This document shows positions 1 through 42,271 of a stretch of 42,271 nt of DNA, in pieces. The notes under the pieces are model-generated. The model worked only from the letters and a program-made list of their open reading frames with translations. It was not told where the DNA came from and ran no database searches. A program made the position numbers and the translations under genes. The stretch's first letter is position 1; the number at the start of each line of letters is the position of its first letter. This DNA is from Paracoccaceae bacterium (GTDB lineage: Bacteria > Pseudomonadota > Alphaproteobacteria > Rhodobacterales > Rhodobacteraceae): contig JAIXSA010000130.1 in the NCBI GenBank assembly GCA_027484915.1, positions 1 to 42,271 of the forward strand, given 5' to 3'.

Positions 1-81
1 GGCGGGAACTCCGGCGGCGGAAAGCGCCTGGGGCGCGGTTCAAGGGTCATGCGGGTCTCCCGGCAAACAGGGCTTGGTTAA
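1..81. other. Left edge, unassigned
   Basis: All three plus-strand frames are open from the window edge for a short way (frame 1 stops at 79-81, frame 2 at 89-91). The sequence could hold the last codons of a plus-strand gene that begins outside the window, but no frame carries a motif I recognise, so no gene is called. Confidence 0.3.
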
Positions 82-88
82 GCCATAC

Positions 89-151
89 TGAACGCCCGTG
101 CCTAAGTCCTTGATCTTCCTCAACCCGAAAAGCTGCCCACGCGTGGACACC
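89..151 (+). repeat. Dispersed repeat, copy A (CCACGCGTGG element)
   Basis: This is one of four related intergenic segments in the window. It has a TGAACGCCC-type left part, a TTGA/TTGAAATCC-like centre and a right end reading CTGCCCACGCGTGGACACC, which contains the palindrome CCACGCGTGG. The right end directly abuts the stop codon (TCA on the plus strand, 152-154) of the minus-strand dioxygenase gene. Copy C at 38721-38785 has the same arrangement with its neighbour. The function is unknown. Confidence 0.6.
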
Positions 152-937
152 TCAAGGGCGCAGCACCGGAAACCAATCCTCGCGCAAGCGCTGCCCGGCC
201 ACCATCCCATGGCCCGGAAACGGCGGCGAGGTCGGGCCCGGCCGCTCCACGTACCGCGCATCCTCCCCCACCAGCCGCAGCGAAAACGCCCGCCGCCGGT
301 TCTGCGTAGTGTTCCCCCGGGTCCCGTGCAGGGTGCGGAAATTGAACGCCACCGCGTCGCCGGGTTCCATCTCCCACTCCAGGATTTCCATCCCCTCCGC
401 CTCGGGGTCCGGCACCGGCATGTAGTCGTCCTCGCCGGGATAGAAGTTCGTCTCCGACATCCACCGCGTCGGCAGCACGTCCCTCGGCCAGAGATGCGAC
501 CCCGCCACACAGCGCAGCGCAGCCTCCTTCACCGGGTCCAGGGGGGACCAGAACGACACCGTCTGACGCCCCTCGACAAAGTAGTAGGGCCCGTCCGTAT
601 GCCAGGGCGTCGGCTTCGTGGTGCCGGGTTCCTTCACCAGCACGTGGTCGTGGAACATCTGGACCCGCTCCGACCGCATCAGCTGCGCCGCGACTTCCGC
701 CACCCCCGACTGCCGGATCACCGCGCCGAACTCAGGCACCTTCGTCCAGTTGCAGTAGTCGTCGAAGAAATACCCAGGCTCGCCCGGCTTCAGCGTCGCC
801 ATCTGGTTCGTCGGCGCCGCCATGTTCCGCGCCACGCCCGCCCGCAGCATCTCTACCCAGTCGGCCCAGAGCCCCTTGACCAGCACAACCCCGTCGCGCT
901 GGTAGGCTTCGACCATCTCCTCTGTCACCGTGACCAT
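152..937 (-). CDS. Phytanoyl-CoA dioxygenase (PhyH) family protein
   Basis: The 261-residue product is a predicted cytosolic non-haem Fe(II)/2-oxoglutarate-dependent oxygenase. The iron facial triad is visible as His113 and Asp115 in TPWHTDGPYYF and the distal His204 in FNFRTLHGTRGN, followed by an arginine-rich stretch (residues 214-221) where these enzymes bind the 2-oxoglutarate carboxylate. The length is normal for the family. The start chosen is the ATG giving MVTVTEEMVEAYQRDG; the frame is open further upstream but runs into the neighbouring gene. The GNAT-like gene lies 44 bases upstream on the same strand, so the two are probably co-transcribed. The substrate cannot be read from the sequence; members hydroxylate phytanoyl-CoA, ectoine and many small metabolites. 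Confidence 0.85.
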   Translation of the reverse strand: MVTVTEEMVEAYQRDGVVLVKGLWADWVEMLRAGVARNMAAPTNQMATLKPGEPGYFFDDYCNWTKVPEFGAVIRQSGVAEVAAQLMRSERVQMFHDHVLVKEPGTTKPTPWHTDGPYYFVEGRQTVSFWSPLDPVKEAALRCVAGSHLWPRDVLPTRWMSETNFYPGEDDYMPVPDPEAEGMEILEWEMEPGDAVAFNFRTLHGTRGNTTQNRRRAFSLRLVGEDARYVERPGPTSPPFPGHGMVAGQRLREDWFPVLRP

Positions 938-981
938 GCGGCTCCTCCCCGTTTCGGCGCCACCCTGCCCCGGCGCACCGG

Positions 982-1761
982 TCAGGGCAAGACCAGGCAG
1001 GTCGCGCCAAGACGCCGCATCTCGGCCCCCGTACCCAGCTTGAACCGGGCGAGGCCCGGCGCGGTTTCGGTATCCACCGACCCCAGGTCCAACCACCGCA
1101 CCCCCTCGGTCCGCAAGTCATCGGCAGCCCGTACCAGCATCACGCCATGCACCCCCAGCGCCTTCGCCGCCTCCGAGGCCCAGCCCAGGTGATAGCTCGC
1201 CGTCGACCCATGCACGACAAAGGCCATGCCCGCCCCGAAAGACCCCGCCGTGCGCCACTCCCACAGCCGAAGCGCTGCCGTCGGCAGGGCACGGCTGAAC
1301 CCCTGCGGCATCGACCGGTAGCCCCGCGCCTGCCGCTGCATCCCTTCCGCCGCCATCAGTGCCTCCAGCGTCGCGCGCCCGCCACGCCTGACGCAGATCC
1401 CCCTCCGCTCGGCCGCGACCAGCCGGTTGCGCCACGTGCCGGTCAGACCCGGCCGCAGGTCAGGCCCAAGTTCCCAGACCGCGTGGTGCATCGGCGTGAC
1501 CAGCGGCACGAGCCCGAAGCCCGCAACCTCCGCCTCCGGCGTCACCACCGTCACCCCAGGCCAACGCGCCAGACGCCGCAGTCCAGCCCGGTCAAGCCCG
1601 GCCACGCGCGAGATCAGGCGGAGCCGTCCCCGTTCGACTGCCAGCACGCCCTCCAGCCAGCGCACCCGCCCGCCACAGCCCGTGATTGCCGCCGCATAGG
1701 CAGCGCTTTGCTGGAACGGCACGAAGCCCGCAGTTTCGCCGAAGTCGAACATGAGTCGCAT
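982..1761 (-). CDS. GNAT/FemAB-like acyltransferase domain protein
   Basis: The 259-residue protein has the shape of a C-terminal GNAT (BioF2/FemAB-like) fold. Residues from about 95 onward (TWRNRLVAAERRGICVRRGG) resemble the conserved TWRNRL motif of such acyltransferases, followed by an AFVVHGSTASYHLGWASEAAK strand-loop typical of the acetyl-CoA fold and a late WLDLGSVDTETAPGLARFK segment. That last segment matches the usual DLGG-x-GLxxFK ending of FemAB-like proteins. The likely activity is transfer of an acyl or aminoacyl group to an unknown acceptor. It is the first gene of a probable two-gene transcript with the downstream dioxygenase. The ATG start is the first in frame. Confidence 0.65.
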   Translation of the reverse strand: MRLMFDFGETAGFVPFQQSAAYAAAITGCGGRVRWLEGVLAVERGRLRLISRVAGLDRAGLRRLARWPGVTVVTPEAEVAGFGLVPLVTPMHHAVWELGPDLRPGLTGTWRNRLVAAERRGICVRRGGRATLEALMAAEGMQRQARGYRSMPQGFSRALPTAALRLWEWRTAGSFGAGMAFVVHGSTASYHLGWASEAAKALGVHGVMLVRAADDLRTEGVRWLDLGSVDTETAPGLARFKLGTGAEMRRLGATCLVLP

Positions 1762-1799
1762 TAACGACGCCGAAACCTTTCCATGCCCTTAATCACCGC

Positions 1800-1925
1800 A
1801 TGAAACGCGTGTCGCTTCGCAAGACTCCCGCTCCCAGCCCCCGGCTCACTCTCTGGGTGCCGACAACCGTCGCCCTCGCCCTCTCGCTTCTCTGGCTTGC
1901 GCTCCTCGGGCTGATCCTGCCTTGA
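1800..1925 (+). CDS. Small single-pass membrane protein (41 aa)
   Basis: This short frame runs from ATG to TGA and encodes 41 residues: a basic N-terminus (MKRVSLRKTPAPSPR) followed by one hydrophobic helix (about residues 19-41, WVPTTVALALSLLWLALLGL). The positive-inside arrangement predicts an inner-membrane protein with a cytosolic N-terminus. It sits between the divergent GNAT-like gene and the LacI gene. No family is recognised and no strong ribosome-binding site is visible, so it may be chance; the charge and hydrophobicity pattern is what supports it. Confidence 0.45.
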   Translation: MKRVSLRKTPAPSPRLTLWVPTTVALALSLLWLALLGLILP

Positions 1926-1939
1926 CCCAACGTAAAGCT

Positions 1940-1968
1940 TTGACGCACCCCGGCGTCGCCGCTATGGT
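1940..1968 (+). promoter_or_regulatory. Predicted sigma-70 promoter of the LacI-family gene
   Basis: TTGACG at 1940-1945 and TATGGT at 1963-1968 are separated by 17 bases, close to the housekeeping consensus. It lies about 36 bases upstream of the chosen start of the regulator gene. An AAAGCTTT palindrome (1934-1941) overlaps the -35 region and could be an autoregulatory operator. Confidence 0.55.
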
Positions 1969-2004
1969 CCACCGGTCCAAGCCGTATTGAGTAGCCGCCC
2001 CGCG

Positions 2005-3033
2005 ATGAACCTCAAGGAACTCGCCCAGAAGCTCGGCCTCTCGCCGACGACGGTCTCGCGCGCGCTGAATGGCTACCCTGAGGTGAACGAGGCCACCCGT
2101 ACCCGGGTCATGGCTGCGGCCAAGGAACACAACTACCACCCGAACGCCCGCGCCATCCGGCTGGCCACCGGGCGCGCGATGGCCGTGGGCCACGTCATCC
2201 CCATCGCCACCCGGCACGAGATCGTGAACCCGGTCTTCGCCGATTTCATCGCCGGTGCGGGCGAAACCTACAGCCGCAACGATTACGACATGCTGCTTTC
2301 CGTGGTCCCAGACGAGGACGAGGAGCAGACCTACCGCACGATGCGGGTGAAGGGGAATGTCGACGGCGTCATCGTCCACTCCCCGCGCGAGAACGACCCC
2401 CGCATCCCGCTTTTGAACGAGATCGGGTTGCCCTTCGTGGTTCACGGCCGCGCGACCGGTACCACGGCCCCTTATTCCTGGCTGGACGTGAACAACCGTC
2501 GAGCCTTCCTGCGGGCGACGGATTATCTCCTCGACCTTGGCCACCGCCGCATCGCGCTGGTCAACGGCCTGGAATTCATGGACTTCGCCATCCGCCGCCG
2601 CCGCGGCTATGTCGAGGCACTGGAGGCCCGGGGCGTCAAACCTGACGCGGCGCTGATGTCCTCGGACGAGATGAGCGAGGTCGCAGGCTTCCGCGACGCC
2701 CAACGGATGCTGACCCTCCCGGACCCGCCCACCGCCTTTCTTGCCGCCTCGATGATCTCGGGCATGGGCGTGCGCCGCGCCGTCGAAGCCGCCGGCCTTG
2801 TCCTTGGCCGGGACGTCTCGTTGATCGTTTTCGACGACGACCTCAGCTACATGAAGAACGGCGAGGACATCCCGATCTTCACCGCGATGCGCTCCTCGGT
2901 GCGCGAGGCTGGCAAGCTTGTGGCCGAGCTTCTGCTTGACCGTATCGCCAATCCCGACCAGCCCCCGGCCGAGCAGTTGCTTGAGGCCGAGCTTGTGGAA
3001 GGCTCCTCCACCGGTCCAGCGCCCCGTCGCTGA
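2005..3033 (+). CDS. LacI-family transcriptional regulator
   Basis: The 342-residue protein has the LacI helix-turn-helix at residues 1-25 (MNLKELAQKLGLSPTTVSRA) and the hinge-proximal LNGYPEVNEATRTRV. A periplasmic-binding-protein-like sugar-sensing domain follows from about residue 60 to the end. An alternative TTG start 18 bases upstream would add six residues; the ATG was chosen because LacI proteins normally begin right before the helix-turn-helix. Glucokinase starts 81 bases downstream on the same strand, which suggests control of glucose or glucoside metabolism, as for the AglR-type regulators of alphaproteobacteria. That specificity is inferred from context only. Confidence 0.9.
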   Translation: MNLKELAQKLGLSPTTVSRALNGYPEVNEATRTRVMAAAKEHNYHPNARAIRLATGRAMAVGHVIPIATRHEIVNPVFADFIAGAGETYSRNDYDMLLSVVPDEDEEQTYRTMRVKGNVDGVIVHSPRENDPRIPLLNEIGLPFVVHGRATGTTAPYSWLDVNNRRAFLRATDYLLDLGHRRIALVNGLEFMDFAIRRRRGYVEALEARGVKPDAALMSSDEMSEVAGFRDAQRMLTLPDPPTAFLAASMISGMGVRRAVEAAGLVLGRDVSLIVFDDDLSYMKNGEDIPIFTAMRSSVREAGKLVAELLLDRIANPDQPPAEQLLEAELVEGSSTGPAPRR

Positions 3034-3050
3034 TCCGAAGCGCTTTCAAA
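3034..3050. promoter_or_regulatory. Possible LacI-type operator before glk
   Basis: The segment CCGAAGCGCTTTCAAA holds the palindromic core AAGCGCTT and one complete half (GCTTTCA) of the TGAAAGCGCTTTCA pattern common to LacI-family operators; the left half is degenerate. It directly follows the regulator's stop codon and lies about 65 bases upstream of glk. Binding is inferred. Confidence 0.3.
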
Positions 3051-3114
3051 CCACTGGCGCGGCCCGGCGTTTCCCCGTATCACCGACCTGCCTCATGACT
3101 GACGGACCGGCCCC

Positions 3115-4086
3115 ATGACCCTTGCGATCCTTGCCGACATCGGCGGCACCAACACCCGCGTCGCCCTGGCCGAGGGCACCTCGGTAAAGCTCGACTCGAT
3201 CCGCCGCTTCCCCAATGCCGACTACCAGGCGCGTGGTCAGGACATCGCCCACGTGCTGCGCGACTACCTCGACCAGACCGGGGCCAAGGTCTCGGGCGTC
3301 TGCGTCGCCGCGGCCGGTCCGGTGCAGGACGGCGTGGCCGAGATGACCAATCTTTCCTGGGTGATCGACGGGGCCAAGCTCACGGATGCTACCGGCGCGA
3401 CCCGGGTGGCCATCCTGAACGACCTTCAGGCCCAGGGTCAGGCGCTTGGCCACATCGCTCCCGAAAATCTGCGCCGGGTGATCGACGGGCCAGTGACGCA
3501 AGGCTCGATGCTGGTCGTCGGCCTTGGTACCGGCGTCAACGCCGCCCCGGTCCATCCCGGCCCGAAAGGCCGCGTGGTGCCGCCCTCGGAATGCGGCCAC
3601 GTGAACATGCCCGTCCGGACCGAAGAAGATTTCCAACTGATCCGCTTCATCGAGCAGAAGCTGAAATCCGAAGGCGACGTGCCCCATGCCGGGGTCGAGG
3701 AAGTGCTTGCCGGCCGCGGCCTTGCCAATCTTCACGCCTTTGCCGCCTATGCTGCCGGACACCCGTCCAGCCTCACTTCTGCCGAGGTCCTGGCGGCCCT
3801 CGACGCTGGCGACGCCACCGCCGCCCATGCAGCGCGGCTTTACGTCCACATCCTGGGTCAGATGCTGGCCGACCTGGCGCTGATCCACCTGCCCTATGGC
3901 GGCATCTACCTGATCGGTGGCATGTCGCGCGCCATGACTCCGCATTTCGCCCGTTTCGGGCTGCAGTCCTCATTCCGTGAGGCGCGTCGGGTCGACCTGC
4001 TGCAGAAGGACTTCTCGGTTACCGTGGTCGAGGATGACTATGCCGCACTCACCGGATGCGCTGTCTACCTGGACGCGGCTGGCTGA
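3115..4086 (+). CDS. glk: Glucokinase
   Basis: This 323-residue cytosolic enzyme phosphorylates glucose with ATP to glucose 6-phosphate (EC 2.7.1.2). The phosphate-1 motif DIGGTNTR is at residues 8-15, the sugar-binding and catalytic segment LNDLQAQGQ places the catalytic Asp at 103, and VVGLGTGVNAA is the second phosphate/adenosine region. The glycine-rich IYLIGGMSRA lies near the C-terminus. It belongs to the Glk (non-ROK) family and has its normal length. It follows the LacI regulator and probably shares its transcript or is controlled by it. It converges on the esterase gene, 54 bases away, with only a weak hairpin (4126-4140) between. Confidence 0.95.
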   Translation: MTLAILADIGGTNTRVALAEGTSVKLDSIRRFPNADYQARGQDIAHVLRDYLDQTGAKVSGVCVAAAGPVQDGVAEMTNLSWVIDGAKLTDATGATRVAILNDLQAQGQALGHIAPENLRRVIDGPVTQGSMLVVGLGTGVNAAPVHPGPKGRVVPPSECGHVNMPVRTEEDFQLIRFIEQKLKSEGDVPHAGVEEVLAGRGLANLHAFAAYAAGHPSSLTSAEVLAALDAGDATAAHAARLYVHILGQMLADLALIHLPYGGIYLIGGMSRAMTPHFARFGLQSSFREARRVDLLQKDFSVTVVEDDYAALTGCAVYLDAAG

Positions 4087-4140
4087 TAGTCAAGCCTTTG
4101 CAAGAGCTTGTCGGTCTTTCTTGATACGACGGATCGTCGT

Positions 4141-4803
4141 TCAGCCAAGTCCCAGCCGCTCGCGGATGAACTGCAGCGCAACGCCCAACCCGTCGGGGGC
4201 GATCCCGTGGCCGGTGCCGCGCATGATGTGACCGTAGGTCGGAAATCCCGCCGCCGTCAGCGCATCCCCCGCCTTCGCCATGTCCGAAAAAGGCACCACC
4301 GGGTCCTGGTCGCCGTGGATCAGCAGGACCGGGGGTTTGACCTTCGCTTCCGACGCCAGCGCCTCGGGCCGCAGCAGCCGCCCCGAAATCGCGACGATTC
4401 CCGCCACTTCCGCGTCGCGCCTCGGGGCGACATGCATCGCCATCATCGCCCCTTGGCTGAAGCCCACCAGCACAAGCCGGTCCGGTGTCAGCCCCTCATC
4501 GGCTAGCGCCCGGTCAAGGAACCCGTTCAGGTCCGTTTCCGCTGCATCCAGCCCTGCCTCTGCCGCCGCCTGGGTCGATCCGTCCAGCCAGGGGATCGGG
4601 AACCACTGATAGCCGAACCCGCCACCCGCACAGCGGTCCGGCGCGTCCGGGGCAAGGTAGGCGACGCCCGGCAGATGTTGCGCCATCGGGTCAGCAAGGC
4701 CCAGTAGATCATTGCCATCCGCGCCGTAACCGTGGAGGAATACGACCAGACCCTTAGCCTGGCCCCTTGCCACTCCCGCCCGACCAAACCGCAACTCCCG
4801 CAT
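4141..4803 (-). CDS. Carboxylesterase/phospholipase (alpha/beta hydrolase)
   Basis: The 220-residue protein belongs to the Abhydrolase_2 (carboxylesterase/lysophospholipase) group. It shows the oxyanion motif VVFLHGYGADGND (residues 20-32), nucleophile elbow GFSQGAM with Ser116, the acid within LIHGDQDPVVP (Asp167) and the catalytic His199 in GTGHGIAPDG. No signal peptide is present, so it acts in the cytosol on short-chain or thio-esters; the natural substrate is unknown. The ATG chosen overlaps the stop codon of the upstream glycosylase gene by one base (TGATG), so the pair is probably translationally coupled. Confidence 0.88.
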   Translation of the reverse strand: MRELRFGRAGVARGQAKGLVVFLHGYGADGNDLLGLADPMAQHLPGVAYLAPDAPDRCAGGGFGYQWFPIPWLDGSTQAAAEAGLDAAETDLNGFLDRALADEGLTPDRLVLVGFSQGAMMAMHVAPRRDAEVAGIVAISGRLLRPEALASEAKVKPPVLLIHGDQDPVVPFSDMAKAGDALTAAGFPTYGHIMRGTGHGIAPDGLGVALQFIRERLGLG

Positions 4804-5432
4804 CACTGTACCCCTTCCCGATCCTTCGCCACGCGGTAGTAGGCCCAAAGGATGCGTGCCGCAACCGACCGCCAGGGCGACCAGTCTTCTGCCATCGCCC
4901 GCAGCACCTTGTCCGAGGGCCGCGCGTTAAGGCCGAACAGCATCCGCGCCGCCTCTTGCAGGGCCAGATCACCCGGCGCAAAGACATCCGCCCGCCCCAG
5001 CGCGAACATCGCGTAGATCTCGGCGGTCCAGACCCCGATGCCCGGCACCGCGACCAGCGTCCGCACGACCTCGGCATCAGGAACGTCCCGCAACGCCCTG
5101 AAATCAATGCCCGCCTGCGCCAGCGCCCGACCATAGCGCGCCTTCTGCCGGGACAGCCCCGCCGCCCGCAGGGCCTCGTCCGACGCCGCCGCCATCGCCA
5201 CCGCCTCGGTCAGCCCCAGGCTTTCCAGCCGTCCCCAGATCGCCCGCGCCGACGCGACGGAAACCTGCTGCCCGACGATTGCCCGCAGCAGTGCGGCAAA
5301 CCCGTCCTCCTCCCGCCGCAGCGGCAGGTCCCCGCACAAGGGCAGCGCCCGCGCGAAGGCCGGCTCTTTCTCTGCAAGCCAGGCGCAGCCTTCCGCCACG
5401 CACTCCAACGAATGAATGATCCGTCCCACCAT
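4803..5432 (-). CDS. DNA-3-methyladenine glycosylase II (AlkA-like)
   Basis: This 209-residue base-excision-repair enzyme has the helix-hairpin-helix-GPD signature: LVAVPGIGVWTAEIYAMFAL (residues 126-145) followed by DVFAPGDLAL with catalytic Asp155. The upstream segment LLRAIVGQQVSVASA (residues 48-62) is the IxxQQ-type motif of the superfamily. It lacks the N-terminal domain of E. coli AlkA, as is usual for the short alphaproteobacterial versions. It would excise alkylated purines. The start codon lies at the edge of a dispersed GGCGGGGATATTT repeat that forms its 5' leader. The esterase gene follows with one base of overlap. Confidence 0.88.
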   Translation of the reverse strand: MVGRIIHSLECVAEGCAWLAEKEPAFARALPLCGDLPLRREEDGFAALLRAIVGQQVSVASARAIWGRLESLGLTEAVAMAAASDEALRAAGLSRQKARYGRALAQAGIDFRALRDVPDAEVVRTLVAVPGIGVWTAEIYAMFALGRADVFAPGDLALQEAARMLFGLNARPSDKVLRAMAEDWSPWRSVAARILWAYYRVAKDREGVQ

Positions 5433-5433
5433 G

Positions 5434-5467
5434 CTTCATCTTTGCCCAAATATCCCCGCCTTAGGCA
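5434..5467 (-). repeat. GGCGGGGATATTT dispersed repeat, copy 1
   Basis: Read on the minus strand, GCCTAAGGCGGGGATATTTG and then GGCAAAGATGAAG occupy the leader immediately before the glycosylase ATG. A second copy with the same core lies on the plus strand at 19792-19829, also just upstream of a gene in the same direction. The function is unknown. Confidence 0.55.
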
Positions 5468-5515
5468 ACCAACCTTTCCGCTTGCCCCTCCCGATGGGCA
5501 GTTCTACCGATACGT

Positions 5516-6721
5516 ATGCCCAACGACTCCTCCGCCCGCCGCAACGTCCTTGTCCTCGTCGCCGCACAGGCCGTCCTCGGCGCGCAGCTGCCGATGATCT
5601 TCACCATCGCGGGCCTTGCCGGGTCGTCCCTTGCGCCGAACAAGTGCTGGGCCACCCTGCCTATCACGATGATGGTCATCGGCTCGATGCTGACGGCGAC
5701 CCCGCTGTCGATGCTGATGCAGCGCTTCGGTCGCCGCGCGGGCTTCTTCTTCGGAGCAAGCGGGGGAGCAGCCGGAGCAGCCATCGGGGCCTACGGGCTG
5801 TCCACCAGCAGCTTTGCGATCTTCTGTCTCGGCGCGCTGATTTCCGGCATCTACATGTCCGCCAACGGCTTCTACCGCTTTGCCGCTGTCGACACGGCCT
5901 CGGAAGCCTTCCGGCCCAAGGCGATCTCCTGGGTCATGGCCGGCGGCCTTCTCTCTGCTGTCGTCGGACCGCAACTGGTGAAGGTCACCGCGGACGAGAT
6001 GGCCGTGCCCTTCCTCGGCTCCTACCTCGCCGTGATCGTGCTGAACCTCGTGGGCTCGCTCCTCTTCCTCGCCCTCGACATCCCGAGGCCGAAACCCCCG
6101 GTTGAGGGCAGCCCCCTCGGCCGCAGCCGGGCTGAACTGATCCGCAACCCGACCATCCTGGTCGCGATGATCTGCGCCACCGTCTCCTACGCGCTGATGA
6201 ACCTGGTGATGACCTCCTCGCCGCTGGCCGTCGTCGGCTGCGGCTTCGACAAGGGCAACGCCGCCGACATCGTCACCGCTCACGTCCTTGCGATGTATGC
6301 GCCCTCGTTCTTCACCGGCCACTTGATCGCCCGCTTCGGGGTCGAGAAGGTCATCGCGACCGGGTTGGCCATTCTGGCCTCTGCCGGGGCCGTCGCGATG
6401 GCCGGGTTCGAACTTGAGAATTTCTTCGGCGCGCTTATCTTGCTCGGCCTTGGCTGGAACTTCGGTTTCATCGGCGCGACGACCATGCTGACCTCCGCCC
6501 AACGCCCCGAGGAACGGGGCCGCCTGCAGGGTCTGAACGACCTCGTGGTCTTCGGTGGGGTGACGATGGCCAGCTTCTCTTCGGGTGGGCTGATGAACTG
6601 CGCGGGTGGCTCGGTCCACGCCGGCTGGCAGATGGTCAACCTGGCAATGCTGCCCTTCCTGATCCTCGCAGGGGGTGCGCTGATCTGGCTCTGGCTGCGT
6701 CCCGAGGCGCGGCGGGTCTGA
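5516..6721 (+). CDS. MFS transporter
   Basis: The 401-residue protein is a polytopic inner-membrane carrier with about 12 hydrophobic helices, beginning at residues 10-30 (VLVLVAAQAVLGAQLPMIFT). A loop 2-3 motif MQRFGRRAGFFFGA matches the GxxxDRxGRR-type MFS signature, and a second-half counterpart is GHLIARFGVEKVIATG. A longer hydrophilic loop (about residues 187-205, IPRPKPPVEGSPLGRSRAEL) separates the two six-helix halves. The substrate cannot be told; efflux of a drug-like compound or metabolite is as likely as uptake. The gene is divergent from the glycosylase gene with an 83-base gap. Confidence 0.88.
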   Translation: MPNDSSARRNVLVLVAAQAVLGAQLPMIFTIAGLAGSSLAPNKCWATLPITMMVIGSMLTATPLSMLMQRFGRRAGFFFGASGGAAGAAIGAYGLSTSSFAIFCLGALISGIYMSANGFYRFAAVDTASEAFRPKAISWVMAGGLLSAVVGPQLVKVTADEMAVPFLGSYLAVIVLNLVGSLLFLALDIPRPKPPVEGSPLGRSRAELIRNPTILVAMICATVSYALMNLVMTSSPLAVVGCGFDKGNAADIVTAHVLAMYAPSFFTGHLIARFGVEKVIATGLAILASAGAVAMAGFELENFFGALILLGLGWNFGFIGATTMLTSAQRPEERGRLQGLNDLVVFGGVTMASFSSGGLMNCAGGSVHAGWQMVNLAMLPFLILAGGALIWLWLRPEARRV

Positions 6722-6736
6722 TCCTTGCGCCTGTTC

Positions 6737-6765
6737 TCTGCGGAAACCGGTCCGGAGTCCGCAGA
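6737..6765. terminator. Hairpin between convergent genes
   Basis: TCTGCGGA (6737-6744) and TCCGCAGA (6758-6765) form an 8-bp stem with a 13-base loop in the 59-base gap between the MFS gene and the phytoene-synthase-like gene, which converge here. There is no clear T run, so it is a candidate bidirectional terminator on position and stem only. Confidence 0.5.
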
Positions 6766-6780
6766 ACTCCGTTCCCCGGA

Positions 6781-7533
6781 CTACCAGCGTCCCGTCAGGG
6801 CCTGCCGCAGTAGCCCCCAGCGCTTCCGCGCCTCGGACAGTTCGGGTAAAGACCGCCCCGCAACCACCTGACGCAAAAGACTTTCCGCCTGCCATCCGGC
6901 CAACAGCGCGGGAGAAATTTCCTTCGGCACCGCCCTGCGCGCCTTCCGCGCCTCGACCAATTTCTCCAGTCCGCGCTTGGCAAGTTCCGCCACGCCAAAG
7001 CCATCCGGCAGCGGTTGTCGTCCCCGCGCAGCCAGCTCAGGCACTGCGCGTATATACATCGCTGCTGCCGTGGCCCAGCCATAGGCCCGCACCGGCGCTT
7101 CGGCCGCATCCGGCGCGCCAAGCGCCCGCGCCGCCAGCCACATGAGCCCGGCACCGGTGTCTTCCAGATAGGCGTCCAGCCCCTCCGCCCCCTCGTGCGG
7201 CTCGCGGTGGATATCCCAGCGGCGCGCTGCGATCAGGCTGTCCAACACCTCGACCGGCAGCCCGAAGTCGCGGATCACTTCATGCAACGGTCCCGCCACC
7301 TCATGCGCCCGTGCCGCACCCGAGGCCGCATTCTCCACCACATCGCGCCACCACTGCAGCCGCATCTCTGCGATCAGCGGCTCCTGAGTAACCCAGGGGG
7401 CCCGCGCGACCTCAAGATTGAAGGCGTAAAGCGGAAAAAGCTGCGCCCGCGCCTCGACGGGGGCCGCCATCACCGCGCGGAACCGGTCCGGGTCGCCCCG
7501 TTCCACCAGCGCCGCACAGGCGGCAACGCTCAC
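6781..7533 (-). CDS. Phytoene/squalene synthase-like protein lacking the Asp motifs (NDUFAF6-like)
   Basis: The 250-residue protein has the all-helical squalene/phytoene synthase fold by sequence pattern (QLFPLYAFNLEVARAP, EMRLQWWRDVVENA, LDAYLEDTGAGLMWLAA). The two aspartate-rich DxxxD sites that bind prenyl diphosphate are not there: the first region reads LYAFNLEVARAPW and the second YGWATAAAMYIRAVPELAARG. Classical synthase activity is therefore unlikely. Its closest functional analogue is probably the mitochondrial complex I assembly factor NDUFAF6, which is a member of this family with lost catalytic residues. A GTG start overlapping the cimA stop codon (GTGA) is chosen, implying coupling to cimA; an in-frame ATG 33 bases upstream lies inside cimA. 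Confidence 0.75.
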   Translation of the reverse strand: MSVAACAALVERGDPDRFRAVMAAPVEARAQLFPLYAFNLEVARAPWVTQEPLIAEMRLQWWRDVVENAASGAARAHEVAGPLHEVIRDFGLPVEVLDSLIAARRWDIHREPHEGAEGLDAYLEDTGAGLMWLAARALGAPDAAEAPVRAYGWATAAAMYIRAVPELAARGRQPLPDGFGVAELAKRGLEKLVEARKARRAVPKEISPALLAGWQAESLLRQVVAGRSLPELSEARKRWGLLRQALTGRW

Positions 7534-9152
7534 TTCGGCACTCCGAAATCGCGGATCAGCTTCCACTGGATTGCATCCAGCAGCGCTTCGAACGAGGCGT
7601 CCACGATGTTCGCGCTGACCCCCACCGTCGACCAGCGCCGCCCCTGCCCGTCCTCGCTGTCGATGATGACCCGCGTCACCGCTTCCGTGCCGCCGTTGGT
7701 GATCCGGACCTTGAAGTCCACCAGCTTCATGTCGTCGATGCAGGCTTGGTACGGCCCCAGGTCCTTGCCCAGGGCCTTGGCCAGCGCGTTCACCGGCCCC
7801 CGGTCCGACCCGGCCTCGTCCATGCTGTCGGACACCGACATCATCTTCTGCTCGCCGATCTTCACCACCACCACAGCCTCAGAGAGCGAGATCATGCGGT
7901 CATACTTGTTCTTCCGGCGCTCCACCGTCACCCGGTAGCGCTTGACCTCGAAGAACTCCGGGCACAGCCCCAGCTCGCGCCGCGCGACCAGCTCGAAGCT
8001 TGCCTGCGCGCCGTCGTAGGCATAGCCTTGGTCCTCGCGGTCCTTCACGACCTCGATGATCCGGCCCAGGCGCGGGTCCTTCGGGTCGATGGCGATCCCC
8101 GCCGCCTCGAGCCGCGCCCGCAGGTTCGACTGGCCGGCCTGGTTCGACATCGGGATGACCCGTTCGTTCCCGACCAGCGCGGGATCGATGTGTTCGTAGG
8201 TCGTGGGGTCCTTCAGGATCGCGCTGGCGTGCAGCCCGGCCTTGTGGGCGAAGGCCGAGGCGCCCACGTAAGGCGACGACCGCAGCGGGACGCGGTTCAG
8301 GATGTCGTCCAGCATGCGCGAGGTCTTCAGGAGGCCCTGCAGGGCCGCCTCCGTCACCCCGGTGTCCAGACGGCTGGCGTAGGGCTCCTTCAGCAGCAGC
8401 GTCGGGATCAGCGTCGTGAGGTTCGCGTTCCCACAGCGCTCGCCAAGGCCGTTCAGCGTCCCCTGGATCTGCCGCGCCCCGGCCTCCACCGCGGCCAGCG
8501 AGTTCGCCACCGCGTTGCCGGTGTCGTCGTGGCAATGGATGCCCAGCCTGTCCCCCGGGATCCCCGCCGCGATCACCTCGGCCGTGATGCGGCCGACTTC
8601 GGCGGGCAGCGTGCCACCGTTGGTATCGCACAGGACGATCCAGCGCGCGCCCGCGTCAAGCGCGGCCTGCAGGCACGAGCGGGCATAGCCGGGATTCGCG
8701 CGGTAGCCGTCGAAGAAGTGTTCCGCGTCGAACAGGGCCTCGCGGCCCTTGGCGACAAGATGGCGGATCGAGCTTGCGATGGCCTCGCGGTTTTCGTCGA
8801 GGGTCACGCCAAGGGCCGTCGTCACGTGGAAGTCATGGGTCTTGCCGACGAGGCAGACCGCCGGGGTGCCCGCATTCAGGACGGCGGCGAGGACGTCGTC
8901 GTTTTCGGCCGACCTTCCCACGCGGCGGGTCATGCCAAAGGCGGTGAGGGTCGCGCGGGTCGCCGGAGGGGCCGCGAAAAAGTCGGAGTCCGTCGGGTTC
9001 GCACCGGGCCACCCGCCCTCGATGTAGTCGATCCCGAGGGCGTCGAGGGCCCGGGCGATCTGGACCTTCTCGCCTGTCGAGAACTGGACGCCCTGGGTCT
9101 GCTGGCCGTCCCGCAGGGTGGTGTCGAAGAGGAAGAGACGCTCACGGGTCAT
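7530..9152 (-). CDS. cimA: Citramalate synthase
   Basis: This 540-residue enzyme condenses acetyl-CoA and pyruvate to (R)-citramalate (EC 2.3.3.21), entering the threonine-independent route to isoleucine. The N-terminal HMG-CoA-lyase-like TIM barrel begins LFLFDTTLRDGQQTQGVQFS with the metal and catalytic Arg/Asp. NGLGERCGNANL and the metal-binding GIHCHDDTGNAVAN follow. The last ~130 residues form the LeuA-type dimeric regulatory domain, presumably sensing isoleucine. The ATG was chosen over a GTG four codons upstream. The gene sits downstream of cysS, separated by two hairpins and a dispersed repeat that touches its start region, and overlaps the following phytoene-synthase-like gene by 4 bases. 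Confidence 0.93.
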   Translation of the reverse strand: MTRERLFLFDTTLRDGQQTQGVQFSTGEKVQIARALDALGIDYIEGGWPGANPTDSDFFAAPPATRATLTAFGMTRRVGRSAENDDVLAAVLNAGTPAVCLVGKTHDFHVTTALGVTLDENREAIASSIRHLVAKGREALFDAEHFFDGYRANPGYARSCLQAALDAGARWIVLCDTNGGTLPAEVGRITAEVIAAGIPGDRLGIHCHDDTGNAVANSLAAVEAGARQIQGTLNGLGERCGNANLTTLIPTLLLKEPYASRLDTGVTEAALQGLLKTSRMLDDILNRVPLRSSPYVGASAFAHKAGLHASAILKDPTTYEHIDPALVGNERVIPMSNQAGQSNLRARLEAAGIAIDPKDPRLGRIIEVVKDREDQGYAYDGAQASFELVARRELGLCPEFFEVKRYRVTVERRKNKYDRMISLSEAVVVVKIGEQKMMSVSDSMDEAGSDRGPVNALAKALGKDLGPYQACIDDMKLVDFKVRITNGGTEAVTRVIIDSEDGQGRRWSTVGVSANIVDASFEALLDAIQWKLIRDFGVPK

Positions 9153-9156
9153 GGGC

Positions 9157-9217
9157 GTGTCCACGCGTGGGCAGATTCTGGGGTTTTGGATTTCAATGGG
9201 TTACAAGTGGACGTTAA
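9157..9217 (-). repeat. Dispersed repeat, copy B (CCACGCGTGG element)
   Basis: Read on the minus strand it runs TTAACGTCCACTTG, then AACCCATTGAAATCC, then CTGCCCACGCGTGGACAC. Unlike copies A, C and D it points toward the start codon of a gene (cimA begins 5 bases beyond it) rather than toward a stop codon. A 27-codon frame through the element (starting GTG GTG AAC) ends with a TGA that overlaps the cimA ATG; this may be coincidence. Confidence 0.6.
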
Positions 9218-9248
9218 TGTGGCGTTCACCACGGTTGCGGCGGAGGCA

Positions 9249-9270
9249 CAAAATCCTTCGAAGGATTTTG
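9249..9270. terminator. Perfect TTCGAA-centred palindrome after cysS
   Basis: A perfect 22-bp palindrome, arms CAAAATCCTT and AAGGATTTTG around the central CG, can fold into a hairpin with a TTCGAA or smaller loop. It lies 34 bases past the cysS stop codon and is probably part of its terminator region. Confidence 0.55.
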
Positions 9271-9296
9271 GCAAATTCCTTCGAAGCAATTTGGCG
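9271..9296. terminator. Imperfect TTCGAA-centred palindrome after cysS
   Basis: Arms built on CAAATT and AATTTG surround TTCGAA with one internal mismatch. It lies directly beside the preceding palindrome and 7 bases past the cysS stop codon. The two stacked hairpins resemble the group at 30843-30910. Confidence 0.5.
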
Positions 9297-9303
9297 CGGG
9301 CGG

Positions 9304-10761
9304 TCACAGGAGCGCCTCCAGTTTGGCGGGGTCGAAGTCGGGGCCGGGCACAAGCTCCACCCCTGCCTTGGACATCCGGACCTCGACGCCCGCCGCGATA
9401 AGGGCGGACTTGAGCGCATCGACGGCAGAGAAGTCTTTGGACGCCATGGCGGCGGTCCGGAGTTTGCTGAGCCGGTCTTCAATACTGTTGAGAGAAAGGG
9501 TTGCACGTCCGAACGTGTTTGGATTGTGATGCAACGTGGCTTGGAGAGACTGGGTATAAGGCCACCTGACTTCCTCCGTCAAAAGTCCAAGCAGGTGTGC
9601 GGATGCCTTAAGGGACGGGAAGTCTCCTTCCTTGTACAATTTCCGAAGTTCCGTGAGTGCGCCATGCGTATTCAAATCATCGGATAGTGCTGCAACGACA
9701 GCTGTCGACTCTTCTCCTGCACTGACCTTGTCTGTAGCCGTCCACCATTTGCTGAGTTCGGCGCTCGCTTCGCGCGCAGCCTCGGCCGTCCAGTCCATCG
9801 GCTTTCGATAGTGGGTCTTCAGGAGCGCGAACCGGATCACCTCTCCCGGATACTTGACCCCGCCCGGCGTATTCCCATCCAGCAAATCCCGCACCGTGAA
9901 GAAGTTGCCCAAGCTCTTGGACATCTTCTTGCCCTCGACCTGCAGCATCTCGTTGTGCAGCCAATACTGCGCGAAACGCCCGTGCGGGTGGGCGCAGGCG
10001 GATTGGGCGATCTCGTTCTCATGATGCGGGAACTGCAGGTCCAGCCCGCCGCCGTGGATGTCGAGCGACTCCCCCAAAAGCTCATGCGCCATCGCCGAGC
10101 ATTCGATGTGCCAGCCCGGACGACCCTTGCCCCAAGGGGACCCACAGCCCGGCTCCTCGCCCGAGGACGGCTTCCAGAGGACGAAATCCATCGGGTCTTC
10201 CTTGAACGGCGCCACTTCGACACGCGCCCCGGCGATCATGTCATCCACCGACCGGCCCGACAGTTTGCCGTAGTCCTTGTAGGAGCGCACCCGGAACAGC
10301 ACATGACCCTCGGCGGCATAGGCGTGACCCGAGGCGATCAGCCCCTGGGTCATCGCGATCATCTGCCCGATGAAGTCCGTCGCGCGAGGCTCATGGTTCG
10401 GCCGCAGTGCCCCCAGCGCGTCCATGTCGGCGTGATACCAGGCGATCGTTTCTTCGGTCCGCTCGTGGATCAGCTCCTCCAAAGTCCCCGGCGACCCGGC
10501 CTTCTGCCGCCGCAGCGCCTCGGCGTTGATCTTGTCGTCGACGTCGGTGAAGTTGCGGACATAGGTCACATGCCCCTCGCCATAGACGTGGCGAAGCAGG
10601 CGGTACAAAGTGTCGAACACCACCACGGGCCGGGCGTTGCCCAGATGCGCGCGGTCATAGACAGTGGGTCCGCAGACATACATCCGCACATGCGACAGGT
10701 CGATCGGCCGGAATTCCTCTTTCCGGCGCGTCTTCGAATTGGTCAGGCGGATCGTCACCAT
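9304..10761 (-). CDS. cysS: Cysteinyl-tRNA synthetase
   Basis: This 485-residue class I synthetase charges tRNA-Cys (EC 6.1.1.16). The HIGH signature reads HLGN (residues 39-42) within [15 protein letters not shown], and KMSKS is at 279-283. The zinc ligands are visible as Cys30, Cys221 (GWHIECSAM), His246 and Glu250 (FPHHENE). The ATG giving [17 protein letters not shown] was chosen; the frame stays open upstream. The C-terminal helical part, roughly 9460-9740, drops to about 50% GC by hand count of four lines, below the rest of the gene. A 14-codon frame with two adjacent Cys codons lies 81 bases upstream and could be a regulatory leader. Two TTCGAA hairpins follow the stop codon. Confidence 0.95.
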
Positions 10762-10842
10762 GTCAGTCCCCAAGGCACGCGGCATCCCGCGCGGGTGGCT
10801 GTTCAATCCGAAGGGAATGACGAAGCGCCCGCGCGACCGAAG

Positions 10843-10887
10843 TCAGCGGGTAATGCAGCAGATGCGGATGTTGCGCAATGTCGTCAT
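10843..10887 (-). CDS. Possible cysS leader peptide with tandem Cys codons
   Basis: The minus-strand frame from ATG to TGA encodes MTTLRNIRICCITR, with two adjacent TGC codons at positions 10-11. It lies 81 bases upstream of cysS on the same strand. There is no Shine-Dalgarno sequence before the ATG, but a -10-like TATGTC ends 8 bases upstream, so the transcript could begin at or next to the ATG (leaderless). Between the leader and cysS, 10828-10835 can pair with 10788-10795 (8 bp). Leaderless Cys-rich short frames are known cysteine-responsive attenuators in mycobacteria; the same role here is inference from position and codon content. Confidence 0.4.
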   Translation of the reverse strand: MTTLRNIRICCITR

Positions 10888-10895
10888 GGGTGGGA

Positions 10896-10925
10896 GACAT
10901 ACATCACACCCCGCCGCACCGCCAA
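10896..10925 (-). promoter_or_regulatory. Possible cysS promoter
   Basis: On the minus strand TTGGCG (10920-10925) and TATGTC (10896-10901) are 18 bases apart. This would place the transcription start at about the ATG of the short Cys-codon frame at 10887. The match to consensus is moderate. Confidence 0.4.
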
Positions 10926-10937
10926 GGAAATTCCGCC

Positions 10938-11279
10938 ATGCAGGACCGCGCTGTCGTCATCGCCATCTGCGCCGGCTTTCCGGGGGCCGAGGTCAGCCAG
11001 CCCTTCGGCCCCGACCACGACTGCTGGAAGGTCGGCGGCAAGATCTTCGCGATCATCGGGCACACTGGCGACGGCGTGTCCGTCAAGACCGACCACGTCG
11101 ACACTGCCCGCCTGCTGATCGAGGCGGGGCGGGCCGCCCGCGCACCCTATCTGCATGCTTCCTGGGCGCGGATACCGTTCGGCCGGGTGTCGGATGGCGA
11201 ACTGAACGAACGCATCGCCACGTCCTACGCGCTGATCCGGGCGGGCCTGCCCAGAAAGGCGCAGGCCGCGCTCGGCTAA
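10938..11279 (+). CDS. MmcQ/YjbR family protein
   Basis: The 113-residue protein matches the MmcQ/YjbR (CyaY-like fold) family: an early FPGAEVSQPFGPDHDCWKVGGK stretch, the FAIIGHTGDGVSVKTDH strand region, and the helical C-terminus with YLHASWARIPFG and ELNERIATSYALI. Such proteins are annotated as DNA-binding but have no established function. The ATG at MQDRAVVIAI was chosen because the longer frame adds an unconserved extension; AAGGAAAT lies just upstream. The gene is divergent from cysS across 176 bases. Confidence 0.75.
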   Translation: MQDRAVVIAICAGFPGAEVSQPFGPDHDCWKVGGKIFAIIGHTGDGVSVKTDHVDTARLLIEAGRAARAPYLHASWARIPFGRVSDGELNERIATSYALIRAGLPRKAQAALG

Positions 11280-11282
11280 GCG

Positions 11283-11903
11283 TCAGTTGCCCTGCCGGCT
11301 GAACGTGCCGCGCACGTCCGGGCCAAGGCCCAGCCATCCCGCCACGGTCTTGGCGACATGGGCCGTGATCATCGACTTCTGGCTTTGCCCTTTCCGGCGC
11401 GCCTCCCGCATCGCCTTTCCGGACAACGCTGGCAGTTCAGCCCGGATCGGCGTCGGCGGCACCAGAACCTCACCGGTCTGGGCGTCAACCACCGTGGCGG
11501 TGAACTTGATGTTGTGGACACCGGCATTCTCGAACCGCTGCTCAGCCTCGAACGTAAGCGCATGGAAGCGGGTCACGGTAACCGCGATGATCACCGGACG
11601 CGCACCCGCCAGCCCTTCCGCCCCGCGCCGCACCGCCGCCTCGATGATCTTGCCGACCTGGTCGTAGCGGTCGCCCAGCGGATCTTCACGCCAGACGATG
11701 TCGGCCGTGGGCAGGTAGGTCTTCTCCTCGGATACCTTGAGGGTGCGGGGGACGGTGACCTGGACCCCGGCCAGACGCCAGTTTGCGGCAAGCACGGGCG
11801 GGACCTGGGTGTATTCGGTCTTGAAGCTGCTGCCCGGCCCGACGCAGGCGGCAAGCAGCAGGCTGGACATACCAAGAAGGGCGGCGCGGCGGGACAGGGA
11901 CAT
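11283..11903 (-). CDS. Lipoprotein of the DUF6778 type
   Basis: The 206-residue protein carries a lipoprotein signal peptide with the lipobox LLAAC (Cys20), so it should be lipidated and anchored in the envelope. The mature part (GPGSSFKTEYTQVPPVLAANW onward) has mixed alpha/beta character with conserved-looking blocks VTVPRTLKVSEEKTYLPTADIVWREDP and VTRFHALTFEAEQRFENAG, typical of the DUF6778 proteins of Rhodobacteraceae. The function is unknown. It converges on the YjbR-like gene with 3 bases between stop codons and is divergent from the PLP decarboxylase gene. Confidence 0.7.
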   Translation of the reverse strand: MSLSRRAALLGMSSLLLAACVGPGSSFKTEYTQVPPVLAANWRLAGVQVTVPRTLKVSEEKTYLPTADIVWREDPLGDRYDQVGKIIEAAVRRGAEGLAGARPVIIAVTVTRFHALTFEAEQRFENAGVHNIKFTATVVDAQTGEVLVPPTPIRAELPALSGKAMREARRKGQSQKSMITAHVAKTVAGWLGLGPDVRGTFSRQGN

Positions 11904-12054
11904 GGAACCTCATGCGACAAGCGGAAATACATTGTGCGGCGGACCTTAACCAATCGTGATGGCCGGAAAAAGGAGCTTGCGTGTCGGCATGGGGGTGGAA
12001 GCTTGCCGATTTTCCGGCGACGTGGTGTCTGGAAGCCGGACCAAGGGGGGCGTC

Positions 12055-13467
12055 ATGGATCACGAAGGCTTGCGGCACTGGTCGAAGCGGGCCGCCGATT
12101 GGGCGGCGGATTATCATGCAGGCCTGCGCGACCGGCCCGTTCGCGCACCCCTCGTGCCGGGTGCCGTGGCCCGTCAGGTTCCGGGGACCCCGCCCGAGAT
12201 GGCCGAACCGATGGAAGCGATCTGGTCGGACTTCGAGGCGATCGTGCCCGGCGGCATGACCCATTGGCAGCACCCGCGCTTCTTCGCCTATTTCCCGGCC
12301 AACGCCGCCCCGGCCTCGATGCTGGCCGAACAGCTGGTCAACGCGATGGCCTGCAACGCGTTGATCTGGCAGACGTCTCCGGCCGCGACCGAGATCGAGC
12401 AGGTGATGGTCGACTGGCTGCGCCAGGCCGTAGGGCTGCCTGACGGCTTCGTTGGCACGATCCACGATTCGGCGACCAATGCCACGCTGTCGGCGGTGCT
12501 GACCATGCGCGAGAAGGCGCTGGGGTGGCGCGGGCTGGACGAGGGCCTGTCCGGCGGGCCGATCCTGCGGTTCTATGCCAGCGCCGAGACGCATTCCTCG
12601 GTCGACAAGGCGATCCGGGTGGCAGGGATCGGGCAGCGGAACCTGGTGAAGGTGGCCACGGATGCCGACCGGGCGATGACCGGGGCGGCGCTGCGGGCGG
12701 CGATTGCGGCCGACCGGGCGGCAGGACTGATGCCTGCCGGGGTGATCCTTTGCGCCGGGGGCACAAGCGTCGGCGCCTTCGACCGGATCGGCGAGTGCAT
12801 CGCGGTGGCGCAGGCCGAGGGGCTGCCGACCCATGTCGACGCCGCCTGGGCGGGCTCCGCGATGATCTGCCCCGAGTTCCGCGCGCTTTGGGCCGGGATC
12901 GAAGGGGCCGATTCGGTGGTCTTCAACCCGCACAAATGGCTGGGGGCGCAGTTTGACTGCTCGGTCCAGCTTTTGCGCGACCCCGGCGCGCAGGTCCGGA
13001 CGCTTGGCCTGCGCCCGACCTACCTGGAAACGGCGGGGCGTGAGGAGATCGTCAATTTCAACGAATGGACCGTGCCGCTTGGTCGCCGGTTCCGCGCGCT
13101 GAAGCTTTGGTTCGTCCTGCGGGCCTATGGGCTGGACGGCCTGCGGACCCGGATCCGCAACCATGTCGCCTGGGCTGAACTGGCCCGCGTCGAGCTGGCC
13201 GCCCTGCCCCGCGTGCAGATCGTGACCGAACCGCGGTTGTCGCTGTTCTCCTTTGCGCTCGACACCGATGCCGCGACCGAGTCGCTTTTGCAGCGGATCA
13301 ACGATGATGGCCGGATCTACCTGACCCAAACCCGCGTCGACGGGCGTTTTGCGATCCGGGTGCAGGTCGGATCGTTTGACTGTTCCAAGGAAGATGTCAT
13401 GCTCATCCCAAAGACAGTTCAAGAAATGCTTGCATCATGTTCATTCGGACCCTTGCCGTCGCGCTGA
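12055..13467 (+). CDS. Group II PLP-dependent decarboxylase (aromatic-L-amino-acid decarboxylase-like)
   Basis: The 470-residue protein has the group II decarboxylase layout: the WQHPRFFAYFPA substrate segment (71-82), HDSATNATLSA (137-147), the PLP-stacking His180 in SAETHSSVDKA, Asp262 in VDAAWAGSAM and the PLP lysine Lys294 in VFNPHKWLGAQFDCS. These features point to tyrosine, DOPA, tryptophan or phenylalanine decarboxylation, but the substrate is not fixed by sequence. The ATG was chosen because the GGGGGG-rich AAGGGGGG lies just upstream. Its last 31 bases overlap the start of the TPM-domain gene in another frame. Confidence 0.88.
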   Translation: MDHEGLRHWSKRAADWAADYHAGLRDRPVRAPLVPGAVARQVPGTPPEMAEPMEAIWSDFEAIVPGGMTHWQHPRFFAYFPANAAPASMLAEQLVNAMACNALIWQTSPAATEIEQVMVDWLRQAVGLPDGFVGTIHDSATNATLSAVLTMREKALGWRGLDEGLSGGPILRFYASAETHSSVDKAIRVAGIGQRNLVKVATDADRAMTGAALRAAIAADRAAGLMPAGVILCAGGTSVGAFDRIGECIAVAQAEGLPTHVDAAWAGSAMICPEFRALWAGIEGADSVVFNPHKWLGAQFDCSVQLLRDPGAQVRTLGLRPTYLETAGREEIVNFNEWTVPLGRRFRALKLWFVLRAYGLDGLRTRIRNHVAWAELARVELAALPRVQIVTEPRLSLFSFALDTDAATESLLQRINDDGRIYLTQTRVDGRFAIRVQVGSFDCSKEDVMLIPKTVQEMLASCSFGPLPSR

Positions 13468-14333
13468 CGCTGGCAGCGCCTGTTTTCTCGCAAAGCCTTC
13501 CCCAGCCGCTAAGCGACACCGTGTCGGACTTCGCCGACGTCCTTGACGCAACCGAAGAGGGGCGCATTTCGCGCCTCTTGGTCGAAACGCGCGACGCGAC
13601 GGGCGTGCACATGGTCGTCGTGACCATGCCCGGCATCGCCACGCAGGGCGGCGCGGGCCAGCGGATCGAGGATTACGGCAAGGCCCTCTTCAATGCCTGG
13701 GGCATCGGTGCCGCAGACCGCAACGACGGGATCATGCTGCTTCTCGACACCGAAGGCCGCGAGGCCCGCATCGCGCTTGGCGCGGGCTATGACCCGGTCT
13801 ACGACGGGCGCGCGGCGCGGGTCCTGTCGACCGCTGTCCTCCCCTCCCTCCGCGACGGCAACTTCGCCGCCGGGATCGAGGCCGGGATCGCCTCGGCGCG
13901 TGAACGTCTGATCACGCCCTTCCTTGCCGGGACCCCGGTTTCGGTCAGCGACGGGTTCGAAACACCCGGCGACGGCACGGGACTGGGCAACATCCTCCTG
14001 GGCGTCGGGGCCGTCGGCGGCCTAGCCGGCTTTGGCTTCTGGCGCAGCCGCCGCAACCGGCGAACCTGCCCGAACTGCGGCAGCCTGACCCTCGACCGCT
14101 CGACCGAGGTCATCCAGCCCCCGACCCGCAGTGAAAGCGGGCTTGGCATGCAGCACCTGACCTGTTCGTCCTGCGGGTTCAACGACCACAAATCCTATTC
14201 CATCGGCTACAGCATGCGTGCGGGCCGCCAGAACCGGTCGTCCTTCAGCTCCAGCGGCAGCCGCTCCTCGGGGGGAAGCCGCGGCTTTGGCGGTGGCCGG
14301 TCATCGGGCGGCGGGGCCAGCGGCAAATGGTAA
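13437..14333 (+). CDS. TPM-domain protein with zinc ribbon and Gly/Ser-rich tail (YgcG-like)
   Basis: The 298-residue protein starts with a signal peptide (MFIRTLAVALTLAAPVFSQS). A TPM domain follows (about residues 25-165; LSDTVSDFADVLDATEEGRI, VVVTMPGI, NDGIMLLLDTEGREARIALG). A transmembrane helix lies at about 181-200 (LGNILLGVGAVGGLAGFGFW), then a four-cysteine zinc ribbon (CPNCGS ... CSSCGF) and a Gly/Ser-rich tail (SSGGSRGFGGGRSSGGG). TPM domains of this type are linked to membrane-protein repair and photosystem turnover in other organisms; its task here is unknown. The start overlaps the 3' end of the decarboxylase gene by 31 bases, and the signal peptide supports this start. Confidence 0.85.
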   Translation: MFIRTLAVALTLAAPVFSQSLPQPLSDTVSDFADVLDATEEGRISRLLVETRDATGVHMVVVTMPGIATQGGAGQRIEDYGKALFNAWGIGAADRNDGIMLLLDTEGREARIALGAGYDPVYDGRAARVLSTAVLPSLRDGNFAAGIEAGIASARERLITPFLAGTPVSVSDGFETPGDGTGLGNILLGVGAVGGLAGFGFWRSRRNRRTCPNCGSLTLDRSTEVIQPPTRSESGLGMQHLTCSSCGFNDHKSYSIGYSMRAGRQNRSSFSSSGSRSSGGSRGFGGGRSSGGGASGKW

Positions 14334-14336
14334 GCC

Positions 14337-14525
14337 TGCCTGCGCTGTGCTCCCGGCGGCGCGTTCGAGGGCTACGGCACTTGCGTGAACGAGGGGGCTG
14401 ACACCCTCTTTTGCGGACTGGAGGGGGATGCGGGCGGCTTCGAAAATGACGCGGGCTTCGTCACCTCGGAACGCGAACAGGGCGACGACCGCAGCTTTCT
14501 GCTGCAGCCATCGCCCTGCCGATAA
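14337..14525 (+). pseudogene. Open segment in the TPM frame, possible gene remnant or small protein
   Basis: One codon after the TPM gene's TAA, the same frame stays open for 62 codons to a TAA at 14523-14525. Its translation, including CLRCAPGGAFEGYGTC, GADTLFCGLEGDAGGFE and FLLQPSPCR, looks protein-like with four spaced cysteines, but it has no ATG; a GTG at 14385 would give 46 residues. It may be the decayed 3' end of a small secreted protein gene, or chance. No family was recognised. Confidence 0.25.
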
Positions 14526-14527
14526 GG

Positions 14528-14554
14528 CGCGGCGCGAAGGTCCTCCGCGCCGCG
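14528..14554. terminator. Bidirectional terminator-like hairpin
   Basis: CGCGGCGCG (14528-14536) and CGCGCCGCG (14546-14554) form a perfect 9-bp stem with a 9-base loop, placed between the convergent TPM and outer-membrane-protein genes. It ends 10 bases before the latter's stop codon. No T run follows. Confidence 0.6.
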
Positions 14555-14564
14555 TTGGTCAGCG

Positions 14565-15164
14565 TTAGAACTGCAGCGCGACCTTGGCCTTGACGGTCGT
14601 CGCGTCGATATCGTTGGTGGTGCCATCGAAATCGTCGAAGTTGTGCTCAAGCACTTCGCCACCCACCGTCCAGCGGTCGTTGACGGCATAGTCGAAGCCC
14701 AGACCGTAGACGAGGCCGGTATCGCTGAGATCGGCACCGCCGACGCTGGCATTGGCCTGAGCCACACCCAGCGCACCGTAGACCAGGCTGTTGCCGATTT
14801 CGCGGCCAGCGGTCAGTTTCAGCGCCGCGACACTGTCAAGCTCGTCACCGACCGTGTCGCCGAGGTCGATCGAGGTCTTGTCCCAGCTCAGTTCCGTACC
14901 GGCGACCCAGTTGCCCATGTCCCAGCGGTAACCGGCGTGAACGCCGCCAAGCCAGCCGTAGCCATCGAGGCCCGCGCCGTTGGAATCGACATCGCCATAG
15001 CCCAGCTGCGCACCGGCATAAGCGCCCGACCAGTCAAGACCGGGTGCGGCATAGACTTCGGCGACCGGAGCGATCATCGGCTCTTCGGCAACGGCGACGG
15101 GACCACCGGCGAAAGCCGGGGCGGTCAGTGCAATGGTAGCAAAGAATGCTGCGATAGTTTTCAT
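14565..15164 (-). CDS. Outer-membrane beta-barrel protein (Omp25/OmpA-like barrel)
   Basis: The 199-residue protein has a signal peptide (MKTIAAFFATIALTAPAFAG) and then alternating glycine/aromatic beta-strands: WSGAYAGAQLGYG, GGVHAGYRWDMGNWVAGTEL, VYGALGVAQANA and VYGLGFDYAVNDRWTVGGEV. It ends in the terminal phenylalanine (AKVALQF) that directs insertion by the BAM complex. An eight-stranded small barrel in the outer membrane is predicted. Its role may be structural; small barrels like this are not usually transport pores. AAGGAGA precedes the ATG closely. The 196 bases up to the uup stop codon hold its promoter, but I could not pick a convincing -35/-10 pair. A hairpin terminator follows. 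Confidence 0.85.
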   Translation of the reverse strand: MKTIAAFFATIALTAPAFAGGPVAVAEEPMIAPVAEVYAAPGLDWSGAYAGAQLGYGDVDSNGAGLDGYGWLGGVHAGYRWDMGNWVAGTELSWDKTSIDLGDTVGDELDSVAALKLTAGREIGNSLVYGALGVAQANASVGGADLSDTGLVYGLGFDYAVNDRWTVGGEVLEHNFDDFDGTTNDIDATTVKAKVALQF

Positions 15165-15360
15165 TTCTGTCTCCTTGTTCTGGCCGACCTCAACCGATGG
15201 GGCATCGGAACGGTTCCGGTCGGCTCGGAAAAGGGAATGAGGATGTTGCTGCAAAAGCACAATGGCCGCTCACGGCAGGTTGAAGGGCCGTGTCTGAACC
15301 CGGCGGCGATGCGCCGAGGAACCTTGCCGCTATGGGCGAGCCTTCGCCGGTTCCCGCGCG

Positions 15361-17166
15361 TCAGGCACGCTCGGCAAGGTCCAGCCACTCCGATTCCGCA
15401 GCGTCCAGCGCGGTCTGACGTTCCGCCAGCGCGTCGGTCGCCTTGCGGAACTTCACCGGCTCGCGTGTGAAAAGCTCGGGGTCGGCCAAAAGCGTCGCCA
15501 GTTTTGCGATCTCGGCTTCCAGCTTGGCGATCACGCCCGGCAGGTCGTCAAGCCGCTTGCGTTCAGTGAACGACAACCCGTCCGGACGCGCCGCCTCATT
15601 TCTGGCCGCACGGGCCTGGGCTGGCTTCGAGGTGGATTTCTCTGGTTCTGCAAAAGGTTGCCGCCGCTGGTTCACGTAATCCGACCATCCGCCAGGGTAA
15701 ACCGTCGCGCGCCCCTCACCCTCCATCGCCACAGTGGCAGTGGCGATCCGGTCGATGAAATCGCGGTCGTGGCTGACCAGCAGCACGGTCCCGTCATATT
15801 CGCCCAGGATGTCCTGCAGCAGGTCCAGCGTCTCGACATCAAGGTCGTTGGTCGGTTCGTCCAGGATCAGCAGGTTCGACGGCTGTGCCATCAGCTTGGC
15901 CAGCAACAGGCGGGCCCGTTCGCCACCCGACAAGCTGCGGACCGGGGCGCGGGCCTGAGCCTCGGCGAACAGGAAGTCCTTGAGATAGGCCACGACATGC
16001 TTGGGCGTGCCCCTGACCATCACCTGGTCTGACGAGCCCGACACCCGCATCAGCGGATCGACCGTCAGGTTGTCCCAAAGGCTTGCATCCAGGTCCAGCC
16101 GGGTGCGGGTCTGGTCGAAGATCGCGATCTCCAGGTTGGTACCCAGGGCGACCTTGCCCGCATCCGGTTGAACTTCACCCGTCAACATCTTGAGAAGCGT
16201 TGTCTTTCCCACACCGTTCGGTCCGACGAAGGCCACCCGGTCGCCCCGCAGGACCCGGATCGAGAAATCCTTGACGATCAGCTTGTCGCCATAGGTCTTT
16301 GTCAGCCCCTCGGCCTCAATGACCTTCTTGCCCGATGTCGGTCCGGACTCCAGCGCAAAGGCAGCCGTCCCCTGCCGCCGGATCTGCGCGCTTCGCTCGG
16401 CCCGCAAGGCCTGCAGTGCGCGCACCCGTCCCTGGTTGCGCTTGCGGCGGGCGCTGATGCCTTCGACGGCCCATTTCGCCTCGTGCTTGATCTTGCGGTC
16501 CAGCTTGTGGCGGGCTTCGTCTTCCTCGGCCCAGATCGTCTCGCGCCAGTCCTCGAACCCCTCGAACCCGGCCTCGCGCCGCCGCACCTCGCCCCGGTCG
16601 ATCCAGAGCGTGGTCTTCGACAGCGCCCGCAGGAAGGCGCGGTCGTGGCTGATCAGGACAAAGGCGGTGCGGGTGGTCGAAAGCTCGGCCTCCAGCCATT
16701 CGATGGCCTGGATGTCGAGGTGGTTGGTCGGTTCGTCCAGCAGCATCAGCTCGGGCGCCTCGGCCAAGAGCTTGGCCAGCGCGGCGCGGCGGCGTTCCCC
16801 CCCGCTGGCGGTGGCGACGGGGGTGTCGGGGTTGAACTTCAGCCCCTCGGCCACCACGGCCAGGCGGTATTCCATCCCGTCGGGCAATGCCGAGGCCGCG
16901 AAATCGCCCAGCGTGGCAAAGCGAGACAGGTCCGGCTCCTGCTCCATGTAGCCCACGGTCACGCCGGGCGGCACGGTCCGCGTTCCGTGGTCGGCCTCGA
17001 CCAGCCCGGCCATCACCTTCATCAGCGTGGATTTGCCCGATCCGTTGCGTCCGACCAGCGCGATGCAGTCGCCGGGCTGGACTGTCAGCGAAAGGTCGTC
17101 GAAAACCGGGTTGCCGCCGAAGGTCAGCGAGATGCCGGAAAGCTGAAGAAGGGGTGCGCGTGCCAT
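15361..17166 (-). CDS. uup: ABC-F ATPase, Uup type
   Basis: The 601-residue soluble protein has two ABC domains in tandem and no membrane segment. The first carries Walker A GRNGSGKST, signature SGGERRRAAL and Walker B LMLLDEPTNHLD. The second carries GPNGVGKTT, LSGGERARLLL and LLILDEPTNDLD. A charged coiled-coil tail (about residues 530-601, KRLDDLPGVIAKLEAEIAKL and onward) is the mark of the Uup subgroup, which binds ribosomes or branched DNA. The frame is open for 71 codons upstream of the chosen ATG, into the divergent CoA-transferase promoter region, so the start at MARAPLLQLSGISLTFGG is preferred. It likely acts in translation or in control of transposon excision, as described for E. 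coli Uup. Confidence 0.9.
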   Translation of the reverse strand: MARAPLLQLSGISLTFGGNPVFDDLSLTVQPGDCIALVGRNGSGKSTLMKVMAGLVEADHGTRTVPPGVTVGYMEQEPDLSRFATLGDFAASALPDGMEYRLAVVAEGLKFNPDTPVATASGGERRRAALAKLLAEAPELMLLDEPTNHLDIQAIEWLEAELSTTRTAFVLISHDRAFLRALSKTTLWIDRGEVRRREAGFEGFEDWRETIWAEEDEARHKLDRKIKHEAKWAVEGISARRKRNQGRVRALQALRAERSAQIRRQGTAAFALESGPTSGKKVIEAEGLTKTYGDKLIVKDFSIRVLRGDRVAFVGPNGVGKTTLLKMLTGEVQPDAGKVALGTNLEIAIFDQTRTRLDLDASLWDNLTVDPLMRVSGSSDQVMVRGTPKHVVAYLKDFLFAEAQARAPVRSLSGGERARLLLAKLMAQPSNLLILDEPTNDLDVETLDLLQDILGEYDGTVLLVSHDRDFIDRIATATVAMEGEGRATVYPGGWSDYVNQRRQPFAEPEKSTSKPAQARAARNEAARPDGLSFTERKRLDDLPGVIAKLEAEIAKLATLLADPELFTREPVKFRKATDALAERQTALDAAESEWLDLAERA

Positions 17167-17248
17167 GGCCGCGAGGTAGAGGGGGATTTGACCGGCGTCA
17201 ACGTTCCGTGTCGCCACGCGTGACAGGATACCGGCAAAGGAGAGACAC

Positions 17249-18394
17249 ATGGCACCCCTCGACGGCATCCTGATCCTTGACCTGACGCATGTGCTGGCGG
17301 GTCCCTTCTGCACACAAAGCCTGCAGGACCTCGGCGCGAGGGTGATCAAGGTCGAACGGCCCGGCACTGGCGACGACACCCGGGCCTTCCCCCCCTTCCT
17401 CCAGGGCGAAAGCGCCTACTTCGCCACGCTGAACGCCGGGAAGCAGTCCATCGCCCTGGACCTGAAGGCATCGGCGGACCGCGCGATCTTCGACCGGCTG
17501 GTGGCCCGCGCCGATGTGCTGGTGGAAAACTACCGCCCCGGCGTGATGGACCGCCTGGGTTTTGGGTGGCAGACTCTGCACGCACGCCACCCGAGGCTGG
17601 TCTATGCCGCCGTCTCGGGTTTCGGCCAGACCGGGCCGGATGCGATGAAACCGGCCTACGACATGGTCGTCCAGGCGCGCGGCGGGGTGATGTCGATCAC
17701 CGGCGAAAGTGGCGGCCCGCCGGTCCGCGTCGGTGCCAGCATCGGCGACATCGTCGCGGGCATGTACCTGGCGCAAGGCATCCTCGCGGCCCTCTACGAG
17801 CGTGAGCGGACCGGCGAAGGCGCCTTCATCGACGTCGCCATGCTGGACAGCCAGCTCGCGATCCAGGAACACGCGCTGGCCATCGCCTCGGCCACCGGCA
17901 CTGCACCGGGACCCACGGGCGCGCGGCACCCGACCATTACGCCCTTCGCCACCTTCCGGGCCGCCGACGGCTTCGTCGTCATTGCCGCCGGGAATGACGC
18001 GATGTTTGGCAAGCTGTGCGACGTCCTTGGCCTTGGCATTGCCGCCGACCCCCGCTTTGCCACCAACGCCACGCGTTGCGAGAACCACGCGCTTCTGAAG
18101 CGCCTGATCGAGACGGTGACGCTGGGCCAGTCCGTCGCGCATTGGCTGGAGGTTCTGGACAAGGCCGGCCTGCCGACCGCTCGCGTGCAGGACATGGTCA
18201 ACGTGCTGCAGGACCCCCAGCTTCGCGCCCGGAACATGGTCCTGCCGGTGACGCCCCATCCCGGAGGCCCGGCTTTCACCGCGCCGGGCAATCCGATCAA
18301 GATGTCCAACCTGCCCGATCAGACCGCCCTGCCCCCGGCCCCAAGGCTGGACCAGGACAGGGCGGCGATCCTTGCCTGGCTGGATCAGGCCTAG
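17249..18394 (+). CDS. CaiB/BaiF class III CoA-transferase
   Basis: The 381-residue enzyme matches formyl-CoA:oxalate CoA-transferase relatives. The N-terminal LDLTHVLAGPFCTQSLQDLGARVIKVE nucleotide-like motif (10-36), the NAGKQSIALDLK segment (62-73), VLVENYRPGVMDRLG (90-104) and the catalytic aspartate Asp167 in GASIGD are all present. It would move CoA between carboxylic acids as an intertwined homodimer in the cytosol; donor and acceptor are unknown. AAGGAG lies 8 bases upstream of the ATG. It is divergent from uup across 82 bases. Its TAG overlaps the stop codon of the convergent membrane-protein gene (CTAG). Confidence 0.9.
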   Translation: MAPLDGILILDLTHVLAGPFCTQSLQDLGARVIKVERPGTGDDTRAFPPFLQGESAYFATLNAGKQSIALDLKASADRAIFDRLVARADVLVENYRPGVMDRLGFGWQTLHARHPRLVYAAVSGFGQTGPDAMKPAYDMVVQARGGVMSITGESGGPPVRVGASIGDIVAGMYLAQGILAALYERERTGEGAFIDVAMLDSQLAIQEHALAIASATGTAPGPTGARHPTITPFATFRAADGFVVIAAGNDAMFGKLCDVLGLGIAADPRFATNATRCENHALLKRLIETVTLGQSVAHWLEVLDKAGLPTARVQDMVNVLQDPQLRARNMVLPVTPHPGGPAFTAPGNPIKMSNLPDQTALPPAPRLDQDRAAILAWLDQA

Positions 18395-18813
18395 GCCGCA
18401 GCCGGGGCGCCTGCCCGGCGCATCGGCAGCAGGAACAGTGCTAGGAACACCAGGTTCGGCACCACGTTAAGCGCCGCCCCCGCCGCCACCGAGGCCGCGC
18501 TGTCGACGAGGAACCAGGTCAGGGCAGAGCTTCGGATGATGGCCCGCACTGTCTCGGGCGACCGTGCAAGCGGCGCACCCGCCAGTTGCCAGATCATCAG
18601 CCCCCAACCCGCCATCACCCCGCCGCCAATCCCAAGGGCAAGCCGGGTTTCGGACGCCACAAGGGTCTCGGCCCCATCCAGCGGCCAGACCAAAAGGTCG
18701 GTCAGCAGCCGCACGGGCAGGTTCAGCGCCGGTATCGCGGACAAGGCCAGCGCCAGCCCCGTCACCAGCGTCACGCCCGCAGCCAGACGCAGGCCCTTCT
18801 GTTCGGATGTCAT
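18391..18813 (-). CDS. Hypothetical four-helix membrane protein
   Basis: The 140-residue product has four hydrophobic segments: LRLAAGVTLVTGLALALSAI, LALGIGGGVMAGWGLMIWQL, ALTWFLVDSAASVAAGAALN and VPNLVFLALFLLPM. It should therefore span the inner membrane four times. No catalytic motif or known family was recognised with confidence. The gene is divergent from the XRE regulator gene across 128 bases and may be its target. GGAGACTGACATG shows a ribosome-binding site close to the ATG. Confidence 0.7.
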   Translation of the reverse strand: MTSEQKGLRLAAGVTLVTGLALALSAIPALNLPVRLLTDLLVWPLDGAETLVASETRLALGIGGGVMAGWGLMIWQLAGAPLARSPETVRAIIRSSALTWFLVDSAASVAAGAALNVVPNLVFLALFLLPMRRAGAPAAA

Positions 18814-18941
18814 GTCAGTCTCCTTTACGCTATCCGTCAGGCCCCCAGAAAAGCGGAACCGGGGAAGCGGACCAATTCCCTGCCAGGTAAGTGTCTTGCA
18901 CCCCAGCCCGCGCTAGACTGTCCCGGACACAGGAGGGCAGC

Positions 18942-19706
18942 ATGCAGGACTTCCCCACAGCGCTTCGACACTGGCGGCGCGCCCGGCGCCTGAGCCAGCT
19001 GGACCTAGCGTCAGAAGCCGAGGTCTCGCCCCGTCACCTTGCGTTTCTTGAAACCGGCCGCTCACGCCCATCCCGGGGAATGGTCCTGCGACTGGCCGAA
19101 GTCATGGGCCTGCCGCGCGGCGAACAGAACGGCATGCTGGCGGCGGCAGGCTTCACACCGCAGTTCCCGGTCCTGCCCTTGGGTGCCGAAGAGATGGTTC
19201 AGGTGCGCGCCGCGATGGGCTGGATGATCGACCGCCACGCCCCCTACCCCGCGCTGATCCTGGACCGGCTTTGGCGCATCGTCGCGCTGAACCCGCCTGC
19301 CGAACAGCTTTTCGGACCCGCAGGCTTTGCCGAAGGCGCAAGCCTTCTGGACGCGCTGTCCGATCCCTCGATCTTCTCCTCCCTAATCGAGAACTGGGTG
19401 GAGGTCGGCCATCACACCGCCCTGCGGCTGAAGGCCGAAAGCGCGCGGGCGGGCGGCATCCAAGCCTTGGACCGCGGGGTGGCGGCGCTGCTGTCAAACC
19501 CCGCCATCGCCGCCCACCATCCGCGCGCCACGGGCCGGGCGATCCTGCCCACGGTCTACCGCATGGGCGACCAGCGGCTGGCGATGGTCTCGACCTACGC
19601 CCAATTCGGCGCGGCCGAGGAGGTGGCGTTGTCCGACATGAAGATCGAGCTGATGTTCCCCGCCGATGCCGAAACCAAAGCCGTGCTGGAGCGCCTGCCC
19701 GGTTAG
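18942..19706 (+). CDS. XRE-family regulator with MmyB-like ligand domain
   Basis: The 254-residue protein has a helix-turn-helix at residues 6-60 (LRHWRRARRLSQLDLASEAE, then SPRHLAFLETGRSRPSR and LAEVMGLPR). A longer C-terminal domain follows (PYPALILDRLWRIVALNPPA, VYRMGDQRLAMVSTYAQFG), typical of MmyB-like regulators that bind a fatty-acid-like ligand in a PAS-type pocket. AGGAGGG is 4-10 bases upstream of the ATG. Genes of this family usually control an adjacent divergent gene, here the four-helix membrane protein; that link is inferred. A hairpin at 19759-19787 follows. Confidence 0.85.
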   Translation: MQDFPTALRHWRRARRLSQLDLASEAEVSPRHLAFLETGRSRPSRGMVLRLAEVMGLPRGEQNGMLAAAGFTPQFPVLPLGAEEMVQVRAAMGWMIDRHAPYPALILDRLWRIVALNPPAEQLFGPAGFAEGASLLDALSDPSIFSSLIENWVEVGHHTALRLKAESARAGGIQALDRGVAALLSNPAIAAHHPRATGRAILPTVYRMGDQRLAMVSTYAQFGAAEEVALSDMKIELMFPADAETKAVLERLPG

Positions 19707-19758
19707 CATGTGCGGACGGTTTTCAAATGGAGCGGCATGCGCCGCAAGCCTGTGTCTC

Positions 19759-19787
19759 GCGGCTTTGCGTGAAGAACGCAAAACCGC
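19759..19787. terminator. Hairpin after the XRE gene
   Basis: TTTGCGT (19764-19770) pairs with ACGCAAA (19776-19782) around a GAAGA loop, and GCGG/CCGC extend the stem beyond a single C/A mismatch. It lies 53 bases past the stop codon of the XRE gene and lacks a T run. Confidence 0.45.
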
Positions 19788-19791
19788 TCGG

Positions 19792-19829
19792 GTGCCTCCG
19801 GCGGGGATATTTTTCGCCAGGTGAAAGAC
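19792..19829 (+). repeat. GGCGGGGATATTT dispersed repeat, copy 2
   Basis: GTGCCTCCGGCGGGGATATT followed by TTTCGCCAGGTGAAAGAC shares its GCCT..GGCGGGGATATTT..GCCA/GCAA..GATGAA/GTGAAAG plan with copy 1 at 5434-5467. It lies 36 bases upstream of a gene in the same direction. Confidence 0.55.
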
Positions 19830-19864
19830 ATTTTGCGGACTGCCTGGGAATGCTATGCAGCCCC

Positions 19865-20584
19865 ATGCCCTTCCGCAGCCTCGACCCCGTAAGGATTCTT
19901 GCCACCGCCGAACGGCTCGAACGCCGGGTGGCCGAACGCTTTCCCGACCGGGGCCTTGCGCAGGTCGCAGCGGAAGTCGTGGCGCTGGCGCGCGGGATCA
20001 CAACCGAAGTCGCGATGTTGGCAACGCCGCTCTGGTGGCTGCGCGGGCTGGTGGCGCTGATCGTCCTGGCCGGGGCGTCGGTCTTTGTCTGGGTCGGCTC
20101 GATCCTGCCCCTGCGCGAGGTCGGGCAGGAAGCCATCGGGTCGGTGCAAAGCATCGAGGCGGTGATCAACACCTTGCTGCTGGCGGGCCTTGGTCTCCTG
20201 GCGCTGATCCAGCTGGAAGCGCGGGTCAAGCGCCGCCGCGTGGGGCGGGGGCTGCATGGGTTGCGGTCGATCATCCACGTCATCGACATGCACCAGCTGA
20301 CCAAGGACCCCGTCACCCTCTCGCCCGATTTCACTCCGACCGAGGCGTCGCCCGCCCGCGATCTGGATGCGGTGGGGATGTCGCGCTACCTCGACTACTG
20401 TTCCGAGCTTCTGGCGATCACCGGGAAACTCGCCGCGCTGTATTCCCAGGCGGTGCCGGACGAGGGTGTGGCGCAGGCGGTCACCGACATTGAACTGCTG
20501 GGGTCAAGCCTGTCGCGCAAGATCTGGCAGAAGATCGGAATGATCGATGCAGCGACCCCGGCACCGAAGCGCAAGGCCCGGTGA
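19865..20584 (+). CDS. Hypothetical two-helix membrane protein
   Basis: The 239-residue protein has a cytosolic-looking helical N-terminus and two transmembrane helices (about residues 58-82, WLRGLVALIVLAGASVFVWV, and 97-117, AVINTLLLAGLGLLALIQLE). A C-terminal soluble helical domain follows, containing GLHGLRSIIHVIDMHQLTKD and MSRYLDYCSELLAITGKLAALYSQAV. A second in-frame ATG 15 bases upstream is possible; neither has a strong ribosome-binding site. The C-terminal region repeatedly pairs His/Asp and Tyr/Cys but matches no catalytic motif I know. The gene stands alone between the XRE and cupin genes; its function is unknown. Confidence 0.75.
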   Translation: MPFRSLDPVRILATAERLERRVAERFPDRGLAQVAAEVVALARGITTEVAMLATPLWWLRGLVALIVLAGASVFVWVGSILPLREVGQEAIGSVQSIEAVINTLLLAGLGLLALIQLEARVKRRRVGRGLHGLRSIIHVIDMHQLTKDPVTLSPDFTPTEASPARDLDAVGMSRYLDYCSELLAITGKLAALYSQAVPDEGVAQAVTDIELLGSSLSRKIWQKIGMIDAATPAPKRKAR

Positions 20585-20654
20585 CGGAATGACGCTGCCA
20601 GGTGCCGCATTCCAGCATTGCTGCCGCCGGAACCCGGATTAGAACCGGATCAGC

Positions 20655-21071
20655 ATGAGCCGCACCGCTGCCACCCGCATCGACGCGCAGGACTGCGCCC
20701 CCGCCCGCTGGGACGACCCGGCGCGTGGTAGTCTGTCGTGGCGGACGCTGATCTCGGGCGAGGTGACACCTACCGACGCCTTGGTCTGCGGCATCGCCGA
20801 GATGCAGGCGGGCGAAACCTTCGCGCTGCACCGCCACGCCGAGCCGGAGGTCTATTTCGGGCTGGACGGCGAAGGCGACGTACTGATCGACGGCATCGCG
20901 CATCGGCTGGCCCCGGGCGTGGCCCTTTACATCCCCTCGATGGCCGAACATGGCGTGCCCCTCGCCACCGCCCCGCTGCGCTGGTTCTACACGTTCGCGC
21001 GCGACCGGTTCGACCAGATCACCTACCACTTCACCCATGAAGACCCCGTCCAGGGGCAGAGGCCCGAATGA
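20655..21071 (+). CDS. Cupin-domain protein
   Basis: The 138-residue single-domain cupin shows motif 1 as HRHAEPEVYFGLDGEGDVLIDG (two His and a Glu for metal) and motif 2 as ALYIPSMAEHGVP with the fourth His. It is cytosolic and could be a small metalloenzyme or a binding protein. Its last four bases overlap the ATG of the corrinoid-activation gene (ATGA), so the two are co-translated, and the cupin may act on a substrate or cofactor of the same methyl-transfer pathway. That link is inferred from the overlap alone. Confidence 0.78.
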   Translation: MSRTAATRIDAQDCAPARWDDPARGSLSWRTLISGEVTPTDALVCGIAEMQAGETFALHRHAEPEVYFGLDGEGDVLIDGIAHRLAPGVALYIPSMAEHGVPLATAPLRWFYTFARDRFDQITYHFTHEDPVQGQRPE

Positions 21072-23116
21072 CCGCCGACAAGACCGACGACGCACTCGTG
21101 ATCTTCACCCCCTCGGGCAAGCGCGGCCGCTTTGCGCTGGGAACCCCCGTCCTGACCGCCGCGCGGCAGCTGGGGGTCGACCTCGACTCGGTCTGCGGCG
21201 GACGCGGCATCTGCTCCAAGTGCCAGATCACGCCGGGGTATGGCGAGTTCTCAAAGCATGGCGTCACGGTCGAGGCTGACGCCCTGTCCGAATGGAACGC
21301 GGTCGAGGACCGCTACAAGCGCATCCGCGGGCTGATCGACGGCCGTCGTCTGGGTTGCCAGGCCAAGGTGATGGGCGACGTTGTCATCGACGTGCCGCCC
21401 GAATCCCAGGTCCACAAGCAGGTCGTCCGCAAACGCGTCGAGGCCCGCGAAATCCGCATGGACCCGTCCGTCCACCTGCATTTCGTCGAAGTGGCCGAGC
21501 CCGACATGCACGACCCCTCGGGAGATCTGGAACGCCTGTCGGACGCGCTGCGCGATCAGTGGGGCTTCAAGGATGTTACCATCGACCTGCCGATCCTGAC
21601 CACGCTGCAGCCAACACTCCGCAAGGGGGAATGGAAGGTGACCGTGGCCCTGCACCAGGTGTCGGACACAGATACGCCGCGGATCATGCAGGTCTGGCCG
21701 GGGCTTTATGAAGGTTCGATCTACGGCGTCGCGGTAGACCTTGGGTCGACCACCATCGCCGGGCACCTGTGCGATCTGCGCACCGGGGAAGTCGTCGCCT
21801 CCTCGGGCCTGATGAACCCGCAGATCCGGTTCGGCGAGGACCTGATGAGCCGGGTCAGCTATTCGATGATGAACCCCTCGGGTGCGGCCGAGATGACCAG
21901 TGCGGTCCGTCAGGCGATGAACACCCTCTTCGGCCAGCTTTGCGAAGAGGCGAAAGTGGACCGCACGCTCATCATGGACTCGGTCTTCGTCTGCAACCCG
22001 GTGATGCACCACCTGTTTTTGGGGATCGACCCCTATGAGTTGGGCCAAGCCCCCTTCGCGCTGGCCACCTCCAACGCGCTGCGCCTGACCGCGCGGGATC
22101 TAGAGCTGCAGATGCACCCCGCCGCGCGGGTCTATCTCCTCCCCTGCATCGCGGGGCACGTCGGCGCGGACGCAGCCGCCGTGGCCCTGTCCGAAAACCC
22201 CGACAAGTCGGAAGACCTGATGCTGGTCGTCGACGTCGGCACCAATGCAGAAATCCTGCTGGGGAACACCACCAAGGTCCTCGCCTGCTCCTCCCCCACC
22301 GGCCCCGCCTTCGAGGGCGCGCAGATTTCCAGCGGCCAACGCGCCGCGCCGGGGGCCATCGAGCGCGTCGAAATCGACCCCGTCACCAAGGAACCCCGCT
22401 TCAAGGTCATCGGCTCCGACCTCTGGTCGGACGATCCGGGCTTTGCCGCCGCCACCGCGACCACCGGCGTCACCGGCATCTGCGGGTCGGGCATCATCGA
22501 GATGGTGGCCGAGATGCGGCTTGCCGGGATCGTCGATGCCCAAGGCCTCATCGGCTCGCCCGAACAGGTCGGCTCGGACCGCCTGTTCCTCGACGGGCGC
22601 ACCTACAGCTACCTCGTCCACGACGGCACCGCGGACGGCGGCCCGAAGATCACCGTCACCAACCGCGACATCCGCGAGATCCAGATGGCGAAGGCCGCTC
22701 TTTACTCCGGCGCGCGCCTCCTGATGGACAAGTTCGAAGTCGACACCGTGGACCGGATCATCCTGGCCGGGGCCTTCGGCGCGCATATCAGCCCCAAGCA
22801 CGCGATGGTGCTGGGCATGATCCCCGACGTGCCCTTGAACAAGGTCACGTCCGCCGGCAACGCCGCCGGCACCGGCGCGCGGATCGCCCTTCTGAATCGC
22901 GCCGCCCGCGCGGAAATCGAGGCCACCGTCCGCGACATCCACAAGATCGAGACCGCCATCGAACCGCGCTTCCAGGAGCATTTCGTCAACGCCTCCGCCA
23001 TCCCGAACGCGGTCGAGGCCTTCCCGAACCTTCTGTCCGTGGTCACTCTGCCCGATGTGAACTTCAACACCGGTAGCCAAAGCGGTGACGGCGGGCGGCG
23101 CAGACGGCGTGGCTGA
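21068..23116 (+). CDS. Corrinoid-protein reductive activator, RamA-like (2Fe-2S + ASKHA, DUF4445)
   Basis: The 682-residue protein has an N-terminal ferredoxin-like 2Fe-2S domain with ligands Cys43, Cys49, Cys52 and Cys97 (SVCGGRGICSKC ... RRLGCQAK). A linker domain follows (about 115-210), then an actin-like ASKHA ATPase half starting YGVAVDLGSTTIAGHL (about 218) and a second phosphate motif LVVDVGTNAEILLG with LAGAFGAHI near the C-terminus. Proteins of this type use ATP to reduce inactive Co(II) corrinoid proteins to Co(I) in methyltransferase systems. No corrinoid protein or methyltransferase gene is in this window. It ends one base before the stop codon of the convergent hydrolase gene. 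Confidence 0.85.
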   Translation: MTADKTDDALVIFTPSGKRGRFALGTPVLTAARQLGVDLDSVCGGRGICSKCQITPGYGEFSKHGVTVEADALSEWNAVEDRYKRIRGLIDGRRLGCQAKVMGDVVIDVPPESQVHKQVVRKRVEAREIRMDPSVHLHFVEVAEPDMHDPSGDLERLSDALRDQWGFKDVTIDLPILTTLQPTLRKGEWKVTVALHQVSDTDTPRIMQVWPGLYEGSIYGVAVDLGSTTIAGHLCDLRTGEVVASSGLMNPQIRFGEDLMSRVSYSMMNPSGAAEMTSAVRQAMNTLFGQLCEEAKVDRTLIMDSVFVCNPVMHHLFLGIDPYELGQAPFALATSNALRLTARDLELQMHPAARVYLLPCIAGHVGADAAAVALSENPDKSEDLMLVVDVGTNAEILLGNTTKVLACSSPTGPAFEGAQISSGQRAAPGAIERVEIDPVTKEPRFKVIGSDLWSDDPGFAAATATTGVTGICGSGIIEMVAEMRLAGIVDAQGLIGSPEQVGSDRLFLDGRTYSYLVHDGTADGGPKITVTNRDIREIQMAKAALYSGARLLMDKFEVDTVDRIILAGAFGAHISPKHAMVLGMIPDVPLNKVTSAGNAAGTGARIALLNRAARAEIEATVRDIHKIETAIEPRFQEHFVNASAIPNAVEAFPNLLSVVTLPDVNFNTGSQSGDGGRRRRRG

Positions 23117-24226
23117 TCAGCCCAGGCTTTCGAAGGTGAGCCCCCGCGCCGTGCCGGGGGCGAAGCCTTTGAAGGCGTCGCTCAGATAGGCCGCGCGGTC
23201 CTGACGGCCCTTCAGGTGCAGGTCCAGAAAGGCCAGCGCGAAATGTTGCGCGATGTTGTTCATCGCCAAGGTGTCCCAGATCGGGTCGGCGTAATGCTCG
23301 AACGGGTGGAAGTCCAAGGTCGGCGACGGCTCCCACGCCTCCTCCGGCGCGGGGATCGGGGCCGCAGCGTTGTGCCCGGCGTTGACGAAGGTCAGAAGGT
23401 GGCGCGGCACCTGTACGGCTTCCTCGAAGATACGTCGCATCCCCGTCTCATAGCCCGACACTTCATCCGCGCTGCCCGCCATCACCAGCATCGGCACCCG
23501 CACCCCAGCCAGCCCCTCGGCTGTCCAGAGGTCTCGCTGCCGCCCCCAGGCGCCGATGGGGATGATCGCCTTCAGTGCCGGGCTGACTGTGGGCGAGACA
23601 TGCGGCCGCCACATCCCATGCTTCGGCGCGCCCTCCATCATCAGCACAGCGGGCGACACCCCTGCCCCCGCCGACACCAGCGCGCCATAGCCGCCCATCG
23701 AATAGCCGATGATCGCCGTCGTCCCGATCTTCGCCACCTCGCCTAAAGAGGCCCGCACGAACTCCGTATCCACCGGTCGGTTCACAAGCGTCGAGGCCAG
23801 CGGCGCCTTGTCGTCATAGGTGCTGTCCCGATGGTCAATCGAGGCCACCACATAGCCGTGTGACGCGAGCTTCTCCCCGAAATGGGCCATCAGATACCGG
23901 TTGCCGGGATAGCCATGCGACAGAATCACCAGCGGATACCGCCCCTCCGCCTCCGCATCGCGCCGGGCCGCGCCCTGAAGCGCGACCACCCGCAGCCCGT
24001 CGCGCAAGAGACTGGCGTAGGGACGCACCTCCCCCGTCCCATCGCGCGCTGGATACCACAGCTCCACCGTCAGCGCCCGGTCATGCCGGCGCACCGCGTC
24101 CCCGGATCCCACCACATCCACCTGGTCCCGGTTCACCAGCGACAGCGTGCGCACCCCCACGGACATGGGGCCGGGAAAGGCCAGTTCGGGTGCGGTCGGG
24201 CGGGTCTGGTCGATGCGGGTCATCAT
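23117..24226 (-). CDS. Alpha/beta hydrolase (dienelactone hydrolase or PAF-acetylhydrolase-like)
   Basis: The 369-residue protein has an alpha/beta-hydrolase core: oxyanion segment LVILSHGYPGNRYLMAHFGE, nucleophile elbow IIGYSMGGYGA, acid in LVMAGSADEVSGY and late His in VNAGHNAAAPIPAPEE. The first ~90 residues (VRTLSLVNRDQVDV, LTVELWYPARDG) match the N-terminal strand extension of the PAF-AH/dienelactone-hydrolase type. No signal peptide is evident. Two Met codons open the frame; either may be the start. The divergent ECF sigma gene begins 76 bases away across a region holding a TGCAATC inverted repeat. The substrate is unknown. Confidence 0.82.
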   Translation of the reverse strand: MMTRIDQTRPTAPELAFPGPMSVGVRTLSLVNRDQVDVVGSGDAVRRHDRALTVELWYPARDGTGEVRPYASLLRDGLRVVALQGAARRDAEAEGRYPLVILSHGYPGNRYLMAHFGEKLASHGYVVASIDHRDSTYDDKAPLASTLVNRPVDTEFVRASLGEVAKIGTTAIIGYSMGGYGALVSAGAGVSPAVLMMEGAPKHGMWRPHVSPTVSPALKAIIPIGAWGRQRDLWTAEGLAGVRVPMLVMAGSADEVSGYETGMRRIFEEAVQVPRHLLTFVNAGHNAAAPIPAPEEAWEPSPTLDFHPFEHYADPIWDTLAMNNIAQHFALAFLDLHLKGRQDRAAYLSDAFKGFAPGTARGLTFESLG

Positions 24227-24259
24227 GCCCCCATCCTAGCCAGGTTTTCCGCGTCGTCA

Positions 24260-24283
24260 TGCAATCTCTTGCGCTGGATTGCA
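24260..24283. promoter_or_regulatory. Inverted repeat in the ECF sigma/hydrolase intergenic region
   Basis: TGCAATC (24260-24266) and GATTGCA (24277-24283) are perfect 7-bp inverted arms, 10 bases apart, 19 bases upstream of the sigma-factor start. The spacing of about 17 between arm centres suits a dimeric regulator. Which protein binds is unknown. Confidence 0.4.
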
Positions 24284-24302
24284 AAACCCGTAACGTGCCG
24301 CC

Positions 24303-24839
24303 ATGTCCGATGACCCGATCGCCGACCTGATCGCCAAATGCGCCGCCGCGGATCGGGCTGCGTTCCGGACGCTTTATCGTGACAGCTCGGCGAAACTCAT
24401 GGGTGTTCTCCTGCGTATGTTGAAAGAACGCGCAGAGGCGGAGGATGCCTTGCAGGAAGTCTACACACGGGTCTGGTTGCGCGCGGATCGCTATGATCCG
24501 GCGAAGGGGCGGGGCATGACCTGGCTGATCGCCATCGCCCGCAACCTTGCCATCGACCGTCTGCGCGCCCGGCCGGAAGGAACCTCGGATGATGGCTTGG
24601 ACACGGTGCAGGACAGCGCCCCGCGTGCCGAAACCCGGCTCGTCGCGCAGGGCGAGGCGCGGCGGATGTCCGACTGCTTTGCCACGCTTGACCCGGACAA
24701 GGCCGACGCGGTCAAGGGGGCCTATCTGAACGGGCTGTCCTACCTTGATCTGGCCGCGCGCCATGCGGTGCCCCTGAACACCATGCGCACCTGGCTTCGG
24801 CGGAGCCTCCTGAAACTGAAGGAGTGTCTCGACCAATGA
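24303..24839 (+). CDS. ECF sigma factor (SigK/RskA-associated type)
   Basis: The 178-residue protein has sigma region 2 (residues ~20-85: FRTLYRDSSAKLMGVLLRML, AEDALQEVYTRVWLRADRYD, GMTWLIAIARNLAIDRLR). Region 4 is at the C-terminus (YLNGLSYLDLAARHAVPLNT, RTWLRRSLLKLKECLDQ). The DALQEVY and WL.AIARN.AID motifs are typical of ECF factors. Its TGA overlaps the ATG of the anti-sigma gene (ATGA), and a fasciclin-domain gene follows. This is the arrangement of an extracytoplasmic signal cascade with an RskA-type membrane antagonist. A TGCAATC inverted repeat lies upstream. Confidence 0.9.
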   Translation: MSDDPIADLIAKCAAADRAAFRTLYRDSSAKLMGVLLRMLKERAEAEDALQEVYTRVWLRADRYDPAKGRGMTWLIAIARNLAIDRLRARPEGTSDDGLDTVQDSAPRAETRLVAQGEARRMSDCFATLDPDKADAVKGAYLNGLSYLDLAARHAVPLNTMRTWLRRSLLKLKECLDQ

Positions 24840-25489
24840 GCGACACACCCCTCACCCCCCGCGAGGCCGATGACGCGCTGGCGGCCGAATACGTTCTGGG
24901 CGTTCTCGACGCATCCGAACGCGCCGAGGTTGCGGCCCGGATCAAGCGCGAACCGATCTTTGCCGCCCGGGTTCTGGACTGGGAAGATAGACTGGCGGGT
25001 CTGAACGACGGCTTTGCCGAAGCCCGTGCCCCGAAGCTGCTGCCCAAGATCGAAGCGCGGCTCTTTCCCAAGGCGGCCCCGACGCGGCGGTTCGGGGTCG
25101 TTGGCTGGCTGTCTGGCGGCCTGGTCGCGGCAGCCCTGGCTCTGGTCAGCATCACCGTCCTGGCCCCGCCTCGCCCCGCCCCCGTGGCCGTGCTTGCCAC
25201 CGCCGACAACCGGCTGGCCTACCGGGTCACGCATTTTGGCGGCAGCCTGCAGGTCACCCGCGTCGCCGGTGTCCCGGCAGTCGCCGGTCAGGTCCATGAA
25301 CTCTGGGTGATCGCCCCCGGTGCAAGCCCGGTGTCGCTCGGTCTGCTGGAAGACCGTCCTTTGGTGGTCTCCTACCCGGTCCCGCCCGCTGGCTTCGTTC
25401 TTGCCGTGTCGATCGAGCCCGAAGGCGGCTCGCCGACCGGGGCCCCGACCGGGCCTGTGATCCTGACCGCTGAAATCGGCGCGACCTGA
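24836..25489 (+). CDS. RskA-like anti-sigma factor
   Basis: The 217-residue protein has a cytosolic N-terminal part with an anti-sigma-like helical segment (LAAEYVLGVLDASERAEVAAR, residues 15-35). One transmembrane helix lies at about 87-108 (VVGWLSGGLVAAALALVSIT). A periplasmic RskA domain follows (LAYRVTHFGGSLQVTRVAG, GQVHELWVIAPGASPVSLGL, FVLAVSIEPEGGSPTGAPTG). It should hold the ECF sigma factor at the membrane until the signal arrives. The ATG was chosen for its 4-base overlap with the sigma gene; an alternative in-frame ATG four codons upstream would lengthen it slightly. The fasciclin gene lies 107 bases downstream. Confidence 0.87.
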   Translation: MSDTPLTPREADDALAAEYVLGVLDASERAEVAARIKREPIFAARVLDWEDRLAGLNDGFAEARAPKLLPKIEARLFPKAAPTRRFGVVGWLSGGLVAAALALVSITVLAPPRPAPVAVLATADNRLAYRVTHFGGSLQVTRVAGVPAVAGQVHELWVIAPGASPVSLGLLEDRPLVVSYPVPPAGFVLAVSIEPEGGSPTGAPTGPVILTAEIGAT

Positions 25490-25596
25490 TCACGAAAACG
25501 CGAGCCGGACCCCCGGCTGAAACTTCGGCAGAAAGCCTCCGTTGCTTCGGATGTGAGGCGGGAATGACCCCGCCCGAACCCCGAAGGGAGCTACCG

Positions 25597-26142
25597 ATGA
25601 AAGCCTTTAAACTCGCCACCGCGATCCTTGCCCTGTCGACCGGCATGGCGCTTGCCGAAAATCCGATGGTTGGCGGCGCTGCGATGTACGAAGACAAGAA
25701 CATCGTCGAGAACGCTGTGAACTCGAAGGACCACACCACCCTCGTCGCTGCCGTGCAGGCCGCCGGTCTGGTCGAAACACTGTCGGGCGAAGGCCCCTTC
25801 ACCGTGTTCGCGCCCACGAACGAGGCTTTCGCCAAGCTGCCCGCCGGCACTGTCGAGACGCTGCTGAAGCCGGAAAACAAGGATCAGTTGGTCAAGATCC
25901 TGACCTGCCACGTCGTCGCGGCGGACGCGATGTCGGATGCGATCAAGAAGATGGTCGATGACGACAAGGGCGCGCATCCGGTCACGACCGTGGGCGGCTG
26001 CGAGTTCACCGCGATGTACGAAGGCGACAAGATCATGATCAAGGACGGTCAGGGCAACGTCGCCAACGTCACCATCGCCGACGTCAAGCAGTCGAACGGC
26101 GTGATCCACGTGATCGACACGGTCCTTCTGCCGGCCATGTGA
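25597..26142 (+). CDS. Secreted fasciclin-domain protein
   Basis: The 181-residue protein has a signal peptide (MKAFKLATAILALSTGMALA) and one FAS1 domain spanning nearly all the rest. The H1 block is GPFTVFAPTNEAFAKLPAG and the H2 block is NGVIHVIDTVLLP, with TTLVAAVQAAGLVETLSG before. It should be exported to the periplasm or beyond and take part in adhesion or surface contacts. The start was chosen at the ATG with the signal peptide and GAAGGGAG upstream; the frame opens 33 bases earlier. It follows the ECF sigma/RskA pair and is its most likely regulated target. Two short GC-rich hairpins lie in its 107-base leader. Confidence 0.9.
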   Translation: MKAFKLATAILALSTGMALAENPMVGGAAMYEDKNIVENAVNSKDHTTLVAAVQAAGLVETLSGEGPFTVFAPTNEAFAKLPAGTVETLLKPENKDQLVKILTCHVVAADAMSDAIKKMVDDDKGAHPVTTVGGCEFTAMYEGDKIMIKDGQGNVANVTIADVKQSNGVIHVIDTVLLPAM

Positions 26143-26151
26143 TCCCGCCGT

Positions 26152-26186
26152 CGGGCCGGGGGATGGTCACTCATCTTGCCGGCCCG
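26152..26186 (+). terminator. Possible terminator after the fasciclin gene
   Basis: CGGGCCGG (26152-26159) and CCGGCCCG (26179-26186) form a perfect 8-bp stem with a long 19-base loop beginning 10 bases after the stop codon. The loop is large and no T run follows, so the call is weak. Confidence 0.3.
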
Positions 26187-26282
26187 GTCCGGGTCCGGGG
26201 GAAGGCAAAGTCCCCTTCCAGCCCTCGGTCTCGGTGGGTCTTCGGGCGCAGGTCCGGAGACCTTCTTCGTTCCGCACGAACG

Positions 26283-26304
26283 AAAAGGCCGCCCGAAGGC
26301 GGCC
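26283..26304 (-). terminator. Rho-independent terminator of the DUF4167 gene
   Basis: On the minus strand GGCCGCC-TTCG-GGCGGCC is followed by TTTT (AAAA at 26283-26286 on the plus strand). The 7-bp GC stem, tetraloop and T run begin 5 bases after the stop codon of the DUF4167 gene, making this the most canonical terminator in the window. Confidence 0.8.
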
Positions 26305-26309
26305 CGATC

Positions 26310-27068
26310 CTATTCTGCGGCTTCCTTCGGCGGCTCGCCGTCGGGCTTGTCGCCCTTGGGCTTGCGCGGACCGCGCGCCCGGCGGGGGCGGTCTTCCTTG
26401 CCTGCTGCCTCGGTCACCACTTCGGGTTCCACCACCGCGGGTTCGGCCCGGCTGCGTGCGGCCGATTCCGGCGTCTCGATCAACCCGGTATCGTCGCCGC
26501 CATCAAGCTCGATGACATCGGTCGCCAGCACCGGTTCTTCGGTCGGGAAGCTGCGCTCTTCGCGGAAATCCCGGTTGAAGTCCTGCCGACGCTCGCCCCG
26601 GTCCTGCCGGTCGCCACGATCCTGACGCTCTCCGCGGTCGGGACGATCGCCGCGATCCTGCCGCTCGCCCCGATCCTGCCGGTCGCCGCGCGGCTGATAC
26701 GGCTGGCCGCCGCCCCCGTTCTGCCCGCCGTTCTGACCGCCATTGCCGTTCTGCTGGCCACCGCCTTGCTGCCCGCCACTTTGCTGGAACTGCTGCTGCC
26801 GCGCTTCCTGCTCGGCCGCCATTTCCTTCATCGCTTCAGCCAGAAGCCGGGTGTAATGCTCGGCATGCTGCAGGAAGTTCTCGGCCGCCACGCGGTCGTT
26901 GGACAGCTGCGCATCGCGGGCGAGCATCTGGTACTTCTCGATGATCTGCTGCGGCGTGCCGCGCACCTTGCCCTCGGGACCCGAGGAATCGAAGACGCGG
27001 TTGATGATGTTGCCGAGGGTGCGCGGGCGGTTCTGGTTGGAACGCGAGCGTTTCTTGGAGGAGCGCAT
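26310..27068 (-). CDS. DUF4167 protein (basic RQDRGE repeats)
   Basis: The 252-residue protein starts MRSSKKRSRSNQNRPRTLGN and has the DUF4167 core (residues ~18-80, NIINRVFDSSGPEGKVRGTP, EKYQMLARDAQLSNDRVAAE, NFLQHAEHYTRL). A Q/G-rich stretch follows (91-123), then charged RQDRGE-like hexads (127-161) and an acidic then basic tail (PRRARGPRKPKGDKPDGEPP). The core is widely conserved next to prmC in alphaproteobacteria; nucleic-acid or ribosome binding is plausible from the charge but unproven. It is the third gene of the prfA-prmC run, 181 bases beyond prmC, with a promoter candidate at 27185-27213 and a strong terminator after it. Confidence 0.88.
   Translation of the reverse strand: MRSSKKRSRSNQNRPRTLGNIINRVFDSSGPEGKVRGTPQQIIEKYQMLARDAQLSNDRVAAENFLQHAEHYTRLLAEAMKEMAAEQEARQQQFQQSGGQQGGGQQNGNGGQNGGQNGGGGQPYQPRGDRQDRGERQDRGDRPDRGERQDRGDRQDRGERRQDFNRDFREERSFPTEEPVLATDVIELDGGDDTGLIETPESAARSRAEPAVVEPEVVTEAAGKEDRPRRARGPRKPKGDKPDGEPPKEAAE
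26586..26690 (-). repeat. In-frame tandem repeats encoding RQDRGE/D
   Basis: Residues 127-161 of the DUF4167 protein consist of near-perfect RQDRGE, RQDRGD and RPDRGE hexads, in DNA an imperfect 15-18-base tandem repeat (CGATCCTGCCGGTCG type). Copy number is probably variable between strains. Confidence 0.75.
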
Positions 27069-27184
27069 CTGGTCCTTTTGATGGCTTTGGCCTGCGACCG
27101 CCGCCCCTCATGGGCAGCAGATTTGGGTCAGCAGGGCCTGGGCAGTGCGTCATCGTCAGGTGGGAACCCGCGGCTGACATCGGC

Positions 27185-27213
27185 CACTAACCACAGGCTT
27201 TCGCATGTGACAA
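27185..27213 (-). promoter_or_regulatory. Possible promoter of the DUF4167 gene
   Basis: On the minus strand TTGTCA (27208-27213, five of six consensus bases) and TTAGTG (27185-27190) are 17 bases apart, about 115 bases upstream of the gene. The -35 is good and the -10 poor. Confidence 0.35.
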
Positions 27214-27249
27214 GGGATAATTGAGCTTTGGCCCCTGAATCGGCAGGCA

Positions 27250-28104
27250 TCAGGCAGCGCCGCAACGATCGCCACCCGGTTTGACGGCCACCACGACCCG
27301 GTCGCGTCCGTCCATGTCGGGCAGCACCCGGATGTCCTGCAGCCCCTCGGCCCGGAACATCTCTGCCACGGCAGCGCCCTGCGTCGGCCCGATCTCGACC
27401 AGAAGTCGGCCGCCCGGCATCAGCCGCGCCCCCGCCCCGTGCGCGATGGCGCGGTAAGCGTCCAGCCCGTCGCCGCCGGGGCTGAGGGCCAGGCCCGGCT
27501 CCCAGTCACGCACTTCGGGGGCCAGCGCCGCCATCTCGTCGGCGGCAATGTAGGGCGGGTTCGACACGATAAGGTCGAAGGTGCCGGTCACGCTGGCAAA
27601 CCAGTCCGACTTGCGGAACCTCGCCCGCGCTTCCAGCCCAAGGTCGCGGGTATTGCCCACCGCCACCTGCAGCGCCGCGTCCGAGATGTCGGTCCCCAAC
27701 CCGCGTGCAAGTGGCATCCCCTTCAGGCAGGACAGCAGAATGCAGCCCGTTCCGGTGCCCAGGTCCAGGACCTTCAGGAACGGCTCCTTCAGCGCCTCGG
27801 CAACCAATGTCTCGGTCTCGGGGCGCGGGTCCAGCGTGTCGCGCGTCACCCGGAACGACAGACCCCAGAAAAGCCGCCGCCCGGTGATCTGCGCCACCGG
27901 CTGCCGCGCCATGCGGGCCCGAAGCGCCTCGTCATAAAGCGCGGCCTGCGCATCCGTAAGGTCATCCTGCAGCTTCAGCGTCAGGCGGTCATGCCCGATC
28001 CCGAGGGCATGGGCCAGAAGCACCCGGGCGTCGCGCGACGCATCCTCGATCCCCGCGTCCCGCAACAGCGGGACGGCCCGGCGCAGCGCGTCCTGGGCGA
28101 TCAT
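27250..28104 (-). CDS. prmC: Release factor glutamine methyltransferase
   Basis: The 284-residue enzyme methylates the glutamine of the GGQ motif in release factors using S-adenosylmethionine. It shows an N-terminal helical domain (1-75) and [11 protein letters not shown]. The SAM motif is [14 protein letters not shown] and the active-site motif is IVSNPPYI. The family's normal length is kept. It overlaps the 3' end of its substrate's gene, prfA, by 4 bases (28101-28104), so both products are made together. Confidence 0.95.
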
Positions 28105-29156
28105 CCCTCCATCTCCGCCAGCCGCTCGGCCTGGTCATGGGCCACGAGTGCATCGATGATCTCGGTCAGGTCGCCCGCCATGATCTGCGGCAGGGCGTAA
28201 AGCGTCAGGTTGATCCGGTGGTCGGTCATCCGGCCCTGCGGAAAGTTGTAGGTGCGGATCCGCTCGCTGCGGTCGCCCGAGCCGACCTGGGATTTCCGCT
28301 CGGCGGCACGCGCCGAATGCAGCCGCTCGCGTTCGGCCTCGTAAAGCCGTGACCGCAGCACCTGCATCGCGATTTCCTTGTTCCGGTGCTGGGACTTTTC
28401 GGAACTCGTCACAACGATCCCCGAGGGGATATGCGTGATCCGCACTGCCGAGTCCGTCGTGTTCACGTGCTGCCCGCCTGCCCCACTGGACCGCATCGTG
28501 TCGATCCGGATGTCGCTGGCCGGGATGCTGATCTCTACCTCGTCCGCCTCGGGCAGCACCGCCACTGTCGCGGCTGACGTATGGATGCGCCCCTGCGCCT
28601 CGGTCTCGGGCACCCGCTGCACGCGGTGGACGCCGCTTTCATACTTCATCCGGGCATAGACGCCCTCACCCTCGACAAGGGCGGAAAACTCCTTCAGGCC
28701 CCCGACCTCCCCGGCCTGTTCGCTGATGATCTCGAACCGCCAGCCCATGCGTTCGGCATAGCGCTGGTACATCCGCGCAAGGTCCCCGGCAAACAGCGCC
28801 GCCTCGTCGCCCCCCGTCCCGGGCCGGATCTCGATGATCGCCGGCCGCGCATCCGCCGCATCCTTCGGCAGCAGCGCCAGCCGCAGCGCCTGCTCCATCT
28901 CGGGAATGCGGGCCTTCAGCCGGGGCATCTCTTCCTCGGCCAGCGCCTTCATTTCAGGGTCGGCCAGCATTGCCTCGGCCTCGGCAAGATCGTCCAGCGA
29001 CCGGCGATAGGCGTGGATCTGCTCCACGACCGGTTTCAGCTCGGTGTATTCCCGGCTGATCCGCGCGATCTCGGCCGGCGCGGCCCCTGCGTTGAGTTGC
29101 GCTTCGAGGAACTCGAAACGCTCGGCGATCTGGGCAAGCTTGTCCAACGGAACCAT
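28101..29156 (-). CDS. prfA: Peptide chain release factor 1
   Basis: The 351-residue factor ends translation at UAA and UAG. The codon-reading P-x-T motif appears as PET in [18 protein letters not shown]. The peptidyl-tRNA hydrolysis motif GGQ is in [20 protein letters not shown], and its glutamine is the target of the adjacent prmC product. The N-terminal helical domain 1 and the [20 protein letters not shown] stretch are as in other RF1 proteins. The gene starts the prfA-prmC pair; the DUF1499 gene lies 150 bases upstream. Confidence 0.96.
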
Positions 29157-29306
29157 GCGCGGGGTTTGGCAGGCAGGCCCGCAAGGGTCAAGGCCTCACT
29201 GCGGCGTCCGATCTTCGGCATGGTGCCGACGGTTCGCTAAGCGCACCCCGCCCTCGCCCGGTCGGTCCAGAACAGCCGTCGCCCGCGCCCGTACAAAAGC
29301 CTTGCT

Positions 29307-29780
29307 TCAGAAGCCCGTCATATCTGGTTTCTCGTCCAGCCCCAGCAACTCTTGCATCCAGCCGCCGATCCGGGCGGCGTTCACGCCAAGGTCCTCGGAC
29401 CCGAAGCGCTGGCGGCCCATCACGCAAAGCCCCGCCCCCGGCATCACTTGCGCCGTGGTGTAATCGGGATACCCCATCAGGGCCGACCGCGTGACCCAGG
29501 TGATCCGCCCCTCTTCGGCCGAACCGGCAAGCCGCAGGGTCCGGGGCGTCGCCACGGCAATCGCGTCCAGCCGGGCAAGCAGGGCCGCCGGGTCGGCCCC
29601 GCTGTCAACGGGTGATCCCGGACAGATGCAGAAGACATGCGCATTGCCCGCCGGAACGAACCCCGGCGCGGCCATGTCCACATGCCACTGCCCGGGGTCC
29701 GACGGTGCAAGCCGGATCCAGGCCAGGCCGCCCACCACGGCAACCAGCACCAGCCCGATGATCCAGCCTGTCATCCGCAT
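29307..29780 (-). CDS. DUF1499-family protein
   Basis: The 157-residue protein has an N-terminal hydrophobic helix (residues 4-22, TGWIIGLVLVAVVGGLAWIR) serving as anchor or signal, then a DUF1499 domain. The family's final blocks are visible as TWVTRSALMGYPDYTTAQVM and RQRFGSEDLGVNAARI. It probably sits in the periplasmic face of the inner membrane; its function is unknown. It begins 4 bases after the agmatinase stop codon on the same strand and is likely the last gene of the aminotransferase-agmatinase transcript. Confidence 0.8.
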   Translation of the reverse strand: MRMTGWIIGLVLVAVVGGLAWIRLAPSDPGQWHVDMAAPGFVPAGNAHVFCICPGSPVDSGADPAALLARLDAIAVATPRTLRLAGSAEEGRITWVTRSALMGYPDYTTAQVMPGAGLCVMGRQRFGSEDLGVNAARIGGWMQELLGLDEKPDMTGF

Positions 29781-29784
29781 GCCC

Positions 29785-30750
29785 TCACCTCTGCGTTCGC
29801 GCCCAATGGTACAGGCAGATCAGCTCGTAGGCCACATGCGCACCCGCGATTGCCGTCGCACCCGTGGTATCATAGGGCGGCGAGACTTCGACGACATCGC
29901 CACCCACCAGATTGATCCCCGCCAGATCGCGCAGCATCGCCGCGACCTGCCACGAGGCCAAGCCCCCCCAGACCGGGGTCCCGGTGCCCGGAGCAAAGGC
30001 CGGGTCCAGCGCGTCGATGTCGAAGGTCAGGTAAGCGGGCTGGTTGCCCACGATCCCCTTCACCGTCTCGACCACGCGGGCCACACCCCATTCATGCGCC
30101 TCGCGCGCAGTTATGACGTTGACCCCCAGATAGTCCTCGGTCGTTGTCCGGATGCCGATCTGGACCGACCGCTTGGGGTCCACATAGCCCGCCTTCACCG
30201 CCTTGTAGAACATCGTCCCGTGGTCGATCCGGTTCGGGTTGTCGTCCGGCCAAAGGTCCGAATGCGCGTCGAAGTGGATGATCGACATCGGGCCGAACTT
30301 TTCGGCATAGGCCTTCAGGATCGGGAAGGTGATGAAATGGTCCCCCCCCAGCACCACGGTCCCCGCTCCGGCCTGCAGGATCGTGCGGATGTGGCGGGTC
30401 AGGGTGTCCGGGAACTCCGGCACATTGGCATAGTCGAAGGCCACGTCGCCGTAGTCGATGACCGACAGGTCCTCCAGCGGGTTGGTCCCCCAGCCGGGCG
30501 GCGGGTCATTGGGCATAAGGGCGCTCGCCTCGCGGATCGCGCGCGGCCCGAAGCGGGTGCCCGACCGGTGACTGACCGCCTGGTCGAAGGGAACCCCGGT
30601 GATGGCAAGGTCCACCCCGGTCAGGTCGCGGGTATAGGTCCGGCGCAGAAAGCTTGTCGCGCCGCCAAAGGCGTTTTCGTAAGAGTATCCCCGGTTGGAA
30701 TTCCGGGTGAACGCAGTGTCGACCTGCGTCTTTGCATCTTCAAGGGCCAT
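29785..30750 (-). CDS. speB: Agmatinase-family ureohydrolase
   Basis: The 321-residue enzyme has the full set of binuclear manganese ligands of ureohydrolases: GGDHFIT, HFDAHSD and FDIDALDPAFAPGTGTP, with EVSPPYD near the C-terminus. It would hydrolyse agmatine to putrescine and urea (EC 3.5.3.11). Close relatives also act on guanidinobutyrate or guanidinopropionate, so the symbol is given with caution. The upstream class III aminotransferase gene could then consume the putrescine formed. The 165-base gap between the two holds three hairpins. Confidence 0.88.
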   Translation of the reverse strand: MALEDAKTQVDTAFTRNSNRGYSYENAFGGATSFLRRTYTRDLTGVDLAITGVPFDQAVSHRSGTRFGPRAIREASALMPNDPPPGWGTNPLEDLSVIDYGDVAFDYANVPEFPDTLTRHIRTILQAGAGTVVLGGDHFITFPILKAYAEKFGPMSIIHFDAHSDLWPDDNPNRIDHGTMFYKAVKAGYVDPKRSVQIGIRTTTEDYLGVNVITAREAHEWGVARVVETVKGIVGNQPAYLTFDIDALDPAFAPGTGTPVWGGLASWQVAAMLRDLAGINLVGGDVVEVSPPYDTTGATAIAGAHVAYELICLYHWARTQR

Positions 30751-30842
30751 GATGGTCTCGGGTCACGATGCGCAGTCGTTCAACGGAGACGCGCGGATCC
30801 GGTACGACCACCAAAGCCGCCCTGCGCGCCCCTGTCAAGCGG

Positions 30843-30910
30843 GCGATTTCTTCGAAGAAATCGCATCGGAGCCTTCAAGGGCTCCGGTCCGGAGTTTTCG
30901 AAAACTCCGG
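30843..30910. repeat. Three stacked hairpin palindromes
   Basis: Three inverted repeats stand side by side: a perfect 22-bp palindrome at 30843-30864 (arms GCGATTTCTTC/GAAGAAATCGC), a 7-bp stem CGGAGCC/GGCTCCG at 30867-30886, and a perfect 22-bp palindrome at 30889-30910 (CCGGAGTTTTC/GAAAACTCCGG). The first and third are centred on TTCGAA or TTTTCGAAAA. They lie 5 bases past the aminotransferase stop codon and probably stop or stabilise its transcript before the agmatinase gene. The palindromes at 9249-9296 are of the same type. Confidence 0.65.
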
Positions 30911-30915
30911 GCGCC

Positions 30916-32322
30916 CTAGCCGATCCGGTACCCTTCGCGCACCAGCTCGTCCGTCACCTGCCGGATCGCCTTTTCCAGCACCTCGACCACGAAACCCACC
31001 TGCCCCTCGGTGATCGTCAGGGGCGGCGACATCACGTTCAGATGCCCGATGGGCCGCACCATCAGCCCCATCGCCTCGGCTGCATCGCTGATCCGCTTCG
31101 ATTCATTCACCCCGTCCGGCAGCGGCTCCTTCGTCATCTTCGACGCCACTTTCTCCACGCAGACCATCAGCCGCCGCCCGCGCACCTGGCCGACCAGCGG
31201 CAGCGCCTCCAGCCCCGTCAGCCGGTCCAGGAAATAATCCCCGACCCGAGCTGCGTTTTCCAGAAGACCCTCGCGCTCGATGATCTCGATGGATTTCAGC
31301 GCCGCGGCACAGCTCACCGGATGCCCGGAATAGGTGAAGCCCGAGGTGAACCACCGCTCCCCCTTCTGCGCCATCACGTCCCAGATGCGGTCGCTGAAGA
31401 TCAGCGCGCCCAATGGCAGATAGCCCGAAGTCAGCCCCTTGGCGCAGGTGATCATGTCCGGCACCACACCGAACTCCGCCTCGCTGGCGAACCAATGGCC
31501 CAGCCGCCCGAAGGCCGTCACGACCTCGTCGGCGATGAACAGGATGTCGTGGCGCTGGCAGATCTCCCACATCCGGCGCAGATAGCCCTGCGGCGGCACG
31601 ATCACCCCACCACTGGCCTGGATCGGTTCCGCGATGAACCCGCCGATCCGGTCCGCACCGACGCGGGCGATCAGGTCCTCGAACTCCACTACCAGCCAAT
31701 CGCAGAACTGCTCCTCGGTCATGCCCTCGGGCCGCCGGTATGGGTTCGGCGGGGTCAGATGGTGGATGCCCTCGTGCTTGTAGCGGAACTCGTCCACCCG
31801 GTCCCCCGGTCGCTTGCCCACCGACTGGGTAAGGTAGGTGGACCCGTGATAGGAATGATCCCGCGCGACGATGTCCGTCTTTTCGGGGTGCCCCATGCAG
31901 GTCTGATAATACCAGACCATGCGGACAGCGGTGTCCACCGCCGTCGACCCGCCCGTCGTCAGATGCACCCGGTTCAGATCCCCCGGCGCCAGCTCTGCCA
32001 GCTTCGCCGACAGCCGCGCCGAAGGCTCGTTCGTCACATCGACGAAGCTGTTCGAAAACGCCAGCCGCTCCACCTGATCGGCAATCGCCTGCGCCATCTC
32101 CTTGCGGCCCAGGCCCACGTTGGTGCACCACATGCCGCCCACGGCATCCAGATACTGCCGCCCCGCCTCATCCCAAAGGTAACAGCCCTCGCCCCGACTG
32201 ATCACCAGACTGCCCTCTCGCTCGAAGGGGCCGAAGTTCGTCCAGGGGTGAAGAGCATGGCTCCGGTCCATCTCCCAAAGCGAATTCGGGGTGGGCCGTG
32301 CCAGGGCCATGGGGGCGGTCAT
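30916..32322 (-). CDS. Class III (omega) aminotransferase, polyamine type
   Basis: The 468-residue PLP enzyme belongs to the class III aminotransferases. It shows the substrate-side GMWCTNVGLGRKEMA, PLP phosphate-binding TTGGSTAVDTAVRM, IADEVVTAFGR with the PLP-pairing Asp, and the catalytic lysine in ITCAKGLTSGYLPLGA. Similarity to SpuC-type putrescine:pyruvate transaminases and the adjacent agmatinase suggest it turns putrescine into 4-aminobutanal. Beta-alanine or other omega-amino substrates are possible. The ATG chosen gives MTAPMALARPTPNSLWEMDR; the frame runs 30 codons further upstream. A TTTGATCAAA palindrome (32376-32385) overlaps its probable -35 region. Confidence 0.85.
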   Translation of the reverse strand: MTAPMALARPTPNSLWEMDRSHALHPWTNFGPFEREGSLVISRGEGCYLWDEAGRQYLDAVGGMWCTNVGLGRKEMAQAIADQVERLAFSNSFVDVTNEPSARLSAKLAELAPGDLNRVHLTTGGSTAVDTAVRMVWYYQTCMGHPEKTDIVARDHSYHGSTYLTQSVGKRPGDRVDEFRYKHEGIHHLTPPNPYRRPEGMTEEQFCDWLVVEFEDLIARVGADRIGGFIAEPIQASGGVIVPPQGYLRRMWEICQRHDILFIADEVVTAFGRLGHWFASEAEFGVVPDMITCAKGLTSGYLPLGALIFSDRIWDVMAQKGERWFTSGFTYSGHPVSCAAALKSIEIIEREGLLENAARVGDYFLDRLTGLEALPLVGQVRGRRLMVCVEKVASKMTKEPLPDGVNESKRISDAAEAMGLMVRPIGHLNVMSPPLTITEGQVGFVVEVLEKAIRQVTDELVREGYRIG

Positions 32323-32375
32323 GTGCGGTCTCCGTCGTTGAATGACACAAATGGATAACAACGCCAGACTAGCAG

Positions 32376-32385
32376 TTTGATCAAA
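32376..32385. promoter_or_regulatory. TTTGATCAAA palindrome, site 1
   Basis: The perfect 10-bp palindrome lies 54 bases upstream of the aminotransferase start, over a possible -35 (TTGATC, 18 bases from TGTTAT on the minus strand). Two further TTGATCAA sites follow within 3.2 kb. Confidence 0.4.
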
Positions 32386-32565
32386 ACCGGACCAGCCCCC
32401 TCCCGGTTCCAAAGGTTGGGGGTCCCCCAGATATGGTGTCCAATGGTTGATTTGGCCCCCATTAGGACCGCATGGCCAGCGCCATGGGCTAAAGGACCGA
32501 TTCGCGCCCGTATCCGCGCGCAGACATCCCCCGCAGTGCGTCCGCCACCGGACCGGGGTGTCAGG

Positions 32566-32973
32566 TCAGAACAGCTTCTGTTTCGCCCGGGCTACGCTGA
32601 ACCCGTGACCCTCGCCATTGGTGCAGGTCATCCCGGTCTTTGCCGACACGCAGGAAATCCCGCCCAGCGAAACCGCCTCGCCATAGGGCAGCACACCGTT
32701 CCGCGGATCGAACACCGCATCCGACACGCAGGCCAGATACCCCTTGCCATGGTCGTTCACGCCGAAGGAGGCCCCCCAGTCGAAATCGCAGTCCGCCGGG
32801 GGGCGGGTGTAGCTCGGGGTGAACTCCAGCAGATCACAGCGGACCGAGGCCCCCCGATCCCCGCTGTACAGGCCGCAGTGGATGTTGCCGGTGGGCGACT
32901 GGAAGCTGATATAGTCATCGGCAAGGGCGGGGGCCGCCAGGAACAGGACGGCGCAAAGGGCAAACGGCTTCAA
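32566..32973 (-). CDS. Secreted cysteine-rich protein of the DUF6636 type
   Basis: The 135-residue product has a signal peptide (MKPFALCAVLFLAAPALADD) and a mature domain with six cysteines (GNIHC, VRCDL, ADCDF, LACVSD, ISCVS, MTCTN), consistent with disulfide bonds in the periplasm. The FQSPTGNIHC opening resembles DUF6636. A TTG start is chosen because AAGGAG lies 8 bases upstream and the signal peptide then begins correctly; the ATG upstream would add an unlikely 17-residue charged extension. The function is unknown. Upstream, the divergent membrane-protein gene begins 62 bases away. Confidence 0.75.
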   Translation of the reverse strand: MKPFALCAVLFLAAPALADDYISFQSPTGNIHCGLYSGDRGASVRCDLLEFTPSYTRPPADCDFDWGASFGVNDHGKGYLACVSDAVFDPRNGVLPYGEAVSLGGISCVSAKTGMTCTNGEGHGFSVARAKQKLF

Positions 32974-33035
32974 GTCGGGCTCCTTCCATGCGAGGGAAGG
33001 CTCAGCCTCGCGCCAGTCCTGCAAGAAGGTGCCAG

Positions 33036-33416
33036 ATGTTCCCCAGCGTCAAGGCCGGACTAGCCTACACGATCCCGGTTTTTGCCGTGGCCTTCGTCCT
33101 TGGCGCGGTGCGCGTGACTGTCATCGCGCCCGCCATTGGCCCCGTCCTTGCAGTCGCGCTGGAGGTGCCGCTGGTCCTCACCCTCTCCTGGTTTGTCGCG
33201 GGGCGCGTGCTGACCCTCTGGCCGGACAGCAACCGCCCGGCGCTGGCGCTTCTGGCCTTCATCCTTCTGATGCTGTTGGAACTCGCCACAGCGCTCGCCT
33301 TCGGCCAGACGCCCGGACAGTTCCTCGCCGCGATGGCTACCCCCGCCGGGGCGCTTGGCCTTGCGGGACAGATCGGCTTCGCCCTCATCCCGCTGGTCCG
33401 TCAGGCCAGGGGCTGA
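33036..33416 (+). CDS. Hypothetical four-helix membrane protein
   Basis: The 126-residue product consists almost entirely of hydrophobic helices: AYTIPVFAVAFVLGAVRVTV, GPVLAVALEVPLVLTLSWFV, LALLAFILLMLLELATALAF and ALGLAGQIGFALIPLVRQ. It is an integral inner-membrane protein without recognisable catalytic residues. GAAGGTG lies just upstream of the ATG. Its last 16 bases overlap the 3' end of the convergent M20 gene. Confidence 0.75.
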   Translation: MFPSVKAGLAYTIPVFAVAFVLGAVRVTVIAPAIGPVLAVALEVPLVLTLSWFVAGRVLTLWPDSNRPALALLAFILLMLLELATALAFGQTPGQFLAAMATPAGALGLAGQIGFALIPLVRQARG

Positions 33417-34564
33417 GCCCGCTCCACCAGGCGTGCGAAGAAGCTTGCACCGACCGGGGCCGCCTCGTCGTTGAAGTCATACGCCGGATGGTGCAGCCCC
33501 GCCCCAGGCCCTGTCCCCAGGAACAGATAGGCCCCCGGTCGCGCCTCCAGCATGTAGCTGAAATCCTCCGACCCCATCTCACGCGCCGCCCGCGCATCCA
33601 CCGCCTCGGCGCCCGAGACTTCACGGGCGACCTCGGCCGCGAAATCGGCCTGATCCTCGTGGTTGATCGTCGCCGGATAGCCCCAATCATAGTTGACCTC
33701 GGCCTTCACGCCATAGGCCACCGCGTGGCCCTCGACGATCTCGTGGAAGCGCTTCTTCAACAGGGCCCGCACGTCCGGCTTGAAGCAGCGGATCGTTGCC
33801 ACGAAGAACCCCTCCTCGGGGATGATGTTCGACGCGGTCCCGGTGTGGATCATGGTGACCGAAATCACCGCCTCGTCCAGCGCATAGACGTTGCGCGGGA
33901 TGATGGTCTGCACCGCCTGCACCATGCCGACGATGGCCACCACCGGATCGACGCAGTCGTGCGGCGTGGCCCCGTGCCCGCCCTTGCCCGTCACCTTCAC
34001 CATCGCCGTATCGACCGAGGCCATCAGCGGCCCCGGCGTCGTATGGAAATGCCCGAAGGGCACGTTCGGCGCATTGTGGATGCCATAGACCTGCCCGATC
34101 CCGAAGCGGTCCATGATCCCTTCCTGCACCATAACCTGCCCGCCGCCGCCATCTTCTTCGGCGGGCTGGAAGATCAGCGCCACGGTGCCCGCGAAATTCC
34201 GCGTCTCCGCCAGATACTTCGCCGCCCCAAGCAGCATCGTCACATGCCCGTCATGCCCGCAGGCATGCATCTTGCCCTTCTCCAGGCTCGCATGCGGTGC
34301 CCCGGTCAGCTCTTCGATCGGCAGCGCATCCATGTCCGCCCGCAGCCCAATGACCGGGCCCTCGGACCGCCCCTTTATCAACGCCACGATCCCGGTCTTC
34401 GCGATGCCCTCATGGATCTCGTCCACCCCGATCTCGCGCAGCCGCTCCACGATCCATGCCGCCGTCCGGTGGCAATCGAACGCCAGCTCCGGATGCTGAT
34501 GCAGATAGCGCCGCCACCCCTTCATTTCCTCGGCGTATGAGGCGATACGGTTCAGAACGGGCAT
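33401..34564 (-). CDS. M20-family amidohydrolase (hippurate hydrolase/aminoacylase-like)
   Basis: The 387-residue cytosolic metallopeptidase-fold enzyme has the M20D features: LRADMDALPIEE, metal-site HACGHDGHVTMLLGAA, FQPAEEDGGGGQVMVQEG and MGSEDFSYMLEARPG. It should remove an acyl group from N-acyl amino acids. Typical M20D enzymes bind two metals through the Cys/His of HACGHDGH and the glutamates of PAEE. GAAGGAG lies 7 bases before the ATG. It shares its 55-base upstream region, which holds a TTTGATCAAA palindrome, with the divergent mazG gene. Confidence 0.88.
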   Translation of the reverse strand: MPVLNRIASYAEEMKGWRRYLHQHPELAFDCHRTAAWIVERLREIGVDEIHEGIAKTGIVALIKGRSEGPVIGLRADMDALPIEELTGAPHASLEKGKMHACGHDGHVTMLLGAAKYLAETRNFAGTVALIFQPAEEDGGGGQVMVQEGIMDRFGIGQVYGIHNAPNVPFGHFHTTPGPLMASVDTAMVKVTGKGGHGATPHDCVDPVVAIVGMVQAVQTIIPRNVYALDEAVISVTMIHTGTASNIIPEEGFFVATIRCFKPDVRALLKKRFHEIVEGHAVAYGVKAEVNYDWGYPATINHEDQADFAAEVAREVSGAEAVDARAAREMGSEDFSYMLEARPGAYLFLGTGPGAGLHHPAYDFNDEAAPVGASFFARLVERAQPLA

Positions 34565-34587
34565 GTCGGACTCCTTCGGGCGTGCCC

Positions 34588-34597
34588 TTTGATCAAA
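34588..34597. promoter_or_regulatory. TTTGATCAAA palindrome, site 2
   Basis: The perfect 10-bp palindrome lies in the short gap between the divergent M20 amidohydrolase (24 bases from its start) and mazG (23 bases from its start) genes, where it could affect both. Confidence 0.4.
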
Positions 34598-34619
34598 TCG
34601 CAAAACTCCGGTGGCCGCA

Positions 34620-35447
34620 ATGACCCAATCCCACCTTGACCGCGACGTCCTCAACCGTCTCAACGCCACGGGCATCGACCGGCTCCTTGCCATCATGGCT
34701 GCGCTTCGCGATCCCCAGACCGGCTGCCCCTGGGACATCGAGCAGACCTTCGCAACCATCGCCCCCTACACGCTCGAGGAGGCGTTCGAAGTCGCCGACG
34801 CCATCGAACGTGCCGACTGGCCCGACCTGAAGGGTGAGCTTGGCGACCTTCTCTTCCAGGTCGTCTACCATTCCCAAATGGCCGCCGAGGCGGGCCACTT
34901 CACCTTCGCCGACGTGGTCACCGCCATCTCCGACAAGATGATCGCCCGCCACCCCCACGTCTTCGGCACCGACAGCCGGGACAAGACCGCCGAACAGCAG
35001 ACCCGCGACTGGGAAGCGCAGAAGGCCCGCGAACGGGGTCCCGCGCGGACCCTCGACGGCATCGCCCAATCCCTCCCCGCCCTCACCCGGGCACTCAAAC
35101 TCCAGAACCGCGCCGCCCGCGTCGGGTTTGACTGGCCTTCGACCGGCGAGGTGTTTGACAAGCTGGTCGAGGAAGCCCGCGAAGTGGTCGAGGCCCGCGA
35201 CACCCTGACCCACGAGGCCCTGACCGAAGAAATCGGCGACCTCCTCTTCGTCATGGCCAACCTCGCCCGCCACCTGAAGGTCGACCCCGAAGCCGCGCTG
35301 CGCGCCGCCAACCAGAAGTTCACCCGCCGCTTCGCCCGGATCGAGGATTGGCTGGGCGAACAGGGCAAGCGCCCCGCCGAAAGCGACCTTGCCGAAATGG
35401 ACGCGCTCTGGAACCGCGCCAAGGCCGAGGACAAGGCGCATCCCTGA
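34620..35447 (+). CDS. mazG: Nucleoside triphosphate pyrophosphohydrolase
   Basis: The 275-residue enzyme hydrolyses (d)NTPs to NMPs and pyrophosphate and cleans the nucleotide pool. It has two MazG domains. The first shows LRDPQTGCPWDIEQTF, EEAFEVADAIE and LKGELGDLLFQVVYHSQMA with the EExxE..D metal motif. The second shows LVEEAREVVEARDT and EEIGDLLFVMANLARHL. The family's full length is kept. The ATG at 34620 is chosen; a GTG 9 bases upstream is an alternative. It is divergent from the M20 gene. Confidence 0.93.
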   Translation: MTQSHLDRDVLNRLNATGIDRLLAIMAALRDPQTGCPWDIEQTFATIAPYTLEEAFEVADAIERADWPDLKGELGDLLFQVVYHSQMAAEAGHFTFADVVTAISDKMIARHPHVFGTDSRDKTAEQQTRDWEAQKARERGPARTLDGIAQSLPALTRALKLQNRAARVGFDWPSTGEVFDKLVEEAREVVEARDTLTHEALTEEIGDLLFVMANLARHLKVDPEAALRAANQKFTRRFARIEDWLGEQGKRPAESDLAEMDALWNRAKAEDKAHP

Positions 35448-35517
35448 TCCAAACTTCCCCGCCGCAGGGTCCAACGGCCGCCCCCGCCGCCGCCCCCCGC
35501 AGTGCCGGGCGGCCACA

Positions 35518-35525
35518 TTGATCAA
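35518..35525. promoter_or_regulatory. TTGATCAA palindrome, site 3
   Basis: The sequence ATTGATCAAAACCG shares its right half with site 1 (TTGATCAAAACCG) and lies 23 bases upstream of the predicted -35 of the Fe(III)-binding protein gene. Confidence 0.4.
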
Positions 35526-35548
35526 AACCGACTGTTTCACTCAGGCTC

Positions 35549-35577
35549 TTGACGGCCACCCTCACCCTGGCCTAAAC
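35549..35577 (+). promoter_or_regulatory. Predicted promoter of the Fe(III)-binding protein gene
   Basis: TTGACG (35549-35554) and CTAAAC (35572-35577) are separated by 17 bases, 33 bases upstream of the start codon. The -35 is good and the -10 weak. Confidence 0.4.
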
Positions 35578-35610
35578 CCGTCGCATAAAACCTGACTAAA
35601 GGACTCAACC

Positions 35611-36609
35611 ATGCTCCGCCTGTCCCCCCTCGCCCTCCTCCTCGCCACGACACCCGTCCTCGCTCAGGAAATCAACGTCTACTCCCACCGCCAGCCCGAG
35701 CTGATCCAGCCCCTCGTCGACGCCTTCACCAAGGAAACCGGGATCACCGTCAACGTGGCCTTCGTCGACAAGGGCATGGCCGAACGCCTGGTGGCCGAAG
35801 GCGACCGCTCGCCCGCCGACCTGGTCCTGACTGTCGACATCGCGCGGCTGATGCAGATCGTCGACGCTGACGTGACGCAGGCCGTCCAATCCGACGTGCT
35901 GGACGCCAACATCCCGGCCGCGCTGCGGGACCCGAACGACCACTGGTTCGGCCTCACCTCCCGCGCCCGCGTGGTCTACGCCTCAAAAGACCGCGTGAAA
36001 CCCGGCGAGATCACCACGTACGAAGACCTCGCTTCGGACAAATGGAAGGGCCGCCTCTGCACCCGCTCGGGCCTCCACGACTACAACATCGCGCTTCTCG
36101 GCGCGATCATCGTCCACCACGACGAGGCCTATGCCACGAAATGGGCCGAGGGCCTGAAAGCCAACCTTGCCAAGAAGCCCGACGGGGGCGACCGCGACCA
36201 GGCCAAGGCCATCGCCGCGGGCGAATGCGACATCGCCCTTGGGAACACCTACTACATGGGCCAGATGCTCGCCGACCCTGAACAGAAAGCCTGGGCCGAC
36301 GCTGTCTCCATCGTCTATCCCACCTTCGAATCCGGTGGCACCCACCTCAACATCTCCGGCGTCGCGATGACCAAATCCGCGCCCAACCGCGAGAACGCGC
36401 TGAAGTTCATGGAATGGCTCACCTCGGACGAGGCGCAGAAGATCTACGCCGAGACGAACTACGAATTCCCCGTCAAACCCGGCGTCGAGCGGTCGGAACT
36501 GGTGAAAAGCTGGGGCGAGTTCACCCCGGACACCACCCCCCTCGCCGCCATCGCCGCAGCCCGCGCCACCGCGCTGAAGATCATGGAGACGGTGGACTTC
36601 GACGGCTGA
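35611..36609 (+). CDS. Fe(3+) ABC transporter substrate-binding protein (FbpA/FutA-like)
   Basis: The 332-residue protein has a signal peptide (MLRLSPLALLLATTPVLAQ) and the class of periplasmic binding protein that opens with INVYSHRQPELIQPL, the YSxR iron-ligand region. The paired tyrosines in ALGNTYYMGQML provide iron ligands in the FutA/FbpA group, and a late TNYEFPVKPGV segment is characteristic. It would capture ferric iron in the periplasm. No permease or ATPase gene is next to it in this window, so it works with partners elsewhere or alone. A strong hairpin terminator follows. Confidence 0.9.
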   Translation: MLRLSPLALLLATTPVLAQEINVYSHRQPELIQPLVDAFTKETGITVNVAFVDKGMAERLVAEGDRSPADLVLTVDIARLMQIVDADVTQAVQSDVLDANIPAALRDPNDHWFGLTSRARVVYASKDRVKPGEITTYEDLASDKWKGRLCTRSGLHDYNIALLGAIIVHHDEAYATKWAEGLKANLAKKPDGGDRDQAKAIAAGECDIALGNTYYMGQMLADPEQKAWADAVSIVYPTFESGGTHLNISGVAMTKSAPNRENALKFMEWLTSDEAQKIYAETNYEFPVKPGVERSELVKSWGEFTPDTTPLAAIAAARATALKIMETVDFDG

Positions 36610-36627
36610 GACCTGGCAGACCCGTAG

Positions 36628-36645
36628 GTCGGGCTTCAGCCCGAC
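36628..36645. repeat. Short REP-like palindrome
   Basis: GTCGGGCTTCAGCCCGAC, preceded by GTAG, is a perfect palindrome with a two-base loop. Short GTAGGTCGGGCTTCAGCCCGA-type extragenic palindromes recur in many proteobacterial genomes. It lies 19 bases after the Fe(III)-binding protein gene. Confidence 0.6.
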
Positions 36646-36651
36646 TCCCAA

Positions 36652-36677
36652 AGGGCGTGCCCGACCAGGCACGCCCT
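36652..36677. terminator. Strong hairpin terminator
   Basis: AGGGCGTGCC (36652-36661) pairs perfectly with GGCACGCCCT (36668-36677) around the loop CGACCA, with CTTCCT after it. It lies between the convergent Fe(III)-binding protein and aldo/keto reductase genes and can serve both directions. Confidence 0.7.
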
Positions 36678-36691
36678 CTTCCTATCAATCG

Positions 36692-37771
<1,080 letters not shown>

Positions 37772-37776
37772 TCATA

Positions 37777-38670
37777 ATGCGCCGCGACTCGATGGATGAT
37801 CTTGCGACCTTTGCCGTGGTCGCCCACGAGAAAAGCTTCACACGGGCCGCGGTCCGGCTTGGCGTATCGCCCTCTGCCCTCAGCCAGTCGATCCGGCAGT
37901 TGGAAGACCGCCTGGGCGTCCGTCTTCTCATCCGGACAACCCGCAGCGTTTCCGCGACCGAGGCCGGACAGCGCCTTCTTGTGACCATCATCCCCCGCTT
38001 CGACGAAATAAGGGCCGAGCTTGCCCAGCTGACCACCTACCGCGACCGTCCGGCCGGAACAGTCCGCATCACCGCGAGCGAATATGCCGCCGAAAAGCTC
38101 ATTTGGCCGAAACTTGCCCCTGTGCTGCGGCAGTATCCGGACATTTCGCTTGAGCTTTCCATCGATCAGGGCTTTCGGGACATTGCCGCCGAAGGTTTTG
38201 ATGCCGGTGTCCGTCTTGGAGAAAGCGTCGAGAAGGACATGATCGCCGTCAGGATCAGCAACGATGCGCGCATGGTCGCGGTGGCAACGGCGGATTACTT
38301 TTCCACCAGCCCAGTCCCTCTGACCCCCAAGGACCTGACCGCACACCGCTGCATCAACCTTCGCCTCGTGACCAGCAAGGCGCTTTACGCGTGGGAGTTT
38401 CAGAAGGGCGCCGAAATGGTCCGCGCCAAGGTCGAAGGCCAGGTCATTTTCAACACGGTCAACGCCATCCTGCAGGCGACCCTGGAGGGCTTTGGTATCG
38501 GCTTTCTGCCGGAAGACATCGTTGCGCCGCACATCGCGTCCGGCTCGCTGGTGCAGGTTCTGGACGACTGGTGCCAGCCGTTTCCGGGCTTGCACCTCTA
38601 CTACCCAAGCCGTCGCCAGACCTCACCCGCCTTCCGCATCATCCTCGACGCACTGCGCATTTCGGCCTGA
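37777..38670 (+). CDS. LysR-family transcriptional regulator
   Basis: The 297-residue protein has the winged helix-turn-helix at residues 6-64 (MDDLATFAVVAHEKSFTRAA, LGVSPSALSQSIRQLEDRLG, LIRTTRSVSATEAGQRLL). An effector-binding domain follows (GTVRITASEYAAEKLIWPKL, YPDISLELSIDQGF, GIGFLPEDIVAPHI). A second ATG five codons in (MDDLATF) could be the start. It probably controls the divergent aldo/keto reductase gene. The coding sequence is somewhat less GC-rich than most neighbours. Confidence 0.9.
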   Translation: MRRDSMDDLATFAVVAHEKSFTRAAVRLGVSPSALSQSIRQLEDRLGVRLLIRTTRSVSATEAGQRLLVTIIPRFDEIRAELAQLTTYRDRPAGTVRITASEYAAEKLIWPKLAPVLRQYPDISLELSIDQGFRDIAAEGFDAGVRLGESVEKDMIAVRISNDARMVAVATADYFSTSPVPLTPKDLTAHRCINLRLVTSKALYAWEFQKGAEMVRAKVEGQVIFNTVNAILQATLEGFGIGFLPEDIVAPHIASGSLVQVLDDWCQPFPGLHLYYPSRRQTSPAFRIILDALRISA

Positions 38671-38720
38671 AAACCAGGGGCTCGTCTGAACTGGATCAGA
38701 ACGGCCAAACCTTACCACTC

Positions 38721-38785
38721 CCCTAACACCCACAATCAACCCCTTGAAATCCTTTGGCGAGCAAACCTGCCCACGCGCGGCGCAC
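38721..38785 (+). repeat. Dispersed repeat, copy C (CCACGCGTGG element)
   Basis: CCCTAACACCCACAATCAAC, then CCTTGAAATCC and CCTGCCCACGCGCGGCGCAC match copies A, B and D. The palindrome is changed here to CCACGCGCGG. As in copy A, the element ends CACC and the next three bases on the plus strand are TCA, the stop codon of the minus-strand neighbour (38787-38789). Confidence 0.6.
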
Positions 38786-38786
38786 C

Positions 38787-39812
38787 TCACCCCATGAACT
38801 CCACCGACAGCACCGTCGGCAGGTGCCGGGCCACCTCCTCCCAGGTCTCTCCCTCATCTCGGCTGAGGAACACCGACCCCGAGTTCGTCCCGAACGCCAC
38901 CCCTCCCGGGCAGGACGCCATCCCCTGCCGCAGCACCGTGAAGAAGCAGTCCCGCTCCGGCAGCCCGGCACCCTTCCCCGCCCAGGTCTCGCCCCCATCC
39001 TCGGTCTTCCACACCAGCGCCCGCGCATCGACCGGATACCGCCCCAGCGAATCCCCGTTCAACGGAAACACCCAAGCCACCCCCGGCTTCGCCGGATGCG
39101 CCGCCACCGGGAACCCGAAGGTCGACGGCAACCCCTCCGTCACCTCCTCCCACACCTGTCCGCCATCCCGGCTCCGGTACACCCCCTGATGGTTCTGCAT
39201 CCAGATCAGCCCCTCCGCCGCCCCGAACGCCAGGTTGTGGACGCAAGAGAAGATCTCGTCCTCCTTCCGGATCTCCTCCCCCTCCCAATGCCGCGCCAAC
39301 GCCCCCGCCGGCCCCGGCCGGTTCCCCCGCCGGTTCCGCTGCTGCCAGGACAGACCACCATCCCGGCTCTCGAACACACCCGCCGCCGAGATCCCGACCC
39401 ACAACCCGCCCTTCTGATCCGACAGGATCGTGTGCAACGTCAGCCCCGCCGCCCCCGGCTGCCAGTCGCTCGCCCCCGGCTGATCCGTCAGCGCCTCCAG
39501 ACGCCGCCAACTCTCGCCCCCATCCAGGCTCTCGAACAGATACGCCGGCTTCGACCCCGCCAGCAGCCGCTCCCCGTCGAAACACAGCGACCACAGCTGC
39601 TCCGCCCCCGGAAACGGCCCCTTCGACACGGACCACGCGCCGCCAACCCGCCGCCAGACCCCCGCCCCGTGCCACCCGCTTCCCCCGGCCGCAAAGATCT
39701 CCCCCCCGCGCCCCACCGCATGGTTGATCGGCCAACCCTCGCAGAACGGCCCCTGCACCCGGCCCCCCTCCAGCACGAACAACCCCTTCGTCGTCCCGAC
39801 CAGTATCTGCAT
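38787..39812 (-). CDS. BNR/Asp-box beta-propeller protein (sialidase/YCF48-like fold)
   Basis: The 341-residue protein contains five Asp-box repeats (S/T-x-D-x-G-x-x-W): SLDGGESW, SRDGGLSW, SRDGGQVW, TEDGGETW and SRDEGETW. They are spaced roughly 50-70 residues, as in six-bladed propellers of the sialidase or photosystem-assembly type. No signal peptide is visible and the sialidase catalytic residues cannot be recognised, so a binding or assembly role is as likely as hydrolysis. The ATG opening MQILVGTTKGLFVLEGG was chosen although the frame is open upstream. It is divergent from the nucleoside hydrolase gene across 121 bases. Confidence 0.82.
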   Translation of the reverse strand: MQILVGTTKGLFVLEGGRVQGPFCEGWPINHAVGRGGEIFAAGGSGWHGAGVWRRVGGAWSVSKGPFPGAEQLWSLCFDGERLLAGSKPAYLFESLDGGESWRRLEALTDQPGASDWQPGAAGLTLHTILSDQKGGLWVGISAAGVFESRDGGLSWQQRNRRGNRPGPAGALARHWEGEEIRKEDEIFSCVHNLAFGAAEGLIWMQNHQGVYRSRDGGQVWEEVTEGLPSTFGFPVAAHPAKPGVAWVFPLNGDSLGRYPVDARALVWKTEDGGETWAGKGAGLPERDCFFTVLRQGMASCPGGVAFGTNSGSVFLSRDEGETWEEVARHLPTVLSVEFMG

Positions 39813-39933
39813 CGCCAGCCTCCTCGCGCCGCTCCCGCAAAGCCTACGCCCCCCGCCCCATTTTGCACCCGGTTTCCTGACCTTCTGGACAATTTCCGCC
39901 AGACCCCGCTTACTCCCCGCAAAGGAGTCCCCC

Positions 39934-40866
39934 ATGTCCCGCAAGATCATCATCGACACCGACCCCGGCCAGGACGACGCCGTCGCCATCCTCCTCGCGC
40001 TGGCCTCCCCGGAACTGGAGGTCCTCGCCCTCACCGCCGTCGCCGGCAACGTGCCGCTCCCCCTCACCCAGAAGAACGCCCGCCAGATCGTCGAACTCAG
40101 CGGCCGCACCGTCCCCGTCTACGCCGGCTGCGACGCGCCCCTCAAACGCAAGCTCGTCACCGCCGAATACGTCCACGGCAAGACCGGCCTCGACGGCATC
40201 CCCCTGCCCGAGCCTGCGCTCCCACTCGCCCCCGGCCATGCCGTCGAGTACCTCATCGACACCCTCCGCGCCCACGCCCCCGGCACCATCACCCTCTGCC
40301 CCCTCGGCCCCTTGACCAACATCGCCACCGCCTTCCAGCGCGCCCCCGACATCATCCCCCGCGTGGCCGAGATCGTCCTGATGGGCGGCGCCTATTTCGA
40401 GGTCGGCAACGTCACCCCCGCGGCCGAGTTCAACATCTACGTCGACCCCGAAGCCGCTGACATCGTGTTCAAATCCGGCGTGCCCTTGGTGGTGATGCCC
40501 CTCGACGTCACCCACAAGGCCCTGACCTCGCGGGAGTGGGTGGAGGAGATGCGCGCCCTCGGCACCTCCGTCGGCCAGGCCGTCGCCTCCTGGACCGATT
40601 TCTTCGAACGCTTCGACACCGCGAAATACGGCAGCGCCGGCGCCCCCCTGCACGACCCCTGCGTGATCGCCTACCTCTTGGAGCCCGCCCTCTTCACCGG
40701 CCGCCATGTGAACGTGGAGATCGAGACAGGGAGCGAACTCACCCTCGGCATGACCGTCGCCGACTGGTGGCGCGTGACGAAGCGAGAGCCCAACGCGATG
40801 TTCATGGGCAGCGTGGACCGGGACGGGTTCTACCGGCTGCTGACGGAGCGGTTGGGGAGGTTGTAA
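39934..40866 (+). CDS. Nucleoside hydrolase (IU-NH family)
   Basis: The 310-residue enzyme hydrolyses the N-glycosidic bond of purine or pyrimidine nucleosides to base and ribose. The calcium-binding motif DTDPGQDDAVAILLAL is at residues 8-23, VYAGCDAPLKR and the active-site segment AAEFNIYVDPEAADIVF are as in IU-type hydrolases, and the late APLHDPCVIAYLLEP supplies the catalytic His and Asp. AAAGGAG lies 7 bases before the ATG. It converges with the SLATT gene 6 bases away and marks the end of normal-GC DNA. Confidence 0.92.
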   Translation: MSRKIIIDTDPGQDDAVAILLALASPELEVLALTAVAGNVPLPLTQKNARQIVELSGRTVPVYAGCDAPLKRKLVTAEYVHGKTGLDGIPLPEPALPLAPGHAVEYLIDTLRAHAPGTITLCPLGPLTNIATAFQRAPDIIPRVAEIVLMGGAYFEVGNVTPAAEFNIYVDPEAADIVFKSGVPLVVMPLDVTHKALTSREWVEEMRALGTSVGQAVASWTDFFERFDTAKYGSAGAPLHDPCVIAYLLEPALFTGRHVNVEIETGSELTLGMTVADWWRVTKREPNAMFMGSVDRDGFYRLLTERLGRL

Positions 40867-40872
40867 GAGGAA

Positions 40873-41349
40873 CTAGTTCGGCGAGCGGGGCGATCTAGGG
40901 TCTGCTGTTGGAGCGGATTCTGCTGATTTTTCTTGGCTTGCAATCCACTTGGAGTGTTCCGTTGAAATTAGGCTTTCTACACGCTCGACTAGCAGCTTTC
41001 GCGCTGCCCGATCATCATCGGTATCGTATGGGTCTGCTCGCTCAATGTAGCAATACTTTTCATGACGCAATGCTTCACATGTTGACCTGTAGGTTATCCA
41101 GTTGTGCTGCCACTGATAAAGATGTTGTCCGCCTTCAGCCAATGCAATGAGCGTTCCAAGTGCTGCAACAACGGTAGAATACTCGTTGAGAGCTAACATG
41201 GGTATACTCGCTGACGCGGCAAGCACAAAGAGTCGGCCTAGCTTGTAGCTGCGCTGATTTGATCCGCTTTTTCGATCATACCATTCAATCTGCGCCTCAA
41301 GGCGTTCGTAACCCGAGGTCGGTTCGCTCTTAACAGCCGCTCGCATCAT
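40873..41349 (-). CDS. SLATT/DUF4231 membrane protein, predicted pore-type effector
   Basis: The 158-residue protein matches the DUF4231/SLATT domain: EWYDRKSGSNQRSYKLGRLF leading into two adjacent helices (residues ~38-75, LGRLFVLAASASIPMLALNE, TVVAALGTLIALAEGG), then QWQHNWITYRSTCEALRHEK, ERADPYD and RVESLISTEHSKWIAS. SLATT proteins are predicted two-helix pore-forming effectors in nucleotide-signalling conflict systems. It is the second gene of a pair: its ATG overlaps the stop codon of the TIR gene (ATGA). Local GC is about 40-50% by hand count, far below the rest of the window, so recent transfer is likely. Confidence 0.8.
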   Translation of the reverse strand: MMRAAVKSEPTSGYERLEAQIEWYDRKSGSNQRSYKLGRLFVLAASASIPMLALNEYSTVVAALGTLIALAEGGQHLYQWQHNWITYRSTCEALRHEKYCYIERADPYDTDDDRAARKLLVERVESLISTEHSKWIASQEKSAESAPTADPRSPRSPN

Positions 41350-41735
41350 GATTGCTCAATAAGTGTATGAAGATTTTTTGGATCCCATACCCACCACCGT
41401 TGCCCGCTAATCGCGTGCGGAAGCCGCAAGCTTTCCGGGTGCCCCGGCAGACCCATCGCGATAACTGGCTTTCTCATCTCAAGAGTAGTCTGCAGCTCCC
41501 AGTTCACCCAATCGCTCATCCATGTGTGCTCTTGGAGAAAGCACACAGTAACCGATGCTCTGGCAATCTTTTCACGAATTTTGGACTTGATGTAAGGAGC
41601 ATGGTCACTCTTGTAGGCGATCCGAACCGACTCATCATAGAACTCGAGTGGAAAGGATTCTCTCCACGCGAGCAGACGCACCCCATCAACCTGCTTCTTA
41701 TCTTCCATCTTAAAGCTAATAAAAACTCGCTTCAT
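41346..41735 (-). CDS. ThsB-like TIR-domain protein (DUF1863 type)
   Basis: The 129-residue protein consists of a single TIR-like domain of the MTH538/DUF1863 group found in Thoeris ThsB: MKRVFISFKMEDKK (strand A), FPLEFYDESVRIAYKSDHAP, KIREKIARASVTVCFLQEHT and DWVNWELQTTLEMRKPVIAM. Glu80 in DWVNWE stands where the catalytic glutamate of NAD-processing TIRs is expected. It would make a NAD-derived signal upon phage infection. The next gene encodes a SLATT membrane protein and overlaps by 4 bases, which suggests sensor and effector. Local GC is low. It lacks the C-terminal extension of the best-known ThsB proteins. Confidence 0.85.
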   Translation of the reverse strand: MKRVFISFKMEDKKQVDGVRLLAWRESFPLEFYDESVRIAYKSDHAPYIKSKIREKIARASVTVCFLQEHTWMSDWVNWELQTTLEMRKPVIAMGLPGHPESLRLPHAISGQRWWVWDPKNLHTLIEQS

Positions 41736-41764
41736 GAAACTGTCCTGCTGAACTTACCACACTC

Positions 41765-41793
41765 AATCTAGCAGGATACACGGATCACTCCAA
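41765..41793 (-). promoter_or_regulatory. Possible promoter of the TIR-SLATT pair
   Basis: On the minus strand TTGGAG (41788-41793) and TAGATT (41765-41770) are 17 bases apart, 30 bases before the TIR start codon. TCCTGCT (41743-41749) and AGCAGGA (41770-41776) form a 7-bp inverted repeat over the -10 and leader, a candidate operator. Confidence 0.35.
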
Positions 41794-41984
41794 GCCTGCC
41801 ACGATCTACCAATGGGTGATTTTTCTGCCCCACCTACCGCCCCTATTGGCTCCCACAACGTCCTGCTCCCCATCGGGAACTCCAGCCACTCCGCCTATGG
41901 CAGATAGAACGCCCTTGCGGCCTCGTCCTCCGCCTGCACCAGCACCGCCGCGATACCGATGCGGGGTGCGGTGCGGTGGCGTCA

Positions 41985-42098
41985 TCGTAGGGTGTGCATT
42001 CATTGCGCACCGTCGTAGTCAACCACCCGCGCCACGCCAACCGCTCAACCAGGGCCAACGTCCCGCGAAACGGTGCGCAATGAATGCACACCCTACGA
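41985..42098. repeat. REPIN-like perfect inverted repeat pair
   Basis: The 29-base arms at 41985-42013 and 42070-42098 are exact reverse complements (arm start TCGTAGGGTGTGCATTCATT), separated by 56 bases. GTAGGGTGTGCATTCATTGC-type sequences are familiar extragenic palindromes. The paired arrangement is that of a REP doublet (REPIN), which is spread by RAYT-type transposases; none is in this window. Confidence 0.7.
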
Positions 42099-42116
42099 GG
42101 TAAACCCCTAACAAAC

Positions 42117-42180
42117 CCCTAACGCCCACAGCCAACCCACTGAAATCCCTACCCCCCAAACCCGCGCCGCGAGCGGCGCA
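42117..42180 (+). repeat. Dispersed repeat, copy D
   Basis: CCCTAACGCCCACAGCCAAC and CCACTGAAATCC match copies A-C, but the right end has drifted to CCGCGCCGCGAGCGGCGC, itself a GC-rich hairpin. It lies 18 bases from the stop codon of the histidine kinase gene on the opposite strand. Confidence 0.5.
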
Positions 42181-42198
42181 GAGTCCTTTGCGGCCCCG

Positions 42199-42271
42199 TC
42201 ACCCCAGCGGCAGCACCACCTGGAACCGGCTCCCCCGCCCCTTCTCGCTCTCGATCCGCAGCCACCCCCGA
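42199..42271 (-). CDS. Histidine kinase, C-terminal end (partial)
   Basis: The last 23 codons of a minus-strand gene enter from the right edge: RGWLRIESEKGRGSRF and then QVVLPLG followed by TGA. The GRGSRFQVVLPL end is the G2-box side and final strand of the HATPase_c domain of sensor histidine kinases. The rest of the gene is outside the window, so its partner and signal are unknown. Confidence 0.7.
   Translation of the reverse strand, partial: RGWLRIESEKGRGSRFQVVLPLG

Follow-up and report, generated by a model that had tools for sequence, protein, structure and literature searches.

A TIR-SLATT gene pair, probably an anti-phage cassette, as cargo of a variable chromosomal slot in a Paracoccaceae bacterium

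The TIR and SLATT genes

The window, by which we mean the whole stretch of 42,271 nucleotides of the Paracoccaceae contig that was analyzed, carries near its end a cassette of two intact genes that runs on the minus strand from 41735 to 40873, with the TIR gene first (Table 1). Reading frames and family profiles both bear out the content that a sequence-only reading of the DNA had assigned to 40873..41735, namely, a ThsB/DUF1863-type TIR protein of 129 aa and a SLATT/DUF4231 protein of 158 aa, and the ATGA overlap that it had placed between them is found at 41346..41349. The G+C content is 0.508 for the SLATT gene and 0.494 for the TIR gene, against 0.662 for the whole window; the earlier hand count of 40 to 50% thus holds for the TIR gene, and that of more than 60% holds for the surroundings, whereas the SLATT gene lies slightly above the range given. 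Third-position G+C values of 0.47 and 0.56 for the SLATT and TIR genes, respectively, compare with 0.94 for the neighboring nucleoside hydrolase gene and 0.76 for another nearby gene. A search for sigma-70-like promoters upstream of the pair returned none, with a mean of 0.9 in shuffled sequences.

Table 1. Coordinates of the cassette, its predicted functional sites, and the borders of the slot that holds it
Feature	Position	Strand	Description	Basis
Nucleoside hydrolase gene	39934..40866	plus	Left slot border	Product named after annotated plasmid relatives
Inserted segment	40871..41826	.	~955 bp, G+C 0.498; two genes and ~90 bp upstream	Homology breakpoints in congeners
SLATT (DUF4231) gene	40873..41349	minus	158 aa, ATG start; predicted 2TM membrane effector	ORF; PF14015 and SLATT_1
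Second hydrophobic segment	41128..41178	minus	SLATT residues 58-74	Kyte-Doolittle 17-residue mean 1.45
First hydrophobic segment	41191..41241	minus	SLATT residues 37-53	Kyte-Doolittle 17-residue mean 1.63
TIR gene	41346..41735	minus	ThsB family, 129 aa, ATG start; predicted NAD-cleaving signal maker/sensor	ORF; family profiles
ATGA overlap	41346..41349	minus	SLATT start inside TIR stop	ORF coordinates
Glu80 codon	41496..41498	minus	Predicted catalytic glutamate	Invariant in TIR alignments; catalytic role inferred from TIR family
Phe5 codon	41721..41723	minus	Equivalent of Tyr8 in EcThsB2 (type II Thoeris)	Profile alignment to 8V6T
AGGA	41743..41746	minus	Possible ribosome-binding site, 7 nt 5' of TIR ATG	Read from upstream sequence
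Inverted repeat pair	41987-42013, 42070-42096	+, -	Perfect, 27 bases, in flank beyond TIR gene	REP-like by appearance
Histidine kinase gene, 3' end	42199..42271	minus	Right slot border, cut by contig end	Translation; congener gene in L247

The first protein scored 61.5 bits (E 1.1e-16) against PF08937 (Pfam ThsB_TIR), well over the gathering score of 21.2, and matched the ThsB models of PADLOC with a best E value of 8.4e-12; a profile search of the PDB placed 8fz9, labeled "TIR," first (E 2e-22), followed by the ThsB chains 9b7d and 6lhy. It has no hydrophobic segment at the Kyte-Doolittle cut-off applied to its partner. The glutamate singled out in the sequence-only reading, Glu80, is kept in all 33 TIR rows of one alignment and in all 47 of another. 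Phe5 is likewise present in 47 of 47 aligned TIRs, among which are TIRs linked to caspase, QueC, and SIR2 genes, all of them with Glu80; its pairing with Tyr8 assumes a three-residue tag in the deposited 8V6T chain, inferred from chain length. According to the part of PMC11204291 that was accessible, Tyr8 and Glu89 are the active-site residues of EcThsB2 (8V6T, type II Thoeris), and Phe or Ala is usual at the Tyr8-equivalent position of NADase-active TIRs. By that rule, the window TIR therefore carries an NADase-type residue.

The second protein was recognized by PF14015 (Pfam DUF4231; E 1.9e-19, 70.5 bits, cut-off 24.7) and, more strongly, by the NCBIfam model SLATT_1 (E 9.4e-32, 109.7 bits, cut-off 41). 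It had no match in PADLOC and no PDB chain by sequence at E values of up to 1, and a Pfam scan recognized no ligand- or nucleotide-binding domain in it. The two-helix architecture proposed earlier is reflected in two hydrophobic segments, one spanning residues 37-53 and the other 58-74, so that, as judged by Kyte-Doolittle segments, the protein would possess the two transmembrane helices that define SLATT/DUF4231; the same cut-off yields two such segments in 95 of 99 family rows, with the window counted, and one in the other 4. Conserved positions outside the membrane segments are W23-Y24-D25, R88, E92, and W135. These motifs are kept also in those rows of the mixed alignment that have no adjoining TIR and are therefore not TIR specific.

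The insertion and its slot in the genus

The left border of the cassette is marked by the nucleoside hydrolase gene, which was matched in 27 of the 31 genomes of the genus (window included), one of the matches being merely a 40% homologue; the nearest named relatives by this protein are Paracoccus and Pseudorhodobacter. Homology with the window stops at 40865-40871, beside the gene stop at 40866, in all 22 full-length congener copies, a count that leaves out one distant homologue, and it stops at 40864 in a partial copy and a fragment. On the far side, homology restarts, where present, at 41826 or later. The segment between these breakpoints, 40871-41826, holds the TIR and SLATT genes and, antisense ORFs aside, no others. 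That the insertion contains two genes and little besides suggests that the two proteins constitute the whole module. No Thoeris effector of the SIR2-SLOG, TM-macro, or caspase-like kind is present within the inserted segment, and a classical Thoeris system with an adjoining ThsA was rejected for lack of a ThsA there; beyond the TIR gene the contig extends for about 0.5 kb, to 42271.

In single-protein searches of 148 related genomes, the window's included, SLATT was found in the window's own genome alone, and the TIR was found in four, namely, the window's, one at E 2e-22 (G122), and two weak matches; in G122, a longer SLATT gene that adjoins the TIR escaped the single-protein search and came to light with a profile (L222). 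In 20 congeners, the corresponding site, 119,132 bases in all, gave neither a TIR nor a SLATT match.

For these 20 congeners (L246-L265), the region downstream of the nucleoside hydrolase gene was compared with the window, where the slot corresponds to 40866-42199, between the nucleoside hydrolase and histidine kinase genes, and where the TIR-SLATT pair is the sole cargo. The counterpart in L247 of the kinase gene on the right matches HATPase_c (E 3.8e-29) and HisKA (E 5.8e-20). Right-flank homology is present in 19 of the 20, and the interval that precedes it ranges from about 0.2 to 2.4 kb, with a G+C content of 0.47-0.58 in 17 congeners and 0.62-0.65 in three. The 25-base core of the perfect inverted repeat beyond the TIR gene is matched 22 times in the genome when up to 3 mismatches are allowed, against 0 times for a reversed-pattern control, and near-identical copies of the repeat lie in the slot of one congener (L252). 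An RNA element in this flank was considered and rejected, there being 0 Rfam matches.

The congener slots contain 35 ORFs of at least 80 aa, many of them overlapping or antisense, of which 22 were picked and 20 scanned against PADLOC, with loci L247, L251, and L263 outside the scan. Matches at E 1e-8 or better were returned for 9 of the 20 cargo proteins, from 9 of the 17 loci scanned; the choice was not blind, in that the first ten proteins, picked partly for a defense-like look, gave 9 of 10 and the other ten gave 0 of 10. The models matched were dCTPase (9.3e-154), PDC-S20/KAP (3e-74), dGTPase (1.6e-91), NsnA (2.2e-32), Old (5.7e-218), AbiU (8.1e-28), and AbiTii (4.7e-15), together with a weak and partial match to ApeA in L249 (2.6e-9) and broad kinase models in L258 (best 1.1e-33). 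The remaining 11 scanned proteins had no PADLOC model, and one of them is an alginate lyase by Pfam. Ten chromosomal proteins of the window, scanned as a control that was unmatched for gene kind, gave 1 match in 10, to ATPase-type models. We conclude that the slot is hypervariable and that, on the evidence of these profile matches, it carries defense-like genes in several congeners; the expectation of a defense-type location for the pair is borne out to that extent. The slot beside the nucleoside hydrolase gene offers a concrete place in the genus in which to seek further defense genes among the unnamed cargo.

Conservation of the pairing and diversity of its TIR partners

A SLATT alignment was searched against one genome per species (84,980 species), giving 151 confirmed loci of which the best 80 were analyzed, and against IMG/VR, giving 42 loci; adjacency was measured as the distance from SLATT to a TIR open frame. 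Among the viral loci, a ThsB-type TIR gene lies within 400 bp on the same strand in 41 of 42 (3 upstream and 38 downstream), or in 21 of 22 once near-copies are removed, and the sole unpaired locus, L103, starts at a contig edge. The genome loci are more mixed: among the best 80 of 151, a TIR gene lies within 400 bp in 36, comprising 17 of ThsB type and 9 of TIR_2 type on the same strand, i.e., 26 of 80, and 10 of TIR_2 type on the opposite strand. A further 15 of these 80 have a TIR beyond 400 bp only, and 29 have none in the fetched stretch, 5 of the latter lying less than 700 bp from a contig end. Counted by distance over the same 80 loci, 41 TIR genes lie within 400 bp, 17 at 0.4-2 kb, 7 at 2-4 kb, and 0 at 4-6 kb. 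The co-occurrence predicted in the sequence-only reading is thus upheld.

Further searches began from the TIR or from other collections. A TIR-centered search of IMG/VR found an adjoining SLATT in 16 of 17 loci, mostly on the same contigs as before, the exception lying near a contig end; of the 24 GenBank phage records in which the TIR was matched, 23 were matched by SLATT as well, with some duplicate deposits in the count; and on a haloarchaeal plasmid, a TIR gene is immediately preceded by one encoding DUF4231. Genes that overlap by one base or lie a few bases apart are seen again in the relatives L023, L024, L026, L104, and L106. A count that speaks against the pairing comes from 398 Pseudomonadota genomes: SLATT was matched in 11 besides the window's, with an adjoining TIR match in 3 of the 11, all of one genus, and a fourth (G408) that is weak and cut off; the TIR was matched in 45, the window's included, and most ThsB-like TIRs found there are therefore without such a SLATT.

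An integrase gene lies within about 4 kb of the pair in the seven Firmicute phage, satellite, and plasmid-prophage records that were examined. In five records of these kinds (L006, L008, L009, L014, and L015), the SLATT-TIR pair was observed between repressor-type genes and the integrase, a position that is usual for genes expressed in lysogens.

Gene order and TIR lineage vary around the SLATT family. In a SLATT tree, which came from a fast search, has many poorly supported forks, and is used here for the window's nearest rows and for gene order, the window protein groups with that of another Rhodobacteraceae genome (L023; SH-aLRT 97) and then with viral L104, L103, and L231 (93). The TIR gene comes first in L023, L104, and L231, with L103 cut, and the Firmicute rows that have an adjoining same-strand TIR place SLATT first, the linkage being kept despite the change of order; the partner labels on this tree use the distance to the TIR domain and undercount long TIR proteins. 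A TIR tree, built by a careful search and with some long branches that make exact placement unsure, distributes the SLATT-linked TIRs over four groups, two of them fully supported (the long form, 100/99, and an "ISHAW" form, 100/100), while a few fall outside. The SLATT-first form lies inside a set (98/99) that also holds two TIRs with other neighbors, and the TIR-first form of the window is one clade with weak support (59/66). TIRs linked to caspase genes and those linked to QueC genes make up separate clades. Four TIR groups and both gene orders thus indicate that one SLATT family is paired with different TIR lineages, and this pattern would fit an effector that is served by exchangeable signal makers.

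Several other arrangements were encountered. In rhizobia and other Proteobacteria (L010, L011, L012, L220, L221, and L222), a long TIR, an HhH DNA glycosylase/lyase, a QueC-like synthase, and a short ThsB-type TIR occur together, and in L010 and L222 a longer SLATT gene comes next. The short TIRs of these cassettes group as a single clade; some members in L220-L222 were judged by size and order only. A ThsB-like TIR gene lies directly 5' of a caspase-family gene in Curtobacterium, Pseudomonas, and Sinorhizobium plasmids (L019, L021, and L022), an arrangement named type IV Thoeris in the accessible text of PMC12847820. The same SLATT family occurs near long TIR_2 proteins in several phyla (L028, L030, L039, L048, L065, L067, L074, and others), one of these TIR_2 proteins (L030) being fused to an FGE-sulfatase domain, and elsewhere the neighbors of SLATT are pentapeptide (L070), ankyrin (L073), or beta-propeller (L042) proteins. 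In L218, two ThsB-like TIR genes flank a TPR-S gene beside a gene with a subthreshold DUF7379 match, possibly representing another TIR system.

Proposed function and relation to known systems

The cassette is probably an anti-phage device composed of a TIR enzyme and a small membrane protein. We suggest, with a probability of roughly 0.65, that it is a horizontally acquired, minimal two-gene abortive-infection cassette in which a TIR-made signal would lead to membrane damage by SLATT. Phage infection would cause the TIR domains to assemble, and the assembled TIR would cleave NAD+ to yield an ADP-ribose-type signal. The SLATT protein, whose two helices would anchor it to the inner membrane, would sense this signal through W23-Y24-D25, R88, E92, and W135 and oligomerize when signal bound, permeabilizing the membrane, and growth stop or death would follow before phage release. 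SLATT would in this way fill the place that ThsA holds in Thoeris.

A bolder proposal, for which we consider the chances evenly balanced, is that the pair exemplifies a further Thoeris-like type in which a bare SLATT hairpin is gated directly by a TIR-made ADP-ribose-type signal, and that in archaea, in Firmicute phages, and in Proteobacteria several TIR lineages have adopted one SLATT family; such a SLATT may possibly be the smallest signal-gated membrane effector of TIR systems. Should the mechanism proposed for the cassette hold, two proteins with 287 residues between them would suffice to link a TIR signal to membrane damage in the absence of any recognized ligand-binding domain, and the system would provide a compact model for the switching on of SLATT proteins, one of which is also needed in DRT10.

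The most serious rival, although we regard it as unlikely, dispenses with a diffusible signal: TIR and SLATT would form a membrane complex in which infection-triggered TIR assemblies cluster SLATT, or SLATT would be the sensor and the TIR would kill by depleting NAD+. In favor of this rival are the lack of a recognizable ligand-binding domain in SLATT, its lack of a PDB relative by sequence, the small size of both proteins, the overlap of their genes, and the capacity of TIRs to act as NAD+-depleting effectors, as described in the accessible part of PMC12847820. The pairing of several diverged TIR groups with SLATT, and the operation of other SLATTs with a reverse transcriptase in what is available of PMC12632851, argue against a specific TIR-SLATT protein interface, and the bare TIR resembles the ThsB signal makers.

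Distinctly less probable is a toxin-antitoxin-like pair, in which a constitutive NADase TIR would be restrained by SLATT, or the reverse, and which would mainly stabilize a mobile element. In its favor are the small adjoining or overlapping genes on phages, satellites, and plasmids; against this, the fetched stretch holds SLATT but no TIR at 29 of the best 80 of 151 genome loci, SLATT proteins occur with other partners (PMC12632851, as far as its accessible text extends), and the window cassette is chromosomal cargo of a slot shared with defense-like genes. That the two genes are chance neighbors in a low-G+C insertion and form no functional unit is scarcely credible, even though a same-strand TIR lies within 400 bp in only 26 of those 80 genome loci, given 41 paired viral loci of 42, the fall to 0 TIR genes at 4-6 kb from the genome loci, the recurrence of tight spacing in five relatives, and the absence of either gene from the same site in the 20 congeners. 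A chance pair of ORFs is excluded because of the family matches and the conserved adjacency.

The preferred reading, a TIR signal acting on a SLATT membrane effector, has precedents. In the accessible parts of the literature, SLATT is predicted to be an effector of membrane permeability regulated by ADPr derivatives (PMC9503650, citing a 2015 paper), larger systems are described in which SLATT genes occur alongside TIR and further nucleotide-related effectors (PMC7159879), DRT10 phage defense depends on a SLATT protein (PMC12632851, a preprint), and His-ADPR activates a TM-macro ThsA with membrane perturbation and N7-cADPR a caspase-like protease (PMC12847820). The Thoeris types named in the available text of the last source are I, II, and IV; type III could be a TIR-SLATT pair. 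No experimental study of such a pair was recognized in the literature searched, from which subscription journals were largely absent.

By its predicted domains, the window provides the ThsB-type TIR that types I, II, and IV have in common. With type I (ThsB TIR plus SIR2-SLOG ThsA) it shares the PF08937 family and the PADLOC ThsB models, and one locus found with the same TIR profile (L223) has a SIR2-STALD gene beside its TIR; in contrast to type I, the inserted segment is without SIR2 or SLOG, and the candidate effector is SLATT. With type II (ThsB plus TM-macro ThsA, His-ADPR) it shares the combination of a TIR and a membrane effector, as far as PMC11204291 and PMC12847820 were accessible, whereas it lacks a macro domain and has Phe5 where EcThsB2 has Tyr8. 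Type IV (TIR plus caspase-like protease, N7-cADPR) resembles it in that a ThsB-like TIR adjoins a different effector (PMC12847820, accessible text), and both Phe5 and Glu80 are present in the TIRs that L019, L021, and L022 link to a caspase gene, but the window effector is a 2TM SLATT rather than a protease and the TIRs belong to separate clades. DRT10 (reverse transcriptase, noncoding RNA, and SLATT) likewise has a SLATT proposed as a membrane effector, whose partner, in contrast, is a reverse transcriptase that makes cDNA and not a TIR (PMC12632851, in the part available).

The closest precedent removes the claim that the system was undescribed. In 2022, PMC9503650 reported TIR beside SLATT in Firmicute phages, with SN10 and Javan281 as examples in the text available, and its pairs agree with that of the window in the two domains, the predicted mechanism, and the adjoining arrangement of the genes; SN10 is matched by both window proteins, and Javan281 is matched by the window SLATT. 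Given this prior report, the window pair therefore joins a published, predicted kind, from the examples of which it differs in being chromosomal, in placing the TIR gene first, and in having a TIR of another group. What the present analysis adds is the cargo slot, for which no priority is claimed, and the breadth of TIR partners with which this SLATT family is associated.
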